Assembly (NCBI RefSeq): GCF_002979915.1
Contig: NZ_PCQA01000004.1
Coordinates: forward strand, 372,001-436,000
Source: Arthrobacter sp. MYb213
GTDB taxonomy: Bacteria > Actinomycetota > Actinomycetes > Actinomycetales > Micrococcaceae
Length of the DNA stretch: 64,000 bases
Reading direction: 5' to 3'
In this document: one piece after another, positions 1 through 64,000 of the stretch
Layout: the number at the start of each line of letters is the position of its first letter
Position numbering within the stretch: position 1 is the first letter of the stretch
The notes under the pieces: generated by a model
Database searches by the model: none
Told to the model about the DNA's origin: nothing
Seen by the model: only the letters and a program-made list of their open reading frames with translations
Position numbers and translations under genes: made by a program

Positions 1-2
1 AA

Positions 3-587
3 GTTATCCAGCCAGGTGACTTGGAAATCATCCACCAGCCCATCGACTTTTTGGGTGTGAACCACTATCACGATGACAATGTCTCGGGACATCCGTTGAT
101 AGGCGATGCTCCTGAGGCTGTCGTGCCCACCGACGCTCCTAAATCCTCACCCTTTGTGGGCAGTGAATACGTGACTTTCCCGAGCCGGGACTTACCGCGT
201 ACCGCTATGGGTTGGGAGGTCAACCCGCAGGGTCTGCGGGTGCTGTTGAACCGGTTGAATGCTGATTATGCGGATCTTCCAGCGCTGTATATTACCGAAA
301 ACGGAGCCTCTTACACCGATGAGTTGTCGTCGGATGGAATAGTGGCAGACACCGAACGCTGCGACTACATCTTTGACCATCTGGACGCCGTCGCGGGTGC
401 AATCGAGGACGGGGTGAACGTCCGCGGGTATTTCGTATGGTCATTGTTGGATAACTTCGAATGGGCTTGGGGGTATCAGAAGAGATTCGGCATTATCTAT
501 GTTGATTATGAAACGCAGGAGCGCATTATTAAGGACAGTGGTCGGGCCTACGCAGGACTGATCGCAGCCAACCGTACAATGGCATAG
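3..587 (+). CDS. GH1 family beta-glucosidase, C-terminal part (5' end outside the window)
   Basis: This is the last 194 codons of a glycoside hydrolase family 1 enzyme, which hydrolyses beta-linked glucosides or related sugars in the cytoplasm by the retaining mechanism. The frame is open to the window edge, so the gene starts upstream. The YITENGA motif carries the nucleophile Glu, and the downstream stretch with GYFVWSLLDNFEWAWGY is the conserved GH1 aglycone and sugar-binding signature followed by RFGI.YVDY. The LacI-type regulator 83 bp downstream on the same strand is its likely regulator. Exact substrate (cellobiose, other beta-glucosides) cannot be told from the fragment. Confidence 0.95.
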   Translation, partial: VIQPGDLEIIHQPIDFLGVNHYHDDNVSGHPLIGDAPEAVVPTDAPKSSPFVGSEYVTFPSRDLPRTAMGWEVNPQGLRVLLNRLNADYADLPALYITENGASYTDELSSDGIVADTERCDYIFDHLDAVAGAIEDGVNVRGYFVWSLLDNFEWAWGYQKRFGIIYVDYETQERIIKDSGRAYAGLIAANRTMA

Positions 588-591
588 CATC

Positions 592-623
592 GGTGCGTGG
601 CGTTTAGTCAAGCGCCACGCACC
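592..623 (+). terminator. hairpin after the beta-glucosidase gene
   Basis: An 11-bp perfect stem (592-602 with 613-623) encloses a 10-nt loop just after the GH1 stop codon. No T-tract follows, so it may be a weak terminator or a 3' mRNA-stabilising hairpin that lowers read-through into the regulator gene. Confidence 0.55.
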
Positions 624-669
624 ACACACTAGTAATAAGGAATAACCCAGCTACCGCGAAGAAGTCACG

Positions 670-1689
670 ATGCCCGAACCACGTAAACAACAGCCAACGC
701 TGGAACTCGTCGCCGAGCGCGCAGGAGTTTCACGAGCAACCGTTTCACGCGTGGTCAACGGTTCTGACAAGGTCAAAGCAGATGTCGTGCGCGCGGTGGA
801 GAAAGCCATCGCGGAACTAAACTACGTTCCCAACCGGGCGGCTCGTTCTTTGGCGCAGGGGCGGACTAATTCCATAGCTTTGGTGATCCCGGAGAGCACT
901 GCCAAATTTTTCGCAGACCCATATTTCGCCTCGGTGATTCAAGGTGCTGCAATGTATCTGAGCACTACAGAATTCACGCTTTCTTTGCTCATTGCCACGG
1001 AATCAGATCCGGCAAAAACCAGCAGGTATTTGCGTGGCGGAAATGTTGATGGTGCGTTAATACTTTCGCATCACGCCGACGATAGTTCCTATAGCGAATT
1101 GGCCGGCTCATTGCCGTTGGTTTTCGGTGGCCGTCCGATGAGTAACGAAAACGGAAACGTCTTTGTTGTCGACGTAGATAATGCTGCAGCTGCCCGCAAG
1201 GCAACCGACGCGATGTTAAAAACCGGGCGGAAACATCCAGCAACGATTTCCGGACCACAAAATATGGGTGCCGCTATTGATCGCCAACGAGGTTTTGAAC
1301 AAGCGGTCCAAGAAGCGGGTTTGCCCGCTGGCCCAGTAGCAGTCGGTGATTTCACCCCCGATAGTGGCGAAAGTGCCATGCGAGAATTGTTGGCAAGCGG
1401 AGCAAAAATCGATTCGCTATTCGCTGCCAGCGCGCAGATGGCCTTTGGCGCGATGAAGGTAATCGCTGATGCCGGACTGTTGGTGCCAAGTGACATTGCT
1501 ATTTCGACTATCGATGATGACTCATTTGCGCGAAATGCTTCGCCTGCACTGACCACCGTGGCGCAGAATGCAGAGGAGCAGGGAGCGAAAATGGCAGAGG
1601 TAGTTGTCCAACGAATCAATGGGGAATCTGTGCCCGAGCGAATCATCATGCCCACAAAACTTATTTTGCGTGGATCCCACGGCGTCTAA
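670..1689 (+). CDS. LacI family transcriptional regulator
   Basis: This 339-residue protein has the LacI-family layout. An N-terminal helix-turn-helix at about residues 10-30 (LELVAERAGVSRATVSRVVNG) and a hinge helix (YVPNRAARSLAQGRTN) precede a periplasmic-binding-protein-like effector domain with PDPYFA-type and TIDDD segments. It probably represses the adjacent beta-glucosidase gene and is released by a sugar. The start ATG follows a purine-rich GAAGAAG. Family is certain; target and inducer are inferred from adjacency. Confidence 0.93.
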   Translation: MPEPRKQQPTLELVAERAGVSRATVSRVVNGSDKVKADVVRAVEKAIAELNYVPNRAARSLAQGRTNSIALVIPESTAKFFADPYFASVIQGAAMYLSTTEFTLSLLIATESDPAKTSRYLRGGNVDGALILSHHADDSSYSELAGSLPLVFGGRPMSNENGNVFVVDVDNAAAARKATDAMLKTGRKHPATISGPQNMGAAIDRQRGFEQAVQEAGLPAGPVAVGDFTPDSGESAMRELLASGAKIDSLFAASAQMAFGAMKVIADAGLLVPSDIAISTIDDDSFARNASPALTTVAQNAEEQGAKMAEVVVQRINGESVPERIIMPTKLILRGSHGV

Positions 1690-1710
1690 ATAAGTGCACG
1701 TACTTAAACA

Positions 1711-1743
1711 AAAAATCCCACTCGATTGAGTGGGAATTTTTTT
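1711..1743. terminator. bidirectional rho-independent terminator (lacI / tRNA-Arg)
   Basis: An 8-bp stem (TCCCACTC/GAGTGGGA, loop GATT) is flanked by A-tracts on the left and a T-run on the right, extending the pairing. It works as an intrinsic terminator in both directions, ending the regulator transcript on the plus strand and the tRNA-Arg transcript on the minus strand. Confidence 0.85.
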
Positions 1744-1745
1744 GG

Positions 1746-1819
1746 TGCGCCCAGAGGGATTCGAACCCCCGGCCTCCTGTTCCGTAGACAGGCGCTCTAT
1801 CCAGCTGAGCTATGGGCGC
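1746..1819 (-). tRNA. tRNA-Arg(ACG), copy 1, CCA encoded
   Basis: The minus strand folds as a complete tRNA: acceptor GCGCCCA/TGGGCGC, D-arm GCTC..GAGC, anticodon stem CCTGT/ACAGG with loop CTACGGA (anticodon ACG), and T-arm with TTCGAAT. The discriminator is A and the 3' CCA is encoded at 1743-1745. The anticodon A34 is expected to be edited to inosine to read CGU/CGC/CGA. The 74-nt body is identical to the copy at 2097-2170. Confidence 0.97.
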
Positions 1820-2060
1820 ATATTCAATTGTTTGTCGCCTTGACGACTCCAGTAACTTTACACCAGATTTTCTGCCAGAAAAAACCATTTGATGGCAAAG
1901 TGCGGTGATTCACAAAAACGTCATTCTAGCTCTATAAATGGAGGCTGACCGGCAAAGGGAGAAGTGTGGTGCGGTGACTTTTGGTCAACAGTTAGCCATC
2001 ATTGGGTGGATTGGTGCCGGCTGCCAGAATGCATATCCTGGAGCGCGAAAGTTAACGAGC

Positions 2061-2096
2061 AAAGGCTCCACCGAAGTGGAGCCTTTGATTTTTTTG
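2061..2096. terminator. hairpin with T-run beside tRNA-Arg copy 2
   Basis: An 11-bp perfect stem (2061-2071 with 2076-2086, loop CGAA) is followed on the plus strand by GATTTTTTT. Read on the minus strand it lies just past the 3' end of tRNA-Arg copy 2 and has a TTCG tetraloop but only three Ts after it. No convincing plus-strand gene lies immediately before it, so its main job is probably ending the tRNA transcript. Confidence 0.7.
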
Positions 2097-2170
2097 TGCG
2101 CCCAGAGGGATTCGAACCCCCGGCCTCCTGTTCCGTAGACAGGCGCTCTATCCAGCTGAGCTATGGGCGC
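2097..2170 (-). tRNA. tRNA-Arg(ACG), copy 2, CCA not encoded
   Basis: The 74-nt body is the same as the copy at 1746-1819, with the same anticodon ACG and all arms intact. The sequence after the discriminator reads CAA instead of CCA, so this copy depends on CCA-adding enzyme for maturation, unlike its neighbour. A good promoter lies about 40 nt upstream of the mature 5' end. Confidence 0.96.
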
Positions 2171-2210
2171 ATATTTAGTTAGTTTGTTTCGCTCTCACGA
2201 ACCTCAAATA

Positions 2211-2239
2211 ACTATACAGAGGAATTTCAATCCCGACAA
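2211..2239 (-). promoter_or_regulatory. sigma-70-type promoter for tRNA-Arg copy 2
   Basis: On the minus strand a -35 TTGTCG (2234-2239) is separated by exactly 17 nt from a -10 TATAGT (2211-2216). This places initiation around 2204, about 34 nt before the mature tRNA 5' end. Spacing and hexamers fit a housekeeping actinobacterial promoter. Confidence 0.65.
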
Positions 2240-2354
2240 ATCGACACCGGAACCTACCGAAGGTAGATGAACAGAAGGTTATGTGAAGAATTCAAAAGGG
2301 TACCGGTATACGTGTCCTTGGTCACAGTAAAAGGGTATTGTTCATACTAAAACC

Positions 2355-2368
2355 CCCGAAATTTCGGG
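2355..2368. promoter_or_regulatory. 14-bp palindrome upstream of PEP carboxykinase gene
   Basis: CCCGAAATTTCGGG is a perfect 14-bp dyad about 120 bp upstream of the pckG start, in an otherwise AT-rich leader of about 320 bp (2171-2489) without a convincing gene. It could be a binding site for a dimeric regulator of gluconeogenesis. No T-run follows, which argues against a terminator. Confidence 0.35.
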
Positions 2369-2489
2369 AAATTTATCTTACCGATTCTCACATTTGCTCG
2401 TTGCTGAGGATTGGATCACACAAATTGATTGGTTCTCAACCCCTAGCCTTGATTTATTGACAAATTCAGCCCAATGGAGGGAATGGATA

Positions 2490-4322
2490 ATGAGCACGAG
2501 CTCCGATCAGAACGTTATCAACGCAGCACCAACCACGCACGCAAAGTTGGCAGCCTGGGTTGAAGAAGTTGCCGCACTGACGAAGCCCGATCGTGTTTAT
2601 TGGGTCGACGGGTCCGTTGAGGAGAACGACCGTCTGACCGCCGAACTGGTTGAGGCAGGCACGCTGGTCAAGTTGACCGACCCGAACTTCCCAAATTCTT
2701 ACGCTGGCGCCTCGGATCCCAAAGATGTGGCCCGAGTCGAAGAGCGCACCTTCATCTGCTCGAAGAAGGAAGAAGACGCAGGCTTCACTAATAACTGGGA
2801 AGACCCAGAAAAGATGAAGTCGATGCTCAACGGACTGTTTGACGGTTCGATGCGCGGACGCACCATGTACGTCATCCCATTCGTCATGGGCCCACTGAAC
2901 GCCGATGAGCCAGCCTACGGTGTCGAAATCAGCGACTCGGCTTACGTCGTCGCTTCGATGCGCATCATGGCCAAGATCGGTAATGAAGTGCTGCGCAAGA
3001 TGGAAGCCGAAGAAGCATTCTTCGTTCCAGCCTTGCACTCGGTCGGTGCGCCGCTTGAGCCAGGGCAGGAAGATGTGACCTGGCCATGCAACGAAGACAA
3101 ATGGATCGTGCACTTCCCGGAAGACCGCGCCATCATGTCCTACGGTTCGGGCTACGGCGGCAACGCACTACTGGGTAAGAAGTGCTACTCGTTGCGTATC
3201 GCCTCTGTAATGGCTCGTGATGAAGGCTGGCTTGCTGAGCACATGCTCATCTTGAAGCTGATCAGCCCACAGAACAAGGCCTACCATATTGCTGCGGCCT
3301 TCCCATCGGCTTGCGGCAAGACCAACCTGGCTCTGCTGGATCCAACCATTGACGGCTGGAAGACCGAAACTTTGGGCGATGACATCAACTGGATGCGTAT
3401 CGGCAAGGATGGCGAGCTGCGCGGTGTGAACCCGGAGTACGGCCTATTCGGTGTTGCACCTGGCACCGGTTGGTCCACCAACCCGAACGCCATGCGTGCG
3501 ATCACCAAGGGCAACTCAATCTTCACCAACGTTGCGTTGACCGACGAAGGCGGCGTGTGGTGGGAAGGTATGACCGATGAGACTCCGGCACACCTTATCG
3601 ACTGGTTGGGCAATGACTGGACTCCTGAGTCCGGCCGTCCGGCAGCGCACCCTAACTCGCGCTTCTGCACCCCAATCGACCAGGTCGACATGCTCTCCGA
3701 GGATTACTTCTCGCCTAACGGTGTGAAGATCGACGCGATCCTCTTCGGTGGACGTCGTAAGACCACCATTCCATTGGTCACCGAGGCACGCAGCTGGACC
3801 AACGGTATCTTCATGGGCTCAACCCTGTCCTCGGAGACCACCGCTGCCGCCTCCGGTGCTACCGGTGTGATCCGCCGCGACCCAATGGCAATGTTGCCAT
3901 TCATTGGTTACAACGCTGGCGATTACCTCAACCACTGGGACAAGATTTCGGCGAAGCTCAACCCAGAGCAAATGCCAAAAATCTTCTTGGTCAACTGGTT
4001 CCGTCGCAATGCAGAAGGTGGATTCGCATGGCCAGGGTTCGGCGATAACTCGCGCGTACTAAAGTGGGCCATCGAGCGTATCGAAGGCACCGCAGATGCC
4101 AAGGAAACCATCATCGGCAACGTGCCGACCGGTGATTCCCTGGACATCAGTGGTCTGGAGAACTTCACCCCGGCAGACGTTGAAGCCGCAGTAGCGGTCA
4201 ACAAGGACGAATGGGCCACCGAGGTCGAGGGCATCGAAGAATGGTACGCAAACTTCGGTGACGCGCTACCAACCTCGCTGCGTGCAGAGCTTGATGGTTT
4301 GAAGGCTCGACTGAACGACTAA
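2490..4322 (+). CDS. pckG: phosphoenolpyruvate carboxykinase (GTP)
   Basis: A 610-residue cytosolic enzyme that converts oxaloacetate and GTP to phosphoenolpyruvate, GDP and CO2, the entry step of gluconeogenesis. Length fits the GTP-dependent family (about 600 residues). The kinase-1 P-loop with SACGKTN is present, as are [20 protein letters not shown] and the [23 protein letters not shown] signature. The frame stays open upstream to 2394, but the ATG at 2490 has GGAGGG eight bases before it and begins MSTSSDQ, so it is the preferred start. A strong terminator follows, indicating a single-gene transcript. Confidence 0.98.
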
Positions 4323-4334
4323 GCCTGACTCACT

Positions 4335-4381
4335 AAAGATCCTTTGGGAACCGCACTTTCGGTACCCAAAGGATCTTTTTT
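4335..4381 (+). terminator. rho-independent terminator of pckG
   Basis: A 14-bp stem (4335-4348 with 4365-4378) is extended inward by further pairs and followed by a run of six or more Ts. It also faces the end of the convergent MFS fragment and may serve both. Confidence 0.92.
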
Positions 4382-4392
4382 GTCGTTAAGAA

Positions 4393-5157
4393 CTAAGCGG
4401 ATGCCGTGCTGCCGGGATGGAACCGGTCCGAGGTGTAAATTAGTGCGCCAAATGCGATCAAAGCGCTGACCAGGGCGGTCAGTGCAAAGGCTAGCGCCGA
4501 ACCGGCCCCGGACAGACCCACTAGCGGCGTGGCTAAAGCGCCAATGAGGAACTGCGCGGCACCTAGCAGAGCAGAGCCAGAGCCAGAAACTTCGCGGACC
4601 TCATTTAGCGCCAGCCCGGTGGTATTGCCCATGGTGAAACCGATGGCAGAGACGAACACAAAAATTACCGCAGCGAGAAGCAGGCTACGCACCTGGAGCA
4701 GCGCCAGTACTAACAGCAGGACAGCGGAACTGAGCAGTACGCTCAAGGCCACCGTAATGGTCCGGCGCAGCGGAACGCGACCCACCAGGCGTGCGGAAAC
4801 TAGCCCGGAGAGGATTAGTCCCACCGCGTTGATACCAAAGCACAGCGCATAGTCTTGAGCGCGCAACCCCATCACCGTCTGATAAAGGAAGGGTGATGCG
4901 GAAACATAGGCCATCATGGCACCAAATGCGAAGCCGAACTGGACCAAATAACCGACAAAACGTCGGCGACTCAGAGCTACCTTCAGTGGTGCAAAAAAGT
5001 TGCCGGTGGAGCGCGCCGAAATAGCGTGTGTTTCGCGATAGATCACCAGTGCGCCGACAACCATCAGTAGTGCTGCCGCGGCCAACACCCATAACACCAG
5101 ACGGAATCCTCCCAGTGCGCCCAAATTGGCCCCTAGAAGGGGTGCCACGGCTGGGGC
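4393..5157 (-). pseudogene. Bcr/CflA-type drug-efflux MFS transporter, 3' fragment split off by the prophage
   Basis: These are the C-terminal 251 codons of a major-facilitator multidrug efflux protein, containing roughly the last eight transmembrane segments. There is no start region: the frame enters from the prophage attachment core at 5150-5157. Its first residues (VAPLLGANLGALGGF) directly continue the sequence of the N-terminal fragment at 41956-42426 (ILMTIGAVAPA). Deleting the prophage gives a continuous protein of about 402 residues, the normal Bcr/CflA length. In the lysogen this half has no native promoter or start and is presumably not made as a functional transporter. Confidence 0.92.
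5150..5157. other. attL core of the prophage
   Basis: GCTGGGGC is shared exactly with 41975-41982. Bacterial sequence lies to the left and phage sequence to the right, with the integrase stop codon only 9 bp beyond. Reconstruction of attB across this core restores the MFS reading frame. A core this short is usual for large serine integrases, where identity is only needed around the crossover dinucleotide. Confidence 0.9.
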
Positions 5158-5165
5158 GAAAAGTC

Positions 5166-6611
5166 CTAACCCATACTCTTGGTTGGTAGCTCCTCAGAAT
5201 CCCACTTCGCAATAATCCGAACCAAAGAACGCGGACGCTGCGGAGTCACCACAATACCCTTCACCAGCTCCCGAAGAATAGCCTTACGACGCTCAACCGG
5301 CAACACCTCCCACTGACCCAGCAGATCCGCGTCCATCGCGGCCGGCCGAGCAACCGAAGCAACCCGAGCATCTCGCAACTGATCCTCCAACCGAGCCTTC
5401 TCACCGGCCAGCTGATCACGCATCCGCTCATACACATCCCCAGGCACCAACCCATCCAACAACCTGGTGGTCAAAGAATCACGCCGACCCTCCACCTTCA
5501 TCAGCGCTCGCCGTAGTTTGGGTGTGGGGTCGTGGTGGGGTAGCTCGGTGTGGTTGGCTTCGGCTGCCTGATTGATTTGCGTGGCCAGCTCGGTGATCCA
5601 TGGAAGGACTGCTTGGTTCAGAGTTTGGGTGGAGACATACCCGCCTTTGTGTAGCCGGTAGCTTCCGTAGCCATCGCACCGGTAGGCCGAGACTGTGTCG
5701 TCTCCGACTCGTCCTCCGGAGTACTTGTGCCCGCAGATTCCGCAGTACAGCATTCCAGAGTAGGGATAATCGGTCATTGATTTGTTCGGTGCCCGGTGTC
5801 GTCGTTTGCGTGCAACCTGGTAAGCCTCGAACAGTTCTGGATCCACGAGCGGTTCATGGGCTCCGGCGTGGACTTCACCTTTGTAGATGATGTGGCCGGT
5901 CATGAAGGGGGAGTCCAGCGCGGAGCGTAGGGACTTGGTGTGCCATAGTCCGGTGGTGTTGGGCTTGCTCGCTTTTACTGGCGCCATGTCTGTGGTCTCT
6001 AGGTAGTCGCAGAGTACTTGAACGCTGTCTCCGGCGATGAACCGTCGGTAGCATTCTCGGATGATCGCGGCTTCGCCAGTGTTGATGGTGTAGCCGGCGT
6101 TCCGGTCGTAGTCGTACCCGAGTTTGCGCTTACCGTGGGTGGGTAGACCTTGGGTGACTCGGCGTGCTTGGGCTTCTTTCCAGGTGTCACCGATCCTCTC
6201 GGATTCGAACGCCGCAAATTCTGCGAGCATCCCGCGGGCGAAGCGTCCGGTGGAAGTGCTCACGTCTACTTGCTCGGTTGCTGATTCGATACGGCCGCCG
6301 GCGGTTTCTACTTTGTCGATGGCCACAGCCCAGTCAAGGCGTGCACGGGAGAGGCGCGACCATTTCCAGAGAATGATCACGTCGGCTTGCTGTGACTCGA
6401 TCATGGTCATGACGCGCTGCACTGCTGGCCGGTTCCAGGTGCGTCCGCTGATGCCGTGATCTGCTTCGACAGCGACGACGGTATAGCCTGCCTGGGCGGC
6501 GTAGCGTCGGCCTGCATCCTCTTGGACCTCGAGGCTGATTGATTCTTCCTTGGCCACGGATTGGCGTAGGTAGAGGACGGCGCGCGGCCGTGGGGTGGTT
6601 TGTGGATTCAT
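5166..6611 (-). CDS. large serine recombinase (phage integrase)
   Basis: This 481-residue protein integrates and, with a directionality factor, excises the prophage. The resolvase-type catalytic domain is at the N-terminus: YLRQS gives the nucleophile Ser, followed by ADHGISGRTWNRPA and WKWSRLSRA. The recombinase domain follows, with a zinc-ribbon segment (YCGICGHKY and YRCDG), and a coiled C-terminal tail rich in Arg and Glu. The frame opens at a GTG at 6620, but that codon overlaps the AGGAG; the ATG at 6611 lies eight bases after AGGAG and is chosen. Its stop is 9 bp from attL, as is common for serine integrase genes flanking attP. No recombination directionality factor was recognised elsewhere. 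Confidence 0.95.
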   Translation of the reverse strand: MNPQTTPRPRAVLYLRQSVAKEESISLEVQEDAGRRYAAQAGYTVVAVEADHGISGRTWNRPAVQRVMTMIESQQADVIILWKWSRLSRARLDWAVAIDKVETAGGRIESATEQVDVSTSTGRFARGMLAEFAAFESERIGDTWKEAQARRVTQGLPTHGKRKLGYDYDRNAGYTINTGEAAIIRECYRRFIAGDSVQVLCDYLETTDMAPVKASKPNTTGLWHTKSLRSALDSPFMTGHIIYKGEVHAGAHEPLVDPELFEAYQVARKRRHRAPNKSMTDYPYSGMLYCGICGHKYSGGRVGDDTVSAYRCDGYGSYRLHKGGYVSTQTLNQAVLPWITELATQINQAAEANHTELPHHDPTPKLRRALMKVEGRRDSLTTRLLDGLVPGDVYERMRDQLAGEKARLEDQLRDARVASVARPAAMDADLLGQWEVLPVERRKAILRELVKGIVVTPQRPRSLVRIIAKWDSEELPTKSMG

Positions 6612-6680
6612 CGGAATCACTCCTGTGGTGGAGATGTCTTCTACTTTGGGCGCGACTGATCACGGAATGTGGATCAGTGG

Positions 6681-7082
6681 TTAGGCGATGTGCTCACTTG
6701 GTGGCCAGAGAGTCATGATCTGCTGGCCATCTAGTGTGGCGAAGCGGTCAAGAAGTACTTGCTCGGTGACGCCAAGTTCTTCGGCCATGACGATCGGGCA
6801 GGTCGACCAACCAGCTACCGCTTGTAGGTCCTCAAAGGTGACGAGAAAACGCGCAACTTCAAGACAGACCTGCCGTTCGACGGCTGGCGATTGACAGTCG
6901 GAATGCCCGTGTTTGATGTGGATTGCTTCGTGTGCCAGGAAGCATCGTTGCTCGGCGGTCGTCAGCGCTGGATCAATCCAGATCCGACGACCGTCCGTCG
7001 CTGCCACTACTTCCGGGTGTGGTCTAGTCCAAATAATTGCTACGTGCGCGAGTGAGCGCAGCATGCCCCATACATTCTGCAT
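6681..7082 (-). CDS. ImmA/IrrE family metallopeptidase-like protein
   Basis: A 133-residue protein with the zinc-protease signature HEAIH (in FLAHEAIHIKHGH), preceded by IWIDPALTTAEQRCFLAHE as in ImmA/IrrE proteins. Members of this family cleave or otherwise inactivate XRE-type repressors to derepress mobile elements. It lies between the integrase and the repressor operon on the same strand, so the repressor encoded at 8698-9336 is its most likely target. The exact start is uncertain: ATG 7082 and ATG 7064 are both possible, with no ideal ribosome-binding site. Confidence 0.8.
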   Translation of the reverse strand: MQNVWGMLRSLAHVAIIWTRPHPEVVAATDGRRIWIDPALTTAEQRCFLAHEAIHIKHGHSDCQSPAVERQVCLEVARFLVTFEDLQAVAGWSTCPIVMAEELGVTEQVLLDRFATLDGQQIMTLWPPSEHIA

Positions 7083-7175
7083 TCCTAGAACATATGTTTG
7101 ATTGAAAGCTAGACCTAATGTGACAATCCGAATCTATAAATTGTCTGTTGCCTCTGATACAAGAGCAAAAACTTA

Positions 7176-8159
7176 TCAGAATAGAGTGTTCGTTTCGGGA
7201 GCTCTGTCAATGGAGAGCAACCGACGGCTTTTGCGTAGCTCAGAAGACTTAGTGGAGTTGAGGATTGTGATGACTTCAAACTGTGCTGAAACAAGGAAGT
7301 TGGAATCGGCAGCCGCCGCGGCAACTCGGTGCAAAAGATCGTCGTTGTCGACTGCAGCTGAAAATTTCGGTCCTTCTTGGGGGATGAACCAAACCGTGCC
7401 AGTGGAGTACTTGAACCCGTCGAAGTTGCCTAGCATAGTCATCACATCAGTCTTTTTCTCATTCGCCGTGAGTGCGACTTTCAACCTAGCTGCGCCACGT
7501 TTGGGGAGGGTTACATTTTGCTTGCCATGGACACGTTGTTCGATGTTCCCTTGGATATCCCAGTTAGCTGCCAATGCCTGTTCCATGGCGCCGTTGAGTT
7601 TGGTGCGAGCGGCTACAGGTAACTTGCTAACTCGGATGTCCAAAGCAGTATCAACGGCATCATCATCGACAGAAGCTAGGTTCAATAGTTGGCTAATCGT
7701 CCGCAGTGCTTCTGACTGGACTGTACTTGGAGCGTCTAGCGCGTCTTGGTCCTCGTGGTTATCGGACTTATTTGATGGGACATCGTCAGGATTAGGGACT
7801 CGCAATACCAGGCGGACTGAGCCCTGTCCTGGACCTTCTATTAGTAAGTCACTGGCTAAGCGTTGTTTACCGAGAGAGGCTTTCACTGTTTCTTTGACGG
7901 CCTCCGCTATACCGGAAACAAATTTGCCAAAGCTCAAAGCGTTTGTCGTGTGTCCGCTAACTCCAGATCCTTCCAAATGAAGATCAAGAACTGCTTGGGG
8001 AGGGCCAACTTCCTGGACGTATACATTCAGGAGTTCTTCATCATCACGTATGACGCCAGACAGGAGGCTGCCCCGCGCCATAGAATCGGCGAGTTCATTG
8101 CCAGAAGAGAATCGCAAGGCAGCGCGGAGCTGCTCGATTTCATCAACGCTGTGCTTCAT
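7176..8159 (-). CDS. protein of unknown function coupled to the nucleotidyltransferase gene
   Basis: A 327-residue cytoplasmic protein with no signal peptide or membrane segment. The N-terminal third has a LEGSGVSGH segment followed by a predicted helix (FGKFVSGIAEAVKETV) and a beta-rich stretch (GQGSVRLVLRVP); an acidic linker near residues 130-145 separates a C-terminal domain with repeated beta segments. I do not recognise the family. The ATG at 8159 overlaps the stop of the upstream gene (ATGA) and has GGAGG ten bases ahead, so the two are translationally coupled. Its position suggests it works with the nucleotidyltransferase-like protein, either as partner, target or antidote. Confidence 0.8.
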   Translation of the reverse strand: MKHSVDEIEQLRAALRFSSGNELADSMARGSLLSGVIRDDEELLNVYVQEVGPPQAVLDLHLEGSGVSGHTTNALSFGKFVSGIAEAVKETVKASLGKQRLASDLLIEGPGQGSVRLVLRVPNPDDVPSNKSDNHEDQDALDAPSTVQSEALRTISQLLNLASVDDDAVDTALDIRVSKLPVAARTKLNGAMEQALAANWDIQGNIEQRVHGKQNVTLPKRGAARLKVALTANEKKTDVMTMLGNFDGFKYSTGTVWFIPQEGPKFSAAVDNDDLLHRVAAAAADSNFLVSAQFEVITILNSTKSSELRKSRRLLSIDRAPETNTLF

Positions 8160-8698
8160 CGCTTTACAACCTCCACAAATCCTTTTTTCCTGATCGGATG
8201 AATCGAACCGTCTGGCATCTTCACTTGGCTCCACTGATTATGCCACTGGTTGATCGAGTACGAATTCGACTCAATCGCGAAATACCCATCTACATAACCA
8301 CCAAAAGGGCGAACGACGTCGACTCTTTTTTCGAGACCAGGGGCGGACGCATTCTCAAGTGTGAGGAAAGGCGCGATTGATTTAGTTGAGAGAAATTCCA
8401 AATCTTCATTTGGGATTACTACCAAAACATCTACATCGTCAGGAGCTCCCCATCTTTTATGAGTTGTGAATCCACCGTTAACCCACAGCTTAGCGTGGGG
8501 GAAGGACAGCCAGAGCAGCTCGCAGTAAAGAGCGAGAGCTTTGAAAATTAAGCGTCGCTTTTCTTCGAATGGTGCATCGAGTACGAACGCCTTCTCCAGC
8601 TGATCCAGTGTCGAAGTGTAGGGGGAGTCATCAGCTGGGAGCTCGTCGTAGTCATTGAGCAGGTCGCGGAGTGATTCGCTAGTGAGGCCGAATGACAT
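8156..8698 (-). CDS. nucleotidyltransferase-fold protein (DUF6932-like)
   Basis: A 180-residue protein. The motif NGGFTT followed ten residues later by DDVDVLVV matches the GG/GS-x(n)-DxD active site of the polymerase-beta-like nucleotidyltransferase superfamily, and a third Asp is available in RVDVVRP. The look is closest to small proteins annotated DUF6932, many of which sit beside toxin-antitoxin or defence genes; this link is from memory. Stop and start overlap with the repressor gene (TAATG) and with the following gene (ATGA), so all three are made from one message in the lysogen. The substrate is unknown. Confidence 0.7.
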   Translation of the reverse strand: MSFGLTSESLRDLLNDYDELPADDSPYTSTLDQLEKAFVLDAPFEEKRRLIFKALALYCELLWLSFPHAKLWVNGGFTTHKRWGAPDDVDVLVVIPNEDLEFLSTKSIAPFLTLENASAPGLEKRVDVVRPFGGYVDGYFAIESNSYSINQWHNQWSQVKMPDGSIHPIRKKGFVEVVKR

Positions 8699-9336
8699 TA
8701 TTGATCCCCACCGTCGCGTTCGTTGGTTTCTTCGTCGAGCTGTTCACGGACGGTCTTTACCTTCGGGTGTGCTGCTAAAGATTCAATAGGTGGCGCCGGG
8801 TACTTCTCAGCGTCGGCACCGTGGAGTTCAGTGATGCTGCCCTCGGGCTCGATCTTCTGTCCCTGGCTAGTGTCACTCGTGGGCGCCACTGGGCGTACGG
8901 CTTTATGCCAGTCGCCTGCTTTGGCGAGGCCTTGCTCTCGGATGCTGTGGAGAATCGTTGTGCTGTCAATGTGTTCGCTTTCGTCCCCGCGCATCACGTC
9001 AATTACGGATAGGAGTATCCGTTGGTCGCGAGCGCTGAATTTACCTGAGGAACGTATTGCATCCGGCACATCAATCGCAGGACTGTCCATGTCGACGCCC
9101 ATGCTGGCCATTGCTGCCTTCGCAACCAGCTGAGGGGATCGCCTGAGCACCTTTGAAAGCACTTGAATCTGGCTCGCCTTGATGGCAATCACTGGTTCAA
9201 GCTTCAACCGCGAGAAGTTTGAATGCTTCATCGGCAAGCCATGCCGTTCAGCTTCACGTTCCAGATCGCGAGTGGACCAGCCATTCTTCATTTGTGCGGC
9301 CTGGATCATTTCGCCGAGCGGATGCAATTCGTTCAC
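8698..9336 (-). CDS. putative prophage repressor (helix-turn-helix protein)
   Basis: A 212-residue protein with an N-terminal helix-turn-helix-like segment (MIQAAQMKNGWSTRDLERE and the following FSRLKLEP), followed by a low-complexity, Pro/Glu/Asp-rich C-terminal half. It is transcribed leftward, away from the Cro-like gene, across a control region with four repeats, which is the arrangement of an immunity repressor. The frame is open to 9393, but the GTG at 9336 has GAAGGA eight bases before it, whereas the upstream part overlaps the operator-like repeat. No LexA-type Ser-Lys autoprotease domain is visible, so inactivation may go through the ImmA-like protein. Confidence 0.72.
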   Translation of the reverse strand: MNELHPLGEMIQAAQMKNGWSTRDLEREAERHGLPMKHSNFSRLKLEPVIAIKASQIQVLSKVLRRSPQLVAKAAMASMGVDMDSPAIDVPDAIRSSGKFSARDQRILLSVIDVMRGDESEHIDSTTILHSIREQGLAKAGDWHKAVRPVAPTSDTSQGQKIEPEGSITELHGADAEKYPAPPIESLAAHPKVKTVREQLDEETNERDGGDQ

Positions 9337-9379
9337 GGAGGTAATCCTTCGGGATGAGTACTCGGAGTGCAACTGTCGC

Positions 9380-9527
9380 GGACACTTGGACAACAGGAGG
9401 CGTGGACACTAAGAACTCTAGCTTTTTTCTTCCACTTATTCCCGAGTCCACGCGGAATATGAGAAAACTGTAAAAGATAAGTGGACACTAGAGAACACTT
9501 AATGTAATGATTGTCTGGACACTTGGA
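9380..9527. promoter_or_regulatory. genetic-switch control region with four 12-bp repeats
   Basis: The divergent region between repressor and Cro-like gene contains direct copies of TGGACACTwrGA: 9380-9390 (first base lost, GGACACTTGGA), 9403-9414 (TGGACACTAAGA), 9482-9493 (TGGACACTAGAG, weaker) and 9516-9527 (TGGACACTTGGA). A partial inverted copy (GAGTCCACG, near 9445) lies between. Two copies sit near the repressor start and two near the Cro-like start, as expected for paired operators controlling divergent promoters. The individual -10/-35 elements are not clear enough to mark. Confidence 0.65.
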
Positions 9528-9584
9528 AAGAAAGGAAGTACAGTGAAGGTCGTAAAGTTCCCAACGCAGTTAGGAGATCTTTGG

Positions 9585-9848
9585 ATGAAACTCAAAGATC
9601 GAAAGAAGCTCCTGACGATCATGGAGATTCAGGAAAAGTCCCGTAGGGATGTAGCGCATGCGGCTGGATGGAGATCTCACAGTTACATGAATCGTCTCTG
9701 TAATGGAGATGTAGACACGTTGAAGCCGGAGCCAGCACTAAGGATTGCAAAATTCTTGGGCGTCGGGGTTGACGATCTTTTTTTGACCAAGGTGGAAGAT
9801 ATTCCAGTACGCATGGAAAGTATTACTGGCAACTTGGAGGTTGCTTGA
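9585..9848 (+). CDS. Cro-like XRE family helix-turn-helix protein
   Basis: First gene of the rightward early operon. The 87-residue product has a compact helix-turn-helix (LLTIMEIQEKSRRDVAHAAG, then SHSYMNRL) and the segment ALRIAKFLGVGVDDLFL typical of small actinophage XRE regulators. The frame is open from an ATG at 9507, but that codon lies beside an operator-like repeat; a GTG at 9543 after GGAAG and the ATG at 9585 with TAGGAGA seven bases ahead are better. I chose 9585 because it fits the family N-terminus. It probably competes with the leftward repressor for the repeats at 9380-9527. Confidence 0.8.
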   Translation: MKLKDRKKLLTIMEIQEKSRRDVAHAAGWRSHSYMNRLCNGDVDTLKPEPALRIAKFLGVGVDDLFLTKVEDIPVRMESITGNLEVA

Positions 9849-9947
9849 CCCGAGAGGGTCGCAAAAAACAACAACTCCCCAAACGGTCCAACCAACTGGG
9901 GGTGCACCAAACCAGCAACACCAAAGACAAAAAGAAGAAAGAACACC

Positions 9948-10154
9948 ATGACCCAACAACCAGCGCTCGCCGGTCTCCACGCAGCTATGAAACTCCGCTT
10001 AGAGGAATTCGACACGGCTATAGCCAAGCTCGATGGCACTAAGCGCGGTGATCCGGGCTACGGAGAACTCTTCGAAGCTCGATGGGAAGCGGCCGAGGCC
10101 TATGAAAAGGCGTACGACGCATGGAACGAAGAAATAGAAAAGGAGGTGGCGTAG
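9948..10154 (+). CDS. small charged hypothetical protein
   Basis: A 68-residue, helix-rich acidic protein (many Glu, Ala, Asp), probably a coiled or helical bundle. An AGAAAG precedes the ATG. Its stop overlaps the start of the next gene (TAGTG), so they are coupled. Function not recognised. Confidence 0.6.
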   Translation: MTQQPALAGLHAAMKLRLEEFDTAIAKLDGTKRGDPGYGELFEARWEAAEAYEKAYDAWNEEIEKEVA

Positions 10155-10339
10155 TGAGTGGTTTGGAAGCGTTCTTCGGTTTTCTTGGAGCGGTAGTGAT
10201 CGTCGCCGTAGGCATCGGTGGATCAGCATGGGTCGCTACGTTGGTTCCGACCATCTGGATTTTGACCGTCTTCGCGTCTGGGTTACTGCTAACAATCCTT
10301 GGGCTTGGCTTTTATTTCCTATGGTTGGCGGGAAAGTAG
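10154..10339 (+). CDS. small membrane protein with two predicted transmembrane helices
   Basis: A 61-residue protein dominated by two hydrophobic segments (FFGFLGAVVIVAVGIGGSAW and WILTVFASGLLLTILGLGFY). The GTG at 10154 is preceded by AAGGAGG seven bases upstream and overlaps the previous stop codon. It could be an early membrane-acting phage protein, such as an exclusion or signalling factor, but nothing beyond topology supports that. Confidence 0.65.
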   Translation: MSGLEAFFGFLGAVVIVAVGIGGSAWVATLVPTIWILTVFASGLLLTILGLGFYFLWLAGK

Positions 10340-10350
10340 CCCATGCGAAC

Positions 10351-10932
10351 TCAAACAACAGGCTGGATAGACGAAGTCGGAGTAATGGCGTCGAGGTTTG
10401 CTTCGAGCCGGGCAAAGTCCATGTGGCCCTTCTTGATCCAATCTCCCAGTACGTCTGGGAAATGCTCAACATCCCTAGGGTCTAATTCTCTCGTGATCTT
10501 GTCCATGAAAGCTATGGATCGACTGAACAGGGCGAGTTGTTCTTTGCGTTCGACAACGTCAGTTTCTAGATTTTGCGTCTGTGCCAGGATGCTTCGCCAA
10601 CAGGATCTTACGTTGGCTTGCGCAGGAACACGCTTGAAGAAGTATCCCTTGAACCTTTTTGCTCCAGAATTGAATGCCTCCTCAGACGCCTTGTCATTTT
10701 CCATTGAGTCGAGGGTGAACGCGGCTTCGTACTCGGCAAGCGAGCGGATGAAGTCTCGGACGAGTTCCATTCGGATTTTTCGGGAATCTGCCTTGCCCTT
10801 TGCTCTCTCGCCTAGCCAGGAGACAAAGGCCGGAACTAGGAAGCTGATGAGCAACGCGATGAATATCGGGAGAACGAAGTCTGGGATAACCCAGCTGTCG
10901 TCGGGCTTCTCTGGCGTGGCAGCGAATATCAA
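10351..10932 (-). CDS. single-pass membrane protein on the reverse strand of the early region
   Basis: A 193-residue protein with one strong N-terminal transmembrane segment (VLPIFIALLISFLVPAFV) followed by a basic, then helical cytoplasmic domain with several Arg/Glu-rich stretches. The reverse frame is open to 11088, but the TTG at 10932 has CGGAGG four bases before it and removes a Pro/Arg-rich leader, so it is chosen. The gene is read against all its neighbours, with its own upstream region at 10933-11087 that contains a strong hairpin. This is the usual layout of a prophage cargo gene expressed in the lysogen. Family not recognised. Confidence 0.62.
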   Translation of the reverse strand: MIFAATPEKPDDSWVIPDFVLPIFIALLISFLVPAFVSWLGERAKGKADSRKIRMELVRDFIRSLAEYEAAFTLDSMENDKASEEAFNSGAKRFKGYFFKRVPAQANVRSCWRSILAQTQNLETDVVERKEQLALFSRSIAFMDKITRELDPRDVEHFPDVLGDWIKKGHMDFARLEANLDAITPTSSIQPVV

Positions 10933-11019
10933 GTTTCCTCCGTTAGTAGGTGGTTCGTGTAGGGGTACTCGAATCCTATCGGCGGAGGGTCTACGTCCCG
11001 TATTTCGGGCAAATAAGAA

Positions 11020-11047
11020 GCACCCAGCAGTTACAGCTGCTGGGTGC
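11020..11047. terminator. perfect 11-bp hairpin between divergent genes
   Basis: GCACCCAGCAG (11020-11030) pairs perfectly with 11037-11047 around a 6-nt loop. On the minus strand it is followed by TTCTTATTTG, a weak T-tract. It lies in the divergent gap 10933-11087 and may insulate the reverse-strand membrane-protein gene from antisense transcription, or mark the edge of an inserted cargo unit. Confidence 0.5.
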
Positions 11048-11087
11048 GGTGAAACCAAATCAAACGGTAAGCAAGGAAGTGATTTCA

Positions 11088-11234
11088 ATGTCCAGTGTAT
11101 CTAACCCTGTAGAACTCAGCGCCGAGGCGCAGAAGATCAAGGACGACTGCATCAACAAGGCCGGGAAACAGTATGCCTATGCCCGTGCGCGGTTGACCGT
11201 CGCCCAGCCAGATGTATCCGAGGTGGCAGCGTGA
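11088..11234 (+). CDS. small hypothetical phage protein (48 aa)
   Basis: The ATG at 11088 is preceded by AAGGAAG with eight bases of spacing; the open frame upstream of it covers the hairpin and is not coding. The product is hydrophilic with a Lys/Asp/Ala-rich centre. The stop overlaps the next start (GTGA). No family recognised. Confidence 0.55.
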   Translation: MSSVSNPVELSAEAQKIKDDCINKAGKQYAYARARLTVAQPDVSEVAA

Positions 11235-11539
11235 GCAAGGTGAAGGGTCGCGTCAGCGTTTACCCGGTAAAGCAGTTGCGTGCATCGGAAGTCATCGATG
11301 TCGAGTGGGCTCGGTATCCGAAGTCTGACCGTCCGAGAGTCGCTGCAGAAGCAGTGCTCAGAGTGATGCGTCGGGTGTATAAGACGGAGAAGCTCGTCGC
11401 GGACAAGGGTAACCTCCGCGATTTGGGTGAGGCAGGCCGCGGTCTTTTGAATGTCGATGGCACGGACCGCGCGTACTTCACTGCCGTGGAGATTCCGGCA
11501 CCGGTGCCAGCAACGTCCCACCTTGGGGGTGGACGCTGA
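11231..11539 (+). CDS. hypothetical early phage protein (102 aa)
   Basis: A basic, soluble 102-residue protein starting at a GTG that overlaps the previous stop by four bases. It is Arg/Lys rich in the centre (VLRVMRRVYKTEKLVADKGN) and Pro-rich at the end. The stop overlaps the following ATG (TGATG). Function unknown; coupling suggests it is made together with both neighbours. Confidence 0.6.
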   Translation: MSKVKGRVSVYPVKQLRASEVIDVEWARYPKSDRPRVAAEAVLRVMRRVYKTEKLVADKGNLRDLGEAGRGLLNVDGTDRAYFTAVEIPAPVPATSHLGGGR

Positions 11540-11766
11540 TGAGCGCCGAACTGATTCTTCGCCTGGCATCCCGTCGCATGTGGCTTCTCTGGGCTCCACT
11601 GATCGGCTTCGCACTTTTGGTTTCAGGTATCACTGCGCAGTTCAGTAACGGCGTGAGCGGACTGACCGCAATCATCGCCGGGGCGCTGGTCCTCGTGGCT
11701 TGCCTGGACTGGTTCAGCGCCGAGACCGCAGCTAACCGCGCCACACGTCGTACTCCTGCCAGCTGA
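11539..11766 (+). CDS. small membrane protein (75 aa)
   Basis: Two predicted transmembrane helices (WLLWAPLIGFALLVSGITA and LTAIIAGALVLVACLDWF) with a basic N-terminal segment and a short Arg/Thr-rich tail. The start overlaps the upstream stop (TGATG). Function not recognised. Confidence 0.6.
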   Translation: MSAELILRLASRRMWLLWAPLIGFALLVSGITAQFSNGVSGLTAIIAGALVLVACLDWFSAETAANRATRRTPAS

Positions 11767-11810
11767 GCGCTGGCAGTTCACATTCTTTTCAAGTAGTAGG
11801 GAGAGCTCTC

Positions 11811-13319
11811 TTGTCTAAAAATCTGGGAGACATTCAAGATTTGCCGTTATCGGCGGTCCATCCGGACGAACTTAACCCGCGTGAAGACATGGGTGATTTG
11901 GAATCGTTGGCGAAGGAAATGAAGTCGGTGGGTCAGATGGACCCGATCACCGTGTACCCGCATCCTGAGTTGGATGGTCAGTACCGCATCCTCGGTGGGC
12001 ACAGAAGATACCAGGCAGCACTTCGCGGGGATATGGGAACCATTATCTGCCGGGTCATCGAGACCCCGAAGGATGCCAAGGTAGCACTGTTCTCGGAGGC
12101 TTTGACCACGGGAACAAACCACAAGAAGCTGACGACGGCTGAGCAGGGAACCAACATTCAGGGACTCCTAACGGAGGGGAAGTCCGAGGCATGGATTGCC
12201 CGGAACTTCTCAATTCCGAAGGCCGAAGTGAAGCCGCGCGCCGGGTTCGCGTCGAAGCCGAAGCTGGCGGAACGCTTCGACAACGGCAAGCTGGATTTGC
12301 TGGCCATGAAGAAGCTCCAGGACTTCGAAGAGTCAACCGGTGATACCACTCTGGTCGAGAAGGTGACCGAGCAGATCGCTACGGCGCAGGACTGGAACAG
12401 ATTCAACGAAGCCACGGTGGAGCGGGTCATCGTCCAGGAACAGGCGGCATCTAAGCGTGAGAAACTCCGTGGTGTGCTTTCCAAGGTTGGGGCGGTGGAG
12501 CTGGACAACGAGCACCGCTACTCGGGGAAGTACTCCAAGATCACGACAGATCCGACCGATTCGACGGCCGAGGAGCATGTGGCCGCCGGCCACCTGTATG
12601 ACGTTGATGCCGATGGGGTGACCTGGTGGGCTAAGACGTTGAAGCCGAAGCGAGCAGCACTCTCCGATGCGGAGAAGGCCGAGAAGGAACTACTCCGGCG
12701 GCTCACTGGAACTCTGCCGGAGTCAAAGCGAGTCCGGCAAGTATTCGCTTTGTCGAAGATCCGCGACAAGAAAGCGCTCACGGATAACGAGGATCGCGAG
12801 CTGTTCGCGTCGATCATTTTTGAATCGGGGGATCTTCGGCACGAACAGCGTCGGTTGATCGCCGAGGTGATCTCGTTGGAGTTCCCTGAGCCCGAGGGCG
12901 AAGAGCGAGAGTGGTCCGGAACGCTGAGTGACCGACGCAAGAAGTGGGATAACAATGCTTATGACATCGTCTTCAGGCTGACTCTCGGTCAGCAAGTCCG
13001 CTTGTACGCGTTGATTCAGGCGGCCGTGTCCGAGGACATGTCAAATAAATTCAACCTGTACCAGCGTGACTCGCATGAGAAGCAGGCTCGGTGGGCTCCG
13101 ATGGCCACCTGGTACCGACGTCTCATCAACTTCTTCGGTTACATTCCGGATCGCGACGAAGTAGACGCTATGCGCCTCGCTGCGAAGCAGTCAGACCGTG
13201 AGATTGATGTTGAACTGCCGGTCGGCGCCGAGGTGGTCTGTGGTGGTTGCGGTCAGCATCAGGTGATCGCGGCTGACGAGTCCACACCGTGCCCTACCTG
13301 CGATGGCGGTGACGACTAA
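11811..13319 (+). CDS. ParB/RepB/Spo0J-domain phage protein
   Basis: A 502-residue protein. The N-terminus has the ParB nuclease/CTPase fold signature (LPLSAVHPDELNPRE, later DGQYRILGGHRRYQAAL), then a helix-turn-helix-like region (SEAWIARNFSIPKAEVK). The C-terminus adds a small zinc-ribbon-like module, CGGC followed 16 residues later by CPTC. No ParA is nearby, so it is more likely a DNA-processing or transcriptional ParB-like protein than a plasmid partition factor. It starts at a TTG with GGGAGAG five bases ahead. The stop overlaps the next gene (TAATG). Confidence 0.85.
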   Translation: MSKNLGDIQDLPLSAVHPDELNPREDMGDLESLAKEMKSVGQMDPITVYPHPELDGQYRILGGHRRYQAALRGDMGTIICRVIETPKDAKVALFSEALTTGTNHKKLTTAEQGTNIQGLLTEGKSEAWIARNFSIPKAEVKPRAGFASKPKLAERFDNGKLDLLAMKKLQDFEESTGDTTLVEKVTEQIATAQDWNRFNEATVERVIVQEQAASKREKLRGVLSKVGAVELDNEHRYSGKYSKITTDPTDSTAEEHVAAGHLYDVDADGVTWWAKTLKPKRAALSDAEKAEKELLRRLTGTLPESKRVRQVFALSKIRDKKALTDNEDRELFASIIFESGDLRHEQRRLIAEVISLEFPEPEGEEREWSGTLSDRRKKWDNNAYDIVFRLTLGQQVRLYALIQAAVSEDMSNKFNLYQRDSHEKQARWAPMATWYRRLINFFGYIPDRDEVDAMRLAAKQSDREIDVELPVGAEVVCGGCGQHQVIAADESTPCPTCDGGDD

Positions 13320-13762
13320 TGCCGTTCCTAAAAACTGATCTCGGTCCGGTCAACGGTGGCGCCACGGCAGTGATGCGCAAGCGTCATCTGTCCGGTGAAG
13401 AGATCCGCCGGCAGACCACCATGGCCGCGCATCCCACCTCAGTGCCGTCGTCTCCGCGTCTTCTGGATCGTAGCCGAGCTTATGAACCGTTCGAGCATGC
13501 CGACGCTGGCAGTGTTTCGTGGCCTCGTGCGGTGATCAGGATGATGCCTGGCATGGCTCGTGGTGAGCATGTGTGGGCGGTGAAGATCTGGGAGTCGGCC
13601 GAGGTACCAGCTCGTAATCGTGCAGGCATGTTGAACGCGTTCACGATGCACGACCGTGATGAGGCGATCGACGAGGCGCGTGAGCGGGTGGAGGCGATGC
13701 GTTGGTCTAACCTTGCTCGGCTCCGGTTGGAGGGCAGACCGCAGTATGAACCGCCGTGCTAA
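13319..13762 (+). CDS. hypothetical early phage protein (147 aa)
   Basis: An Arg-rich 147-residue soluble protein without recognised motifs. The C-terminal half is predicted helical (RDEAIDEARERVEAMRWSNL). It starts at the ATG overlapping the ParB-like stop, and its end overlaps or abuts the WhiB-like gene. Confidence 0.6.
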   Translation: MPFLKTDLGPVNGGATAVMRKRHLSGEEIRRQTTMAAHPTSVPSSPRLLDRSRAYEPFEHADAGSVSWPRAVIRMMPGMARGEHVWAVKIWESAEVPARNRAGMLNAFTMHDRDEAIDEARERVEAMRWSNLARLRLEGRPQYEPPC

Positions 13763-13782
13763 CTCGTAGCTCTGAGAGCACG

Positions 13783-14076
13783 GTGAAGCATCAGCCGGAC
13801 ACGGTGTCCAAGGTGGATGACTGGCATGAGCAGGCGCAGTGTCGTGACTACAAGTTCCAGCGTGACGACAAGGGCGAAGTGTTCAACCCGTGGTTCCCGA
13901 AGACGGGTAAGGCTCAGGACGTCACCAGTGAGGGCATGAAGTACTGCGCTGCCTGCCCGGTCGCTCTGGACTGTCTGGTCTGGGCGCTCGAAAAGCGTGA
14001 ACTCAAGGACGGCATCTACGGGGGAACTACCCCGAGTCAGCGAAGAGCAATGCTCAAGAAGAAGAAAGCAGCGTGA
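13783..14076 (+). CDS. WhiB-like iron-sulfur transcription factor (phage-encoded)
   Basis: A 97-residue protein with the four-cysteine WhiB pattern C20, C55-x2-C58-x5-C64, expected to bind a [4Fe-4S] cluster, followed by GIYGG in place of the usual GVWGG turn and a basic C-terminal tail (KKKKAA) for DNA contact. Phage WhiB proteins are known to interfere with the host WhiB2 and cell division or to block superinfection. The frame is open from a GTG at 13756; the GTG at 13783 with GAGAG ahead is preferred, but either is possible. Confidence 0.9.
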   Translation: MKHQPDTVSKVDDWHEQAQCRDYKFQRDDKGEVFNPWFPKTGKAQDVTSEGMKYCAACPVALDCLVWALEKRELKDGIYGGTTPSQRRAMLKKKKAA

Positions 14077-14077
14077 C

Positions 14078-14815
14078 ATGCAATTCAAAGTCCCCATGGA
14101 TTTGTTCCGGTCAGCGTTGGCCGCAACGAAGACGCACACCGTCACTTCTAAGGATGACGAGATTGGGAGATCGATCGACCTGTCAATCCTTGAGCAGGGC
14201 GAAGTGCTCTGCACTGCATCCGATGGCCTGACTATCGGTATCGCAAGGGTCCCGATTGACCGTGACGATTGGCTCGGTGAGCTTGGCCGGTTCTCGCTCA
14301 CTCCGGAGATCGCTTCCAACGTCATCAGCATGTTCGCCCCTGGCAAGGCTGACATTGAGGTCTGGCTTGAAATCTCGGTCAGCTTCACCACCGAGCAACG
14401 CCCAGGCGAAAAGGATATCACCGTCGCGACGATCAACTTCCGCCGTCTCGGCCAACTCTTTGGAGGTGACTCGCTCCGCGTCACCACTCCGGTGCAGATC
14501 CGCAAGGATATCGACGCGATCTGGCAGCGCGTCTCACTGTCTGCCCGGCGCGAGTCAATGAAGTTGCCACCGACGAAGTTCGACTTGAAACGCCTCGGTG
14601 CTTTCAAGTCTGCTCAAACCACCTATGGCGAGCAGTTGGCCGTGGCATCCGCGGTTCCCTCCGGAGGTTCACTGCTGGTCATCTGCGGGGCATATTTCAT
14701 CGGCTTCATGTACGCGGAACCAGTGGACGTGGACAACGCGAGTTCCAAACAGTACCAGGCGAGCAAAAAGCATTGGGCTGCCGAGTTGCCGGCACGCATG
14801 ACCACCGTCAGCTAA
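14078..14815 (+). CDS. possible sliding-clamp (DnaN)-like phage protein
   Basis: A 245-residue protein. The N-terminus (MQFKVPMDLFRSALAATKTH, then DLSILEQGEVLCTASDGLTIGIARV) resembles the first domain of bacterial beta clamps, and the end has a VICGAYFIGFMYAE strand comparable to the clamp C-terminal strand. It is shorter than a full three-domain clamp (about 370 residues), so it would represent a diverged two-domain form. Its start follows the WhiB stop by one base. The assignment rests on pattern resemblance only. Confidence 0.5.
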   Translation: MQFKVPMDLFRSALAATKTHTVTSKDDEIGRSIDLSILEQGEVLCTASDGLTIGIARVPIDRDDWLGELGRFSLTPEIASNVISMFAPGKADIEVWLEISVSFTTEQRPGEKDITVATINFRRLGQLFGGDSLRVTTPVQIRKDIDAIWQRVSLSARRESMKLPPTKFDLKRLGAFKSAQTTYGEQLAVASAVPSGGSLLVICGAYFIGFMYAEPVDVDNASSKQYQASKKHWAAELPARMTTVS

Positions 14816-14867
14816 ACCCGAACCTTGTTAATCCCAAAACAAACCCACCACGTTGTGAGAGGAAACC

Positions 14868-15680
14868 ATGGACAACGCCCTTGAAACAAGAAGACCAGTC
14901 ATCGAAAGCAGAGGCTCCGGTCTAGCAGTCACATCAGAAACCATCGCCCAAGGCGCAGGCATCGAGCACCGCGCAGTGCTCCAACTGCTCAAAACGCATA
15001 CCAATGGAATCGAGAGGTTCGGAAGGGTCGCATTTGAAGTGCGTACCTTCGAAACCGCCGGAGGACCACAATCGAAGAACGTCGCGCTCCTGAATGAACC
15101 ACAGGCAACACTCATCATGACTTTCATGAAGAACACGGCACAAGTAGTCAACTTCAAGGTCGCACTCGTCCAAGCGTTCTACGAGATGGCCGAGCAGCTC
15201 ACCGACCAGCGCTCGCCGATGTCTGAGGATGACATTGTCGCGCAGGCTTTGCAGATCACCAGTGCGCGAGTCAAAGCGTTGGAGTCCAAGGTGGAGCAGG
15301 ACGCGCCGAAGGTTGATTACGTGGATACCTTCGTCGCCGACGAGGACCTGATCAGTCTGCGCACGCTCGCATCTGATTTGAAGATCGGTGAGACCCAGCT
15401 CCGCGCGCTGCTTGTGGATAAGAAGTGGATTTACAAGCAGGAGTCTTCACGGTATTCGGAGAAGAAGGGGCGCACGGTGCCGGTCTACCGGTACAGCGCC
15501 ACCGCGGACAAGAAGAAGTACTTCCATGCAGTACTCGCTCATGATGCTCCACGGTTCAAGGGCGAAGTGATGCACACACTCAAAGCCACCGCGCAGGGTG
15601 CCGTGGCCATCACCAGGCTGCTCAACGGCCTCAGAAGAGACATGCACTCAATCCAACTGGCAAAGGGGCCAACATCATGA
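14868..15680 (+). CDS. Rha-type antirepressor with KilAC-like C-terminal domain
   Basis: A 270-residue phage regulatory protein. Residues 1-110 match the Rha family (GLAVTSETIAQGAGIEHRAV, QATLIMTFMKN.AQVVNFKVALVQAFYEM). The C-terminal half is a KilAC-type DNA-binding domain (LRTLASDLKIGETQLRALL, YRYSATADKKKYFHAVLAHD). Such proteins act as antirepressors or host-interference regulators during lytic growth. GAGAGGA precedes the ATG, and the stop overlaps the next ATG by four bases. Confidence 0.88.
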   Translation: MDNALETRRPVIESRGSGLAVTSETIAQGAGIEHRAVLQLLKTHTNGIERFGRVAFEVRTFETAGGPQSKNVALLNEPQATLIMTFMKNTAQVVNFKVALVQAFYEMAEQLTDQRSPMSEDDIVAQALQITSARVKALESKVEQDAPKVDYVDTFVADEDLISLRTLASDLKIGETQLRALLVDKKWIYKQESSRYSEKKGRTVPVYRYSATADKKKYFHAVLAHDAPRFKGEVMHTLKATAQGAVAITRLLNGLRRDMHSIQLAKGPTS

Positions 15681-16120
15681 GCATCTTCGAAACTTCGGCA
15701 GACTGCCGGGAAATGAAGCACCAGACCTGCTACGGCCGTGCCTGGAACGACGCCACGGATTCCGAGGGGGAGTGCCAGTGCAACTGCCACGAACCGGAGG
15801 AAGTAGTCGTGGCGCCGGTCGATCCGATCCAAGTGTGGGTCTACGTCGAACCACTGAGAAACGCTGAATCAGCGGACACACTCCGTGCACTGAAACGCAT
15901 GGACATCTCGCACAGGATCGTCGAGGTTGTCTCCGGGCAGGGAGTACTCCCGGCCGAGTTCAAACTTGCGGCCGCGGAACTTGGCGTGAAAGTGCAGCTG
16001 CCTTGCGTGGAAGTCTACGATCCGAACACCGAGGACACCGACACCTGGTTCGGGTATCTGCCGGACAAGATCCGGGAGCTCAGAGGCAAGATCACTAACT
16101 CGCAAGGAGGCGCATCATGA
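15677..16120 (+). CDS. Cys-rich N-terminus fused to an NrdH/glutaredoxin-like domain lacking CxxC
   Basis: A 147-residue protein. Residues 10-40 hold a zinc-finger-like cluster (DCREMKHQTC, then CQCNCH). The rest aligns by eye with the NrdH/glutaredoxin fold: VWVYVEP at the first strand, an ALKRMDISHRIVEVV helix-strand, a LPCVEVYD strand in the cis-Pro position, and GYLPDKIREL at the end. At the redox site the usual CxxC is replaced by residues of EPLRNAES, so it should not reduce ribonucleotide reductase. It is coupled to both neighbours by ATGA overlaps. Confidence 0.6.
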   Translation: MSIFETSADCREMKHQTCYGRAWNDATDSEGECQCNCHEPEEVVVAPVDPIQVWVYVEPLRNAESADTLRALKRMDISHRIVEVVSGQGVLPAEFKLAAAELGVKVQLPCVEVYDPNTEDTDTWFGYLPDKIRELRGKITNSQGGAS

Positions 16121-16410
16121 GCACCGAAACCATCACCGTTCAAACCATGGGCGAAGACGGCGACCAGTGGCTAGTCACCGGCACCACCGACGCTCACAGT
16201 GCTGATGAAGCTGTACGCCAGCATGTCGAGCATGAGTCCGGAGAAACCATTGAGGCTCTGACGGATGCAGACGAGCTGGTCGAATTCGCATTCCAACACC
16301 GTACGGACTGGGCGTGGGTCTCCATACAGCATGGAGAAAAGTTACTTGTCCACCGTGAGTACAGCGGGTCTCGAATCAAATTCGCTGGCTACCTGGTGAG
16401 TGCAGCATGA
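16117..16410 (+). CDS. hypothetical early phage protein (97 aa)
   Basis: A 97-residue acidic protein with a predicted beta-rich N-terminus and no recognised motif. ATGA overlaps join it to both neighbours; AAGGAGG sits upstream of its start. Part of a chain of small coupled genes from 14868 to 17941. Confidence 0.6.
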   Translation: MSTETITVQTMGEDGDQWLVTGTTDAHSADEAVRQHVEHESGETIEALTDADELVEFAFQHRTDWAWVSIQHGEKLLVHREYSGSRIKFAGYLVSAA

Positions 16411-16631
16411 GCACGGTGATTGAAGCCCGTCGGCTAAATAACACCGACCTAGGCAAGACGATCAGCTTCCCGGAGACCGAAGGCGTCCTGTGCGGAGTAA
16501 TCCACGGCTACTTCGGCCACAAGACCGAGACCTTCGTCAACCGGTATGTCTGCGTCATCGTAGACGGCGAGAATCAGGTCCTCGAACCAAGCGACAAAGT
16601 CACCATCACCGGAAAGGAAAGCAAGCCATGA
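16407..16631 (+). CDS. hypothetical early phage protein (74 aa)
   Basis: A short soluble protein, predicted mostly beta (GVIHGYFGHKTETF, RYVCVIVDGE, KVTITGKE), suggesting a small SH3-like barrel. Overlapping ATGA junctions at both ends. Function unknown. Confidence 0.6.
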   Translation: MSTVIEARRLNNTDLGKTISFPETEGVLCGVIHGYFGHKTETFVNRYVCVIVDGENQVLEPSDKVTITGKESKP

Positions 16632-16885
16632 GCAAGCTCAGCAAACACATCACCACCGCGATGCTAGCCCTCGGTGCGATAGCCGGCGGTTTCCTCGGTG
16701 GCGTGATCTACCAGGACACCACCAACCCGCCACCAGCATCCTGCCTCACCGCAATGGACTGGACAGACTCAGCAGTCCGTATCGCTGGCGAAGCATGGGT
16801 AGACGGTAAAGACGTCCCAGAGTCCTTCCAACACCACATAGCCGAGCAGTACCAGGCTGCCGAAGACTGCCGGGCCGGACGATGA
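16628..16885 (+). CDS. small membrane-anchored or exported phage protein (85 aa)
   Basis: The true start is the ATG at 16628, which overlaps the previous stop, not the longer open frame. The first 30 residues form a signal-anchor (ITTAMLALGAIAGGFLGGVIY), followed by an extracytoplasmic domain with two cysteines (ASC and EDC) that could form a disulfide. Early-expressed surface proteins of this kind can act in superinfection exclusion; that role is speculation. Confidence 0.6.
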   Translation: MSKLSKHITTAMLALGAIAGGFLGGVIYQDTTNPPPASCLTAMDWTDSAVRIAGEAWVDGKDVPESFQHHIAEQYQAAEDCRAGR

Positions 16886-16971
16886 AAGTCCACTACCTGA
16901 AATTTGACCTAGTACTCGCTGGCCTGACAGCAGTTTGGCTACTCACTCAAGCACTTCTTGGGGGTTTGTAA
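16882..16971 (+). CDS. 29-residue transmembrane microprotein
   Basis: An ATG overlapping the upstream stop (ATGA) opens a 29-codon gene encoding a short basic/aromatic N-terminus followed by a single hydrophobic helix (LVLAGLTAVWLLTQALLGGL). Its stop overlaps the next start (TAATG). The exact coupling at both ends, in a chain where every other junction is coupled, supports translation despite the tiny size. Confidence 0.5.
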   Translation: MKVHYLKFDLVLAGLTAVWLLTQALLGGL

Positions 16972-17249
16972 TGATCATCGGTGACATTCCGTTAGCTCGT
17001 TTGAAAGAGCAGCTCGCGAAGAATATCCCGCTCGCTTTCGTGACCAGCGAGTCACTGATTGAACGGTTGGAAGTAGCGGAGCAGGAACTAAAGGATGAGC
17101 GCGTACTCACGATGGCCGCTGCAACCATCTTGCATAAGGTGCGGGCGCTCTGCATGACCACTGACGGCGACTATCTCGACAACGAGGAAACTGTGAACAC
17201 CGTTGGAGACATTCTCGAAGCCTTGGGCGTTGATGGGAGTAAACCATGA
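16971..17249 (+). CDS. hypothetical early phage protein (92 aa)
   Basis: Starts at the ATG that overlaps the microprotein stop. A helical, acidic soluble protein with a likely coiled-coil centre (LIERLEVAEQELKDERVL). Coupled to the next gene by ATGA. No family recognised. Confidence 0.6.
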   Translation: MIIGDIPLARLKEQLAKNIPLAFVTSESLIERLEVAEQELKDERVLTMAAATILHKVRALCMTTDGDYLDNEETVNTVGDILEALGVDGSKP

Positions 17250-17380
17250 GCAACCTAGCAATCATCGCGTTCATCGTCGCCGTGTACTGCGCGATCATCG
17301 TTCTCTTCGCGCTCGGCCTCGGCCGATTCTTCCGCTACACCGAAACCAGACACCAAGAAATGATGAGGAACCATGAGTAA
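17246..17380 (+). CDS. 44-residue membrane protein
   Basis: A short gene with ATGA overlap at its start and an 8-bp overlap with the next gene. The product has one transmembrane helix (LAIIAFIVAVYCAIIVLFAL) and a basic cytoplasmic tail. Function unknown. Confidence 0.55.
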   Translation: MSNLAIIAFIVAVYCAIIVLFALGLGRFFRYTETRHQEMMRNHE

Positions 17381-17660
17381 CCCAAAGATGTTCCGCAAGC
17401 TGCCCGTTGAAATTGAAGCCAAGCAGCTATCCGTTGCCAACCGAAACGACATTTTCAACTGGGCAAAGGCTTGCACGCCACTTGCCCGTGTAATTCCCTG
17501 CGTCCCAGAAGACGGTACCGCTGCTCGAATGCTCATCCATACACTCGAAGGCACTATGAAAGCAGAGGTTGGAGATTGGATCATTCGAGGGGTGCAAGGT
17601 GAGTTCTACCCGTGCAAGCCTGACATTTTCGAAGCAACTTACGAAGCGGTGTCGGAATGA
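17373..17660 (+). CDS. conserved phage hypothetical protein (95 aa)
   Basis: A soluble 95-residue protein whose end (EVGDWIIRGVQGEFYPCKPD, then IFEATYEAV) is a widely recurring signature of small phage proteins of unknown function. AGGAA precedes its ATG. ATGA overlap with the next gene. Confidence 0.75.
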   Translation: MSNPKMFRKLPVEIEAKQLSVANRNDIFNWAKACTPLARVIPCVPEDGTAARMLIHTLEGTMKAEVGDWIIRGVQGEFYPCKPDIFEATYEAVSE

Positions 17661-17941
17661 CCGAGCAGCCTAACGTACGTCCACTCGATTACACCGGGGC
17701 ACCTCAACGCCTGGACCCGGTCCGGGACATGGAACCGATCCGCATGGGTCAGATCTGCTACGACCACCGCGGGCTCCACGTTGAAATGAACGTCGCAAAC
17801 AAAAGCAAAAAAGCTTACGGACAAATCGTCTTCACCTCCCACCACGACAACGTCACGAAAATCGGCGTCCGCTGGCACGGCCAATACGAAGAACGCTCCG
17901 CACACCCCGACCAGATCATCCGCATCGAGGTCACCGCATGA
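17657..17941 (+). CDS. hypothetical phage protein (94 aa)
   Basis: A basic soluble 94-residue protein with a predicted SH3-like beta barrel (GQIVFTSHHDNVTKIGVRWH, then RIEVTA). Last member of the chain of overlapping small genes. Function unknown. Confidence 0.6.
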   Translation: MTEQPNVRPLDYTGAPQRLDPVRDMEPIRMGQICYDHRGLHVEMNVANKSKKAYGQIVFTSHHDNVTKIGVRWHGQYEERSAHPDQIIRIEVTA

Positions 17942-18022
17942 CCACCACACACCAACCCAGAGCCCCACCAGCCAACCCTGCCCCGACCAAGTTGCTAATG
18001 ATCCATGAAAGGAGGGAAAGAA

Positions 18023-19420
18023 ATGCCGTTTTTCCAAATAGACGACCAGCTCCACGTCAATCAGAAAGCCACCGCGCTCGCCGAGCGTGCGCTGAGTGAT
18101 GACCTGCTAGGTGTGGCTGCGCTGGGTTTGTGGACGATGGCCGGAAGTGTGTGCCAGTCGGCGTTGTCAGATGGAGTTATCTCTCGCATCGGGCTAATGA
18201 AAATCCTGCTGAACGATAAAGCAGTGGATCTCTTGGCCCGTCAGCTGGTAGAGGTGAATCTCTGGCATGCTTCTGGGCATACTTGCGAGCAATGTCCACC
18301 CGTCAAGGAAGGGCATTATCTTTTCCACGACTGGTTCCAATTCGATTATGACCAAGGCAAAGACGTGCGCCTGGCGAGAGCCAAACGCAAGGAGCTCAAC
18401 GATCCAAAGATCAGAGCTGCCGTGTGGGCACGTGACGCCGAGGACTTCCCGAAGTGTTCCAGAGGAAAGTGCCGCTACTGCGGCGATATGGTCTTCAAGA
18501 AGACCAGCAAGGGCGACAAACGCCCTGAAATGGATCATATCGACCCAACCCTTGCTGTTGGCGTCAGGAATATTGTGTTGTCCTGTGCCGAGTGCAACCG
18601 GGAAAAGGGCAGACGAAACCCAGAGCAAGCAGGCAAGACCCTGCGTCCCGCTCCGGTCCGTGAAACTGCATCAGCTCCGTTGAGCTCGACGATCTCACCT
18701 TCGGGTTTGCAGACCGTCGCTCCGGACGCTGAACCAGTGGCACCGACTGTTGAGCAGGGGTCGCAGGATCTTGCCTCAAGCTTTGGGCTCAATCTCGCTA
18801 GCATCTCAGCTCCAGCTACCTCGGCTCCGTTGAGCTCGACGATCTCACCTTCGGGTTTGCAGAACGTCGCTCCGGAACCAGCTGTAGAAGCCGATGAGCC
18901 AGCTGACGATGAGGAATCGCTGCCCGCCTGGCTGTCCGAGGAAAACCCCGATATTCCGGCGGCAATGACCAAAATGCTGACCATCGATGGTCAGCAGAGT
19001 CCAGCATCGATGGTCAAAGAGCAAAACGCTATCTACGGGCGCGCGCCTACGCGTGCACGGGCTGGCAGGGCAGGGCAGGGCAGGGATGGGTTAGGGGCAG
19101 GGTCTGGCCAAGGTCAGCCCGAAGTAACCACTGATCCCTCTAAGCCTCGAAGATCCAGATCCAGACGTAAACGAGGAAAGAGGAATCCTGACTTGAACCA
19201 GGTACCTAACAATCAAAGCTCTGGTTGTAACTCTTCTGTCTCTCACGATGCAGGGGAAGCTCCAGAAGTATCTACTGGTGGCCGTTATGGATCGAGGTAC
19301 TACGGGGTCAAGGGTCAACAGGTCGATGAACCGAACACGTCATGCCAGATTCATGGATTGCAGCTGCCTTGCCGGAAATGCCAGGACAGTGCCGAGTACT
19401 TGGATGGAGAAGTGAGATAG
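18023..19420 (+). CDS. replisome-organiser-like protein with an HNH domain and low-complexity tail
   Basis: A 465-residue protein. Residues 1-110 (FFQIDDQLHVNQKATAL, LLGVAALGLWTMAGS) look like the N-terminal domain of phage replication initiators. Residues about 150-200 form an HNH nuclease-like domain: CRYCGD, MDHIDP and LSCAECNREKGRR. The rest is Pro/Ser/Gly/Arg-rich and contains an in-frame repeat. The ATG at 18023 follows AAAGGAGG by eight bases and is preferred to the ATG at 18005, which overlaps that site. It probably recruits replication proteins at a phage origin; whether the HNH part is catalytic is open. Confidence 0.7.
   Translation: MPFFQIDDQLHVNQKATALAERALSDDLLGVAALGLWTMAGSVCQSALSDGVISRIGLMKILLNDKAVDLLARQLVEVNLWHASGHTCEQCPPVKEGHYLFHDWFQFDYDQGKDVRLARAKRKELNDPKIRAAVWARDAEDFPKCSRGKCRYCGDMVFKKTSKGDKRPEMDHIDPTLAVGVRNIVLSCAECNREKGRRNPEQAGKTLRPAPVRETASAPLSSTISPSGLQTVAPDAEPVAPTVEQGSQDLASSFGLNLASISAPATSAPLSSTISPSGLQNVAPEPAVEADEPADDEESLPAWLSEENPDIPAAMTKMLTIDGQQSPASMVKEQNAIYGRAPTRARAGRAGQGRDGLGAGSGQGQPEVTTDPSKPRRSRSRRKRGKRNPDLNQVPNNQSSGCNSSVSHDAGEAPEVSTGGRYGSRYYGVKGQQVDEPNTSCQIHGLQLPCRKCQDSAEYLDGEVR
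18674..18876 (+). repeat. in-frame direct repeat, two copies 150 bp apart
   Basis: About 53 bp at 18674-18726 recur at 18824-18876 with one mismatch. Both copies encode SAPLSSTISPSGLQ followed by x-VAP. The spacing of exactly 150 bp keeps the frame. It lies in the disordered linker and looks like a tandem duplication that later diverged between the copies. Confidence 0.85.
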
Positions 19421-20178
19421 TGCCTGATCATGTTGATTCTTCGGATTGCGTTTGTTGGGGTTGCGTCTCGATGGATGCTCAGCGGGTTGGAGTGTGCGTG
19501 GTGCATGCTGTGGCTCGTGGTGATTTGGCTGCGCCGACAGTTGGTTCGGGTTCGCTGATTTGCTTGGAATGCCAGGACAGGATCCAGAGTGATTTGCGTA
19601 CAGTGGTGAATCGGTGGGCTGAGGCTCAGGAGGCATTGCATCCGGGAAGTGGTGGAGGCGGCAGTGAGCGCCGTACTCCACGGCTTGATCCGCCGGCGCC
19701 TGTTCGTCTTGAAGTGGTGGATGCGTTGAAGGTCACGAGTGATCGGGTGTGGAAGTTGGTGGTGGCCGTGGTGGATCATTATGCGGACGTCCGGCTACCT
19801 GATGACCAGACCACCCCGGGCTTAGCTGAATGGCTGAGCATGTGGATGGTTCCAAAGCTGGCCAGCATCCCATCGGCTGAGGAAGTACTGCGCTGTTACT
19901 GGTGGGTGGCTGAGGCGGTGGAAGAGATCTGTGAAGTAACCGAAGGAGCAACGGTGACAGTGGTTGCTCCTGATCAGTGCCGTGCAGTCATCAACACCGA
20001 GGGACAAGGGCAGGCAGTGTGTGGTGGTGAGGTGAAGGCAGTACGCCAATTGGATGGTCGCGGTGATGCTGTCGTACAGTGCGTCAAGGATTCCTCGCAT
20101 TGGATGCCGTTCGCGAATTGGCAGAAGCAGATGGCAGCCCGTAAGCCTAGACGAGCAAGGCCCCGGAAACTCGGGTGA
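19420..20178 (+). CDS. hypothetical phage protein with paired cysteine motifs (252 aa)
   Basis: The GTG at 19420 overlaps the previous stop (TAGTG) and follows GGAGAAG; the longer open frame is not used. The N-terminus has CVCWGC and CLEC motifs that could form a zinc ribbon, followed by a Gly-rich linker and a mostly helical domain (VWKLVVAVVDHYADVRLP), with a second CRAV..CGG..C set near the end. This is the last early gene before a strong hairpin. Possibly DNA binding; family not recognised. Confidence 0.62.
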   Translation: MPDHVDSSDCVCWGCVSMDAQRVGVCVVHAVARGDLAAPTVGSGSLICLECQDRIQSDLRTVVNRWAEAQEALHPGSGGGGSERRTPRLDPPAPVRLEVVDALKVTSDRVWKLVVAVVDHYADVRLPDDQTTPGLAEWLSMWMVPKLASIPSAEEVLRCYWWVAEAVEEICEVTEGATVTVVAPDQCRAVINTEGQGQAVCGGEVKAVRQLDGRGDAVVQCVKDSSHWMPFANWQKQMAARKPRRARPRKLG

Positions 20179-20237
20179 ATCTAGATGTTTGACATAGCAT
20201 GATTAAATTATTGGTGTAATGACATTCGTGTCGAGAT

Positions 20238-20271
20238 GAAGCCCCGGACCGCCCCATCGGTTCGGGGCTTC
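20238..20271 (+). terminator. strong hairpin between early and late regions
   Basis: A 14-bp stem with one G-T pair (20238-20251 with 20258-20271, loop CCCCAT), very GC-rich, lies in the 120-bp gap after the last early gene. It has no T-run, so it could be a Rho-assisted terminator or a leader hairpin for the downstream HNH gene. Confidence 0.6.
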
Positions 20272-20298
20272 GTCGTATCCAGACGCGGTGAGGTGGAC

Positions 20299-20616
20299 AT
20301 GCTCAGCGAGTGGGACCCCAAGCGTGGCAGGAATGGCAGGCCATGGCGCAGGCTGGTTGCTCAGCATTGCCCACCAGGTTCCATCTGTGCCTGGTGCAAT
20401 CAAGAGATCATCTTCGGTCTTCGTCCTCGACATTCACTCGGCCCGTCATTGGACCACATCATCGCGCTGATAGATGGCGGTCATCCCACCGCACCATGGA
20501 ACCTTCAGCCGATGCACCTTGGATGCAACTCCAAGAAGGAAGCAGTAAGGCGTCGGCTCAAGAACAAGCCCAAGCCAAGACCTCATACGAAATTATCTTC
20601 ATTTCGTCGCCGTTGA
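20299..20616 (+). CDS. HNH endonuclease (packaging-associated)
   Basis: A 105-residue protein with the HNH-type motif: CAWCNQEI, LDHIIALIDGG, NLQPMHLGCNSKK, and a basic tail. In HK97-like phages an HNH protein encoded next to the terminase is needed with the terminase for cleavage of cos DNA. It sits directly upstream of TerS with a 175-bp gap. The ATG at 20299 with GAGGTGG ahead is preferred to the longer frame, which runs over the hairpin. Confidence 0.88.
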   Translation: MLSEWDPKRGRNGRPWRRLVAQHCPPGSICAWCNQEIIFGLRPRHSLGPSLDHIIALIDGGHPTAPWNLQPMHLGCNSKKEAVRRRLKNKPKPRPHTKLSSFRRR

Positions 20617-20791
20617 GCATCATTCGTCCCAAACGAAGCCCGGTTTTTTAGACAACCCGCGTACGGGCGACCCTCGCATGTTCCATTTTTTCTCTCTCCC
20701 CGATTTCCCGGGTAGCGCCCTACACATGTAGGCAGGTCAACCGACGAATTGGCCGAATTTTCACGAGTCAGATTGAGAGGCGGTAGAGAGT
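20617..20791. other. non-coding gap between HNH and TerS, candidate cos region
   Basis: No gene is visible in these 175 bp. They contain small inverted repeats (CCCGCGTACGGG near 20658, CCCGATTTCCCGGG near 20699), a T-rich patch after a short hairpin just past the HNH stop, and GC-rich short segments. The position between HNH and the small terminase is where cos sites of HK97-like phages lie; no cohesive-end sequence can be identified from one prophage alone. Confidence 0.35.
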
Positions 20792-21313
20792 ATGGAAGAC
20801 ACTCAGATCCCATCAATTCCTTATCGTCATGGTGGCGCCGGTGCCGGGCTCGGTGGTTACCGTAAAGGTTGCCGCTGCGCAGGTTGTAGGAAGGCCAAGC
20901 GTGAGGACATGGCAGCCTATCGCGCTCGCCGTAAGCTCCGAGAAGATGGTGGCGAGGTTGAGCTCTCAGAGGTTCCCGAGACCGCTCCGGAGATTGAGCC
21001 GTCCAGTGTCTCGTTGGACTGGCACGCAGAGCCTGGTCATATTGAGACGGTGCTTGATGGCGAGCTGTCCAAGCTCATTGGTGAGCCGCCGTTCAAGAAG
21101 ACTCTCCTAGTACTGGCCAAGTACAACGCCCGAGTGTTGGATCAGATCCCGCGCATCGATCGCCCCGATCTGATCAGTGGCATGGAGTCCAGACTGTTCA
21201 ACGTCTTCGACCGCCTACGCAAGGTCACCGATGGTGCTGGTGGTCCGGTCGAGACCCCCGAGGCGTTCCTCGCTGGCCTGCTAGATGACGAGCCAGGCGC
21301 GTCCAGCTCGTAG
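20792..21313 (+). CDS. terminase small subunit
   Basis: A 173-residue protein. The N-terminal HGGAGAGLGGYRKGCRCAGC segment followed by RKAKREDMAAYRARRK is the DNA-binding-type start seen in actinophage small terminases, and the C-terminal half is helical for oligomerisation. It recognises phage DNA for packaging and presents it to the large subunit 18 bp downstream. Confidence 0.85.
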   Translation: MEDTQIPSIPYRHGGAGAGLGGYRKGCRCAGCRKAKREDMAAYRARRKLREDGGEVELSEVPETAPEIEPSSVSLDWHAEPGHIETVLDGELSKLIGEPPFKKTLLVLAKYNARVLDQIPRIDRPDLISGMESRLFNVFDRLRKVTDGAGGPVETPEAFLAGLLDDEPGASSS

Positions 21314-21330
21314 TCCTCCGGAGGTGTTGA

Positions 21331-22776
21331 ATGCTTGACCTAGCGCCCCGCAACCCACCGCCCCTGTACGGAACAAAACGCAACCTTCAACGAGCCACTC
21401 GTGGCCGGCAGGTTGGCAAGATCATGACCGTCATGGGCAACACCCCGATGCCTTGGCAACAGGACGCGCTAGACATTGCATGCGAGATCGATCCCCGCAC
21501 CGGCGACTACTACTACGACACAGTCATCATCGTGGTGTTGCGTCGTGCTGGGAAGACCACAATCAGCCGTGGCAAGCTCGCACACCGCGCCCTGCTCACT
21601 CAGGACGCACGAATGATTTACACCGCTCAGAACCGCATCAAGGCACTCAAGCGTTTGAAGGATGATTACTACATTCCACTCAAGCGCTCGCCGTTGGAAA
21701 TGTTCCTGAGCAAACCGCGTTGGCGTGGTGGCGAGGAAGCTCTACGTTTCATCAATGGTGCCGAGCTGGCCATCGATGCGGTGAAGCGCGAATCGGGTCA
21801 CGGCGACGCGAACCACGAGGTTCACATTGACGAGGCATACGTTCACCGGGACAGCACGCTGGAAGACGGTGTGCAGCCGACGATGATCACGATCATGGGC
21901 TCGCAGATGTGGGTGCTGTCCGCTGCGGGGGATACGTCCTCGACGTATCTTCGGGACAAGGTAGATATCGGCCGTGCTCTGATTGACGCAGGTGTGGAAT
22001 CACGGACCTGCTACATCGAGTACTCCGCACCGACTGACGCTGATCCTGATGACCCAGAGACGCTACTTGGCACGCACCCCGCGGTGGGTTACACAATCCC
22101 CGCTGACCGTGTGATGAGCCAGCGAGCGAACACCACAGACAAGACCGGTTGGGAACGTGCCTGGTTGGGCTGGTGGCCTGCTGCCAAGGGGCCTCCGAAG
22201 ATCATCCCCGAGGGTGCTTGGAAGAAGAACTTCGTTTCGTCCGACGAGGAGTCTTGGACCGGGACGCCATTCTGGGCGATCGACGTATCACCGGAACGTG
22301 ACTTCGCCACGATAGCCATGGCCGGCCGAACTGTTGATACGAAAGCTAATGCTTACGTCGAGGTGTTCGACCGGATGGAAGGCACCAGGAACGTCGTCTC
22401 AGAGCTTCGTAATCTTCGCGATGGACTAGGCGGCAACCTCGTCGCAATCGACGGTAACGGTTCCGCTGTGTCTCTCAAGCAGGAGCTGGAAGATGAAGGC
22501 TTTGAAGTCATCACGGTGACTGGTCCTAACCGAGTGGCTGCCTGTGGCGACTTCTACGACAAAGCACTCGTTGGAGATCTCCGATTCATAGACGACTCGT
22601 TACTCAACGAGTCCATGGGGAACGCAGTGAAACGCATCATCGGCGATAAGGCCTTCGTGTTTGCGCGTGGCCGGGAGTTGAAAGACATCACCGCGCTGTA
22701 CGCGGTGACATTCGCGCGCTGGCTATACATCGAGAAACGAGAGGATGACTACAATGCGTCAGAAACCTTCCTCTGA
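21331..22776 (+). CDS. terminase large subunit
   Basis: A 481-residue packaging motor of the HK97 type. The Walker A is in VVLRRAGKTTISRG (about residue 70), Walker B in EVHIDEAYV, and the C-terminal nuclease domain carries AIDVSPERDFATIAMAG and a later VAIDGNG. It translocates DNA into the prohead and cuts concatemers. Length is normal for the family. Confidence 0.97.
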   Translation: MLDLAPRNPPPLYGTKRNLQRATRGRQVGKIMTVMGNTPMPWQQDALDIACEIDPRTGDYYYDTVIIVVLRRAGKTTISRGKLAHRALLTQDARMIYTAQNRIKALKRLKDDYYIPLKRSPLEMFLSKPRWRGGEEALRFINGAELAIDAVKRESGHGDANHEVHIDEAYVHRDSTLEDGVQPTMITIMGSQMWVLSAAGDTSSTYLRDKVDIGRALIDAGVESRTCYIEYSAPTDADPDDPETLLGTHPAVGYTIPADRVMSQRANTTDKTGWERAWLGWWPAAKGPPKIIPEGAWKKNFVSSDEESWTGTPFWAIDVSPERDFATIAMAGRTVDTKANAYVEVFDRMEGTRNVVSELRNLRDGLGGNLVAIDGNGSAVSLKQELEDEGFEVITVTGPNRVAACGDFYDKALVGDLRFIDDSLLNESMGNAVKRIIGDKAFVFARGRELKDITALYAVTFARWLYIEKREDDYNASETFL

Positions 22777-22945
22777 CCTACGCCCTGTAGGGCTGACAAG
22801 TTTGCTTGATTTACTCGGTTCTCTGCTGGTCATCGTGGCTATCGTGCTGGCCGTGGCGGTCTACACGCTCCCGGGCGCGATCGCTTCGGCCGGCATCCTG
22901 CTACTCGGCCTGTCCTGGCTGGTTGATCGGAGGTCTCGCACATGA
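22754..22945 (+). CDS. small membrane protein between terminase and portal
   Basis: A 63-residue protein with two hydrophobic segments (LLDLLGSLLVIVAIVLAVAV and IASAGILLLGLSWL) and a basic end. The ATG at 22754 has GAGAGGATG eight bases ahead and is preferred to the ATG at 22745, which falls inside that site. Overlaps TerL by 23 bp and the portal gene by four bases. Function unknown. Confidence 0.65.
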   Translation: MRQKPSSDLRPVGLTSLLDLLGSLLVIVAIVLAVAVYTLPGAIASAGILLLGLSWLVDRRSRT

Positions 22946-24099
22946 GCCTATTCCGACGCTCCAGCATGGAAACGCGATCTAGTTCCGATGGCTGGCTCAG
23001 CGTCTTCGGTACCGGCAAAGGCCTGGACGGGTCGATGAAGTCAGCGCTCCGACTGGTTCCGCTCTATGCAGCGACCAGCTTAATCGCCGACTCGATTTCG
23101 ATCATGCCGGTCAATGAGTACGAATCCGCTGGCGGTTCGACGATGAAAGCGAAGCAACAGTCAACGCTGTTGCTGGATCCGCATCCCGCGCCGACGATGA
23201 CCCGAATCGAATGGTTGCATCAGTTCACTAGTAGCTTCCTCTTGCGAGGTAATTCATACGGGCTGATCACCGCAATCGACGACGCTGGCACGCCGTCTAA
23301 GATCGCCTGGTTGCATCCTGACTCGGTGCAGGTAGACGAGTCAGGCTTCTTCCCGGTGTACCGGTACAAAGGTGAAGCGCTGGATTCCACCACCGTTATA
23401 CACATTCCCTGGTATCCGATGCCCGGCACAGTCGTGGGGCTCTCTCCTATATCCCAGTTCCGGCAGATGCTGGAAACCGGGAGCATGGCCGAACGCTACG
23501 GCAAGGAATGGTTCAGCAACGGGAGCACGCCGTCCGGCCACCTGAAATACAACAAGGGATCGCTGGAAGCCAGTGACGCTGCGAAGGTCAAGAGCAGGTT
23601 CAAACAGGCCGTGGCCGGCAACGATATCTTCGTCTCCGGTAGCGACTGGGATTGGGCAGCACTATCCGTCGCACCGGATGAAGCCCAGTTCCTCGAAACC
23701 ATCAAAGCAACCGCCAACCAGATCGCCGCGATCTACCGCGTAGACCCATCAGACATTGGTGGCGAAGCCGGTAACTCACTGACCTACTCCACTCTGGAAA
23801 TGAACCAGATCAAATTCCAGACCCGGGCGTTGCAACCAATCTTCACCCGGCTGGAACACCACATCACACGGCTCCTTCCGGAATCCCACTACATGAAGTT
23901 CAACCCGGATGCCCTAGTTCGAACCGACATCAAGACCCGCACCGAAGTGAACAAGACCAACATAGAAATTGGTTTGCTCACCCAGGACGAAGGCCGCGAG
24001 TTGGAAGAACGACCAATCCTGACAGACAAACAAAAGCAGGAATGGCAGAAGCACTACGGCAAGAACAAACCAACCCCGGCAAAGGAGGAAACATCGTGA
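22942..24099 (+). CDS. portal protein (HK97 family)
   Basis: A 385-residue protein forming the dodecameric DNA channel at the head vertex. SALRLVPLYAATSLIADSIS, WLHQFTSSFLLRGNSYGLI, LSPISQFRQML and YRVDPSDIGGEAGNSLTYS are typical of HK97-type portals. ATGA overlap with the preceding gene and a stop/start overlap with the protease. Confidence 0.96.
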   Translation: MSLFRRSSMETRSSSDGWLSVFGTGKGLDGSMKSALRLVPLYAATSLIADSISIMPVNEYESAGGSTMKAKQQSTLLLDPHPAPTMTRIEWLHQFTSSFLLRGNSYGLITAIDDAGTPSKIAWLHPDSVQVDESGFFPVYRYKGEALDSTTVIHIPWYPMPGTVVGLSPISQFRQMLETGSMAERYGKEWFSNGSTPSGHLKYNKGSLEASDAAKVKSRFKQAVAGNDIFVSGSDWDWAALSVAPDEAQFLETIKATANQIAAIYRVDPSDIGGEAGNSLTYSTLEMNQIKFQTRALQPIFTRLEHHITRLLPESHYMKFNPDALVRTDIKTRTEVNKTNIEIGLLTQDEGRELEERPILTDKQKQEWQKHYGKNKPTPAKEETS

Positions 24100-24815
24100 C
24101 CGTCAAAGACATCGAACGCCGCTTCCACACCTCGAAGATCGAGCTCCGCGCATCAACCAACGGCATCGGCATACTGTTCGGCTACGCGGCGGTATTCAAC
24201 CGCTACTCCCAGAACCTCGGTGGCTTCGTAGAACAAGTCGATCCGACCGCCTTCAACAAATCCATCGCAGACGGCACCGAAGTACTCGCCCGCTTCAACC
24301 ACTCAGACGGAGCACTGCTCGGAACCCTCAGCGCAGAGACCCTGCGACTGCTCGTAGACGGCACCGGCCTCGCCTACGAAGTAGACCTCCCAGACACTAC
24401 CCACGGACGCGACGTCAAAGCGCTCGCCGAGCGTGGTGATCTTCGGTTCAGTTCCTTCGCGTTCCGCACGATGGAGGATGACTGGGGATATACCAACGAG
24501 GACTTCCCGCTTCGCACGCTCAAGGCCGTTCAGCTGGTCGATGTAGCTCCGGTGGTGTCTCCTGCTTATCGGGACACCACGACCGGCCTGCGTTCTTTGG
24601 CTGATCGGTTCGAGTTGGATCTGGACGAGACGCGCAAGGCAGCCGAGGCGAACAAGCTGGCCACGTTCTTGCACGACAAAGAATCTTCCCGCGCCCACGG
24701 GCACGAGGAATCGCAAGTTGAGGGACAGGGCGAAACCCATCCTTCGATTAGCGAACTTCGGGCGAAGCTCGATGCGCAGTCGCGTCGAGCTTCTCTCTCA
24801 GAGCATTGGCTCTAA
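24096..24815 (+). CDS. prohead protease (HK97 gp4 / S78 family)
   Basis: A 239-residue capsid maturation protease that trims the capsid protein N-terminus. VDPTAFNKSI, the catalytic His in LARFNHSDGALLGT, and the catalytic Ser in LRFSSFAFR are present. The GTG at 24096 follows AAAGGAGG and overlaps the portal stop. The C-terminal region after about residue 185 is charged and disordered, possibly acting as a scaffold since no separate scaffold gene exists. Confidence 0.94.
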   Translation: MTVKDIERRFHTSKIELRASTNGIGILFGYAAVFNRYSQNLGGFVEQVDPTAFNKSIADGTEVLARFNHSDGALLGTLSAETLRLLVDGTGLAYEVDLPDTTHGRDVKALAERGDLRFSSFAFRTMEDDWGYTNEDFPLRTLKAVQLVDVAPVVSPAYRDTTTGLRSLADRFELDLDETRKAAEANKLATFLHDKESSRAHGHEESQVEGQGETHPSISELRAKLDAQSRRASLSEHWL

Positions 24816-24859
24816 ACACCGTGGGCAGGTAGCAAACCACCCGCATTCCGAATGTCACC

Positions 24860-24883
24860 AAAGCCTGGCACCTGCCGGGCTTT
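24860..24883 (+). terminator. hairpin upstream of the capsid gene
   Basis: A 10-bp stem with one T-G pair (24860-24869 with 24874-24883) is followed by CGTCATTTCTT. It may partly terminate transcripts ending in the protease gene or protect the 5' end of capsid mRNA. Confidence 0.5.
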
Positions 24884-24910
24884 CGTCATTTCTTGAAAGG
24901 AATGATTTAG

Positions 24911-26122
24911 ATGGCCAAGACTATGGCCCAGTTGCTCATGGAGCAGCGCAAGAACGTTGAGGGCCAAATGCGCGCCCTCTTGGATTCGGCGGAGAAGGAA
25001 GAGCGTATGCTCAACGCCGAGGAAACCGTCCAGTTCGACAAGATGAGCTCCGACATGGACTCGTTGCGTTCACGGGCGGACAAGCTGGTGGAAGCCGAGG
25101 AGCGTAACCGCGCCGCGGGCGATGCCCTCGAAAAGGCCGGAGTGACCGGTCATCAGGAGAAGCGTGGTGAGACCTCCGATGTTGAGGTTCAACTCCGTAA
25201 CTTCCTGACCGGCAAGTCGAAGGATTTCGAAGCCAAGGGTTCCGAGTCAGAGACCCGTGCCCTGTCTAAGGGCACTCTGGGAGCCGGTGGCGCAACGGTG
25301 CCAACGACCTTCTACGGCAAGCTCATGGAACACGCCATCGAGGTAGCCACCATGCTGGCAGGTGGAGCCACCACCTGGACCACCACCAGCGGCGAGAACA
25401 TCGAAGTACCGGTGACGATCACTCACCCTACGGGCGCTCAGGTGTCCGAGGGTGGCGTGATCCCGCAGTCTGATCCGGTCTTCGGCAAGCGGACTCTGGG
25501 TTCGTACAAGTACGGCGACCTGATCGAGGTACCGAACGAGCTGCTCACCGACACCGGTGTGGATCTGGAAGGCTACCTGGCACGTGCTGCCGGTTGGGCT
25601 ATCGGTAACGCACTGGGTCAGAAGCTGATCTCCGGTACCGGTACCAGCGAGCCTGCTGGCATCGTGGGTAGCTCGACCTTGGGCAAGACTGCGGCAACGT
25701 TGACTCCGACCTTCGATGACGTCATCGATCTGTTCTACTCGGTGACCGGCCCGTACCGTAACCGTCCAGCCGCTTCCTGGCTCATGGAAGACACCACCGC
25801 TGGTTACCTTCGCAAGCTGAAGGATGCCAACAACAACTACATCTGGCAGTCATCGGTCATCGCCGGTACTCCGGACATGATCGAAGGCAAGCCAGTGCGT
25901 ACCGATCCGTACATGCCGGTCATGGGTGCGAGCACCAAGCCGTTGCTGTTCGGTGATCTGGCATCATACGTGGTTCGCCTGGTCAACGGGATCCGCTTCG
26001 AATCCTCGGAGCACTTCGCATTCAACCGCGATGTGGTGACCTTCCGTGCGCTAGTGCGTGGTGACGGTCTGCTGATGGATCAGTCCGGTGCTGTGAAGCA
26101 CCTTCTCCTGCCTGCTGCTTAG
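24911..26122 (+). CDS. major capsid protein (HK97 fold)
   Basis: A 403-residue capsid precursor. The N-terminal about 110 residues are helical and charged (the delta domain removed by the protease), after which the HK97 core begins near ALSKGTLGAGGATVPTTFYG. The E-loop and P-domain segments (GGVIPQSDPVFGKRTLGSYKYG, NELLTDTGVDLEGYLARAAG) and the closing FNRDVVTFRALVRGDGLL strand are classical. A ribosome-binding site GAAAGGA precedes the ATG. Flanking hairpins set it off as a high-level transcript. Confidence 0.97.
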   Translation: MAKTMAQLLMEQRKNVEGQMRALLDSAEKEERMLNAEETVQFDKMSSDMDSLRSRADKLVEAEERNRAAGDALEKAGVTGHQEKRGETSDVEVQLRNFLTGKSKDFEAKGSESETRALSKGTLGAGGATVPTTFYGKLMEHAIEVATMLAGGATTWTTTSGENIEVPVTITHPTGAQVSEGGVIPQSDPVFGKRTLGSYKYGDLIEVPNELLTDTGVDLEGYLARAAGWAIGNALGQKLISGTGTSEPAGIVGSSTLGKTAATLTPTFDDVIDLFYSVTGPYRNRPAASWLMEDTTAGYLRKLKDANNNYIWQSSVIAGTPDMIEGKPVRTDPYMPVMGASTKPLLFGDLASYVVRLVNGIRFESSEHFAFNRDVVTFRALVRGDGLLMDQSGAVKHLLLPAA

Positions 26123-26134
26123 CAGTCAGATACT

Positions 26135-26176
26135 CCTGATGGCCGTCCTTGACCCCAAGCGGGGACGGCCATCAGG
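26135..26176 (+). terminator. perfect 14-bp hairpin after the capsid gene
   Basis: CCTGATGGCCGTCC (26135-26148) pairs perfectly with 26163-26176 around a 14-nt loop, starting 13 bp after the capsid stop. The lack of a T-run suggests partial termination or 3' stabilisation, which would raise capsid mRNA over the downstream connector genes. Confidence 0.65.
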
Positions 26177-26211
26177 TCCCATCTTCGAATCTTTGTTTGG
26201 AAGGAATGATC

Positions 26212-26583
26212 ATGGCACCAACAATTCGTATGCGAGCGTTGATCTCCGGATCGCGTGACGGTAAGAAGTGGCCTAAGCCCGGGCAGACTCTCAAGGTTCC
26301 GGCAGCGGAAGCTAATCAGCTCATTGCCCAGGGCATCGCGGAACTGGCTACCGCTGCGCAGAAAGCCACGGATGAGACCGTGACTGAGACTGCCACTGTG
26401 CCGGCCGGGAATGTTTCGCTAGCTGCAGCTCGACAGGCCAAGGCCGAAGCTGAGGATGCTAAGAAGCAGGCTGACGCTGAGGAAGTAGAAGCTAAGGCTA
26501 AGGCCGAAGTCGAGGAAGCAGAAGCTAAAGCCAGGGCCGAAGTAGCTAAGGCTAAGCCAGCGCCGAAGGGTAAGGCTGACTAA
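26212..26583 (+). CDS. small head-associated protein with Ala/Lys/Glu-rich tail
   Basis: A 123-residue protein. The first 50 residues (MRALISGSRDGKKWPKPGQTLKV.AAEANQLIAQGIAEL) form a small beta domain common in genes after actinophage capsid genes. The rest is a repetitive Ala/Glu/Lys coiled segment (KAEAEDAKKQADAEEVEAK). The ATG at 26212 follows GGAAGGA by six bases. Probably a head decoration or fibre-like protein, from position only. Confidence 0.62.
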   Translation: MAPTIRMRALISGSRDGKKWPKPGQTLKVPAAEANQLIAQGIAELATAAQKATDETVTETATVPAGNVSLAAARQAKAEAEDAKKQADAEEVEAKAKAEVEEAEAKARAEVAKAKPAPKGKAD

Positions 26584-27353
26584 TGTCATCGGTTGATCTC
26601 GGCTCAATGCACACCATCGAATGGAAAACTCGCCCCGAAGGTGTACCGCTGACGGCCGAGGTCACCCGCCCCGATGGCACCCCCGGAACCGCAGAAGTCG
26701 ATCAGGCTCGGGGAGAAGCGACAGTGCTGGCCGACATGGCTGGTCGCTGGCTTATCTCTTGGTCTGCCGAGCAAGTGAACTACACGGATATCTTCGACGT
26801 GTGGCCAGCTGATCCGCGGTTCATCATCAGCATCGATGACGCAATCGAAGGGCTCAGCGCTTCCCGCGCTAACTCCCAGTACATCGATGATCTTCGCTTA
26901 TACATTGCCGCGGCGACTCCGGTCATCGAAGACATCACCGGTCCGATGCTGCTCTCGACAAACACCACCCAAGCCGGCGGCGGTACTGCTTCGGTAGTCC
27001 TCTCGTGGGCGACGCAGGACGTGGCACTGGTTGAAGTCGATGGCGTGCCTGTGACCGAATGGTATGTCGAGCATGGGATTCTCTACGCCGGCACTCGCCA
27101 GTCACCGGGCATCTTCCCATCGGGCACGCTGACCGCAACCATTCAAACCGGGTTCCGGGCGATCCCGCCCAACGTCCGTTTGGCCGCTCGCGAGCTGGTG
27201 CGTCACTGGGTTCAGATAGGTAAGCAGAACGGCGGCGGTTCCTCCGTCCGTCAAGATCCCGCCGATGAGGTGTTCACCCCGTCAGGGTTCGCAGTACCGC
27301 GACGCGTCGTCGAGCTGTGCGCCCCGCACGAGCAGATCGGAGGGTTCGCGTGA
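26583..27353 (+). CDS. head-tail connector protein (HK97 gp6-like)
   Basis: A 256-residue protein. An N-terminal beta domain of about 75 residues precedes a helical adaptor part (ISIDDAIEGLSASRANSQYI, LYIAAATPVIEDITGPML) and the segment PPNVRLAARELVRHW, as in gp6-type adaptors that bind the portal. Overlaps both the previous stop and the next start. Confidence 0.82.
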   Translation: MSSVDLGSMHTIEWKTRPEGVPLTAEVTRPDGTPGTAEVDQARGEATVLADMAGRWLISWSAEQVNYTDIFDVWPADPRFIISIDDAIEGLSASRANSQYIDDLRLYIAAATPVIEDITGPMLLSTNTTQAGGGTASVVLSWATQDVALVEVDGVPVTEWYVEHGILYAGTRQSPGIFPSGTLTATIQTGFRAIPPNVRLAARELVRHWVQIGKQNGGGSSVRQDPADEVFTPSGFAVPRRVVELCAPHEQIGGFA

Positions 27354-27823
27354 GTACTACCTTCACCGCTGGCATGGCGTTCAAGAGAGCACTCTATGAG
27401 AAGATCCGCGATCTCTACGCGGACGATCCCGCCACTCAAGATGTGCTGGTTTGTCCAGGCACCCCAGGGAGCTTCACACCAGACGAGATCGTGGCAGTCA
27501 CCAGCTTAGAAATACAGCAGGACTTCGCCACCATGGGACCCAACCGAAGCCGCGAAGAAACCCTCACCGTGGACGTCGTGTTCTCCTGTCTCTTCGGTGG
27601 CGATGACACTCAAGAACTCCCATCACAAGAACGTGCGTTCGAACTGCTCAGCATCATCGAACGTCACGTCCGGATGGAAGACACCACACTGAACGGCACC
27701 GTCCGCCACTGCCTACTCACCTCAGTGCAAACAGACGGGCAAACCCCCGCCGAATACCTGCATGCCGGCCGTGGCGTAGACATGACCGCCACCTTCACCG
27801 CACGCAACCGAGTCCGAGGCTAG
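27350..27823 (+). CDS. probable tail terminator / head-tail joining protein
   Basis: A 157-residue protein starting at a GTG overlapping the connector stop. The central LEIQQDFATMGPNRSREETLTVDVVFSC and the end (RGVDMTATFTARNRVRG) resemble tail-terminator proteins that cap the tail tube. It sits in the right place between connector and tube. No separate stopper gene is evident, so it could combine roles. Confidence 0.6.
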   Translation: MSTTFTAGMAFKRALYEKIRDLYADDPATQDVLVCPGTPGSFTPDEIVAVTSLEIQQDFATMGPNRSREETLTVDVVFSCLFGGDDTQELPSQERAFELLSIIERHVRMEDTTLNGTVRHCLLTSVQTDGQTPAEYLHAGRGVDMTATFTARNRVRG

Positions 27824-27832
27824 GAGAACCCC

Positions 27833-27997
27833 ATGGCTCAGAACATCAAGATCCGCAACATCTCACCACTGGGAGACCTCGACGTTCCCCTACTCGGCCA
27901 GATCGTCAAGTACGGCGAAACGGTCAGCATCCCCAAAGCGGCAGCAGACAAGCTACTCGCACAAGATCAGAACTTCGAACAGGTTGGAGGTAACTGA
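27833..27997 (+). CDS. 54-residue small beta-domain protein before the tail tube
   Basis: A short gene with TAGGAG six bases before its ATG. The product (ISPLGDLDVPLLGQIVKYGE, then IPKAAADKLLAQDQNFEQV) has the same layout as the N-terminal domain of the protein encoded at 26212-26583: a strand pair, then a helix that ends LLAQ/LIAQ. Its role in the virion is unknown. Confidence 0.65.
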   Translation: MAQNIKIRNISPLGDLDVPLLGQIVKYGETVSIPKAAADKLLAQDQNFEQVGGN

Positions 27998-27999
27998 CC

Positions 28000-29025
28000 A
28001 TGACCACACAGCTAGACTGCTCACTCGGCTTCGGCCTCGAGTCCGCCTACGGTGTCCCAGCAACACCACAGCAGTTCCCAGAATTCATCTCCGAATCCCT
28101 CGCATGGAATCCGGAATTCGTCCAAGGCGAAGGACTCCGTGTAGGGTCCCGCACCCCACGAACCGCACGCCGCGCCCTGGGCAAAGAAATGTCCGGCGGT
28201 GACATCGAGATCGAAGCCACCACCAAAGGCCTCGGAGTGTTCCTCCACGCGATCTTCGGCGACACCACCAGCGCTCAGGTAGACGCAGGACCAGCCACCC
28301 AGCAAGTCCACACCCTCACCAAAACCGCGCTACCTTCCTACACCATCCAGAAGGGCGTACCGCTCATCGGCGGCGGAGCAATCCAGCCACACACCTTCCA
28401 CGGCGCAGTCGTCGAATCCTCCGAGTTCAGCGCAGCCCAAGGTGAAATCGTCAAACTCACCACCACCTGGAACGCACGCGAAATCGTCACCGACACCGCC
28501 TACGTCCCCACCGTCTACCCAGCAGACATGGAACTGTTCACCTTCGTGCACGGCTCCATCAACATCGGCGGCACCGTCACCCCACCAACCAGCACCGCGC
28601 TCGCCGTGGGCGGTACCCCGGCCGCGAACATCACCGAGTTCTCACTGTCGGTGGGTAACGGAATTGATGAGGGCGGTTTCACCTTCGGTTCCGCAGGTAA
28701 GCGTGGCCGTCGCCCCGAGGTCGGTCTGGTGGAAGCTACCGGTTCGATGGTCGCCGAGTACGACAGCAACATGCTGCGTGACGCGTTCTTGAATCAGGAA
28801 GCATTGCAGATCGTGCTGACGTTCGAAGCCGGTGCGGAGATCTCCACTGGGGTTCGCTCGACATTGCAGATCTTCTTGTCCTCGGTGAAATTGGACGGCC
28901 AGCTCCCAGCATCCAACGGTGGGGAGCCGATCACGCAGTCTGTGGACTTCACCTCACTCGACGGTCTGCTGGCCGGTGTGGAGCCGATCTACGCGGTCTA
29001 CCGTTCTACCGACACTTCGTTCTAA
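28000..29025 (+). CDS. major tail tube protein
   Basis: A 341-residue protein that polymerises into the non-contractile tail. LGFGLESAYGVPATPQQFPEF at the start and MSGGDIEIEATTKGLGVFLHAIFG are typical tail-tube segments. The C-terminal half looks like a second beta domain (AEYDSNMLRDAFLNQEALQI), making it longer than a minimal tube protein. Its stop overlaps the next start (TAATG). Confidence 0.88.
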   Translation: MTTQLDCSLGFGLESAYGVPATPQQFPEFISESLAWNPEFVQGEGLRVGSRTPRTARRALGKEMSGGDIEIEATTKGLGVFLHAIFGDTTSAQVDAGPATQQVHTLTKTALPSYTIQKGVPLIGGGAIQPHTFHGAVVESSEFSAAQGEIVKLTTTWNAREIVTDTAYVPTVYPADMELFTFVHGSINIGGTVTPPTSTALAVGGTPAANITEFSLSVGNGIDEGGFTFGSAGKRGRRPEVGLVEATGSMVAEYDSNMLRDAFLNQEALQIVLTFEAGAEISTGVRSTLQIFLSSVKLDGQLPASNGGEPITQSVDFTSLDGLLAGVEPIYAVYRSTDTSF

Positions 29026-29606
29026 TGAGCGGTAACGACCCGGTCATTGAGTTCGACATGAAGAACTTGCGCGCGACTCTTGACCGGGTGCGTGACGAAC
29101 AGGGTCCGGCGATGCTGAGAAACCTTCGCCGGAACCTGCGCACGGTGGGCGACGGCATCATTGCCGATCAGCGCCAAGCGCTCTCCGGACCGGTACCTGG
29201 CATAGCCAAGCGTGCCGGCAAGAAAATCGTTAGGGTCAAGCCTCGCGACGGGCGTAAGGGCTACCTACGCGCGGTGAACGTGTACGAGGCGCAGGAAGCA
29301 TCTCGTCAGCGTTCCACTCAGCTCCGTGACCGGATCAAGGCTCAACTGAAGACTCGTGTGGTGGCCGGCAAGAAGCGCTCCGGTATTCGCATTGTCGCCG
29401 ATAAGACGATGGACAAGTCCGGTAGCAAATACAACATGTCGAAGGTGTGGAACAAGAAACTGTTCCGGCACCCAACGTTTGGCGAGGGCCAGTACGTCAC
29501 CCAGTACGGCATGCCCTACTGGTGGAAGCCAATCGAGAAGGGCGCCAAGTTGGCGCATGAGCAAGCCGCTAAGGCTATCAACGACGCATTGAACGGAAAA
29601 GGTTAA
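29025..29606 (+). CDS. HK97 gp10-like virion assembly protein
   Basis: A 193-residue basic protein. The C-terminal segment with LFRHPTFGEGQYVTQYGMPY and the final helix match the HK97 gp10 family, which acts in head-tail joining. It lies after the tail tube gene rather than before it, an order that differs from HK97. Coupled to both neighbours by one-base overlaps. Confidence 0.72.
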   Translation: MSGNDPVIEFDMKNLRATLDRVRDEQGPAMLRNLRRNLRTVGDGIIADQRQALSGPVPGIAKRAGKKIVRVKPRDGRKGYLRAVNVYEAQEASRQRSTQLRDRIKAQLKTRVVAGKKRSGIRIVADKTMDKSGSKYNMSKVWNKKLFRHPTFGEGQYVTQYGMPYWWKPIEKGAKLAHEQAAKAINDALNGKG

Positions 29607-29977
29607 TGAAACTCGTCATCCAAGGAAAAGAATACGAACTACGCGAGGGCATCTCCAAAGCCACCCTCGGTGATTTGTATGTCTTGAAGGTCAAATCCGG
29701 TATGGGCGTCAAACGCATCATGGAGGTGTTCCGTGGGATGGAGAAAGCCGAGTCGCATTTCGATCTGATCGAGTCCGAAGACGGCATCCAGGCGTTGCGG
29801 GCCATGATCTTCTTGTGCCGTCGCGCTGCCGGCGAGTACCTCGACTTTGATGAAGCCACGGACTTCCCGATGAGCGAGATGGGTTTCGTCGTGGATGACG
29901 AGGAGAAGTCGAGCGCAGACCCAAAAGAAACCCCGACGGCTTCCGCTCCGGACGAAGGAACTCCGGTCGAGGACTAG
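29606..29977 (+). CDS. tail assembly chaperone, short form (G protein)
   Basis: A 123-residue protein from the zero frame of the tail-chaperone locus, directly before the tape measure gene. LVIQGKEYELREGISKATLG and a helical centre are followed by an acidic, disordered end. The slippery CCCAAAA at 29920-29926 lets a fraction of ribosomes make the longer product. Confidence 0.88.
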   Translation: MKLVIQGKEYELREGISKATLGDLYVLKVKSGMGVKRIMEVFRGMEKAESHFDLIESEDGIQALRAMIFLCRRAAGEYLDFDEATDFPMSEMGFVVDDEEKSSADPKETPTASAPDEGTPVED

Positions 29978-30180
29978 ACCATATTGAAGACATCGAGCAG
30001 AGCGTCTTCAAATGGATTCCCACGATCTCTCACGTGTGGCCGGGCATCACCCCGCTGAACGTATGGGAGATGCGTTATGACATGTGGGTGCTGTACGTCA
30101 AGAACGCCGAAAACTGGAGCGAGCAGCAGAAAAAGGCTCGCGAGAAGAAGCGTTCGCCTCGTTCGGGTCGTCGCCGGTAA
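29606..30180 (+). CDS. tail assembly chaperone, frameshifted long form (GT protein)
   Basis: join(29606..29926, 29926..30180), about 191 residues. A -1 shift at CCCAAAA replaces the acidic end of G with a tail of about 84 residues ending in a highly basic KKRSPRSGRRR. The -1 frame has no start codon of its own in a useful place, is open from 29899 to 30180, and contains the typical T-domain segment ITPLNVWEMRYDMWVLYV. As in lambda G/GT, the long form would bind the tape measure protein and recruit tail tube subunits. Confidence 0.85.
29920..29926 (+). promoter_or_regulatory. -1 programmed ribosomal frameshift site CCCAAAA
   Basis: In the zero frame the bases read C CCA AAA, fitting X XXY YYZ. 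Slippage re-pairs as CCC AAA and joins to the downstream frame. The overlap between the two frames extends from 29899 to 29977, so the site is well placed. No clear pseudoknot was worked out downstream. Confidence 0.85.
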
Positions 30181-30198
30181 TTGGAAGGAGGGTAGCTG

Positions 30199-32190
30199 AT
30201 GGCTGTCCAGAAGCTCATGTTCGACATTATTGGCAATGCTGACAAGGTCGATAAGGCATTCGACGATGTAGTGAAGTCCGCAGACACCATGGGTGGAAAG
30301 CTCAAGTCCGCTGGCAAGAAGGCCTTCGCCGGGATGATGGACCCCCGCGCGGGAGCAGCCGCTGGTGCAATATCTGGTGCTGCCCTCGCCAAGGGTTTCC
30401 AGTTCGCGATCGAGAAGGGGTCGGTCAGCAAGGGGCTCACCGCTAACCTCGGGCTGGATGCAGGGCAGGCAGAAGCCGCAGCATCCGCAACCGGTGGCCT
30501 GTACTCCGAGGCCTTCGGCGAATCGCTACAGGAGGTAGGCGACGCGGTAGAAACCGTGATGTCTTCCTTCCCTGGTATGCGTGATGCTGGTTCGGCCGCG
30601 TTGGAAGATATCACCGGTCAGGCAATGGCTTTGTCCAAGGCTCTCGGTACCGATGTCACCGAGACCGCTGCGTCTGCTGGTGTCATGGTTTCCACCGGGC
30701 TGGCCAAGGATAGCGCTGAGGCGTTCGATCTGATGGCGGCCGCCTCGCAGAAGGTACCCAAGGCCATGCGTGGCGAACTGCTCCCGGTCATGGAGGAGTA
30801 CGCCAAGGACTTCGAAGCACTCGGCATTGACGGTCCGAACGCTATGGGGTTGATCGCCGACGCTGCCCAGGGCGGCAAGATCCAGATGGATAAGACCGGT
30901 GACGCACTCAAGGAGTTCATGATCCGTGCATCGGATCTAGAGGACAAGGGTGCACAGTCCGCGCTGGAAGCACTCGGCCTGTCTGGTAAACAAACAGCTA
31001 AGGATCTGCTCGGTGGGGGAGACGCTGCTAAGCAGGCCTCGCAGGAGATCATCACTGGTCTTCAAGGCATCAAAGATCCTGGCCAGCAAGCGTCGGCCGC
31101 GATCGCTTTGTTCGGCACTCCGCTCGAAGATATCGGCAAGAACGAGATCCCCGGATTCCTCAATGCACTCACCGCCGCTGATGGCGGGATGGGCGACACC
31201 GCAGGTAAGGCCGAGGAGCTGAGTAGCGCAGTCAGCGAAGGACCCGGCGCACAGCTCAAGCAGCTGGGGCGCACGGTCGAAGAAACTTTCGGAGGTATCG
31301 TCTCTGGTGCTCTGCCGATCCTCGAACCACTGCTCGAAGGTCTGAAGCAGTTCGCGCCGATCCTTGGTCCGCTCGTGCTGGCCATGGGTGCGTTTGCCAT
31401 TGTGCAGGGCATAGTGAACGCGGTCATGTGGGCGTCACCGATCACGTGGATCATCGCAGGTATTCTCCTACTGATCGCCGCGATCGCGTTGCTCGTCGCC
31501 AACTGGGACACCATCGTCGCATGGGGTACCGAGGTATGGGGCGGATTTATCAACTGGCTGATGGAGCTCATCACTGGTTTCGCTGCTGGTTGGAACGCTA
31601 TGTGGGGCGCGATCGGTGCATTCCTCGTCGGCCTATGGCAGGGCTTCGTGACCGGTGCTCAGGAGATGGGCGCCAATCTGGTCGCGTTCTTCGTCGGTTT
31701 ACCGGACATGATCCTCGGTGTGCTCAAGGGCGCAGGGGACTGGCTGTTCAACGCTGGCAAGAATATCGTGCAAGGCCTGATCGACGGTATCTCATCGCTG
31801 GCTGGAACGATCGGTAACTTCTTCCTCGACCTGCTGCCTGGTTGGATTGTTGGCCCGTTCAAAGCGGCGCTCGGCATTCATTCCCCGTCGCGTGTGTTCG
31901 CTGATTTCGGCGAGAACATCGGCGAGGGCGTGCTGGTTGGTGTGGAGGACGTGGCACCGGCGATCGATAACCAGATGGCGAACCTTGTCAATGTGCCCGA
32001 CGAGGGTGGCCCGGTGAACTTCGCCGCGGCCACCGCCCCGATATCTTCGGCTCAGCCTCCTACTTCGAAGTCAGTGACCTTTGCACCGGTATACCAGGTG
32101 CAGGGTGGTGACTCCGAAGAGTTGTTCCAGAAGCTGTGGCCGAAGTTCCGGAACGAAGCTAGAAAGGAAGGGCTGATCCTTGGCGCATGA
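30199..32190 (+). CDS. tape measure protein
   Basis: A 663-residue protein that sets tail length and is ejected at infection. Ala/Gly-rich helical repeats make up residues 1-370 (FDDVVKSADTMGGKLKSAGKK, LTANLGLDAGQAEAAASATG); a hydrophobic cluster near residues 390-440 (LGPLVLAMGAFAIVQGIV, then WIIAGILLLIAAIALLVANW) fits membrane penetration; and the IHSPSRVFADFGENIGEG signature comes near the C-terminus. Using the usual 0.15 nm per residue, the tail would be about 100 nm. GGAGGG precedes the ATG. Confidence 0.95.
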   Translation: MAVQKLMFDIIGNADKVDKAFDDVVKSADTMGGKLKSAGKKAFAGMMDPRAGAAAGAISGAALAKGFQFAIEKGSVSKGLTANLGLDAGQAEAAASATGGLYSEAFGESLQEVGDAVETVMSSFPGMRDAGSAALEDITGQAMALSKALGTDVTETAASAGVMVSTGLAKDSAEAFDLMAAASQKVPKAMRGELLPVMEEYAKDFEALGIDGPNAMGLIADAAQGGKIQMDKTGDALKEFMIRASDLEDKGAQSALEALGLSGKQTAKDLLGGGDAAKQASQEIITGLQGIKDPGQQASAAIALFGTPLEDIGKNEIPGFLNALTAADGGMGDTAGKAEELSSAVSEGPGAQLKQLGRTVEETFGGIVSGALPILEPLLEGLKQFAPILGPLVLAMGAFAIVQGIVNAVMWASPITWIIAGILLLIAAIALLVANWDTIVAWGTEVWGGFINWLMELITGFAAGWNAMWGAIGAFLVGLWQGFVTGAQEMGANLVAFFVGLPDMILGVLKGAGDWLFNAGKNIVQGLIDGISSLAGTIGNFFLDLLPGWIVGPFKAALGIHSPSRVFADFGENIGEGVLVGVEDVAPAIDNQMANLVNVPDEGGPVNFAAATAPISSAQPPTSKSVTFAPVYQVQGGDSEELFQKLWPKFRNEARKEGLILGA

Positions 32191-32947
32191 TCTCAGCCTC
32201 ATCATCGGTGGGATGGAACTGAATAATCCATCCCACCGCAACGGGTACTTCGAAGTAGACGATATTGACGGTTGGTGGAAAGCCCCGTCTCGCAAGACCC
32301 GGGATGAGGCACGGCCAAACGATGACGGTGACTTTGATTCCGTCGATCACTTCGAATCCCGGTACATCACGATCAAGGGTGCCTTCGTTGCGAAGTCTCC
32401 GGCAGACCGGTGGGCAGGGGCGGACATTCTTTCGTCTCTGCTCTCCGGTGGGTCACAGATCATGACGGTACGAGCCGATGGCATAGCCCAGTGGGCGCGG
32501 GTGAAGCTCGTGGATAACGACAACATGGACTGGACCGCTTACAAGCTGCTCGAATATTCGATCCAGGTGAAAGCCGTTGACCCTCGGAAGTTCGGTAACT
32601 CCGAGGTGTTCACCGCTACAGCCGGCGGTTCCTCGGTCGGGGTGTACCAGCGCGGCACTTACCCGGCGACACCGATCTTCACGATCAGCGGGAACATGCC
32701 TGGCGGGTATCGGATCACCAAGGGTGGGAAGACCGTCTCAGTGACAGCGCCGCTGACTTCCTCACAGACCCACACTCTGGATCTCTCGACAGGAATCCTC
32801 CGCATCAACGGGGCAGTGGCTACCGGTGGTCTCAACGACTACCAGTGGAACACCATCGCCCCGGGCCTAGCCCAAAATGTTGCACTCGCACCACTGACCA
32901 CGGGCACCGGTGTACTAGAGATCGAAGTGACCGACACCTACATGTAA
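32180..32947 (+). CDS. distal tail protein (Dit-like)
   Basis: A 255-residue protein starting at a TTG with AAGGAAGG eight bases upstream, overlapping the tape measure end by 11 bp. An N-terminal beta domain containing RYITIKGAFVAKSPADRWAG leads into a C-terminal galectin-like part (YPATPIFTISGNMPGGYRI). It forms the ring at the end of the tail tube on which the hub and fibres sit. Confidence 0.8.
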   Translation: MAHDLSLIIGGMELNNPSHRNGYFEVDDIDGWWKAPSRKTRDEARPNDDGDFDSVDHFESRYITIKGAFVAKSPADRWAGADILSSLLSGGSQIMTVRADGIAQWARVKLVDNDNMDWTAYKLLEYSIQVKAVDPRKFGNSEVFTATAGGSSVGVYQRGTYPATPIFTISGNMPGGYRITKGGKTVSVTAPLTSSQTHTLDLSTGILRINGAVATGGLNDYQWNTIAPGLAQNVALAPLTTGTGVLEIEVTDTYM

Positions 32948-32956
32948 GGAGACCCG

Positions 32957-34024
32957 ATGAAGGGAACACGAGTATGGAGCGTCTCAGCCACTAACTTCGC
33001 TGACAAAGCACTCATCAGTCCCACCGACTGTCCCTGGTCGAGAGCACCCAACGCCGGAGCAAGCCACACCGCAGGATTCAACGTCAACGATGTAGCCACC
33101 AAAGCTCACATGAAAGCAGGGCTACTCGAACCCATGGAGCGGTTCATCGTCGTAGAAGACGGCGGTGTAGTCACCTATGCCGGACTCATCTGGGATGACA
33201 ACTACACCAAGGACAATCAGTCCCTCACTATCACCCACGATGACATCTGGTCTATCTTCGACCTCCGCCTCATCTCCGAAGACCGCACGTCTTCCATCCC
33301 CAGCTGGAAGAAAACATACTCGGGCCTGTCCTACGACACCATCGCAAAACGCCTCATCCAACTGGCTACCACCGGAGTCGGACGCAACATCCCGATCCGC
33401 TACGAAGACGACTACACCGGCGGAGAAACGCGCACCTACAACGGGTACAACCTCGACACCGCACTCGACGCGATCACCGAAATCATGGATCTCGACGACG
33501 GACCAGACATCGACTTCCGACCAGAGTGGGCGCCCGATGGCTCCCTACGCTGGACCATGCGAACCGGCGACCTCAGCCCAGAAGCACAAACCATCGAGGT
33601 CAACCTCGCAGCACCAAAAACAGACCTGAAAGGAGTCAGCTACAAACGCTCCGGACGAACCAAGGCCACACACCAGATAGCCATCGGCGAAGGCTCCGGC
33701 ATCGACATGCTCGTCGCCACAGCATCCCGCACCGGCCCGATCGCCCTCGAAGCCATCGATCAGTTCAAGAACATCAAAGACGCCACCCAGCTGCAGAAGA
33801 ACGCCAACTCCGCTCTCGCCGCACGCAAGCTCATCAGTCAGATCGATTTCAGCATCCGCGCTGATTCGGCACGCTTCGGCAACATGTGGGATCTCAAACC
33901 CGGCACACTCGTTCGCTGGTACAGCATTGATGACCCCCGAATACCAGACGGCTGGCACACCTCCGAAATTATCAAGTACTCCGGCAACGTCACCAGCGAC
34001 TGGATCAAACTCGAACTTCAATAA
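32957..34024 (+). CDS. tail hub / minor tail protein (Gp37-like)
   Basis: A 355-residue protein following the Dit gene. LLEPMERFIVVEDGGVVTYA and GLIWDDNYTKDNQSLTITHD, with later YDTIAKRLIQLA and DFSIRADSARFGNMWDLKPG, are the pattern of siphovirus hub proteins (Gp37-like in Rhodococcus/Gordonia phages). It probably closes the tail tube until infection. Confidence 0.75.
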   Translation: MKGTRVWSVSATNFADKALISPTDCPWSRAPNAGASHTAGFNVNDVATKAHMKAGLLEPMERFIVVEDGGVVTYAGLIWDDNYTKDNQSLTITHDDIWSIFDLRLISEDRTSSIPSWKKTYSGLSYDTIAKRLIQLATTGVGRNIPIRYEDDYTGGETRTYNGYNLDTALDAITEIMDLDDGPDIDFRPEWAPDGSLRWTMRTGDLSPEAQTIEVNLAAPKTDLKGVSYKRSGRTKATHQIAIGEGSGIDMLVATASRTGPIALEAIDQFKNIKDATQLQKNANSALAARKLISQIDFSIRADSARFGNMWDLKPGTLVRWYSIDDPRIPDGWHTSEIIKYSGNVTSDWIKLELQ

Positions 34025-34042
34025 AAAGTGAGGTGACCGCCC

Positions 34043-34897
34043 ATGGCACGAAAGCCCAACCTCAACTCAGGTAGCTTCAAGAAGTTCGTCAAGAACCAAG
34101 GCGCGCTCGCCGTGCAGACTCCGCTGTCGCGGACGGCGGTTGAGCGTGGTTCGACTCGCTGGCTTGACGGCTCTCGTGTGGATATCGAGGGAATCCTTAA
34201 CCTGATCGGTCGGATGAATGCGTCCGGGGTTGTTGATGTAACTGGAACGCTGAACGGGTCGGGCACGAACAACTTCAGCGGGACCAACAACTTGACTGGT
34301 ATCAACCACCTGGTGGGTCCGACCGATGTGGCCGGCAACTTTGAGATCATCTCCGGTGGACAGTTCAAGGCTGGCGATTCGATCATCTACCCTGACGGGT
34401 CCGCGAAGTTCGGTGCTCTGGGTATCGCGTCCGACGGCACCATGCAGGCCGGACTCTTCGAACTCCGACCAGACGGCAGCGCAGACTTCGGAACGTTCGG
34501 GATCGAAGCTGACGGCACACTGCATGTGCGTAACGACTTGAACATCGAGGATGGAGGGTTATTCAAATCTGGTGTCACACAGATAGAGCCAACGGGCAAA
34601 GCAACATTCGGTGACTTCATCATCGATCCAGACTCGGGGTTCCCACTTCAAACTCCGGGCGGGGATATGTTCCTCCCAGGTGGAGGAGGCATAGGCCTGA
34701 CAAGCACTGGGTTCGGACAGATGTCCATAATGCCTACGGGTACATCGATAAGTAACGGAACGACCGTTCTTAGCTTATTCGGAGGTGTCGCAAGTTTGCT
34801 CGGAGCGTTGAAGATTTCTTCTACACCTACCGCACCAGCATCCGAGCTAATCCCGTTGGGAATTGACACGAATGGCAACGTCAAGCGAATCGTCTAG
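34043..34897 (+). CDS. minor tail / fibre protein with repetitive beta segments
   Basis: A 284-residue protein rich in Gly, Asn, Thr and Asp. Repeating units such as VTGTLNGSGTNNFSGTNNLT and PDGSADFGTFGIEADGTLHV indicate a beta-helical or triple beta-spiral shaft. Its stop TAG shares the palindrome CTAG (34894-34897) with the stop of the convergent lipoprotein gene. Confidence 0.7.
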   Translation: MARKPNLNSGSFKKFVKNQGALAVQTPLSRTAVERGSTRWLDGSRVDIEGILNLIGRMNASGVVDVTGTLNGSGTNNFSGTNNLTGINHLVGPTDVAGNFEIISGGQFKAGDSIIYPDGSAKFGALGIASDGTMQAGLFELRPDGSADFGTFGIEADGTLHVRNDLNIEDGGLFKSGVTQIEPTGKATFGDFIIDPDSGFPLQTPGGDMFLPGGGGIGLTSTGFGQMSIMPTGTSISNGTTVLSLFGGVASLLGALKISSTPTAPASELIPLGIDTNGNVKRIV

Positions 34898-35289
34898 CGC
34901 TGAGGGTTCGCCATAGCTTCGCAAGTAAGCGCGCTGGCTTCGTCGGCCAAATTCACATTCAGCGTCTCATCTTCGTAAAGCGCAAAGGGAACACCCGACG
35001 AACAGAATTCATGGAGCGCTATGACTGACTCCTTGACAGTCGGAACTTCCACCGCTGCCCCTTCGGCTTGGCTGTTGACGTAGAAAGCAAAAGCGTATTC
35101 CTCGGGGGTCACACCAAGATCTTCCGGCAACGCACCGATCAGAGGCTCATCACTGATGCTCCGTTGCGAGATCGACTGCACTGCGCTCGCCGAGGGTGTC
35201 TCCGCCGGTTCCGGGGCTGACGCAGTGGCCGAGCATCCCACGAGCATGAGGGCGCAGGCAGCTAGAGCAGTCAAAGTTGTGGGTCGCAT
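34894..35289 (-). CDS. prophage-encoded lipoprotein (reverse strand)
   Basis: A 131-residue exported protein with a signal peptide and lipobox (TALAACALMLVGC, lipidated Cys19), a Pro/Ser/Ala-rich linker, and a small C-terminal domain with two cysteines (HEFCSSG and LTCEAM). It is transcribed against the tail operon, between two fibre genes, and must use its own promoter near 35290-35400. Lysogen-expressed lipoproteins in such positions commonly block DNA entry of related phages; that role is inferred. The SD is only a GGGGG close to the ATG. Confidence 0.78.
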   Translation of the reverse strand: MRPTTLTALAACALMLVGCSATASAPEPAETPSASAVQSISQRSISDEPLIGALPEDLGVTPEEYAFAFYVNSQAEGAAVEVPTVKESVIALHEFCSSGVPFALYEDETLNVNLADEASALTCEAMANPQR

Positions 35290-35318
35290 ACCCCCAGATT
35301 ATTCGAAAGGCCGATCAA

Positions 35319-35498
35319 ATGGCAGACGAGCCACCTAACAATCGCGTAACAGAACTCGAAACCGAGAACGCGTCCCTCCGCACCGAGCTCCAGATCGCCA
35401 ACTACATGCTCGCCGATCTCAGCGCCGCACTCTCGTCCGCGCACCTCAGACAAGCCCGAGCATCCGCTCAACTCAAACTCATCCCACCCACCGCTTAG
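35319..35498 (+). CDS. small coiled-coil protein (59 aa)
   Basis: The ATG at 35319 follows GAAAGG and starts MADEPPNN; the longer upstream frame overlaps the lipoprotein start. A heptad-like segment (VTELETENASLRTELQIANY) predicts a trimeric or dimeric coiled coil. Its stop codon lies in the loop of a hairpin. Possibly a tail fibre connector; function unknown. Confidence 0.6.
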   Translation: MADEPPNNRVTELETENASLRTELQIANYMLADLSAALSSAHLRQARASAQLKLIPPTA

Positions 35499-35507
35499 CC
35501 GGTGGGT
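35486..35507 (+). terminator. hairpin overlapping the stop of the coiled-coil gene
   Basis: ACCCACCG (35486-35493) pairs with CGGTGGGT (35500-35507) with the TAG stop in the loop, followed by TTCGCATTT. A probable weak intrinsic terminator for transcripts of the small gene. Confidence 0.6.
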
Positions 35508-35530
35508 TTCGCATTTAACAAGGGGGCAGG

Positions 35531-35977
35531 ATGCCGAAAGTAACAGGCGGACTAAGAAGTATCGCCGGTGGAACGCTGAACTCTTTCATTGGGAAACTCG
35601 TTTTCCGTCTCAACGCACCAAACGTTGGTGTGGTGGGGTTCAGCAAAAGCCACGTGGTCAACACGATGGAGTGGCCAGTAACGCCAGGTACTGACGGTAA
35701 CTGGTCGGTAAACCTCACTGCTAACACTGTCTTCGCGAACGACTCTTGGTATGACGTAGGCATCGTTTGGAACGAAACCGAAGGAACGTTCTGGGACTTC
35801 GGCCTACGCATCCGTGTTCCTAGTGATGGTGGCACATTCGATGAACTTTTGGACACGACCGGCACAGGGCAAGCATCAAACCCATTCGTGGTCTGGGTGG
35901 GCGAAACCGCGCCAGCAGAACGCAAAGGCCAGTGGTGGTTCAAGCCATCAACCAACAAACTTTACAGGTGGGAGTAA
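35531..35977 (+). CDS. minor tail / fibre-associated protein (148 aa)
   Basis: A 148-residue, beta-rich protein (LVFRLNAPNVGVVGFSKSH, GNWSVNLTANTVFANDSWYD), with a C-terminal VVWVGETAPAERKGQWWFKP segment of the kind found in tail fibre ends. It lies directly before the first enzyme-bearing fibre gene and probably forms part of the receptor-binding tip. Confidence 0.65.
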   Translation: MPKVTGGLRSIAGGTLNSFIGKLVFRLNAPNVGVVGFSKSHVVNTMEWPVTPGTDGNWSVNLTANTVFANDSWYDVGIVWNETEGTFWDFGLRIRVPSDGGTFDELLDTTGTGQASNPFVVWVGETAPAERKGQWWFKPSTNKLYRWE

Positions 35978-35980
35978 GCC

Positions 35981-37801
35981 GTGGCATGGGTAGAAATAGC
36001 CGACCTCAAAGGCGGCAAGGGCGATAAGGGTGACACCGGACCAATGGGTGGGTTCCAGGCCGGGCAATCTGCTCCGTCGAATCTTCTCAACGCTTACGGC
36101 GGAACCTATGAAGGCTCGTACCGTGTAGCGACAGATGGTGCAGCGACAGCAACCATAGGTTCACCATCTGGTGCGAAAGCTGGCAACGTTTCCATCTGGC
36201 CTCTAGGGTCGGCAGCAGCAATCCTTGTGTGGCGAAACTCAGACGATGGGCGCGAGTGGCAGCGCTCCGTAGGCAGTAGCAGTACTTACATCACTGATTG
36301 GGTTGAAACACTCCGCAAGGGGTCGAAGCGAGTAGCTGAACCTCTCACCTTGGCAGGATCGGCAACGGTCAATTCTGATTCTGATGTGGGTGTCCGCATT
36401 CCGTTCCGGGTGCCAGCTAACGTTCGACGCTGGCGAGTCTACATTCGCAACTACAACGACCGAACCACTACCGCCTATCCGGGCTCCCTGAACTTTACGG
36501 GAGTGACCATTGGTAAAGGTGCCGTCAATGCGGAGGGGCGACCTACTGGGCAGTTCGCGGGCGATAAGTTCCCGGTGTCTAGTTCGTTCGTTTCAAGCGA
36601 GGCAGGTTCGCAATGGTCTTCTCTCTGGCAGACTTACGAGCTTGTGCCTGGGCAGGAGTATGTCCTTTCGTACGGTTACAAGAGTCCCGCGCAGAATAAC
36701 CATGCGTCGGTTGGTGGAGGTTTTCTTACCAGTGGTGGGTCTGCTGCGATCAACACTGACGGCCACCCTCTCACGAAAACTCAGTCAGTTCCGTTGGACG
36801 TGTGGATTGCGTTTGACGTTGATGAGCACGTACCGCAGTACGCGTACTTCGGCGATTCACTCACTGCTGGTGTTTCAGCTGATCTGCCTGTCTACGATTC
36901 GTGGGCTAAGCGTCACGCTCACGCGAATGGTGCGTTCGCGCAGATCTACGCGTACTCAGGAACTGGCTATTCAGAGTGGGCTTCGTCCCTAAAGTTTGGG
37001 CTCAACAAGTACGTGACGTTCTCGGGCATTCGAAAGCCGGAAGTCCTATACAACGCGATGGGCTCTAACGGTCTTGCTGGGTCTAACGTCTCGCAGATGA
37101 AAGCTCAGATGGAAACCTCGCTGGACACTATCCGACAGGTTGTGTGTACGGAGATCATCAATGTCACTGTACTTCCACGTCTAAACGGTTCAGATTCCTT
37201 TGAAGTGAACCGCAAGGCGTGGAACCAGTACATGATCGACCAGGTTCCAGGTGGCGCGTTGATGACCGTTGACGCGGCAGCCGCGCTGACTGATGCTTCG
37301 GGTGGAGTGTTGGATGCGAAGTGGCGTGAAAGCCCCACGAATATTCACCTGAACTATGCCGGGTATGCGCAGTATGCGAACGCGGTAGCGCGTGGGGCCG
37401 GTGGTGGAGGCGCGGCTATCGCTACAGCGGCAACAGTATCAACGTTGCCGGGAGCCTCTGCTTCTAACCGTGGTCTGATCATCTTCGTTGTTTCAGAGAA
37501 TAAGCCGTACTACTCCAATGGAACGTCGTGGAGTTCACTTTCTGATGGGCCTCAAGGAGATCCGGGACCGGCAGGTCCTGGTGTTCCTTCTGGGGGTGCC
37601 GCATTCCAGTACATCCGTAAGAACTCCGCGGGCACAACCACTGAGTGGGCAACCCTGAACCCCACGACTATCGGCCTTGGAAGTGTGAATAACACGCCGG
37701 ACGCAGACAAGCCTGTGTCCGGTCCTCAGTCGGCAGCGTTGAACCTCAAACAAGACAAACTCGTCAAAGACCCGGAGGGGTTCTACCTCATAGGAGGATA
37801 A
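35981..37801 (+). CDS. tail fibre protein with collagen-like repeats and SGNH-hydrolase domain
   Basis: A 606-residue tail protein starting at a GTG. A collagen-like GGKGDKGDTGP lies at residues 10-20, a jelly-roll-like part at about 100-270, then an SGNH hydrolase domain: YFGDSLTAG (Ser293), an AMGSNG segment at block III, and NIHLNYAGY (His456). The Asp usually three residues before the His is Thr453, so a Ser-His dyad may be used or activity lost. A second collagen-like segment (GPQGDPGPAGPG) comes near residue 530. SGNH fibres often remove O-acetyl groups from surface glycans. Confidence 0.82.
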   Translation: MAWVEIADLKGGKGDKGDTGPMGGFQAGQSAPSNLLNAYGGTYEGSYRVATDGAATATIGSPSGAKAGNVSIWPLGSAAAILVWRNSDDGREWQRSVGSSSTYITDWVETLRKGSKRVAEPLTLAGSATVNSDSDVGVRIPFRVPANVRRWRVYIRNYNDRTTTAYPGSLNFTGVTIGKGAVNAEGRPTGQFAGDKFPVSSSFVSSEAGSQWSSLWQTYELVPGQEYVLSYGYKSPAQNNHASVGGGFLTSGGSAAINTDGHPLTKTQSVPLDVWIAFDVDEHVPQYAYFGDSLTAGVSADLPVYDSWAKRHAHANGAFAQIYAYSGTGYSEWASSLKFGLNKYVTFSGIRKPEVLYNAMGSNGLAGSNVSQMKAQMETSLDTIRQVVCTEIINVTVLPRLNGSDSFEVNRKAWNQYMIDQVPGGALMTVDAAAALTDASGGVLDAKWRESPTNIHLNYAGYAQYANAVARGAGGGGAAIATAATVSTLPGASASNRGLIIFVVSENKPYYSNGTSWSSLSDGPQGDPGPAGPGVPSGGAAFQYIRKNSAGTTTEWATLNPTTIGLGSVNNTPDADKPVSGPQSAALNLKQDKLVKDPEGFYLIGG

Positions 37802-37804
37802 GCA

Positions 37805-39787
37805 ATGGCTGACCGCCTCGTACCAATAGACGAAAACTATCGCTTCCCAGCGCCACTGGAAGCACGCCTAGCGGGAAACTTCGCTGGGCTTACTGAGGGG
37901 AAAGTCCCTGTAGATCAGTTGCCAACTGACGCGCTGGTAACTGACGCTAACGTCGCCGCGCAGATCAATGGTACTCAAACGGGTACTGCTATCGACTCAC
38001 GCATCACCACGCAAGCAACTCCGCTAGTCCAGCCAATTGTCGCTGATTATATCGCATCAAGCCAAGTAGTCGTAGATGCTGCGGCGGCGGCTGTAAACGC
38101 GAACCCGAAGATTCAGGAGCTTCAACACGGAGTAACGCTGTCAGGAGTGGTTGACATGAACACTCTGACGACCCCCAATAAGTACCTGATCAGTAGTTCA
38201 GTGGCAGGAACGCTAGTCAATGGGCCACGCGTTCCCGGCGCTGGCTCCGTGGAAGTACTCCCCAACGGCGGTTCGGGAATCACCCAGCGCTACCAGATGA
38301 ACAACGGATTCAACCAACCTCGTGTCGTTGAACGGGCGGGCGCTAACAACGGGACAGGCTTCGGCGCTTGGGTGCCGATGACAAGTATTCCTGAACCGTT
38401 GGTGCAGGGTGAAAACATTTCTACGCTGACTGTTCCGGGTGACTATGTCGCTTCAACCCCAACAATCGCAACCAGCATCGTGGGTAAACCCGACGCCGCA
38501 CAAGGCAAGCCGTTCGCGCTAAAGGTCGAAACGTCGTGGACGTCGCTCACCGCACACCGTACCGTGCACAAGCTGACGCTATTACCCTATGCGCAAGGTG
38601 AGCTCCCGCGCCAATTCGTGAAATCGTTCACCCAAGAAGGGGTCCTATCAGACTGGGTAGAAGATAGCCAAGCACCACTCCTCTCCGCAGCGTACCCATT
38701 CGGGCACAAACGAGGTTTGATGCGCCAGGAATCTAAGCTTCGTCGTGGTGGACGCGTCGGAACGTCTGGGGCGACACCTGTGGCCTTGTCCTTTGATCAT
38801 GGCTTTGCCAACTTCCGAGATTTTGTCCTACCTCATTTGAAGCGCCTAGGACTTCCATGCTCGGTTGCCGTGAATACCAGCACCCTCGGTTCAGGAGAAT
38901 CTCTGGGTGTGTCATACGCCGAGCTGCAAGCGTACTCACTGAATAGTGGCGTGGAGCTTTGCCACCACTCCCGAGACCACGGCGATGTGGGGTTCGCATT
39001 GACGAACACGACTGCACTGCGAGACAAAATTTTGGGGCCAATCCAGCTCATTGAGGATGGTTGCCCTGAATGTGTTGCGGACGCATACATTATGCCCGGC
39101 GTTAGCGGAACCCAATACCAAGGCTTCAACGCTGGTGTGCCGTACAAAAACTGGTGGGAGCACCCTGCTGGCCGAATCATCATTGACAACTTCCCCGTCG
39201 TTACCGGGATCTTGCCTGGGCAGGGCGTTCCGATGTTGGGCGAGCCAGTCGATGGGGTAGGGCGGATCGGCTGGGATTCCAGTTCGTGGGCCACTGAAAC
39301 CAGGAATCGGATCCAATCACTATCTGGCACTGGGCTTGGTACTCATATATACATGCACCCTTCGTTCATCAACAACGGAATCACTGATGCCGCTGTGGTA
39401 ACGATGCTGGAATGGCTAGCGGAACAACGTGATGCCGGGCAGATCGAAGTGCTCACTGTGTCTGGTTTCTCGTGGGCTGACACGTCGGAAATGAGGATGA
39501 AACTGTCAAAGGAATCTGCATGGGTTGATGATACGACTGTGTTGGAATTAGCTCCATTGCATGAGTACTTGCGGGGATCTCAGGTCATGCTTTCGGGGGT
39601 GTCATCTGCCGGTGGGCAGGTCACTTTGACGGCGACAAGTGACGCTGGCGGGCTGAATGCCTCGGTGACGCAAACGGTCGTGGCGGGCGGCAAGGCTCGC
39701 TTGTGCTTCAGCGTCCCAAAGAGTACTACCACCATCACGCTAACATCAACAGGCGGGCTTAACAGCCGTGAAGTGACCGCCGTTTAG
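37805..39787 (+). CDS. tail fibre/spike protein with polysaccharide-deacetylase-like domain
   Basis: A 660-residue protein. The N-terminal about 300 residues are fibre-like (LTEGKVPVDQLPTDALVTDA, GSGITQRYQMNNGFNQPRVV). A NodB-like domain follows: LSFDHG (Asp331, His332 where the classic motif has TFDDG) and the metal motif H388-S-x-x-H392 in ELCHHSRDHGD, then a C-terminal beta domain. It probably de-N- or O-acetylates a host wall polysaccharide during adsorption. A strong hairpin follows. Confidence 0.8.
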   Translation: MADRLVPIDENYRFPAPLEARLAGNFAGLTEGKVPVDQLPTDALVTDANVAAQINGTQTGTAIDSRITTQATPLVQPIVADYIASSQVVVDAAAAAVNANPKIQELQHGVTLSGVVDMNTLTTPNKYLISSSVAGTLVNGPRVPGAGSVEVLPNGGSGITQRYQMNNGFNQPRVVERAGANNGTGFGAWVPMTSIPEPLVQGENISTLTVPGDYVASTPTIATSIVGKPDAAQGKPFALKVETSWTSLTAHRTVHKLTLLPYAQGELPRQFVKSFTQEGVLSDWVEDSQAPLLSAAYPFGHKRGLMRQESKLRRGGRVGTSGATPVALSFDHGFANFRDFVLPHLKRLGLPCSVAVNTSTLGSGESLGVSYAELQAYSLNSGVELCHHSRDHGDVGFALTNTTALRDKILGPIQLIEDGCPECVADAYIMPGVSGTQYQGFNAGVPYKNWWEHPAGRIIIDNFPVVTGILPGQGVPMLGEPVDGVGRIGWDSSSWATETRNRIQSLSGTGLGTHIYMHPSFINNGITDAAVVTMLEWLAEQRDAGQIEVLTVSGFSWADTSEMRMKLSKESAWVDDTTVLELAPLHEYLRGSQVMLSGVSSAGGQVTLTATSDAGGLNASVTQTVVAGGKARLCFSVPKSTTTITLTSTGGLNSREVTAV

Positions 39788-39802
39788 AACTAACCAAGCG
39801 AT

Positions 39803-39832
39803 CACAGGGGGCGCATTTTTATGCTCCCTGTG
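39803..39832 (+). terminator. hairpin after the last tail fibre gene
   Basis: CACAGGGG pairs with TCCCTGTG (one G-T), extended by GCAT/ATGC after a 2-nt bulge around a TTTT loop. It lies 16 bp after the fibre stop and separates structural from lysis-side genes. Confidence 0.6.
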
Positions 39833-39870
39833 AGCGCACCATCATCACTCAAAAACTTTTAGGAGCTGCC

Positions 39871-40227
39871 ATGCCTGAATGGCTTCCATCTCTCATAGTC
39901 ACCGTGATAATTATCTTCGCTGGGCTACTCGGCTGGCTGATCAAAGTTGCATGGCCTGTCGTCCGGAAATTGAGCCATTTCGTTGACGACGTGGTGGGCG
40001 AACCGGATCGGCCCGGTATCCCTGGAAGACCGGGTCTCATGGTGCGTGTAGCCCACATCGAGCACGAGGTAAAAACGAATCATGGATCCAGTTTGAAAGA
40101 TGCCGTGAAGCGGGTCGAGGAAAAGCAAGCGAAGCAGGGCGAACAGCTCGATGACCAATCAGACAAGATTGCAGAGCTTCACGAACGGTATACGAAGCCC
40201 AAAGAACACAAGCCACCCACTGAATAA
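39871..40227 (+). CDS. DUF2746-like membrane protein near the lysis cassette
   Basis: A 118-residue protein with one N-terminal transmembrane helix (LIVTVIIIFAGLLGWLIKVAW), a GRPGIPGRPG-type Pro/Gly turn (PDRPGIPGRPGLMVRVAHIEH), and an NHGSSLKDAVKRVE helix that continues as a coiled coil. This pattern recurs in actinophage DUF2746 proteins. AGGAG precedes the ATG. It may be a second holin-like or tail-associated membrane protein. Confidence 0.75.
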   Translation: MPEWLPSLIVTVIIIFAGLLGWLIKVAWPVVRKLSHFVDDVVGEPDRPGIPGRPGLMVRVAHIEHEVKTNHGSSLKDAVKRVEEKQAKQGEQLDDQSDKIAELHERYTKPKEHKPPTE

Positions 40228-40242
40228 CTGAACACGAGCATC

Positions 40243-40275
40243 AAGCCTTGACCAAACCGGTCAAGGCTTTTCTTT
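40243..40275 (+). terminator. rho-independent terminator, first of a tandem pair
   Basis: An 11-bp perfect stem (40243-40253 with 40259-40269), loop AAACC, is followed by TTTTCTTT. It ends the DUF2746 and late transcript. Confidence 0.9.
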
Positions 40276-40304
40276 ACCCAGGCACTCGCGGTGTCTGGGT
40301 TTTT
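40276..40304 (+). terminator. rho-independent terminator, second of a tandem pair
   Basis: A 10-bp stem with one G-T pair (ACCCAGGCAC with 40291-40300), loop TCGCG, is followed by TTTTTCT. It starts immediately after the first terminator's T-tract, making the pair a tight barrier between the tail operon and the endolysin genes. Confidence 0.88.
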
Positions 40305-40330
40305 CTATGCCCGAAAGGCAGGAACAACCC

Positions 40331-40504
40331 ATGAGCGGAATCAAAGACGCGGAAGCTGGCAAAGCTGTCACCGCGCAGGACATCCCGGATGATGACCAGA
40401 CCTTGGACTGGGACGTGAAGCGCTTCGGCAACATGATCGACCACGCCTCCGACGAAGAACCCGCCACCGTTGCCGCCGGTTCTGGCGAGGAAGAAGGAAA
40501 CTAA
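40331..40504 (+). CDS. small acidic hypothetical protein (57 aa)
   Basis: The ATG at 40331 has AGGAA six bases ahead; the upstream part of the open frame covers the terminator. The product is very acidic with a central DDDQTLDWDVKRFG. Its stop overlaps the endolysin start (TAATG), so it is co-translated with lysis genes. Function unknown. Confidence 0.6.
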   Translation: MSGIKDAEAGKAVTAQDIPDDDQTLDWDVKRFGNMIDHASDEEPATVAAGSGEEEGN

Positions 40505-41553
40505 TGCCACGCATAACAACTCTTGTCCGCCACCTTGAAGCCCGAGGTTTGAAAGTCGAATACGTGAAGGGCTGGTCTACTCGTGGATCTTCCAGCTTCA
40601 ACCCGAAGGGGGTCATGGATCACTGGACGGCAGGGCCGAAAGGTTCCAAGTCTCGTCCATCGTTGCGTGTGGTGACCAACGGCCGGCCGGGGCTACCTGG
40701 TCCGCTGTGCAACGTTTACTTGGACCGCAAGGGCACCGCAGTAGTTGTGGCTGCTGGACGTGCGAACCATGGAGGTTACGGCTCGTGGAAGGGCCACACT
40801 GGAAACAGTAAGTTCTTCGGCATCGAGGCGGAGGCAGCGAACGCCAGTGACTGGACCGATGCCATGCGCGACGCCTACCCATCGGTGAACGCTGCGCTCT
40901 TGGATGCTATCAACGAGGACGATGCGTCGTACGTGTGCGGTCACTCCGAATACGCGTTACCGCGGGGCCGCAAGATCGACATCAACGGTTACACGATGGA
41001 CGATATGCGCGAGCAGACACAGGCAGTACTGCGTGGCGGGAAGGTGACTGCTAAGCCAAAACCGGCGCCGAAACCAAACACCAAGCCGAAGCCTAAGCCG
41101 AAGGTCAAGAAGCAGTGGAACGACAAGTTGCCCGACGGTTCCACTATCTTCCCAACTGACTACGAAGACCTGGTGCTCGATAAGGGCTTCGGTCAGATCA
41201 CTGTCGGAGCTTTCCAGATCCTCATGGAAGCGATCAAGATCGGTGTCCGTTACAACCAGCGATGGGACGGTGACTGGGGAAAGCTCAGCGTCAAAGACGG
41301 CATGGAGTGGCTACAGTCCAACGGTTACTACAAGGTCATGCAGCACGCCCGAGGTGGATACCCGAAGGGCACCAAGCTCAAGGTTGACGGCGGAGACGGC
41401 TACTGGTTCTGGTATGAGCTGCAGCGATTCCTCAAGGCCCGAGGCTTCTACAACAAAACCACTGAGGGTGTGCCGTTGAAGCTCGACGGTGACCCTGAAG
41501 GCTGGACCATTTACGGGTTCCAGCGTTACATGAACACTCAGAACGGAAGCTAG
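40504..41553 (+). CDS. endolysin, N-acetylmuramoyl-L-alanine amidase
   Basis: A 349-residue lysin. The N-terminal amidase-2/PGRP domain spans residues 1-180 with zinc ligands in VMDHWTAG, ANHGGYG, and HSEYALPRGRKIDI. A Lys/Pro linker (KPKPAPKPNTKPKPKPK) leads to a C-terminal wall-binding domain with repeats (FQILMEAIKIGVRYNQRWDG, WYELQRFLKARGFYN). It cuts the bond between muramic acid and the stem peptide to release virions, together with the holin 3 bp downstream. Confidence 0.93.
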   Translation: MPRITTLVRHLEARGLKVEYVKGWSTRGSSSFNPKGVMDHWTAGPKGSKSRPSLRVVTNGRPGLPGPLCNVYLDRKGTAVVVAAGRANHGGYGSWKGHTGNSKFFGIEAEAANASDWTDAMRDAYPSVNAALLDAINEDDASYVCGHSEYALPRGRKIDINGYTMDDMREQTQAVLRGGKVTAKPKPAPKPNTKPKPKPKVKKQWNDKLPDGSTIFPTDYEDLVLDKGFGQITVGAFQILMEAIKIGVRYNQRWDGDWGKLSVKDGMEWLQSNGYYKVMQHARGGYPKGTKLKVDGGDGYWFWYELQRFLKARGFYNKTTEGVPLKLDGDPEGWTIYGFQRYMNTQNGS

Positions 41554-41556
41554 AAC

Positions 41557-41802
41557 ATGGGAAAGTACGAAGCACAGGGGTCCGGGCTTAGCGACTCGGC
41601 AACCCGCAAGAAGCTCTACACCGGAGCGATCGTGGTGGCGGCGCTGATCGTGGCGACGTTGGTGACTCTGCAGATCATCACTCTCGATGACGTGCAGAGC
41701 TTCATCACGCTCACCGTCACGGTAGTTGGCATCCTCGGCGGTGTGGTCGGCTTGGTTGCCGCTGCCCTGGCACGAGCCAACGTCGAACCGCCAACCGAAT
41801 AG
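41557..41802 (+). CDS. holin
   Basis: An 81-residue membrane protein with two transmembrane helices (GAIVVAALIVATLVTLQII and FITLTVTVVGILGGVVGLVAAAL) and a short acidic tail. Its size, topology and position right after the endolysin are those of an actinophage holin. It forms the membrane lesion through which the amidase reaches the wall. Confidence 0.85.
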   Translation: MGKYEAQGSGLSDSATRKKLYTGAIVVAALIVATLVTLQIITLDDVQSFITLTVTVVGILGGVVGLVAAALARANVEPPTE

Positions 41803-41844
41803 ACCCCCTGCGCGGTGGCAGGGGTGACGACCACCGCACCGCTG

Positions 41845-41875
41845 GACTCCCGGAAGCGGCCGCTCCCCGGGAGTC
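41845..41875 (+). terminator. hairpin in the prophage right end
   Basis: GACTCCCGG (41845-41853) pairs with 41867-41875, with GCGGCCGC in the loop. A shorter hairpin with a 7-bp GC stem lies just before it (41805-41824). They have no T-tracts and act with the strong terminator that follows. Confidence 0.5.
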
Positions 41876-41892
41876 TGGCACCCCGTAGAGAA

Positions 41893-41939
41893 CGCCCCGA
41901 TCATTTTCCTCACGAGGGGAAAATGATCGGGGCGCTTTT
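41893..41939 (+). terminator. strong rho-independent terminator at the prophage right edge
   Basis: A perfect 17-bp stem (41893-41909 with 41918-41934), loop TCACGAGG, is followed by CTTTTCTG. It ends the lytic transcript 36 bp before attR, preventing phage transcription from running antisense into the MFS gene. Confidence 0.92.
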
Positions 41940-41955
41940 CTGCGTTAACGGCTGT

Positions 41956-42426
41956 CTATGGGTAAGACCCTTTTGCTGGGGCAACCGCTCCAATGGTCAT
42001 CAGGATGCTGAAGATTTTTGCGGTCTGCACGCCCTTGGTCGTATCGGCCACGATCGCCTTAGAAATTACCACTCCGGCAGCCCCACCAAACCCCTGCAAC
42101 GCACGTGCAATACTCAATGTTTCCAACGTCGGAGCGAGCGCGGCGGCCACCGAGGCAAGCACAAATAAGATCGTGCCCCAACGCAAAGGTCGAGCTCGAC
42201 CTAATCGATCCGAGAGTGCACCCCATAAGAATTGGCCCATGCCCATACCAACTAAGAAGAATGTCAGTGTGAGCTGGATGGCGGAGGCAGAGGCGGAGAA
42301 CTCAGCGGTCATTTCTGGAAATGACGGAAGATACATGTCCGTGGCTAGCGGACCGGTGGTGCCAAGAATGATCAGGAGCGCAAAGAGTGGGGGAGTGAGC
42401 CGCGAACGTTCGGGTGCTGAAGGCAT
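41956..42426 (-). pseudogene. Bcr/CflA-type drug-efflux MFS transporter, 5' fragment truncated by the prophage
   Basis: The N-terminal 151 codons of the efflux protein, with the native start, transmembrane segments 1-4 and the MFS motif A (GALSDRLGRARPLRWG), run into attR. After the core, the frame reads five phage-encoded residues (KGSYP) and stops. The DMYLPSFPEM segment is typical of Bcr/CflA. The upstream EamA gene ends 30 bp away on the same strand, so both probably share a promoter. The partner half is at 4393-5157. Confidence 0.92.
41975..41982. other. attR core of the prophage
   Basis: GCTGGGGC identical to 5150-5157, with phage sequence on its left and MFS coding sequence on its right. 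Joining the phage flanks gives an attP with imperfect inverted arms: GGGTAAGACCCTTTT left of the core, and GAAAAGTCCTAACCC to its right, matching as an inverted repeat at 11 of 15 positions. Confidence 0.9.
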
Positions 42427-42456
42427 GAACCTAGTCTATGAGTCTGACCAGCGTTT

Positions 42457-43380
42457 TTAGTTCTCTGGATAAGTCGGCTGATGATCGGCGGGTACCTCTT
42501 GTAACGGTCCCGCTGGTTTGGCCGCAAACCAGGTTACCCCGGCGCCGGCTAGCGCTACGCAAAGAATGCCGAGTAACGACAACCAACCCAGCCGCTCGCC
42601 AAGGAACAGCCACCCAAGGAGTGTGCCCATGGCAGGATCGATGGCAAATAAGGTGCCCACCACACGAGCCGAGGAAATTCGGGCCGCCAACGTATCGACC
42701 AGGTAGGGGATTGCTACACCTATCACGCCGCTCAGCGCCAATAAGCCCCATTGCGGCGCGGAAACTTCCGCCACCTTAGGGATACCAAATGGAAGTGAAA
42801 CCAGCGCGGCAATGGACACGGACAATGCTAAAGAACTGACCGAAGAATCATCGGCTTTACCTACTTTTTCTGCCAGCAGTGTGTAGAGCGCAAAGCAAAG
42901 TCCCGCACCGAGTCCAAAGGCAAAGCCCACCGCATTAAAGTGACCTCCGGGTCCGGCTATGAGAATCACTCCGGCCAGGGCGAGCAATGCCCAGGCGGCT
43001 TCACGTAAGCGCCGAGAGAACACCAAAGCGACTACCGCCGGACCCAGGAAGTCCAGCGTCACGGCAATCCCTAGCGGTAGGTGTTCGATTGCCTTATAAA
43101 GTAGCAGGTTCATCGCGGCCATCACGACGCCGTAAAAAATGATTGCGGACCAATTCGCACGGTTCCTTCCGCGCAAGGTTGGCCGCAAGAAAATCCATAA
43201 GACCGCAGCCGCTAAAACCAGACGTAACGAGCTGACTGCGGGGGAACCTAGAGAATCAAACATGGAAGCCGAGATTGCTGAAGAGCTTTGCACCCCGAGG
43301 GAACCAACCAGCACAAATAATGCTGCTCGCCCACCTGCTGGTGGGAGGGTGGCAATTTGTTGTGCGGGCTGAGAATTCAT
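42457..43380 (-). CDS. EamA/RhtA-type inner-membrane exporter
   Basis: A 307-residue protein with ten predicted transmembrane helices in two five-helix EamA repeats. LGSPAVSSLRLVLAAAVLWI, LPLGIAVTLDFLGPAVVAL and LDTLAARISSARVVGTL-like segments resemble RhtA, the threonine/homoserine exporter branch. It probably exports amino acids or related metabolites. It lies 30 bp upstream of the MFS gene 5' fragment, with which it likely forms an operon, and diverges from padR. Confidence 0.85.
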   Translation of the reverse strand: MNSQPAQQIATLPPAGGRAALFVLVGSLGVQSSSAISASMFDSLGSPAVSSLRLVLAAAVLWIFLRPTLRGRNRANWSAIIFYGVVMAAMNLLLYKAIEHLPLGIAVTLDFLGPAVVALVFSRRLREAAWALLALAGVILIAGPGGHFNAVGFAFGLGAGLCFALYTLLAEKVGKADDSSVSSLALSVSIAALVSLPFGIPKVAEVSAPQWGLLALSGVIGVAIPYLVDTLAARISSARVVGTLFAIDPAMGTLLGWLFLGERLGWLSLLGILCVALAGAGVTWFAAKPAGPLQEVPADHQPTYPEN

Positions 43381-43541
43381 GGAGTGAGGCGACCTTTTCG
43401 AGTTTGCGGAACTCTCTGATTGAAGTGTATGCAGGTCAGTTAGCCAAGAATACGGCGGAAAATTGTCACAATCTGGGTTCAGTTCGTGGCTACGGCCAAG
43501 TAAGTGGGTGCAAAATCAACTAAATATGAAAAGATGAATCC

Positions 43542-44069
43542 ATGGTTTTGGCACGATTGATCCTAGGGTTGCTCTGTTTGGCACCGATGACTGGTTATGA
43601 GCTCAAGAAACATTTTGACTCCTCCATTAATCACTTCTGGAACGCAGACAAAGCGCAGATCTACCGCACGTTGGCTCAGCTAGTTGATAAGGGCTACGCG
43701 ACGGTGACCACTGTGGCGCAGTCAAACTATCCTGACCGTCAAGAGCATCACATCACCGACGCCGGTCGGCAGGCGCTAGTTGGATGGCTCTCCGACGGTG
43801 CGGCACAAGGCACCGAGCGGGATCCCTTCATGGGTCAGGTATTTTTCGCGGCCGAACTACCCCGCGAAGATATTGATCAGCTACTGAGCGAACGCCGGGT
43901 CAAAACGCAGGCAGTTTTAGATGACTATCTCTCCCAACGTGAAGGCATCGACATGCGAGCAGCCGCGGACCGTCGCAGCTTCCTCATGGCCGCCACCTTG
44001 GACCATGCAATTCGACAGCAGGCCGCCGAGCTGGAATGGCTTGACGCAGTAATGGAGCATCTGCCATGA
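43542..44069 (+). CDS. PadR family transcriptional regulator
   Basis: A 175-residue repressor. The winged helix is at the start (ILGLLCLAPMTGYELKKHFD, YRTLAQLVDKGYATV), and the C-terminal coiled-coil dimerisation domain follows (Vir_C-like, RRVKTQAVLDDYLSQRE). The stop overlaps the start of the hydrolase gene (ATGA), so the two are co-expressed; the divergent exporter gene 161 bp away is another possible target. Confidence 0.9.
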   Translation: MVLARLILGLLCLAPMTGYELKKHFDSSINHFWNADKAQIYRTLAQLVDKGYATVTTVAQSNYPDRQEHHITDAGRQALVGWLSDGAAQGTERDPFMGQVFFAAELPREDIDQLLSERRVKTQAVLDDYLSQREGIDMRAAADRRSFLMAATLDHAIRQQAAELEWLDAVMEHLP

Positions 44070-45037
44070 CACCAGGCAAAGACGCCGGTTCCACCGCCAA
44101 GAAGTTCAGCAGGGACGCAACCGACTATCCCGAACTACATCCAGCACGTCGTCCCTCCGGGAGAGATAAACCCGCCCAAACGCTGGTTTTTTTGCATGGC
44201 GGAAACGTTGGTAATTGGAGCTGGGATCCGCAGGTTCTAGCCTTTGGCGACTTCAACGTGCTGACCTTGCATCTTCCCGCTTTCGGTGCGCGCAGCGAAG
44301 AGACTTGGCAGGGTTTAGACTCGGCCGCCGATGACGTCGCAGCGCTTATCGCCGATGAGGTCTCCGAAGGTGGGGTGCACCTCGTAGGTATTTCCTTAGG
44401 CGGGGTAATCGCCCTGCATGTGGCGGCGCGACATCCAGAACTGGTCGAATCCTTGTTGCTGACAGGTACTCCGGTCACCGGTGTACCGGCAGCCGCGCGC
44501 GCAATGAACCGGATGGCGCTGAAACTCATTGGCAGTGAATGGTACTGGCGATTCCAAGCAGGCGCCTATGGCATGGTGGATGACGAACGTGAGTTGTTCG
44601 CCGAACATGGTGTACTGCTGAAGTCAGAGAATTTACGTGCCATCATGGATGACCTGGATCCCGGCGGACTCCCCGACAAACTGACAAACTATCGTGGGCC
44701 GGTGCTGGCGTTGGCCGGTGGCAAGGAACCTAAACATGTGCAGAAGTCTTTCGAGGCTTTGCGCCAGGGACTTCCGCAGGCGGTCACTCGGGTTGTGCCG
44801 GGCATGCATCACCAGTGGAATATTGAAAACCCGCTACTGTTCAATTCGGTAGTGCGGCGGTGGATCAGCGATGCGAGCATTCATCAGATTTTAGTAGACC
44901 CACAGGCGGCAAAACCGGAGAAGCCAGCTAAAGCGACGAAGTTAGATACTGCTGAAGCTAAGCTACGTCAGGTAGATCCGCAACCTGCGGTTCCCCAGGC
45001 TAAGCCGGAACTACCGAAACCAAACAAAAATAAATAG
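44066..45037 (+). CDS. alpha/beta hydrolase with a disordered C-terminal extension
   Basis: A 323-residue protein. FLHGGNVGNW gives the oxyanion loop, LVGISLGGVIALH the nucleophile elbow (Ser), and PGMHHQWNIENP the catalytic His. After about residue 270 comes a Lys/Pro/Ala-rich tail (KPEKPAKATKL, PQAKPELPKPNKNK) that is not part of the fold. Substrate unknown. It is translated with the PadR regulator. Confidence 0.88.
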   Translation: MTPGKDAGSTAKKFSRDATDYPELHPARRPSGRDKPAQTLVFLHGGNVGNWSWDPQVLAFGDFNVLTLHLPAFGARSEETWQGLDSAADDVAALIADEVSEGGVHLVGISLGGVIALHVAARHPELVESLLLTGTPVTGVPAAARAMNRMALKLIGSEWYWRFQAGAYGMVDDERELFAEHGVLLKSENLRAIMDDLDPGGLPDKLTNYRGPVLALAGGKEPKHVQKSFEALRQGLPQAVTRVVPGMHHQWNIENPLLFNSVVRRWISDASIHQILVDPQAAKPEKPAKATKLDTAEAKLRQVDPQPAVPQAKPELPKPNKNK

Positions 45038-45047
45038 CCTTTAATGC

Positions 45048-45100
45048 AGCTAAGCGCGATGCAGATTCCCCCATAACTTGAATCTGCATCGCGCTTAGCT
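45048..45100. terminator. bidirectional 21-bp hairpin between hydrolase and hmp genes
   Basis: A perfect 21-bp stem (45048-45068 with 45080-45100) with an 11-nt loop lies between two convergent genes. T-tracts are short on both sides, but the stem is strong enough to end transcription in both directions. Confidence 0.8.
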
Positions 45101-45109
45101 AGTTTGTGG

Positions 45110-46285
45110 TTAGGCTGCTAGCCATACATCTGGCCCGAAGACCTCATAGTGGATGTGCTCGGCAGGGACACCGGCTGCTAGAGCCTGGCCGCGTACCGCG
45201 TGCATGAACGGCAGTGGGCCACACAGGTAGACGTGGCTGTCGACGCTCAGGCTATCGCTCAGATCCATGTAACCGGACTTGGCCTCGATGTGATCTGGCA
45301 GTTCGCCGCGTTCGAACCAGGTGCTCAGCTTGGCCTGTGGCAACTTGCTCAGCGACTCGATCATTTGCTCACGTAGTGGCCAGGCAGCGTATTCCTGGTC
45401 GGCGTGCAATACGGTGACCTTGCGGGTGGAGCCCTTCGCTGCCATGGTGCTCAATGCTGCGGCACTTGGCGTGCAACCGATACCTGCGGTAGCGATCACC
45501 AATGGTGCGCCGGACTCATCGATGGTCAGGTCACCGTAGGGGTTTGAAAGTTCAACGATGTCGCCAACCTTCAGCGAATTGTGCATGACCGGAGTGAACT
45601 CGCCATCCACATCAAGCTTCACGGTGACGGTACGGCGTGCGGTGTTCTCCACATCCCCGCTGAGGGTGTACTGGCGTACCTGGCGCAGACCATCGGTCAT
45701 CGGCATGCGAACCGAAACGAACTGTCCTGCCTTGGCGGTGGAAGCGACAATGGCGTCGGCTGGTTCGAAGCTGAAGGTGACCGAATTATTGGCCTCTTCG
45801 GTACGCTCGGCGAGCTTCCACTGGCTGTAAATGACGTCGTTTGCCTGCTGTGAGTAGAGACCCTTTTCGATCTTGATCAGTGCGTGAGCCATCAGCCAGT
45901 AGACCTCGCTCCAGGCATCTGCGATCTCTTGGGTCAGCGCGTCGCCTAGGTCTTCGGCGATGGCGGCGAAGAGGTGCTCGTACACGATGGGGTACTGCTC
46001 TTCGACGACACCTAGTGAGGTGTGCTTGTGGGCAATGCGTGCCAACATCGTTTCCGGCAGAGTTTCTGGGGAATTGATCAGGTGGGTGGCGAACACCGCG
46101 ATGGAACCGGCCAAAGCTTGCTGCTGGGTTCCGTTTTTCTGGTTCGAGCGGGAGAAGGTTCCGTCGAGCAGCTGTGGATGAGCGGCAAAGAGACGGTCAT
46201 AGAAGTTGGGGGTAATGCTGGAGATGCGAGCGCCAATGATCGGCAGAGTCGCTTCGATGACTGGGCGGGACTGGGTTGAAAGCAT
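45110..46285 (-). CDS. hmp: flavohaemoglobin, nitric oxide dioxygenase
   Basis: A 391-residue enzyme that oxidises NO to nitrate using O2 and NADPH. The globin domain (residues 1-140) has the proximal His in IAHKHTSLGV and YPIVYEHL; the FAD domain has RQYTLSGD; the NAD domain has ATAGIGCTPSAA and the closing VYLCGPLPFM and HYEVFGPD. AAGGAG is five bases before the ATG. A NsrR-type operator lies 24 bp upstream and its regulator gene is next door, so it is induced by nitrosative stress. Confidence 0.96.
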   Translation of the reverse strand: MLSTQSRPVIEATLPIIGARISSITPNFYDRLFAAHPQLLDGTFSRSNQKNGTQQQALAGSIAVFATHLINSPETLPETMLARIAHKHTSLGVVEEQYPIVYEHLFAAIAEDLGDALTQEIADAWSEVYWLMAHALIKIEKGLYSQQANDVIYSQWKLAERTEEANNSVTFSFEPADAIVASTAKAGQFVSVRMPMTDGLRQVRQYTLSGDVENTARRTVTVKLDVDGEFTPVMHNSLKVGDIVELSNPYGDLTIDESGAPLVIATAGIGCTPSAAALSTMAAKGSTRKVTVLHADQEYAAWPLREQMIESLSKLPQAKLSTWFERGELPDHIEAKSGYMDLSDSLSVDSHVYLCGPLPFMHAVRGQALAAGVPAEHIHYEVFGPDVWLAA

Positions 46286-46309
46286 CTTGTCTCCTTGGAG
46301 GGTGAATTT

Positions 46310-46332
46310 ATCTTGTATTTGAAATGCAAGAT
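46310..46332. promoter_or_regulatory. NsrR-type operator upstream of hmp
   Basis: A 23-bp near-perfect palindrome with half-sites ATCTTGyATTT and AAATrCAAGAT around one central base. It fits the YATTTnAAATR core recognised by NsrR proteins in both enterics and Streptomyces. It sits 24 bp upstream of the hmp start codon and would overlap the promoter. Confidence 0.85.
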
Positions 46333-46406
46333 TATGAGTTAAGTTCTACGCCCCGTAGAAGAAGATTGCAAATCGAGGACCCGATTATCGAGACTTTACG
46401 CGTTGA

Positions 46407-46859
46407 TTACGCGTTATGACGCACGGTGGGGAAAGGTAACAGCTTGATTGCTGGAGAGTTCTCACAAATATCTGTGACTGATAAAGGGTCTAGTGAAGCG
46501 TAAAAAGCTTCCCTGGCGCTCTTTAATGCCGAACGTAAACGGCATCCTGCCGAGAGCGGACAATTACCCACTGCGTCATGGGCTGTGCAGTCAACCACAT
46601 CTTCGCGCCAGTCCAGCGAGCGCAAGAGTGCACCGACCGAATAGGCTAAACCACGTTCGGTGATTTGCGCACCACCATGGCGACCGCGAGTGACCTCCAA
46701 GAGCCCCAAGGTACGTAATTCTACGACTGCCTTGGCCACATGGTTGTAGGGGACACCGACCAGTTCGGAAATCTCACGACTGGTCAATTGGCCGACGCCG
46801 GGTGCGCCTAGAACCATCACGGTTCGTAGGCACACGTCGGCGAAAGCACTGAGTTTCAT
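46407..46859 (-). CDS. nsrR: Rrf2 family NO-sensing repressor NsrR
   Basis: A 150-residue repressor. The winged helix-turn-helix is at residues 25-60 (LTSREISELVGVPYNHVAKA), and the cluster ligands lie in DCTAHDAVGNCPLSAGC, three Cys with the spacing of NsrR, expected to hold a [4Fe-4S] cluster that NO destroys. Transcribed in the same direction as hmp, upstream of it, with the operator between them. It represses hmp until NO appears. Confidence 0.93.
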   Translation of the reverse strand: MKLSAFADVCLRTVMVLGAPGVGQLTSREISELVGVPYNHVAKAVVELRTLGLLEVTRGRHGGAQITERGLAYSVGALLRSLDWREDVVDCTAHDAVGNCPLSAGCRLRSALKSAREAFYASLDPLSVTDICENSPAIKLLPFPTVRHNA

Positions 46860-46868
46860 AAACCCAGT

Positions 46869-47342
46869 CTACTGCTGTGCGTTGGCCCAGATAGATTCGG
46901 CGGACTCCGCCGAAGGCTCTTCGAAGGTCCAATCGCCACCAGGCTCGGCTGGCATCGAGTACGGCTGGACGATCGCTAGCGCGGCACCGACCTTGTGCTC
47001 AGCGACCACATGGATGGCGTCGCGGTCATCGGCTTCGAGCAAGACGTCCGAGGCGATAGCAATCGCTTCGAAGTGAGCGCCTTGCTCGTTCAGGACCTGT
47101 ACTAGATCTGCAGCCATCGCCTCGGTATCAATGTCAGCATCCGGATCTTCAGGATTGTCCGTGGGTGGAACGGCGATCAAACGCAGTTCAGGCTCGCCAT
47201 CGGCTTCCTGAGGTTCCAAAGCGATGGCGAAAGGCAGGAAAACGCCCTGTTCCTCAAGCTGTTCGCGGGCCACACCTAGTGCGGTGCCCAAAACTTTGTT
47301 CAATGCGTCCTTAACGGACTCGTCGAGATCTTCGAGATTCAC
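46869..47342 (-). CDS. conserved hypothetical protein (157 aa)
   Basis: A very acidic, soluble protein with alternating alpha and beta predicted elements (FAIALEPQEADGEPELRLIA, ATAL.. type helix at the start). Similar small acidic proteins accompany phosphomannomutase genes in Micrococcaceae; it starts 13 bp after the mutase stop. Function unknown. Confidence 0.7.
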   Translation of the reverse strand: MNLEDLDESVKDALNKVLGTALGVAREQLEEQGVFLPFAIALEPQEADGEPELRLIAVPPTDNPEDPDADIDTEAMAADLVQVLNEQGAHFEAIAIASDVLLEADDRDAIHVVAEHKVGAALAIVQPYSMPAEPGGDWTFEEPSAESAESIWANAQQ

Positions 47343-47354
47343 GGTGCTAACCCC

Positions 47355-48779
47355 TTAGTTGGTGATATTTGCTTCACGCACGATTGCTAAAACCGTATCG
47401 CGAATTGGTTCGATAATCTGTGCCGTGGCGCCTTCGCCGTTAAAGCGTAGGAATGGTTCGGTATTTGACGGACGCAAGTTGATCCACCAGCTACCATCCT
47501 TGGCAGTAAAGGTGGTGCCATCCAAGGTCGTGACATCCACCGGCTGATCAGCAAAATGCTTCACTACCCGGGCGGTTGCCCCAGCCTTATCTTCAACCTC
47601 GGAGTTGATCTCACCGGTAGCAACGTACGGCTCAAATTCACGGCCCAATTCCGACAACGGAAGATCTTGACCACCGAGGGCGGCCAGCACATGCATCGCA
47701 GCAAGCATGCCGGTATCCGCATTGTAAAAATCACGGAAGTAATAGTGTGCAGAATGCTCACCACCGAACACCGCGCCCTGGACGGCCATTTCTGCCTTGA
47801 TAAATGAATGACCCACGCGGGTCATCACCGCCACGCCACCAGACTTTTCAACAAATTCAGGCACTGCCTTGGAGGTGATCAAGTTGTGGATGATCACCGG
47901 ATGTTCCTCGCCCTCGGCCTGTACCCGAGCGATTTCACGCACCGCAACCAACGCGGTAATCGCACTTGGTGACAACGGCAAACCACGTTCATCGATTACG
48001 AAGCAACGATCCGCGTCCCCATCAAATGCCAGACCCAGGTCTGCCCCATGAGCCAGCACTGCGGCCTGCAAATCTTTGAGATTTTCTGGTTCCAGCGGAT
48101 TCGCCGGGTGATTTGGGAAGGTGCCATCGAGTTCAAAATACAACGGCACAATATCCAGCGGTAATCCGGGTAGTACAGTATCGCCAAGCACCGCAGGAGT
48201 GGTTAGTCCACCCATGCCGTTGCCCGCATCCACTACAAGCTTCAGCGGACGAATGGTAGATAAGTCAACTAATTCACGCAGGTAGGCTGCATAGTCAGCC
48301 AAGACGTCGCGCTCGCTGATGCGCCCTTGCTCACCGTCGCCAGAGACCGGCAAACCCTCATCGAGGTACTGCTGAGCCAGGTCGCGAATATCAAATAGTC
48401 CGGTGTCCGAGGAGACTGGACGGGCGCCAGCCTTTGACATCTTAATGCCGTTGTACTGGGCAGGGTTGTGGCTGGCGGTAAACACCACCCCGGCAGCATT
48501 GTGTTTGCCAGAAGCAAAATAAAGTTCGTCGGTGGAAATTAGTCCTAGCATCACCACATTCGCGCCACGGTAGGTGGCGCCGCGGGCGAACGCCTGCGCG
48601 AAGGTTGTGCTGGTGGGGCGCATATCGCCACCAACTAGGACGTCCTTCCCGGCCAGGGACAACACGTCGACAAAAGCGGCGCCAATGGCCTCGACTGCTT
48701 CGGCGTTGATGCTTTCGCCAACTACGCCTCGCACGTCATAGGCCTTGAAACTCTGGTTCAGGTCAATTTCTTCACTCAC
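47355..48779 (-). CDS. manB: phosphomannomutase/phosphoglucomutase
   Basis: A 474-residue alpha-D-phosphohexomutase converting mannose-6-P to mannose-1-P for GDP-mannose and wall glycans. FKAYDVRGVVGE is the N-terminal substrate loop; TASHNPAQYNG carries the phosphoserine; LAFDGDADRCFV binds the metal; GGEHSAHYYF is the sugar loop; and RPSNTEPFLRF binds phosphate. The reverse frame is open to 48944, but the GTG at 48779 begins MSEEIDLNQ just before the family N-terminus; the longer version would overlap the divergent recQ. No strong ribosome-binding site is visible. Confidence 0.95.
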   Translation of the reverse strand: MSEEIDLNQSFKAYDVRGVVGESINAEAVEAIGAAFVDVLSLAGKDVLVGGDMRPTSTTFAQAFARGATYRGANVVMLGLISTDELYFASGKHNAAGVVFTASHNPAQYNGIKMSKAGARPVSSDTGLFDIRDLAQQYLDEGLPVSGDGEQGRISERDVLADYAAYLRELVDLSTIRPLKLVVDAGNGMGGLTTPAVLGDTVLPGLPLDIVPLYFELDGTFPNHPANPLEPENLKDLQAAVLAHGADLGLAFDGDADRCFVIDERGLPLSPSAITALVAVREIARVQAEGEEHPVIIHNLITSKAVPEFVEKSGGVAVMTRVGHSFIKAEMAVQGAVFGGEHSAHYYFRDFYNADTGMLAAMHVLAALGGQDLPLSELGREFEPYVATGEINSEVEDKAGATARVVKHFADQPVDVTTLDGTTFTAKDGSWWINLRPSNTEPFLRFNGEGATAQIIEPIRDTVLAIVREANITN

Positions 48780-48918
48780 AGCATTCAGACTACCGGTTTG
48801 CTGCTGCGAGATGGTGGCGAATGGCCAGTTAGTACATGGGAAATGGCTTACACTTGCCCGCAGTTGTCCCCAATGCGTGCCGTGAGGCAAGCCAAACGTC
48901 GGCGGATGCTGAAATACT

Positions 48919-51045
48919 ATGAGCATGGAAGCCAACGAGCACAATGATCTGAAGAATCTCGCGCTGCAGAAGTTGCGTGCCCTGGTTCAGCACCCAGAAG
49001 CGCAGTTTCACGACGGCCAGTTTGAAGCGATTAGCGCGCTAGTCCAAGAACGCCGTCGTGCGCTGGTGGTGCAACGTACCGGCTGGGGCAAATCCGCGGT
49101 GTATTTCATTTCGTCGTTGTTGCTCCGCCAGCAAGGCTATGGACCGACCCTCATTGTGTCTCCGTTGCTAGCTCTAATGCGAGATCAGGTGGCCGCGGCC
49201 GAACGTGCCGGGGTGCGGGCGGCTGCCATCAACTCTGCCAACGTGCTTGAATGGCGCGACATTCTTTCAAAGCTGGAACGCGATGAAATTGACGTATTAC
49301 TGGTTTCTCCAGAAAGACTGAACAATCCCTCTTTCCGTGAGCACCAGCTTCCAATGTTGATGAAGCGTCTGGGACTTTTGGTGATCGATGAAGCGCATTG
49401 CATCTCCGATTGGGGTCACGATTTCCGTCCCGACTACCGACGCATCCGCGATTTGATAAATCGCCTGCCGCAGGGACTTCCGGTGCTCGCCACCACCGCA
49501 ACGGCGAACACACGCGTAGTGCAAGACGTTGCCGAGCAGCTCTCCGGCGGAACGCAGGAAGTCTTCACCTTACGTGGCACGCTTGCCCGAGATTCATTGC
49601 GGTTAGGCGTGCTGCGTTTGCCCTCGCCACGTATGCAATTGGCGTGGTTGCTCAGCCATATCAATGATTTCCATGGTTCGGGCATTATTTACACGTTGAC
49701 CGTCTCAGCGGCGGAAGATATCGCACGATTGCTCCGCGATGCCGGTCATCCGGTCGCCGCCTATACCGGACGTACCGACCTAGAAGAACGCGAAAAGCTA
49801 GAACAAGCGCTGAAAGCCAATGAAGTAAAAGCCTTGATTGCCACTAGTGCGTTAGGGATGGGATTTGATAAGCCAGACCTGGGATTTGTGATCCATGTCG
49901 GAGCGCCTAGTTCACCAGTGGCCTACTACCAGCAGGTAGGCCGTGCGGGTCGTGGAAGTATCGATGCCGACGTTCTGTTGCTGCCAGGACAAGATGATTC
50001 CGAAATCTGGGAGTACTTCGCCACCAGTTCCATGCCTGATCAGCAACGCGCGAATCAAGTACTGGAGGCACTGGGACAAACCGACGGCGCAATGAGTGTT
50101 CCGGCACTTGAAAGCGCAGTTAATCTGCGTAGGTCGCCGTTAGAGCTGCTGTTGAAGGTCTTGGCCGTTGATGGGGCAGTGGAACGTGTAGCCGGCGGTT
50201 GGATGCGCACCGACATGCCTTGGGCCTACGATGCAGAACGCTACAAGCGTGTGGCACAGAGCAGGGTGCACGAACAGACACTGATGATCGATTATGAGAA
50301 TACTCGTGGCTGTCGCATGGAATTTCTTACGAAAGCATTGGATGACCCAAAGTCGGCACCCTGCGGACGTTGCGACAATTGTGCCGGCACATGGTTCGAT
50401 GACCACATTCCAGACGAGTCAAAAGACAACGCTCAAGCAGCTCTGGTTCGGGCTGGCGTCCAGATTGAACCTCGCAAACTCTATCCGTCAGGGTTACAAC
50501 GTCTGGGTCATTCGCTCAAGGGGAAGATCCCGGTAGATGAGCAATTATCCACCGGCCGTGCGTTGGCGCGACTGACCGATTTGGGATGGGGCAACAGACT
50601 GCGTCAACTATTCGGTGACCCGGTGGATAAGCCGGTTGACCCGGCGATGCTTGAAGCCTGCACCAAGGTGCTGGCCGAATGGAACTGGGAGCAACGACCG
50701 GTAGCAGTGTTGGCTATGCCTTCAACTAAGCGCCCACAGCTGATTACTTCGCTGGCGCAGGGACTGGCACAGATTGGCCAGCTGCGCTATTTGGGCCAGC
50801 TTGAGTACCGTGGGGCTCCTCCACAGGGTGGTCCTGGCGGCAACTCTGCCTTCCGTATCGCCGCGGTGGCTGATGCATTTGAAATCCCTGCACAAATCGA
50901 TCAAATGCTGGCTACTGCACCGGGACCGGTGATGCTCGTTGACGATTTGGCTGACTCGCGTTGGTCCTTGGCAATGGCTGGTCGGGCAGTACGGATTGCT
51001 GGGGCACCGGGTGTTTTGCCTTTCACTCTGGGCATAGCAGGCTAA
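48919..51045 (+). CDS. recQ: RecQ family ATP-dependent DNA helicase with phosphoribosyltransferase-like C-terminus
   Basis: A 708-residue 3'-5' helicase. Motif I is QRTGWGKSAVYF (in place of PTGxGKS), motif II VIDEAHCISDWGHDFRPDY, motif VI YYQQVGRAGR. The RecQ zinc domain has GCRMEFL and CGRCDNC. Instead of an HRDC domain the last about 170 residues contain RPVAVLAMPSTKRPQL and PGPVMLVDDLADSRWSL, matching the PRPP-loop and surrounding strands of a phosphoribosyltransferase fold. Two nearby ATGs (48919, 48925) are possible starts. Divergent from manB. Confidence 0.92.
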   Translation: MSMEANEHNDLKNLALQKLRALVQHPEAQFHDGQFEAISALVQERRRALVVQRTGWGKSAVYFISSLLLRQQGYGPTLIVSPLLALMRDQVAAAERAGVRAAAINSANVLEWRDILSKLERDEIDVLLVSPERLNNPSFREHQLPMLMKRLGLLVIDEAHCISDWGHDFRPDYRRIRDLINRLPQGLPVLATTATANTRVVQDVAEQLSGGTQEVFTLRGTLARDSLRLGVLRLPSPRMQLAWLLSHINDFHGSGIIYTLTVSAAEDIARLLRDAGHPVAAYTGRTDLEEREKLEQALKANEVKALIATSALGMGFDKPDLGFVIHVGAPSSPVAYYQQVGRAGRGSIDADVLLLPGQDDSEIWEYFATSSMPDQQRANQVLEALGQTDGAMSVPALESAVNLRRSPLELLLKVLAVDGAVERVAGGWMRTDMPWAYDAERYKRVAQSRVHEQTLMIDYENTRGCRMEFLTKALDDPKSAPCGRCDNCAGTWFDDHIPDESKDNAQAALVRAGVQIEPRKLYPSGLQRLGHSLKGKIPVDEQLSTGRALARLTDLGWGNRLRQLFGDPVDKPVDPAMLEACTKVLAEWNWEQRPVAVLAMPSTKRPQLITSLAQGLAQIGQLRYLGQLEYRGAPPQGGPGGNSAFRIAAVADAFEIPAQIDQMLATAPGPVMLVDDLADSRWSLAMAGRAVRIAGAPGVLPFTLGIAG

Positions 51046-51075
51046 TCGCACAGTTAAACAAAGTAGTCTGGAGAT

Positions 51076-52002
51076 ATGGAGATCGTCATCTGGCTCGTTG
51101 TCGCTATTGCTGTTGTTGCCCTCGGATACCTCTGGCTTCAGTCTGTCCGAAAGAAAAATACGGCACAGATTTCACAAGCCATCAATCGTGAGGCCGCGCA
51201 GGAAGCAAATGCGAAGTTGGATGACACCTCTCGCAAAGCGATTTACCGTAACCTCGCTAAAGGCGACGTCATGGGTGCAGTCCAGAACTACCGTGCCGTC
51301 ACCGGTGACACCGTCAAGAACTGCGTGATTGCCGTGCGTAGCCTTGATGCTTACCCACAGACTGCTCCGGCCAAGGAACTGCCGGTAGACGAAGCAGAGA
51401 TACAGGCGCTTCGTGACAAACTCGAAGCACAGATCGCCGATTCTGATGACGACTCAGGCGTAGCGACTTCTGGTGCTGTAGCGCCGGACGTTGACCTGGA
51501 AAAATCTGATGACCTTTGGGTGGTACCCGAAGAGTGGAGTAACCAGTTCGGTTCGGAGCAGGAACAGAATGCCACGCATTTTAAGATGGCATTTGAAGTT
51601 GAGGGAGAGTCGCATGAGTTCTCCAGTGAACAGTTGCCTCCGAACGAATACGATCAACTCTTTTCGATGCTGCGTGACGAGAACTTCTCCGGTGCCGCGC
51701 AAATCCTTCATGGACACACCGGACTGCCGGTTGAAGACCTCGAACGAATGATCTCGACCTCACCGATGGCGGGACAAAGTTCGCACGGAAACGTTGCAGA
51801 TTTCCGCTTTGAAGGTCAAGGTCCAGAAGGTCCTGTGCACTTCGACGCAGCAGATCTTCCCGAACAAGAACGTGAAGCACTCTTTGATGCCATCGCCGAT
51901 ACTGATCTAGAACGGATGTCAGAGATTATCGTGCGGCACACGCAACTACCCGAAGATATCGTGCAAAATATGCTGCGCACCTTCGTGAAACGCAAAGACT
52001 AA
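51076..52002 (+). CDS. membrane-anchored conserved hypothetical protein (308 aa)
   Basis: One N-terminal transmembrane helix (IVIWLVVAIAVVALGYLWL) anchors a soluble, acidic C-terminal part with three helical repeats of about 60 residues that share the pattern LPxxEYDQLFSMLRDENF and LPEQEREALFDAIADTDL. It resembles ribosomal-protein-bL12-like or tandem helical adaptor segments (SRKAIYRNLAKGDVMGAVQN and KNCVIAVRSL). Function unknown. Confidence 0.72.
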   Translation: MEIVIWLVVAIAVVALGYLWLQSVRKKNTAQISQAINREAAQEANAKLDDTSRKAIYRNLAKGDVMGAVQNYRAVTGDTVKNCVIAVRSLDAYPQTAPAKELPVDEAEIQALRDKLEAQIADSDDDSGVATSGAVAPDVDLEKSDDLWVVPEEWSNQFGSEQEQNATHFKMAFEVEGESHEFSSEQLPPNEYDQLFSMLRDENFSGAAQILHGHTGLPVEDLERMISTSPMAGQSSHGNVADFRFEGQGPEGPVHFDAADLPEQEREALFDAIADTDLERMSEIIVRHTQLPEDIVQNMLRTFVKRKD

Positions 52003-52094
52003 GTCTCGCTACTGGAACGTTGCTTCGGTAAGGACAGTTGGTTATCGTAAGGGACTACCGGCCTTCTGTCTTCGCTCACGAAAGGAACCTGACC

Positions 52095-52253
52095 ATGGAA
52101 CCGAGTAATAAGAATACGGACCAGACTGTAGCGCCCATCGGTGATGATGAACATCTGAACGAACAACATAATGCTGACGTAGCGCGGAAACTGCGCGAAG
52201 CGGAAGAACGCATCAAAGAGGTCGCTCATGATGTGGAACGCGGTCTGAAATAA
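52095..52253 (+). CDS. small helical hypothetical protein (52 aa)
   Basis: The ATG at 52095 follows AAAGGAAC; the open frame upstream lacks a ribosome-binding site. A strongly charged, helical product (ADVARKLREAEERIKEVAHD). Two hairpins follow. Function unknown. Confidence 0.6.
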   Translation: MEPSNKNTDQTVAPIGDDEHLNEQHNADVARKLREAEERIKEVAHDVERGLK

Positions 52254-52260
52254 GGTTTGA

Positions 52261-52304
52261 AAACCCCTGAACTGATGGCAATAAATGCCCGAGTTTAGGG
52301 GTTT
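52261..52304 (+). terminator. hairpin after the small helical protein gene
   Basis: AAACCCCTGAAC (52261-52272) pairs with 52293-52304 with one G-T, and the loop contains its own GGCA/TGCC stem. The T-tract is short. Likely terminator of the plus-strand gene. Confidence 0.7.
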
Positions 52305-52358
52305 ATGCGTTAAACCGCATCCCGGAACCATCTTCGGTGAACTGCCAATAGAAAAAGT

Positions 52359-52386
52359 AAAACCCCCTAGTTTCCTAGGGGGTTTT
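52359..52386. terminator. bidirectional terminator next to tRNA-Ser(GCT)
   Basis: A perfect 12-bp stem (AAAACCCCCTAG with 52375-52386), loop TTTC. On the minus strand it begins right at the encoded CCA of the tRNA and is followed by TTTTACTTTTT, making it the tRNA's terminator. Confidence 0.9.
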
Positions 52387-52388
52387 GG

Positions 52389-52477
52389 CGGACACGGGGA
52401 GATTCGAACTCCCGGTCGAGTTTAACCCCGACACTTCATTAGCAGTGAAGCCCATTCGGCCGCTCTGGCACGTATCC
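52389..52477 (-). tRNA. tRNA-Ser(GCT), CCA encoded
   Basis: An 89-nt class II tRNA: acceptor GGATACG/CGTGTCC, anticodon stem CTTCA/TGAAG with loop CTGCTAA (anticodon GCT, reading AGC/AGU), long variable arm, T-arm with TTCGAAT, discriminator G, and CCA at 52386-52388. Confidence 0.96.
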
Positions 52478-52540
52478 ATCCGCTGTTTCCAGCAGAATCT
52501 AGCCTACCTGAACATAGCCGAGTGTTCCAAAACGAGGGTG

Positions 52541-54630
52541 TTAACGTACCTGTCGCCACAGGAATTCGTAGCTAGTAGCTAACATCCTCGCCGTGGAATC
52601 ATTGTCTGTGGATCCGGCGTGCCCGCCAGTCTCTGGCTCATGGTAACGAACATTGGAGATTCCTAGGTCCATCATCTTTGCGGCCATCTTGCGCGCTTGT
52701 GAAGGGCCCACCCGGTCATCGGTGGTGGTAGTCCAGATCAGCGATGCAGGGTAGTCCTCAATGGGGTGCGGTTGATCAGTCAAACGGTGTAGCGGGGAAA
52801 AGGTACGCACAAACTCCCAGTCTTCGGGAATCTCTGGGTCTCCGTACTCAGCAATCCACGAATGCCCGGCAGCCAGCTGGGTATAGCGACGCATATCTAG
52901 CAGTGGTACCCCGCAGGAAATAGCACCAAACAGCTGTGGGTAGCCGGTGATCATATTGCCCATCAACAACCCACCGTTGGAGCGGCCGGTGGCCGCGAGA
53001 CGTTCACGTTTGGTTACACCGCGGGTCACTAGGTCTTCGGCAATGGCAGCAAAGTCCTCATAGGCACGGTGTCGCTTTTCGCGTAAGGCCGCCCGGTGCC
53101 ACCCAGGCCCATATTCCCCGCCGCCGCGAATATTCGTCATGACAAAAACTGGACGCCGCCCGTTGGCGGAGCGTTTGCTCAACCAGCCAACTCCCATAGC
53201 AGGGGAGTACCCCGGAGTCATGCTGTGTTGGAAGCCTCCGTAGCCATCCATCAATACCGAATTTCGCCGTCGAGTTCTAGCTGTGCATCGGCTATCTGGA
53301 AATATGGCACACGCGTACCATCCTTTGAATGCGCAAAATGTTGGGTCACGTCGAAGCCGCTCGCATCAAATCGTTCTGGTGAACGCTTCAGCACAGTAGC
53401 CGGTTCGCCGACCGAACCTCGTAGCAGCGTGGTCGGGGTGGTGAAACCAGTAATAGTCATCCAGTAATCGTCGGCCGTTGCCGTATCCTCATCATCCACG
53501 GCGCTCACCGATACGCTGAGCATCGGGTCCTCCACAGGCAGCGTGGACTGCGCAAAATTATTGTGCAGGTCAAAGACTAGAATCTGGGCGGCGACATCAT
53601 GGAGCACCGAGACGAGTAAGTAGTTAGCGGTGAAGTCCAGACCTTGTAGAGAAGTCTTTGCATCTGGGGCGAACACCACTTGTGCAATACGTCCATCGTC
53701 TAAGAAATCAGTAAGCTGACTCAACGCTAGGGAACCTGCCGGGATCAGCTGGCCCTGATGGGTCCAATCGGTCTGCGGAGCAAAGAGCACCCATTGGCGG
53801 TGCAAACTGACCTGAACATCGGTGGGCACCTCAATTTGATGGTGGGTTCCGTCGACAATAATGCCGGTGTGGGCGTTGTAAAAGTCGATGGCATCCGTGG
53901 TGACAATACGTTCAAAACCCGGAGTTGAGTCGTAATAACAAAACGCCGCCACATGTTCCTGATCAACTTCAAAAACAACGTCGGCGTCAGTTAACGATGT
54001 ACCGCGGGTTAGCTTGCGAGCTGTGGAAGCGTAGGTGGAGCGTGTCGTATTGGATTCATCGGTGGCCGAGGTGACAAGTAAGGTGTCTTCGTTGATCCAG
54101 CTAGCCGAGGTTTTAGCTACTGCAAGGTCAAAGCCGTCCTCGATGAAGCGTAGATTTTCGAGGTCGAATTCACGAATTCTCACCTGATCTCCACCATCGG
54201 GGCTCAGCCTAATCAACGCTTTACGGTGGGGATCACCAGGTGCGGGGCGCAGGAATGAAGACCCAGCGAAATGCCACTGTGCACCTTGGGCAGTGGCGTA
54301 CTGATCCATATCGAGCAGTAGCTCCCACACAGGGTTCTCGCTGCGGTAGGAGTCCCATGTGGTGCGACGCCAGATTCCTAACCGATGCTCGGCATCACGC
54401 CAAAAGTTGTAGTAGAAGTCGCCACGTTTGGTAACCATCGCAATGCGATCCGTCGAGTCTAAAACCTTACGGATAGCCTCAACACTGCGGGCATAGTCTT
54501 CATTGTGAAGTTCAGCCTCCGTTCGCTGAGTTTGGGTACGCACCCAAGCTAAGGCGGCAGCATCATGGATGCCCTCGAGCCATGCGTATTGATCTGTCGT
54601 TGCCAGAGAATCGGAGGAGATTGAAGTCAT
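52541..54630 (-). pseudogene. S9 family prolyl oligopeptidase, broken by a single-base frameshift
   Basis: Two abutting frames make up one S9A peptidase of about 700 residues. The upstream frame (54630 to 53251) is the N-terminal segment and beta-propeller (start YAWLEGI.D..AL, end GTRVPYFQIADAQLELDG). It then runs into EIRY and stop. The downstream frame (53254 to 52541) begins MDGYGGFQHSMTPGYSP and holds the catalytic Ser in GRSNGG, Asp in TTDDRV and His in GGHAGS. Adding one base near 53245 (restoring GGC CGA) reads LDGRNSVLMDGYGGF, the family pattern. Either a natural mutation, an assembly error, or translational reinitiation at the overlapping TGATG. Confidence 0.85.
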
Positions 54631-54759
54631 AAACACAGTCTATGCATTGGACCACGGAAGTGAACCAGTCACGTTGTCGGCGGCAGGTTCCGAGCCGATG
54701 CTACAGAGATGACCTCGGAGCAGGCACAAGAATTTGCTAGGAGGTAATAATCTTGGAAG

Positions 54760-56778
54760 GTGAGCATCTTGTCGGAAGAAACCCAGCCGCAGTACAACAT
54801 CGCTATCATTGGTGCCGGCCCGCGCGGTACCAGCGTCATTGAACGCCTTGCCAAACTGGCCATCAAAGTGCCTGAACTGGCAACGATGATGCGCGTGACC
54901 GTATTTGATCCGTACCGTCCGGGTTCAGGACACGTATGGAGCCCTAAACAGTCTCCACACTTTCTGATGAATACACCCGCCTCATTCCCTACGGTGGCTC
55001 CAGAGCGAGTCGTGTCCGAGCCTGGACTTAGCTTCCAGCAGTTCGTTGACAACCATGGCGACGGACATCCACTGGATGAATGGGAAGCCGCAACCTTACG
55101 CAACACTCACCGCGGCACTTATCCGCCACGAGCAATCTACGGATGCTACCTAGAGCACGTATATGACTCCTGCGTTCAGGTATTGGACGCACACCCCAAC
55201 ATCGTGGTGAATTACGTTCGTGCCGAAGTTACCGCGGTTCGCCCGCAAGGTATTGGATACCAAGTCGAGTACAAGGTTTCGGGTCCTGCCAATCACGGTA
55301 CGGAACAAATAACAGTAGATACGGTAGTCCTGGCTCTAGGTCACCAAAGCTCTGAATTGAACCCTTGGCAAAAGCAGTTACAACGTGCTGCGGAACAGGC
55401 AGAAGCTATCTATCTGGCCCCCGCCGTGCCGGCTGACGTTGACTACTCGAATTTCCAAGCAGGGCAGCCTGCACTCCTTCGTGGCATGGGACTTAACTTC
55501 TTCGACGGAATGGCAGAGCTGACTCTAGGCCGTGGCGGAATCTTCAAAGAAGTCAGTGATGAGCCCGGGCAACGCTTTGAATATATTGCCTCGGGACAAG
55601 AGCCACAACTCATTGCAGCTTCGCGTCGCGGAACGCCGTATTGGGGCAAGCCTGTAGTGGATGAATTCATTCCAGCCGAAATCAGCTTGCGCTTTTTCCA
55701 TGCCGAGGATCTGATTAGCAAGGTCGTCGAAGCGCGCCGCTCAAACCCAGAAGCCGCCTTGAGCTTCTCGCGGCATATCTGGCCGCAGCTGCACCGCGAC
55801 ATTCTGTGGGCGTATTACTCACAATGTGCGAGTGTCGAAGCCACCCACCCGATGGAGAACGCCACTTCATTCCTTACTGGGTTGGAAGATATCCTCGAAG
55901 CCGAGCACCACGAAGGAAACCAAGTCTGGCTCAGCGAATTACGGACCTACATTGAGCAGGTCGCGCAGTTACGCTGGCTAGATATTCCTTCATTAGCTCG
56001 ACCATTTGACCAGATTGGTTTTGGCTCTCACGAAGATTATCAACATGCGGTGCGAGAGTATCTGGCTGGCAACGCTCGGTATAGCACCGGGGGACTGGCA
56101 GACCCACTGTCACGGGCGATCATGACGATGAACGCAGGACGCATGGTGATCAAGGATTTGGTCATTAAGGGGATCTTGGACGAACAATCGCGAATCGAAG
56201 AGGTACAGGCTCACTTCGAACCACTAGTCGAGGGGTTGTCCTCCGGGCCGCCCCTCGAACGGATCGAACAGCTGCTGGCGCTGTCGCGCGCCTCACTGGT
56301 GCACTTCATTGGGCCGGAGCCAGAATTTGGTTTTGATGATCTGAGCGGTAAATTCACTGCCTCCTCACCATGGGTCGACACTGACGTCTACGAGGCCAAA
56401 GTGTTATGTGAAGCAATGATGCCAGCCAACCGGGTGTTGCAAAACAGCACCGCGCTGATTACTCAACTTCTAACGGAAAAGGTTGCACGTGCCCATACCT
56501 GGCGCAATGCCGAAGGTGAACAGATGACAGGGTCCGGATTTGATGTAGTTGGGGAGCCATATCGACTCGTCAACGCGCAGGGCTTAGCCCACCGCGGAGT
56601 CTTTGTTCTCGGGTTGCAACTATCATCGGCACAATGGGGCACCGCCATTGCGGCCCAGGCCGGAGACACCACAGATCCTGCGGCGCAAACCTTGCACGAT
56701 GCGGAACAAATAGTCATTGAAATCGCGCGTATGGCCGGAGTCAACTTGGAAGAGCTCTTGGCAGAAAGCGCTAAATAA
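54760..56778 (+). CDS. FAD/NAD(P)-binding protein (NAD_binding_9-type)
   Basis: A 672-residue soluble flavin-dependent protein. The dinucleotide fold begins IAIIGAGPRGTSVIERLAKL, and later segments (HFLMNTPASFPTVAPER, PRAIYGCYLEHVYD, VDTVVLALGHQSSELNPW, ASRRGTPYWGKPV) are typical of FAD/NAD(P)-binding proteins of the HcpA/NAD_binding_9 class. The reaction is not known. The start could be GTG 54760 or TTG 54769; AGGAGG lies upstream. A perfect 40-bp palindrome follows as terminator. Confidence 0.8.
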   Translation: MSILSEETQPQYNIAIIGAGPRGTSVIERLAKLAIKVPELATMMRVTVFDPYRPGSGHVWSPKQSPHFLMNTPASFPTVAPERVVSEPGLSFQQFVDNHGDGHPLDEWEAATLRNTHRGTYPPRAIYGCYLEHVYDSCVQVLDAHPNIVVNYVRAEVTAVRPQGIGYQVEYKVSGPANHGTEQITVDTVVLALGHQSSELNPWQKQLQRAAEQAEAIYLAPAVPADVDYSNFQAGQPALLRGMGLNFFDGMAELTLGRGGIFKEVSDEPGQRFEYIASGQEPQLIAASRRGTPYWGKPVVDEFIPAEISLRFFHAEDLISKVVEARRSNPEAALSFSRHIWPQLHRDILWAYYSQCASVEATHPMENATSFLTGLEDILEAEHHEGNQVWLSELRTYIEQVAQLRWLDIPSLARPFDQIGFGSHEDYQHAVREYLAGNARYSTGGLADPLSRAIMTMNAGRMVIKDLVIKGILDEQSRIEEVQAHFEPLVEGLSSGPPLERIEQLLALSRASLVHFIGPEPEFGFDDLSGKFTASSPWVDTDVYEAKVLCEAMMPANRVLQNSTALITQLLTEKVARAHTWRNAEGEQMTGSGFDVVGEPYRLVNAQGLAHRGVFVLGLQLSSAQWGTAIAAQAGDTTDPAAQTLHDAEQIVIEIARMAGVNLEELLAESAK

Positions 56779-56781
56779 GAA

Positions 56782-56821
56782 AGTCTGGGCTGGTAGATCA
56801 ATTGATCTACCAGCCCAGACT
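56782..56821. terminator. perfect 40-bp palindrome, bidirectional terminator
   Basis: A 20-bp arm is followed directly by its exact complement, centred on AATT. It lies 4 bp after the flavoprotein stop and just beyond the 3' end of the convergent tRNA-Ser(TGA), so it can end both transcripts. Confidence 0.85.
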
Positions 56822-56827
56822 GTTACG

Positions 56828-56915
56828 CGGATGGTAAGAGATTTGAACTCTTGGTACGGGGTTACCGCACACTGGTTTTCAAGACCAGCTCCTTAGGCCG
56901 CTCGGACAACCATCC
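56828..56915 (-). tRNA. tRNA-Ser(TGA), CCA not encoded
   Basis: An 88-nt class II tRNA: acceptor GGATGGT/ACCATCC, anticodon stem CTGGT/ACCAG with loop CTTGAAA (anticodon TGA), long variable arm, T-arm with TTCAAAT. The sequence after the discriminator G is CGT, so CCA is added after transcription. Confidence 0.95.
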
Positions 56916-56965
56916 AACCCGAAAAATTATACGCTATGAACAGGCCAAGAGAGGAATCGACTCAG

Positions 56966-57955
56966 ATGAGCAACACGATGAAGTCCTATATTTACGCTAG
57001 CGCAGGTGGTCCGGAGGTGCTTGAAAGCCAAACGCGCCCTATTCCAGAGGCCGCTGATCACGAGGTATTGATCAAGGTGGCCGCGTTCGGATTGAACCGT
57101 GCTGATGTGCAACAACGCAAGGGTGTCTACCCACCGCCACCAGGGGAAAGCGATATTCCAGGACTCGAAGTTTCTGGCATTATCGCCGGGGTCGGAAAGA
57201 AAGTTACCGGATTCGCAGAAGGTGACCATGTAGCGGCGTTGTTGGCCAGTGGCGGATATGCCCAGTACGTGAGCGTGGATGCCTCTCATGTGCTGCCAGT
57301 GCCGGAGCAGTTGGATCTCACCGAGGCTGCCGGATTACCAGAAGTAGCCTGCACCGTAGTTTCTAATATTTTCCTTGAAGGTGAGCTCAAAGAATCCCAG
57401 ACGCTACTTATCCACGGTGGTTCCGGAGGCATCGGCTCGATGGCTATTCAGTTAGCTAAAGCTGCCGGGGCTACGGTAATCGTTACCGCCTCCTCGGATG
57501 AGAAAATCGCCTACTGCAAGGCCTTGGGAGCTGACGAAGGCATCAACTATCGTGAGGAAGATGTTCTCGAACGCGTGCGTGAACTGACAGACTCGCGGGG
57601 TGTGGACCTCATCCTTGACGTGGTGGGAGCTAAATACTTAGCTATGAATGTTAAGGCGCTCGCCGTCGGTGGACGATTGGTGATCATTGGCTTGCAGGGT
57701 GGGGCGAAAGCCGAGCTGGATCTGCGCGCCCTCATGGGTAAGCGTGCTCGTGTCATCGGTACCACGCTTCGGGCCCGGCCGGCAGCGGAAAAAACCGCTA
57801 TCGTAGCCGAAACTACGCGACGTATCGCACCACTGTTGGACTCAGGAAAACTGAGCTTGAATGTCAGCAAAATATTCGATTTCCAAGACGTTGTTTCTGC
57901 ACATGAATATTTTGATTCAGGTAAACATGTGGGGAAAATTGTAGTTAGAGCTTGA
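56966..57955 (+). CDS. zinc-independent quinone oxidoreductase (PIG3/QorA-like MDR protein)
   Basis: A 329-residue NAD(P)H-dependent oxidoreductase of the medium-chain family. VLIKVAAFGLNRADVQQRKG and IPGLEVSGII lie in the GroES-like domain, LIHGGSGGIGSMAIQLAKA is the Rossmann glycine motif, and TTLRARPAAEKTAIV is typical of the PIG3 branch. No zinc ligands are seen. The ATG at 56966 has AGAGGA ten bases ahead; the ATG at 56936 is an alternative but lies close to the tRNA promoter region. Confidence 0.9.
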   Translation: MSNTMKSYIYASAGGPEVLESQTRPIPEAADHEVLIKVAAFGLNRADVQQRKGVYPPPPGESDIPGLEVSGIIAGVGKKVTGFAEGDHVAALLASGGYAQYVSVDASHVLPVPEQLDLTEAAGLPEVACTVVSNIFLEGELKESQTLLIHGGSGGIGSMAIQLAKAAGATVIVTASSDEKIAYCKALGADEGINYREEDVLERVRELTDSRGVDLILDVVGAKYLAMNVKALAVGGRLVIIGLQGGAKAELDLRALMGKRARVIGTTLRARPAAEKTAIVAETTRRIAPLLDSGKLSLNVSKIFDFQDVVSAHEYFDSGKHVGKIVVRA

Positions 57956-58003
57956 TTTACTAATACCCTCTTCGCGTAAAGTAACTCTGTGGTATTACCA
58001 CGT

Positions 58004-58026
58004 GACCCGCTCCACAAGAGCGGGTC
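58004..58026 (+). terminator. hairpin between the oxidoreductase and cstA
   Basis: A 9-bp GC-rich stem (GACCCGCTC with 58018-58026), loop CACAA, lies in the 111-bp gap. No T-run follows, so it could be a terminator of the upstream gene or an attenuator in the cstA leader. Confidence 0.55.
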
Positions 58027-58066
58027 AGCATCATCACTTTAAACTTACCGAGGAGGTTACTCTTTT

Positions 58067-60301
58067 ATGAGTACCCAACAAGCACTCCCGCCGGCAGGTG
58101 TGGACCCAGAGGTCGCTGAGCGCGAGGATAAGCGTTGGACCCCGCTACGCATCGCGATCTGGGTTGTTATCGCTTTGATTGGCGCCGTGGCCTGGTCCAT
58201 GCTCGCCTTCTCCCGCGGCGAGACCATCAATGCAATCTGGTTCGTCTTTGCGGCGGTAGCGACGTACCTGATTGCCTACCGTTTCTACGCGAAGTACATC
58301 GAACGCAAAATTGCCAAGCCAGATGACTTCCGAGCCACACCAGGCGAATACGTAAACAATGGTCGTGACTTTGTCCCGACCGACCGCCGAGTGCTCTTCG
58401 GACACCACTTCGCAGCGATCGCAGGTGCTGGGCCATTGGTTGGCCCGATCCTTGCTGCTCAGATGGGTTACCTGCCGGGAACCATCTGGATTATCTTGGG
58501 CGTTATTCTTGCCGGCGCCGTGCAGGACTACCTAGTCTTGTTCTTCTCCATGCGTCGCGGCGGGCGTTCGCTGGGTCAGATGGCCCGCGAAGAGCTGGGG
58601 CTGATTGGTGGTACCGCTGCACTCATTGCGACGCTGGCGATCATGATCATCATCGTGGCAATTTTGGCACTGGTGGTGGTGAACGCATTGGGCGAATCAG
58701 CTTGGGGCGTCTACTCCGTAGGTCTAACGATCCCTATCGCACTGTTCATGGGCATCTACCTACGATTTATTCGGCCAGGCAAGATCCTAGAGATTTCGAT
58801 TATCGGTTTTGCCTTGCTGATGTTTGCCATCATCTCTGGCCGTTGGATCGCCGAATCGGCATGGGGAGCTGAATTCTTCCACCTAGAACGAACCACCATC
58901 GCTTGGGCGATCATCATTTACGGTGTCATCGCAGCGGTTCTTCCAGTCTGGCTGTTGCTCGCACCGCGCGACTACCTGTCCACCTTCATGAAGATCGGTG
59001 TGATCGGCCTGTTGGCTGCGGCGATCATTGTGGTCCGCCCAGAGATCAGCGTTCCCGCATTCTCCGAGTACGCTTCGCGTTCGGATGGGCCGGTAGTCTC
59101 TGGTTCCTTGTTCCCGTTCTTGTTTGTCACTATTGCCTGTGGCGCGCTCTCCGGATTCCACGCGTTGATCGCCTCAGGAACCACCCCGAAGCTGGTCGAA
59201 AAAGAGCGCCAGACGCGCTTCCTCGGTTACGGCGGCATGCTCATGGAATCGATGGTGGCCATCATGGCGCTGGTCGCCGCGATCTCCATTGACCGTGGAA
59301 TTTACTTCGCTATGAACTCCTCTGCAGCTGCTACTGGTGGCACCGTCGAGACCGCCGTTGCGTTCGTAAATTCCTTGGGGCTGGCCGGTGTCGATTTGAT
59401 TCCAAGCCAACTGACCGAACTCGCAGCAAATGTGGGAGAACCATCGGTGGTTTCGCGCACCGGTGGCGCGCCAACGCTCGCCGTGGGCATTGCCGTGATC
59501 ATGAATCAGTGGTTCGGTGGCGTATCCATGATGGGCTTCTGGTACCACTTCGCCATCATGTTTGAAGCGCTATTCATTTTGACCGCTGTAGATGCGGGCA
59601 CACGTGTAGCTCGCTTCATGCTGCAAGACACCATTGGTAACTTCATTCCTAAGTTCAAGGACACGTCGTGGCGTCCTGGAGCCTGGTTATGTACGTTAAT
59701 TATGGTGGCCGGGTGGGGATATATTCTCATCCTCGGAGTGACTGACCCGCTGGGAGGCATCAATACGTTCTTCCCACTGTTCGGTATCGCTAACCAGTTG
59801 CTCGCTGCGATCGCCTTGGCAGTGGTAATGACGATTGTTGCCAAGCGTGGCAATTTCAAGCACCTCTGGGTCATTGTGCTTCCATTGGTCTTCACCGTCG
59901 TGGTTACTTTTGTTGCCTCCTGGCAAAAGATTTTCTCCCCAGATACCAAGGTGGGCTACTTCGCCAGCCACAATGCGTTCAAGGACGCCTTGGCTAATGG
60001 TGAGACCTCCTTTGGCTCGGCTAAGAACATCGAAGCCATGGAAGCCGTTGTCTATAACACCGGCGTCCAAGGCTGGCTTTCGGTCATCTTCCTGGTGCTC
60101 ACGGTGATCGTGATCGCCGCTGCCGTTGTTGAAACCATCAAGGCCAAGCAACGAGGTGGTGGCGTTAACACCGAGGATCCATATGTAGATTCAAAGATCT
60201 TCGCACCACAGGGAATTATTTCCTCGCAGGCTGAAAAGGCTCTTGAAGCTCAGTGGAAAAATGTTGCTCCAGAGCAGACCGTAAATCGTGGTGGGCACTA
60301 G
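58067..60301 (+). CDS. cstA: pyruvate/peptide transporter CstA (carbon starvation protein A)
   Basis: A 744-residue membrane protein with about 18 predicted helices. RALFGHHFAAIAGAGPLVGP-like (here VLFGHHFAAIAGAGPLVGPI), GAVQDYLVLFFSMRRGGRSL and FPFLFVTIACGALSGFHALI are the family hallmarks. CstA proteins take up pyruvate and peptides when preferred carbon is exhausted. AGGAGGTTAC precedes the ATG. The small YbdD-type gene one base downstream is its usual partner. Confidence 0.97.
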   Translation: MSTQQALPPAGVDPEVAEREDKRWTPLRIAIWVVIALIGAVAWSMLAFSRGETINAIWFVFAAVATYLIAYRFYAKYIERKIAKPDDFRATPGEYVNNGRDFVPTDRRVLFGHHFAAIAGAGPLVGPILAAQMGYLPGTIWIILGVILAGAVQDYLVLFFSMRRGGRSLGQMAREELGLIGGTAALIATLAIMIIIVAILALVVVNALGESAWGVYSVGLTIPIALFMGIYLRFIRPGKILEISIIGFALLMFAIISGRWIAESAWGAEFFHLERTTIAWAIIIYGVIAAVLPVWLLLAPRDYLSTFMKIGVIGLLAAAIIVVRPEISVPAFSEYASRSDGPVVSGSLFPFLFVTIACGALSGFHALIASGTTPKLVEKERQTRFLGYGGMLMESMVAIMALVAAISIDRGIYFAMNSSAAATGGTVETAVAFVNSLGLAGVDLIPSQLTELAANVGEPSVVSRTGGAPTLAVGIAVIMNQWFGGVSMMGFWYHFAIMFEALFILTAVDAGTRVARFMLQDTIGNFIPKFKDTSWRPGAWLCTLIMVAGWGYILILGVTDPLGGINTFFPLFGIANQLLAAIALAVVMTIVAKRGNFKHLWVIVLPLVFTVVVTFVASWQKIFSPDTKVGYFASHNAFKDALANGETSFGSAKNIEAMEAVVYNTGVQGWLSVIFLVLTVIVIAAAVVETIKAKQRGGGVNTEDPYVDSKIFAPQGIISSQAEKALEAQWKNVAPEQTVNRGGH

Positions 60302-60302
60302 C

Positions 60303-60494
60303 ATGCTCGGGCTTCGCGTAAGGCTGGATCAGGTGGCGCGCTTTATGGAAGGTGTGCTGGGTGCTGATAAGTACCGGCAGTATCTTGAGCATCTGGCTAA
60401 AACCCATCCGGACGCTGAGCCGATGTCGGAACGTGAGTTCTGGATTGACTACACCAACTGGCAGGAGCACAACCCGCAAGGGCGTTGCTGCTAA
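60303..60494 (+). CDS. YbdD/YjiX family protein (CstA partner)
   Basis: A 63-residue cytosolic protein. FMEGVLGADKYRQYLEHLAK and PMSEREFWIDYTNWQEHNPQ, with a final RCC, are the YbdD/YjiX (DUF466) signature. Proteins of this family are required for CstA/BtsT-type transport. The ATG follows the cstA stop by one base, so they are translationally linked. Confidence 0.92.
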   Translation: MLGLRVRLDQVARFMEGVLGADKYRQYLEHLAKTHPDAEPMSEREFWIDYTNWQEHNPQGRCC

Positions 60495-60511
60495 CCGGTA
60501 AGTCACTTTAG

Positions 60512-60559
60512 TAAAGGAGCCTTGGAACTCGAAGTAATTCGAATTCCAAGGCTCCTTTA
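60512..60559 (+). terminator. terminator of the cstA operon
   Basis: A 16-bp perfect stem (60512-60527 with 60544-60559) with an inner partly paired loop. The last stem bases supply TTTA, and no long T-run follows. Confidence 0.8.
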
Positions 60560-60650
60560 GCGTCACGCCATGCAATCGACCGGGAAGATTTGGCGGTGGC
60601 CGGTAGTCTGGTACTAGTTTATTGGGTAGCAACCTAGCAAAAAGAGTGTG

Positions 60651-61100
60651 ATGGGTTTTTTCTCGCGTTTACGCGATCAACGTGCAATTAGCCGTGATCT
60701 TGGGCAAGGCGTCTGGCGGCGTGCCCACGATAGGTTTGTGCGCTCTTTGGACCGTGTTTTTCAGGTTCTAGAAGGAATCGAAGACAACGACTTGTACAAC
60801 GAAGTTGTCGTGCGCGCTAACGAACTAGCCGATTTGCTTCCGCAGGTGCGCCAGCTGTGCATCGATGCGCAGAAGCTGACTCCCAGCGATGATGAGCACA
60901 TCCCGCAGACGACATCTCAAGTACACCGAGCACTGACAAAGTCAGCCAATGACTTGGCAACCACGGCCCAGGTGATTGCGATGATGCGTATGCAAACTAA
61001 AGATGGCGAAGAAACTAATTTGAAGCCTGTCGAGCACAGAGCCCAAATCGTTAAAGATGATGTTTCGCAGGCGGCTAAATTGCTTGCTGACGTCAAGTAA
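60651..61100 (+). CDS. conserved actinobacterial hypothetical protein (149 aa)
   Basis: A helical soluble protein (VWRRAHDRFVRSLDRVFQ, VRANELADLLPQVRQLCIDA), probably a four-helix bundle. Starts at ATG 60651 (a GTG directly before it is possible). Not otherwise recognised. Confidence 0.75.
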   Translation: MGFFSRLRDQRAISRDLGQGVWRRAHDRFVRSLDRVFQVLEGIEDNDLYNEVVVRANELADLLPQVRQLCIDAQKLTPSDDEHIPQTTSQVHRALTKSANDLATTAQVIAMMRMQTKDGEETNLKPVEHRAQIVKDDVSQAAKLLADVK

Positions 61101-61159
61101 AAGAGAAAATCGTGGTGCCGGTCACCCGTCCATCCAGATTCATGCACTAAATTAGTTGC

Positions 61160-62002
61160 ATGATCCAAACTGTTCCACAAACTAATTTCCATGATGGTAA
61201 CTGCATCGACCAGATCGGCTATGGCGTCTGGAAGGTTGCAGACGCTGAAGCTGAAGTTGCCGTAGGCAAGGCATTAAATGCCGGATACCGACACATTGAC
61301 ACCGCACGTATCTACGGAAACGAAGAAGGCGTCGGACGGGCTATTGCCAGCAGTGGCATCCCGCGTAGTGAAATCTTCGTAACTACCAAGGTCTGGAACT
61401 CTGATCAGGGTTACGACAAAACGATCGCCGCAGCCGAGGCTTCTTTAGAGCGGTTGGGGTTGGATTATGTTGATCTGTACCTGATTCACTGGTTACAGCC
61501 AAAGCGTGGCACTTACGTGGACACGTGGAAGGCTCTGATCCAGCTTCAGAAGGACGAAAAAGCTACCTCCATCGGAGTCTGCAACTTCACCGTTGAAGCG
61601 TTAGAAGAACTCTACGAGCAGACCGGCGTGCGTCCGGTGATAAACCAGGTGGAAACTCACCCGTACTTCCCGCAAACCGAACTTCGTGTGTATGAAGCTA
61701 AGCATGGCATCGCGCACGAGTCATGGTCTCCTCTTGGCCATGGCGGGGAATTGCTCACGGACCCAGTCATTGTTGAGATCGCCCAGAAACATCAGGCCAG
61801 CGCAGCGCAGGTAGTAATCGCCTGGCACCTCGCCTTGGGTAACGTAGTGATTCCTAAGTCGGTCACCGATTCACGGATCATTGAGAACTTCGAAGCGATT
61901 GAGCTGAAGCTTGATGACGAAGATCTTGCAGCGATCAATGGCTTAGATCGCGGTGCAGAGGGTCGTATCGCCGCGGACCCTGCGGTCTCTGATTTCGAGT
62001 AA
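61160..62002 (+). CDS. aldo/keto reductase (2,5-diketogluconate reductase-like)
   Basis: A 280-residue NADPH-dependent carbonyl reductase with a TIM barrel. GYRHIDTARIYGNEEGVG carries catalytic Asp and Tyr, TTKVWN the Lys, DLYLIHWLQP the His; IGVCNFT, QVETHPYFPQ and NVVIPKSV bind substrate and cofactor. Substrate range is broad in this family and cannot be fixed here. Strong terminator follows. Confidence 0.95.
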   Translation: MIQTVPQTNFHDGNCIDQIGYGVWKVADAEAEVAVGKALNAGYRHIDTARIYGNEEGVGRAIASSGIPRSEIFVTTKVWNSDQGYDKTIAAAEASLERLGLDYVDLYLIHWLQPKRGTYVDTWKALIQLQKDEKATSIGVCNFTVEALEELYEQTGVRPVINQVETHPYFPQTELRVYEAKHGIAHESWSPLGHGGELLTDPVIVEIAQKHQASAAQVVIAWHLALGNVVIPKSVTDSRIIENFEAIELKLDDEDLAAINGLDRGAEGRIAADPAVSDFE

Positions 62003-62025
62003 GTCCTAACCTGTCCTACCTTGAA

Positions 62026-62069
62026 CCAAGGCCTGAACTTCGCACAGAAGTTCAGGCCTTGGCTTTTTT
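62026..62069 (+). terminator. rho-independent terminator of the aldo/keto reductase gene
   Basis: A 15-bp perfect stem (62026-62040 with 62048-62062), short loop, followed by C and six Ts. Confidence 0.95.
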
Positions 62070-62330
62070 GTTTAACGGTGATGCTGACGTTTCCACGATC
62101 TAACCCGGGGTGCACTCAACCTGGCGACATTAACAAGTGAGCAGTCATCACCCGACCTCGATAACGGATCAGCTAAGAGAGCCTGCGCATCATTCATGCT
62201 GAATCGCTACCTATTTCAAAGCGTATAACACAGAGTTCGATTATGATTTAGCTAATCAAAGCTATTTACTCGAAAGATATAAGTTGATAAATAAAAAACC
62301 AGGCAACGATACTTTGATCTTTTTTGGTTA
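62070..62330. other. AT-rich intergenic stretch
   Basis: No gene is seen in these 261 bp on either strand. The right half is distinctly AT-rich, with AAAAAACC and TTTTTT tracts, and may hold a promoter for the small membrane-protein gene that follows. Confidence 0.6.
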
Positions 62331-62537
62331 ATGATTGCGCTCAGCGTGATCGGATTCCTATTGCAAGCCGTTGGCGTGCAGCGGTCGTATGAAGACGGTG
62401 GCAGCAATGTTTTAGCGCTCTCTTGCTTCGAAGTCGCCGGGTACGGCTGTTTTTTAGTCTCCTTCATTTTTGGAATCGTTGTCACGCACAAAGTCATCGC
62501 AATGATGATCTATTTGGTGCATGCGCGAAGTCGTTAA
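62331..62537 (+). CDS. small membrane protein (68 aa)
   Basis: Two to three hydrophobic segments (MIALSVIGFLLQAVGV, VAGYGCFLVSFIFGIVV, VIAMMIYLV) and a basic end. There is no good ribosome-binding site before the ATG, and the upstream sequence is AT-rich, so the start or the gene itself is uncertain; it may be the remnant of a longer membrane protein. A terminator follows. Confidence 0.45.
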   Translation: MIALSVIGFLLQAVGVQRSYEDGGSNVLALSCFEVAGYGCFLVSFIFGIVVTHKVIAMMIYLVHARSR

Positions 62538-62550
62538 ACGAAGAAAGACA

Positions 62551-62593
62551 AAAAGCCCCGGAACCACGTGTTTCACACGGTTCCGGGGTTTTT
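62551..62593. terminator. bidirectional terminator beside tRNA-Thr
   Basis: A 10-bp GC-rich stem (CCCCGGAACC with 62579-62588), flanked by AAAAG on the left and TTTTT on the right, with an inner GTG/CAC pair. It serves the small membrane gene on the plus strand and tRNA-Thr on the minus strand. Confidence 0.9.
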
Positions 62594-62602
62594 CTTCAGC
62601 CG

Positions 62603-62674
62603 AGCCCCCTGGCGGATTTGAACCGCCGACCTGCTCTTTACGAGGGAGCTGCTCTACCCCTGAGCTAAGGAGGC
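62603..62674 (-). tRNA. tRNA-Thr(CGT)
   Basis: A 72-nt tRNA: acceptor GCCTCCT/AGGGGGC (one T-G), D-arm GCTC/GAGC, anticodon loop CTCGTAA (anticodon CGT), T-arm with TTCAAAT. The anticodon stem reads GCTCC/AGAGC, leaving a C31-A39 mismatch next to the loop. Discriminator T and no encoded CCA. Confidence 0.93.
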
Positions 62675-62759
62675 CGATACCTGTAAACAGGCACCACGTA
62701 ACTTTATCTGAGTACGTCAGAGATCGTCAAAACGAGTCTTTGTTGTGAAGCTGTAATGC

Positions 62760-64000
62760 TTAGCATCGAGTTCCATCTTTGGGGGCTTTGCCCTCGACCA
62801 GGTAGTCGTCCACCGCCTGATCGATACAGTCATTAGAGCGACCGTAAGCGGTGTGTCCGTGCCCTTCAAAAGTTAGCAGGGTGGCGTTAGATAGCTGGTT
62901 CGACAGCGATTCTGACCATTCGTAAGGGGTGGCTGGATCCTCGGTGGTACCAACGACAAGGATTTTATCTGAGCCCTTTGCCTCTAGCTTCTGGGGAGTA
63001 CCAGTTGCTGGGTATTCCCATTCTTTGCAATTTAGGGCGTAGTAGGAAAAGTATTTGCCAAGTGTTGGGGCGACGCGCATAAGTTCAGTGGCCTGTGCCT
63101 GCATGGTCTCGGGATCCGAATCCATAGGCCGGTCAAGGCAATTGATCGCAACAAAGGCTTCATCCGCGTTTGAGGTGTACACCCCATCTTGGTCTCGGCT
63201 GCTGGAAAGGTCTGAAAAGGACAGGATCGGGTCAACATTGCCGGACATAGCTTCGGTCATGGCGGTGCTCAGCATTGGCCAGCTGGAGTTGTCGTAGAGC
63301 GGAATGATGAACCCATTGACGAAGTCGATGATGGGAACAGTTCGTCCATCGCTGGATACTAGCGGCTCATTTTCAATCTGGGTAAAGAAGAGCTGCAACT
63401 GCATCTTGGCTTCTTCAAGCGTTCCGTCGAAGGGACACTGCTCGCCGTCCAAACAACTTTGGAGCCAAGCATCGATTTCTCCTTCAAAGCCAATTGCTTG
63501 CTCTTTATCTAGCTCTGCCGTAGTAATCGTTGGATCCATCGCGCCGTCTAGAACAAAACTACCCACACGTTGCGGAAAGAGATCTGCGTAGGTAGCGCCA
63601 AGGAATGTGCCATAAGAAAAGCCGAGATAATCTAGTTTTTCGTTCCCCAACACTGCGCGAATGATATCTAAATCCTTGGCTGCGGAGACGGTATCAACAT
63701 GTCCAAGGAGATCGCCAGTGCCTTGTGCGCAGTCCTTGGCGTAATCCTTACTCTGCTCAACTAGCTCTTCGCGGTCTTCGGGGACCCACGCTCGCAAATT
63801 CTCTTGCCGGCTCTGGTCTTTCTCCTCATCCGTCTCGCACTGAACCGGGGAGCTTTCGCCCACTCCACGAGGGTCAAAGCCGACGGTGTTAAATTCGCGT
63901 TTTACCTTGTCGCTAAAAATGTAGGGTGCCGTTTCGGTCAGCATTTCCATTCCAGATATGCCTGGGCCACCGGGGTTAATCAGAAGATTACGCTTTGCGC
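62760..64000 (-). CDS. S33 family peptidase, tripeptidyl-aminopeptidase type (5' end outside the window)
   Basis: The last about 413 codons of an alpha/beta-hydrolase peptidase that removes short peptides from the N-terminus of substrates, usually secreted or lipid-anchored in actinobacteria. LLINPGGPGISG is visible at the right edge, GFDPRGVGESSPV follows, the nucleophile Ser is in GFSYGTFLG, the Asp in TEDPATPYEW, and the His in EGHGHTAYG, with a C-terminal DDYLVEGKAPKDGTRC of the TAP domain. An ATG at 63950 exists, but the homologous frame continues beyond the window, so the signal peptide is not seen. Confidence 0.93.
   Translation of the reverse strand, partial: AKRNLLINPGGPGISGMEMLTETAPYIFSDKVKREFNTVGFDPRGVGESSPVQCETDEEKDQSRQENLRAWVPEDREELVEQSKDYAKDCAQGTGDLLGHVDTVSAAKDLDIIRAVLGNEKLDYLGFSYGTFLGATYADLFPQRVGSFVLDGAMDPTITTAELDKEQAIGFEGEIDAWLQSCLDGEQCPFDGTLEEAKMQLQLFFTQIENEPLVSSDGRTVPIIDFVNGFIIPLYDNSSWPMLSTAMTEAMSGNVDPILSFSDLSSSRDQDGVYTSNADEAFVAINCLDRPMDSDPETMQAQATELMRVAPTLGKYFSYYALNCKEWEYPATGTPQKLEAKGSDKILVVGTTEDPATPYEWSESLSNQLSNATLLTFEGHGHTAYGRSNDCIDQAVDDYLVEGKAPKDGTRC

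Follow-up and report, generated by a model that had tools for sequence, protein, structure and literature searches.

Adjacent tail fibres of an Arthrobacter prophage carry putative SGNH and NodB-fold deacylase heads with off-motif active sites

The DNA analysed here (the window) is a 64,000-nucleotide stretch of contig NZ_PCQA01000004.1 from Arthrobacter sp. MYb213. It includes a prophage in which two fibre genes, three bases apart on the plus strand (as are all features below), lie between tail-tip genes on the 5′ side and holin and endolysin genes on the 3′ side. The first ORF (35981-37801; fibre 1) starts with GTG and encodes 606 amino acids; the second (37805-39787; fibre 2) starts with ATG and encodes 660. 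Upstream is the gene for a tail-tip protein (32957..34024; phrog_1885, minor tail protein). Downstream are a probable holin gene (39871..40227), which matches holin family phrog_15431 (E 1.9e-12) and has phrog_9869, of no known function, as its best PHROG match, and the gene for an endolysin of the amidase 2 type (40504..41553; PF01510, E 1.1e-9; phrog_880, endolysin). A preliminary description made from the sequence alone had presented the two ORFs as consecutive fibre proteins. Their adjacency and their tail-tip neighbours agree with this, as do collagen-like stretches and knob folds of the R-pyocin/phi11 type, and the residues that it named (Ser293, Thr453, His456, Asp331 and His388) all occupy the positions given. 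A place among tail genes, an anchor and a knob fold, the marks of receptor-binding fibres, are all present. Neither fibre matched NCBIfam, no match to the NodB head turned up in the plasmids searched, and IMG/VR scans with the window's fibre proteins as queries returned the same prophage only; the narrower alignments A3, A4 and A5 also served as scan queries. Single-sequence searches of the PDB gave nothing relevant (one chance match, E 0.26), but profile searches did find matches.

Fibre 1 consists of a short collagen-like start (Gly-X-Y, residues 11-23, 36011..36049; relatives start similarly), a knob-like region, a beta-sandwich followed by the SGNH head, a second collagen-like stretch (GPQGDPGPAGPG, residues 523-534, 37547..37582) and a tail-fibre-like end, where a PHROG tail-fibre profile matches residues 535-594. 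Most of the relatives' records listed are annotated as tail or minor tail protein. The knob-like region (about residues 23-112) was delimited by eye, model pLDDT being below 50 there. The beta-sandwich (about residues 115-280, 36323..36820) is predicted with pLDDT values of 58-90 per block of ten, and its residues R150, R152, R156 and N159 are invariant in the seven rows of alignment A2. For the SGNH core (about residues 288-470, 36842..37390), the Pfam family Lipase_GDSL_2 gave an E value of 2.5e-7 and 31.8 bits, just under the curated cut-off of 32.9. A profile built from relatives, with window rows excluded, scored fibre 1 at 333.5 bits, whereas shuffles of the two proteins, 500 each and 1000 in all, reached no more than 7.3. 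The structural model of this protein is poor (mean pLDDT only 50.5, and below 50 after residue 423); in the PDB it resembles two-domain SGNH esterases most (E 6.7e-12; the top five reach TMt 0.55-0.61), the CE2 enzyme 2waa coming only seventh, and a further match is to the FjoAcXE CBM domain (7tok; TMt 0.72, the output giving no aligned model residues). The Pfam match near cut-off and the relative-built profile support, by sequence, the SGNH fold proposed in the preliminary description, and the matches of the weak model point the same way.

The superfamily blocks I (Ser), II (Gly), III (Asn) and V (His) are represented by S293, G327, N363 and H456, the serine belonging to a GDS motif at 291-293. 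Block V departs from the textbook. In the segment SPTNIH, residues T453-N454-I455-H456 (37337..37348) lack the Asp found three positions before the His (DxxH) and carry an amide at -2. Among rows of at least 300 amino acids, some of them near-duplicates (L028/L029, L069/L079, L064/L078), Ser, Asn and His occur in 21/21 and Gly in 20/21. DxxH is kept in 16 of the 21; each of the remaining five carries Asp or Asn at -2, and all five sit in one eight-row clade (support 100/99) whose other three members have DxxH. The pattern looks like a change of register, from -3 to -2. The substitution of Thr453 for the SGNH Asp, reported in the preliminary description, is real as to position, but the residue that matters may be Asn454, two places before His456, rather than Thr453. 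Since a register change explains Thr453 better, we do not regard this residue as a lesion. The DxxH Asp is described as usual, not defining: some CE2 enzymes, AlgJ and a Streptomyces scabies esterase do without it, CjCE2A and AlgJ use a DxH register, and CE2 includes active Ser-His dyads (PMC2661963, PMC9487903). In CE20, Asp or Asn acts via a water (PMC12313940). The geometry of His456 and Asn454 cannot be seen in fibre 1 because the model is poor after residue 423. A beta-sandwich beside the SGNH domain, as predicted for fibre 1, is found in CE2 enzymes (CjCE2A, CjCE2B, CtCE2), PbeAcXE (7toh) and a polyvinyl alcohol esterase (9kr0), and the CE2 enzymes also resemble fibre 1 in having DxH or a dyad, not a DxxH triad. 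Unlike these esterases, fibre 1 is a fibre protein with Asn at the Asp site; its identity to two-domain esterases is 11-17% in the eight best Foldseek alignments.

Fibre 2, which matches tail protein family phrog_11373 (E 4.4e-56), was resolved with the help of its predicted structure into a helical anchor, two knob-like domains, a NodB head and a C-terminal beta-sandwich. The anchor (residues 1-111, 37805..38137), modelled with low confidence over residues 1-83, starts with VPIDENYRFP and continues as a helical linker. It is 70% identical over 90 amino acids to that of a fibre on viral contig L048, whereas the heads of the two proteins are only 23.5-27% identical. For the knob-like domains (residues 112-290, 38138..38674), Foldseek matched the R1/R2 pyocin fibres and the host-recognition proteins of phi11 and 80alpha, and VIA aligned residues 102-294 to P68 and phi11 with Z scores of 13-14. 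The NodB head (residues 305-562, 38717..39490) is modelled well (blocks of ten between residues 301 and 560 score pLDDT 75-97), with the distorted barrel of the family; its VIA Z scores are 19.2 to the HFTV1 turret and mostly 14-16 to CE4 enzymes. Pfam Polysacc_deac_1 matched with an E value of 0.0024 and 18.2 bits, just under the curated cut-off of 23.1, and the profile built from relatives in the manner described above gave 217.2 bits (best shuffle, 6.1). Model, VIA and Foldseek matches and profile agree on the NodB fold that the preliminary description had assigned, and for which it had proposed a structure prediction as a check; the model holds no metal. The C-terminal beta-sandwich (residues 575-660, 39527..39784; blocks up to 591 have pLDDT 59-65, later ones 80-95) is a possible carbohydrate-binding module. 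A Foldseek match to the porphyran-binding CBM 8xmz had a probability of 1.00 but an E value of 0.04, the aligned fibre 2 residues not being given.

In the NodB head the motif SFDHG takes the place of TFDDG, as had been noticed: the catalytic-base Asp (D331) is kept and His stands at the metal-Asp position (H332; codons 38795..38800). A second motif, HHSRDH at 387-392, provides the metal histidines, H388-S-R-D-H392 conforming to MT2 H(S/T)xxH. Before row filtering, 76 distinct profile matches, including a few fragments, have Asp at 331 in 74/74 covering rows, His at 388 and 392 in 73/73, and the acid His of MT5 (H518) in 73/73; residue 332 is His in 50 and Asp in 24. In the window the residue after H518 is Pro, not Asp. 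MT3 (RxPY) is represented by MPG at 430-432, which keeps the Pro and lacks Arg and Tyr. Fold, base, two metal His and acid His are common to CE4 deacetylases such as 7ax7 and SpPgdA (2c1g), which differ from fibre 2 in the metal Asp, in the MT3 Arg and in having HD rather than HP in MT5; the Pfam score of fibre 2 also lies below their family's cut-off. With His at the metal Asp of MT1, we call this head NodB-fold and CE4-like, not a CE4 member.

The substitutions in the NodB head are largely those of its clade. After removal of rows shorter than 200 amino acids and of a window fragment lacking position 518 (72 to 71 rows), a quick tree comprised 56 rows of a fibre-type clade, the genomic context having been read for some of them, and 15 outgroup rows; at the junction of the fibre-type clade with the other rows, long branches come together, and the placement of the window is unsure. 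Within the clade, residue 332 is His in 48 and Asp in eight, the textbook MT3 Arg is absent, and the residue at 491, a possible MT4 equivalent (D491 in the window), is Asp in 41, Glu in 14 and His in one. The state at 332 changed at least five times on the 71-row tree, so that this position alternates between His and Asp, two residues that can each bind metal. Pro at 519 accompanies His332 in 47/48 rows and Asp332 in 1/8; an association independent of ancestry was not shown, since the supported branches yield a single independent contrast (sign test, p 1). The Asp-His motif also occurs in exported-looking single proteins (four surroundings, read by eye). From these alignments, the fibre-type clade probably holds its metal by three His (332, 388 and 392) instead of Asp-His-His. 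No description of such a NodB site was found in the search listings and passages of the CE4 literature searched. One review exchanges the MT1 roles, making the first Asp the metal ligand (PMC10967932), in which case H332 would replace the base instead.

The pairing of SGNH and NodB heads recurs on contig L048 in the same order, in Arthrobacter phage GoCrazy in reverse order and, fused, in gp19 of phage Mudcat. A NodB head beside or fused to the SGNH head was seen in 4 of the 21 SGNH rows, a figure that the use of the window as query inflates. It was seen in none of the other 17 (flanks usually read to about 6 kb per side), and on this ground we rejected an obligatory two-head system. One further SGNH row adjoins a SASA-esterase head, and some other loci pair two NodB heads. 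Fibre heads are exchanged between prophages on a near-identical tail tip: in a prophage of the same genus (G009), TMP is 96%, Dit 92% and the counterpart of the tail-tip protein 94% identical to those of the window, and the fibres differ. A tie between a SASA fibre of another genome, G011, and the anchor of fibre 2 proved weak (E 1.4e-4 in the genome search; 41% over 75 amino acids and E 0.099 when compared directly).

Tail proteins of Mudcatvirus are sequence relatives of both window heads, Mudcat proteins being the top matches among viral models. As in the window, GoCrazy has NodB and SGNH heads in adjacent fibres (gp17/gp18), and Mudcat has both kinds (gp18/gp19), although fused in gp19. 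Unlike in the window, the heads are in reverse order or fused, the fibre genes precede the tape measure gene, and gp18 of Mudcat has an Asp-Asp motif; no anchor similarity between window fibres and Mudcatvirus tail proteins was found. Their annotations go no further than tail or minor tail protein or SGNH-type esterase domain. The best structural match of the NodB head, the turret protein gp31 of HFTV1 (8qpg; 217 aligned residues), is described as a viral surface deacetylase-like domain with zinc (PMC12494034). It differs in being a capsid turret of an archaeal virus, with Asp-Asp rather than Asp-His. A special tie between fibre and turret was discarded: its 43.1-bit match came from a profile that included rows outside the fibre clade, and separate profiles score 33.5 (fibre-type clade) and 28.4 bits (outside rows), so that by sequence the link is one of general NodB kinship. 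SGNH tail fibres with demonstrated activity include Possum gp66 and two Klebsiella prophage fibres (PMC9569702, PMC13123978). These and, as cited there, G7C gp63.1 are receptor-binding fibres that de-O-acetylate host glycan or have esterase activity; unlike the window they belong to phages of Gram-negative hosts, and we liken them by function, not by sequence.

Three other readings were weighed. It is unlikely, in our estimate, that just one head works, the SGNH fibre serving as an O-acyl esterase and the window's NodB head, having degenerated at 329, 332 and 463, binding like a lectin without catalysis. Ser at 329 occurs in the window alone among the 56 clade rows (Arg in 48/55 others), and at 463, where His prevails (46 rows; Tyr in eight), Phe is found in two, the window included. 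Because these two changes, R329S and H463F, affect mostly conserved sites, the activity of this head is less certain, and they make a binding-only NodB head possible in this particular prophage. NodB-family pseudoenzymes do exist, structures of one, BA3943, being among the matches. In addition, the fungal relative Agd3 showed no detectable activity in its assay when its metal Asp was changed (D378N; PMC7229062), so that a change at this position is not obviously tolerated. Against this reading, the base, both metal His, the acid His and D491 are kept, and H332, with His in 47 of the 55 other clade rows, is the norm of the clade and not a decay of the window copy.

That both heads are binding modules, with fold kept and catalysis lost, seems to us improbable; the preliminary description had suggested this for one or both. 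Motifs are altered in both heads, and the esterase site of CtCE2 has gained a glycan-binding function, but CtCE2 retained its activity (PMC2661963), and catalytic residues are kept over relatives at 21-36% identity. The altered residues do not point simply to binding modules: they recur in groups of relatives whose other catalytic residues are intact, and an altered active site seems a likelier reading than decay. We give very little credence to a role at release or in the matrix, such as clearing the wall of acyl groups that would hinder the endolysin, in place of entry. The fibre genes do directly precede holin and endolysin, a Curtobacterium study holds that enzyme genes near the lysis module can serve lysis or penetration (PMC9862828), and gp25 of Arthrobacter phage MargaretKali is annotated as lysin A; yet the window proteins have an anchor, collagen-like stretches and knob folds, and in Mudcatvirus their relatives are encoded amid tail genes, ahead of the tape measure gene.

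The reading that we favour, with some reserve, is that a temperate siphophage is equipped with two receptor-binding fibres, each bearing an exchangeable deacylase head for host-surface glycan, one an SGNH esterase, the other a NodB hydrolase with a probable three-His site. Two acyl-hydrolase folds side by side, with active sites off the textbook motif, are indeed what the preliminary description had perceived. The SGNH serine esterase would probably remove O-acyl groups by means of Ser293 and His456, with G327 and N363 forming the oxyanion hole; the His would be positioned by Asn454, in a DxH register, or by a main-chain carbonyl. The NodB-fold hydrolase would take off an N- or O-acyl group, with metal probably on His 332, 388 and 392, D331 as base and H518 as acid; R329S, H463F, the clade's missing MT3 Arg and the inactivity of Agd3 D378N in its assay weigh against such catalysis. 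Acting jointly or separately, the heads would allow the virion to attach, trim the glycan and proceed to a receptor lying deeper. One shared wall polymer is a plausible target of both.

More tentatively, a clade of NodB hydrolases from actinobacterial phage fibres, which takes in some exported-looking proteins, may possess a three-His metal site and, with SGNH and SASA-type heads, form an interchangeable deacylase set that adapts phages to the acyl patterns of host wall glycans. Deacetylating tail fibres have been shown for phages of Gram-negative bacteria, and the fibres described here offer a testable set of heads for these phages of actinobacteria. The natural Asp-to-His swap, with both states among relatives, would allow one to examine the effect of the ligand on metal choice and acyl specificity, and because the fibres differ where the tail tips are nearly the same, a dependence of host range on head type can be tested directly.

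The two fibre genes lie in a prophage inside the window, on contig 9 of a 3.79-Mb genome. A serine-type recombinase is encoded on the minus strand (5166-6620), and terminase, major head protein, tape measure, Dit-like and minor tail proteins are all on the plus strand. After the tail genes come the two fibres, a probable holin, an amidase endolysin and, from about 42.4 kb, host-type genes. Three bases separate the gene for the first fibre (P1; 606 aa, 35981-37801) from that for the second (P2; 660 aa, 37805-39787). Every residue named for either protein in the preliminary description is present in the window sequence.

P1 begins with MAWVEIADLKGGKGDKGDTGP, which reads as a short collagen-like stretch; a second one, at residues 523-534, precedes a tail-fibre-like end matching PHROG tail-fibre profiles. 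Both heads score slightly under the Pfam cut-offs. Profiles built without the window gave 333.5 bits for the SGNH head of P1 and 217.2 bits for the NodB head of P2, the maxima among shuffled controls (n=1000) being 7.3 and 6.1 bits, respectively. Foldseek matched the P2 model to R1/R2 pyocin fibres, to the host-recognition proteins of phi11 and 80alpha and to CE4 enzymes. With VIA-align, residues 102-294 of the model aligned onto the P68 and phi11 fibres (Z 13-14) and residues 300-562 onto NodB folds, led by the HFTV1 turret protein gp31 (locus L133, 15056-16297; Z 19.2, rmsd 3.3, 217 aligned) and followed by 3rxz (Z 16.4) and then many CE4 enzymes. The first matches of a BFVD search were proteins of Mudcat, Kumotta, Adaia and Atraxa labelled tail or lysin. 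The P1 model, too weak for active-site geometry to be read from it, found its best PDB matches in polyvinyl alcohol esterase, acetyl xylan esterases and CE2 enzymes.

The preliminary description had raised the possibility that one or both heads, the P2 head with SFDHG in place of TFDDG, are binding modules. In an alignment of 18 NodB sequences, whose 17 relatives are 21-27% identical to the window's head, the complete set of invariant columns is G316, D331, H388, H392, G432 and H518. Over 76 distinct profile matches, D331 is kept in 74/74 covering rows and H388, H392 and H518 in 73/73 each, and position 332 holds His in 50 rows and Asp in 24. The fibre-type clade that holds the P2 head makes up 56 of the 71 tree rows, 48 with His at 332 and 8 with Asp; all 15 rows outside it have Asp. 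At least five Asp/His changes are required on the tree. In CE4 enzymes the first Asp of motif MT1 is described as the base and the second as a metal ligand, with H(S/T)xxH binding metal and the MT5 His serving as acid (PMC5855634; PMC7229062 agrees), and PMC10967932 assigns the two MT1 Asp roles in the opposite sense. If the majority assignment is followed, a single metal ligand has been swapped, for another metal-binding residue. Interchange of Asp and His with all else fixed is what a working metal site would permit; decay of the site would be expected to change other ligands too. The NodB heads of this clade are probably active. Literature searches on CE4/NodB, in the text they reached, returned no description of a three-His NodB site.

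The window's own head departs further from its clade. Residue 329, two before the base D331 on the same strand, is Ser, resembling the Thr of TFDD, and is Arg in 48 of the 55 other clade rows; from its placement, Arg329 may stand in for the MT3 Arg that the clade lacks. Residue 463 is Phe (codon at 39191-39193), shared with one other of the 56 rows (His in 46, Tyr in 8). His463 is mostly conserved in the clade. For this particular head, activity is only slightly favoured.

In P1, the replacement of the SGNH Asp by Thr453 stands as described, and it does not by itself indicate inactivity. S293, G327, N363 and H456 are invariant in a seven-row alignment, and among 21 distinct rows of at least 300 aa none lacks the Ser, Asn or His, and 20 have the Gly (Ser in viral contig L048). 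Asp lies at -3 of the His in 16 of the 21; the other five have Thr (window, GoCrazy gp18, genome G003), Val (genome G111) or Gly (locus L051), and all five carry Asp or Asn at -2. They fall in one eight-row clade (support 100/99) whose remaining three members keep DxxH; at least two changes are required. The DxH register is reported for CjCE2A (Asp333-His335) and AlgJ, whereas CtCE2 and CjCE2B are described as dyads using a main-chain carbonyl (PMC2661963, PMC9487903), and CE20 enzymes as using Asp or Asn through water (PMC12313940). The SGNH head is quite likely active. The SGNH match in genome G174 (L071) spans three in-frame TAG codons, its open part being 369 aa, and the gene there may be disrupted or truncated.

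The HFTV1 turret is the nearest viral parallel of the P2 head, with an Asp-Asp motif where P2 has Asp-His. A special sequence tie between the two was rejected (33.5 bits against 28.4, clade profile against rows outside the clade); judged by these scores, their kinship is that of NodB domains in general. The turret paper reports no bacteriophage homologue and puts deacetylation forward only as a proposal (PMC12494034). Beyond phages, the fibre-type clade includes four exported-looking single proteins with the Asp-His motif and, by eye, twin-arginine-like starts (L134:2530-3924, L135:6805-8151, L136:6263-7642 and L137:5815-7191), with no tail genes seen in the surroundings read; the gene in the first is flanked on both sides by genes for large proteins with PQQ/FG-GAP repeats, whose starts look signal-like in a similar way.

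Heads are exchanged: related tails carry other sets of them. In genome G009, which belongs to the same genus, the tape measure protein is 96%, the Dit protein 92% and the tail-tip protein 94% identical to the window counterpart. The first fibre there starts with MAWIVLANLRGPAG and bears an Asp-Asp NodB head; the second (L128:2557-3759, 401 aa) has a C-terminal PHROG minor-tail match and no Pfam match at E 0.01. G003, with a tail tip 85% identical, has an SGNH fibre whose head is 34% identical; the stretch read there shows no NodB head. L048 shares 70% identity with the window in the P2 anchor, against 23.5% in the NodB and 27% in the SGNH head. In genome G011 the fibre after the SGNH one has a head of the SASA acetylesterase type (PF03629, E 3.2e-32). 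Heisenberger, JEGGS and viral contigs L038 and L044 each have two NodB fibres side by side. A NodB head stands beside or is fused to an SGNH head in 4 of the 21 SGNH rows (window, L048, GoCrazy and Mudcat). Across 395 genomes of the family, the SGNH profile matches 17 and the NodB profile 35; among the NodB matches are proteins that do not belong to the fibre-type clade. "Pseudomonas phage Hadban" (L021, OR067381.1) shares 95.0% identity with Arthrobacter phage Adaia (L020, MH834594.1) across 7898 aligned columns within a stretch of 9074 bases; Pseudomonas aeruginosa, the host on record for Hadban, looks doubtful.

The SGNH and NodB pair in actinophage tails is already visible in public records; literature searches, in the text they reached, found no published account of it. 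Deacetylating fibres as such are already known: NMR showed O-deacetylation by the Possum SGNH fibre, and pNPA esterase activity gives partial support for two Klebsiella prophage fibres (PMC9569702, PMC13123978). By analogy with Possum and, in part, the Klebsiella prophages, the best reading of P1 and P2 is a receptor-binding fibre pair that would trim acyl groups off a surface glycan while adsorbing. That both putative heads act on the same polymer is judged less likely than not, and this grading, like those of activity, is a rough judgement.
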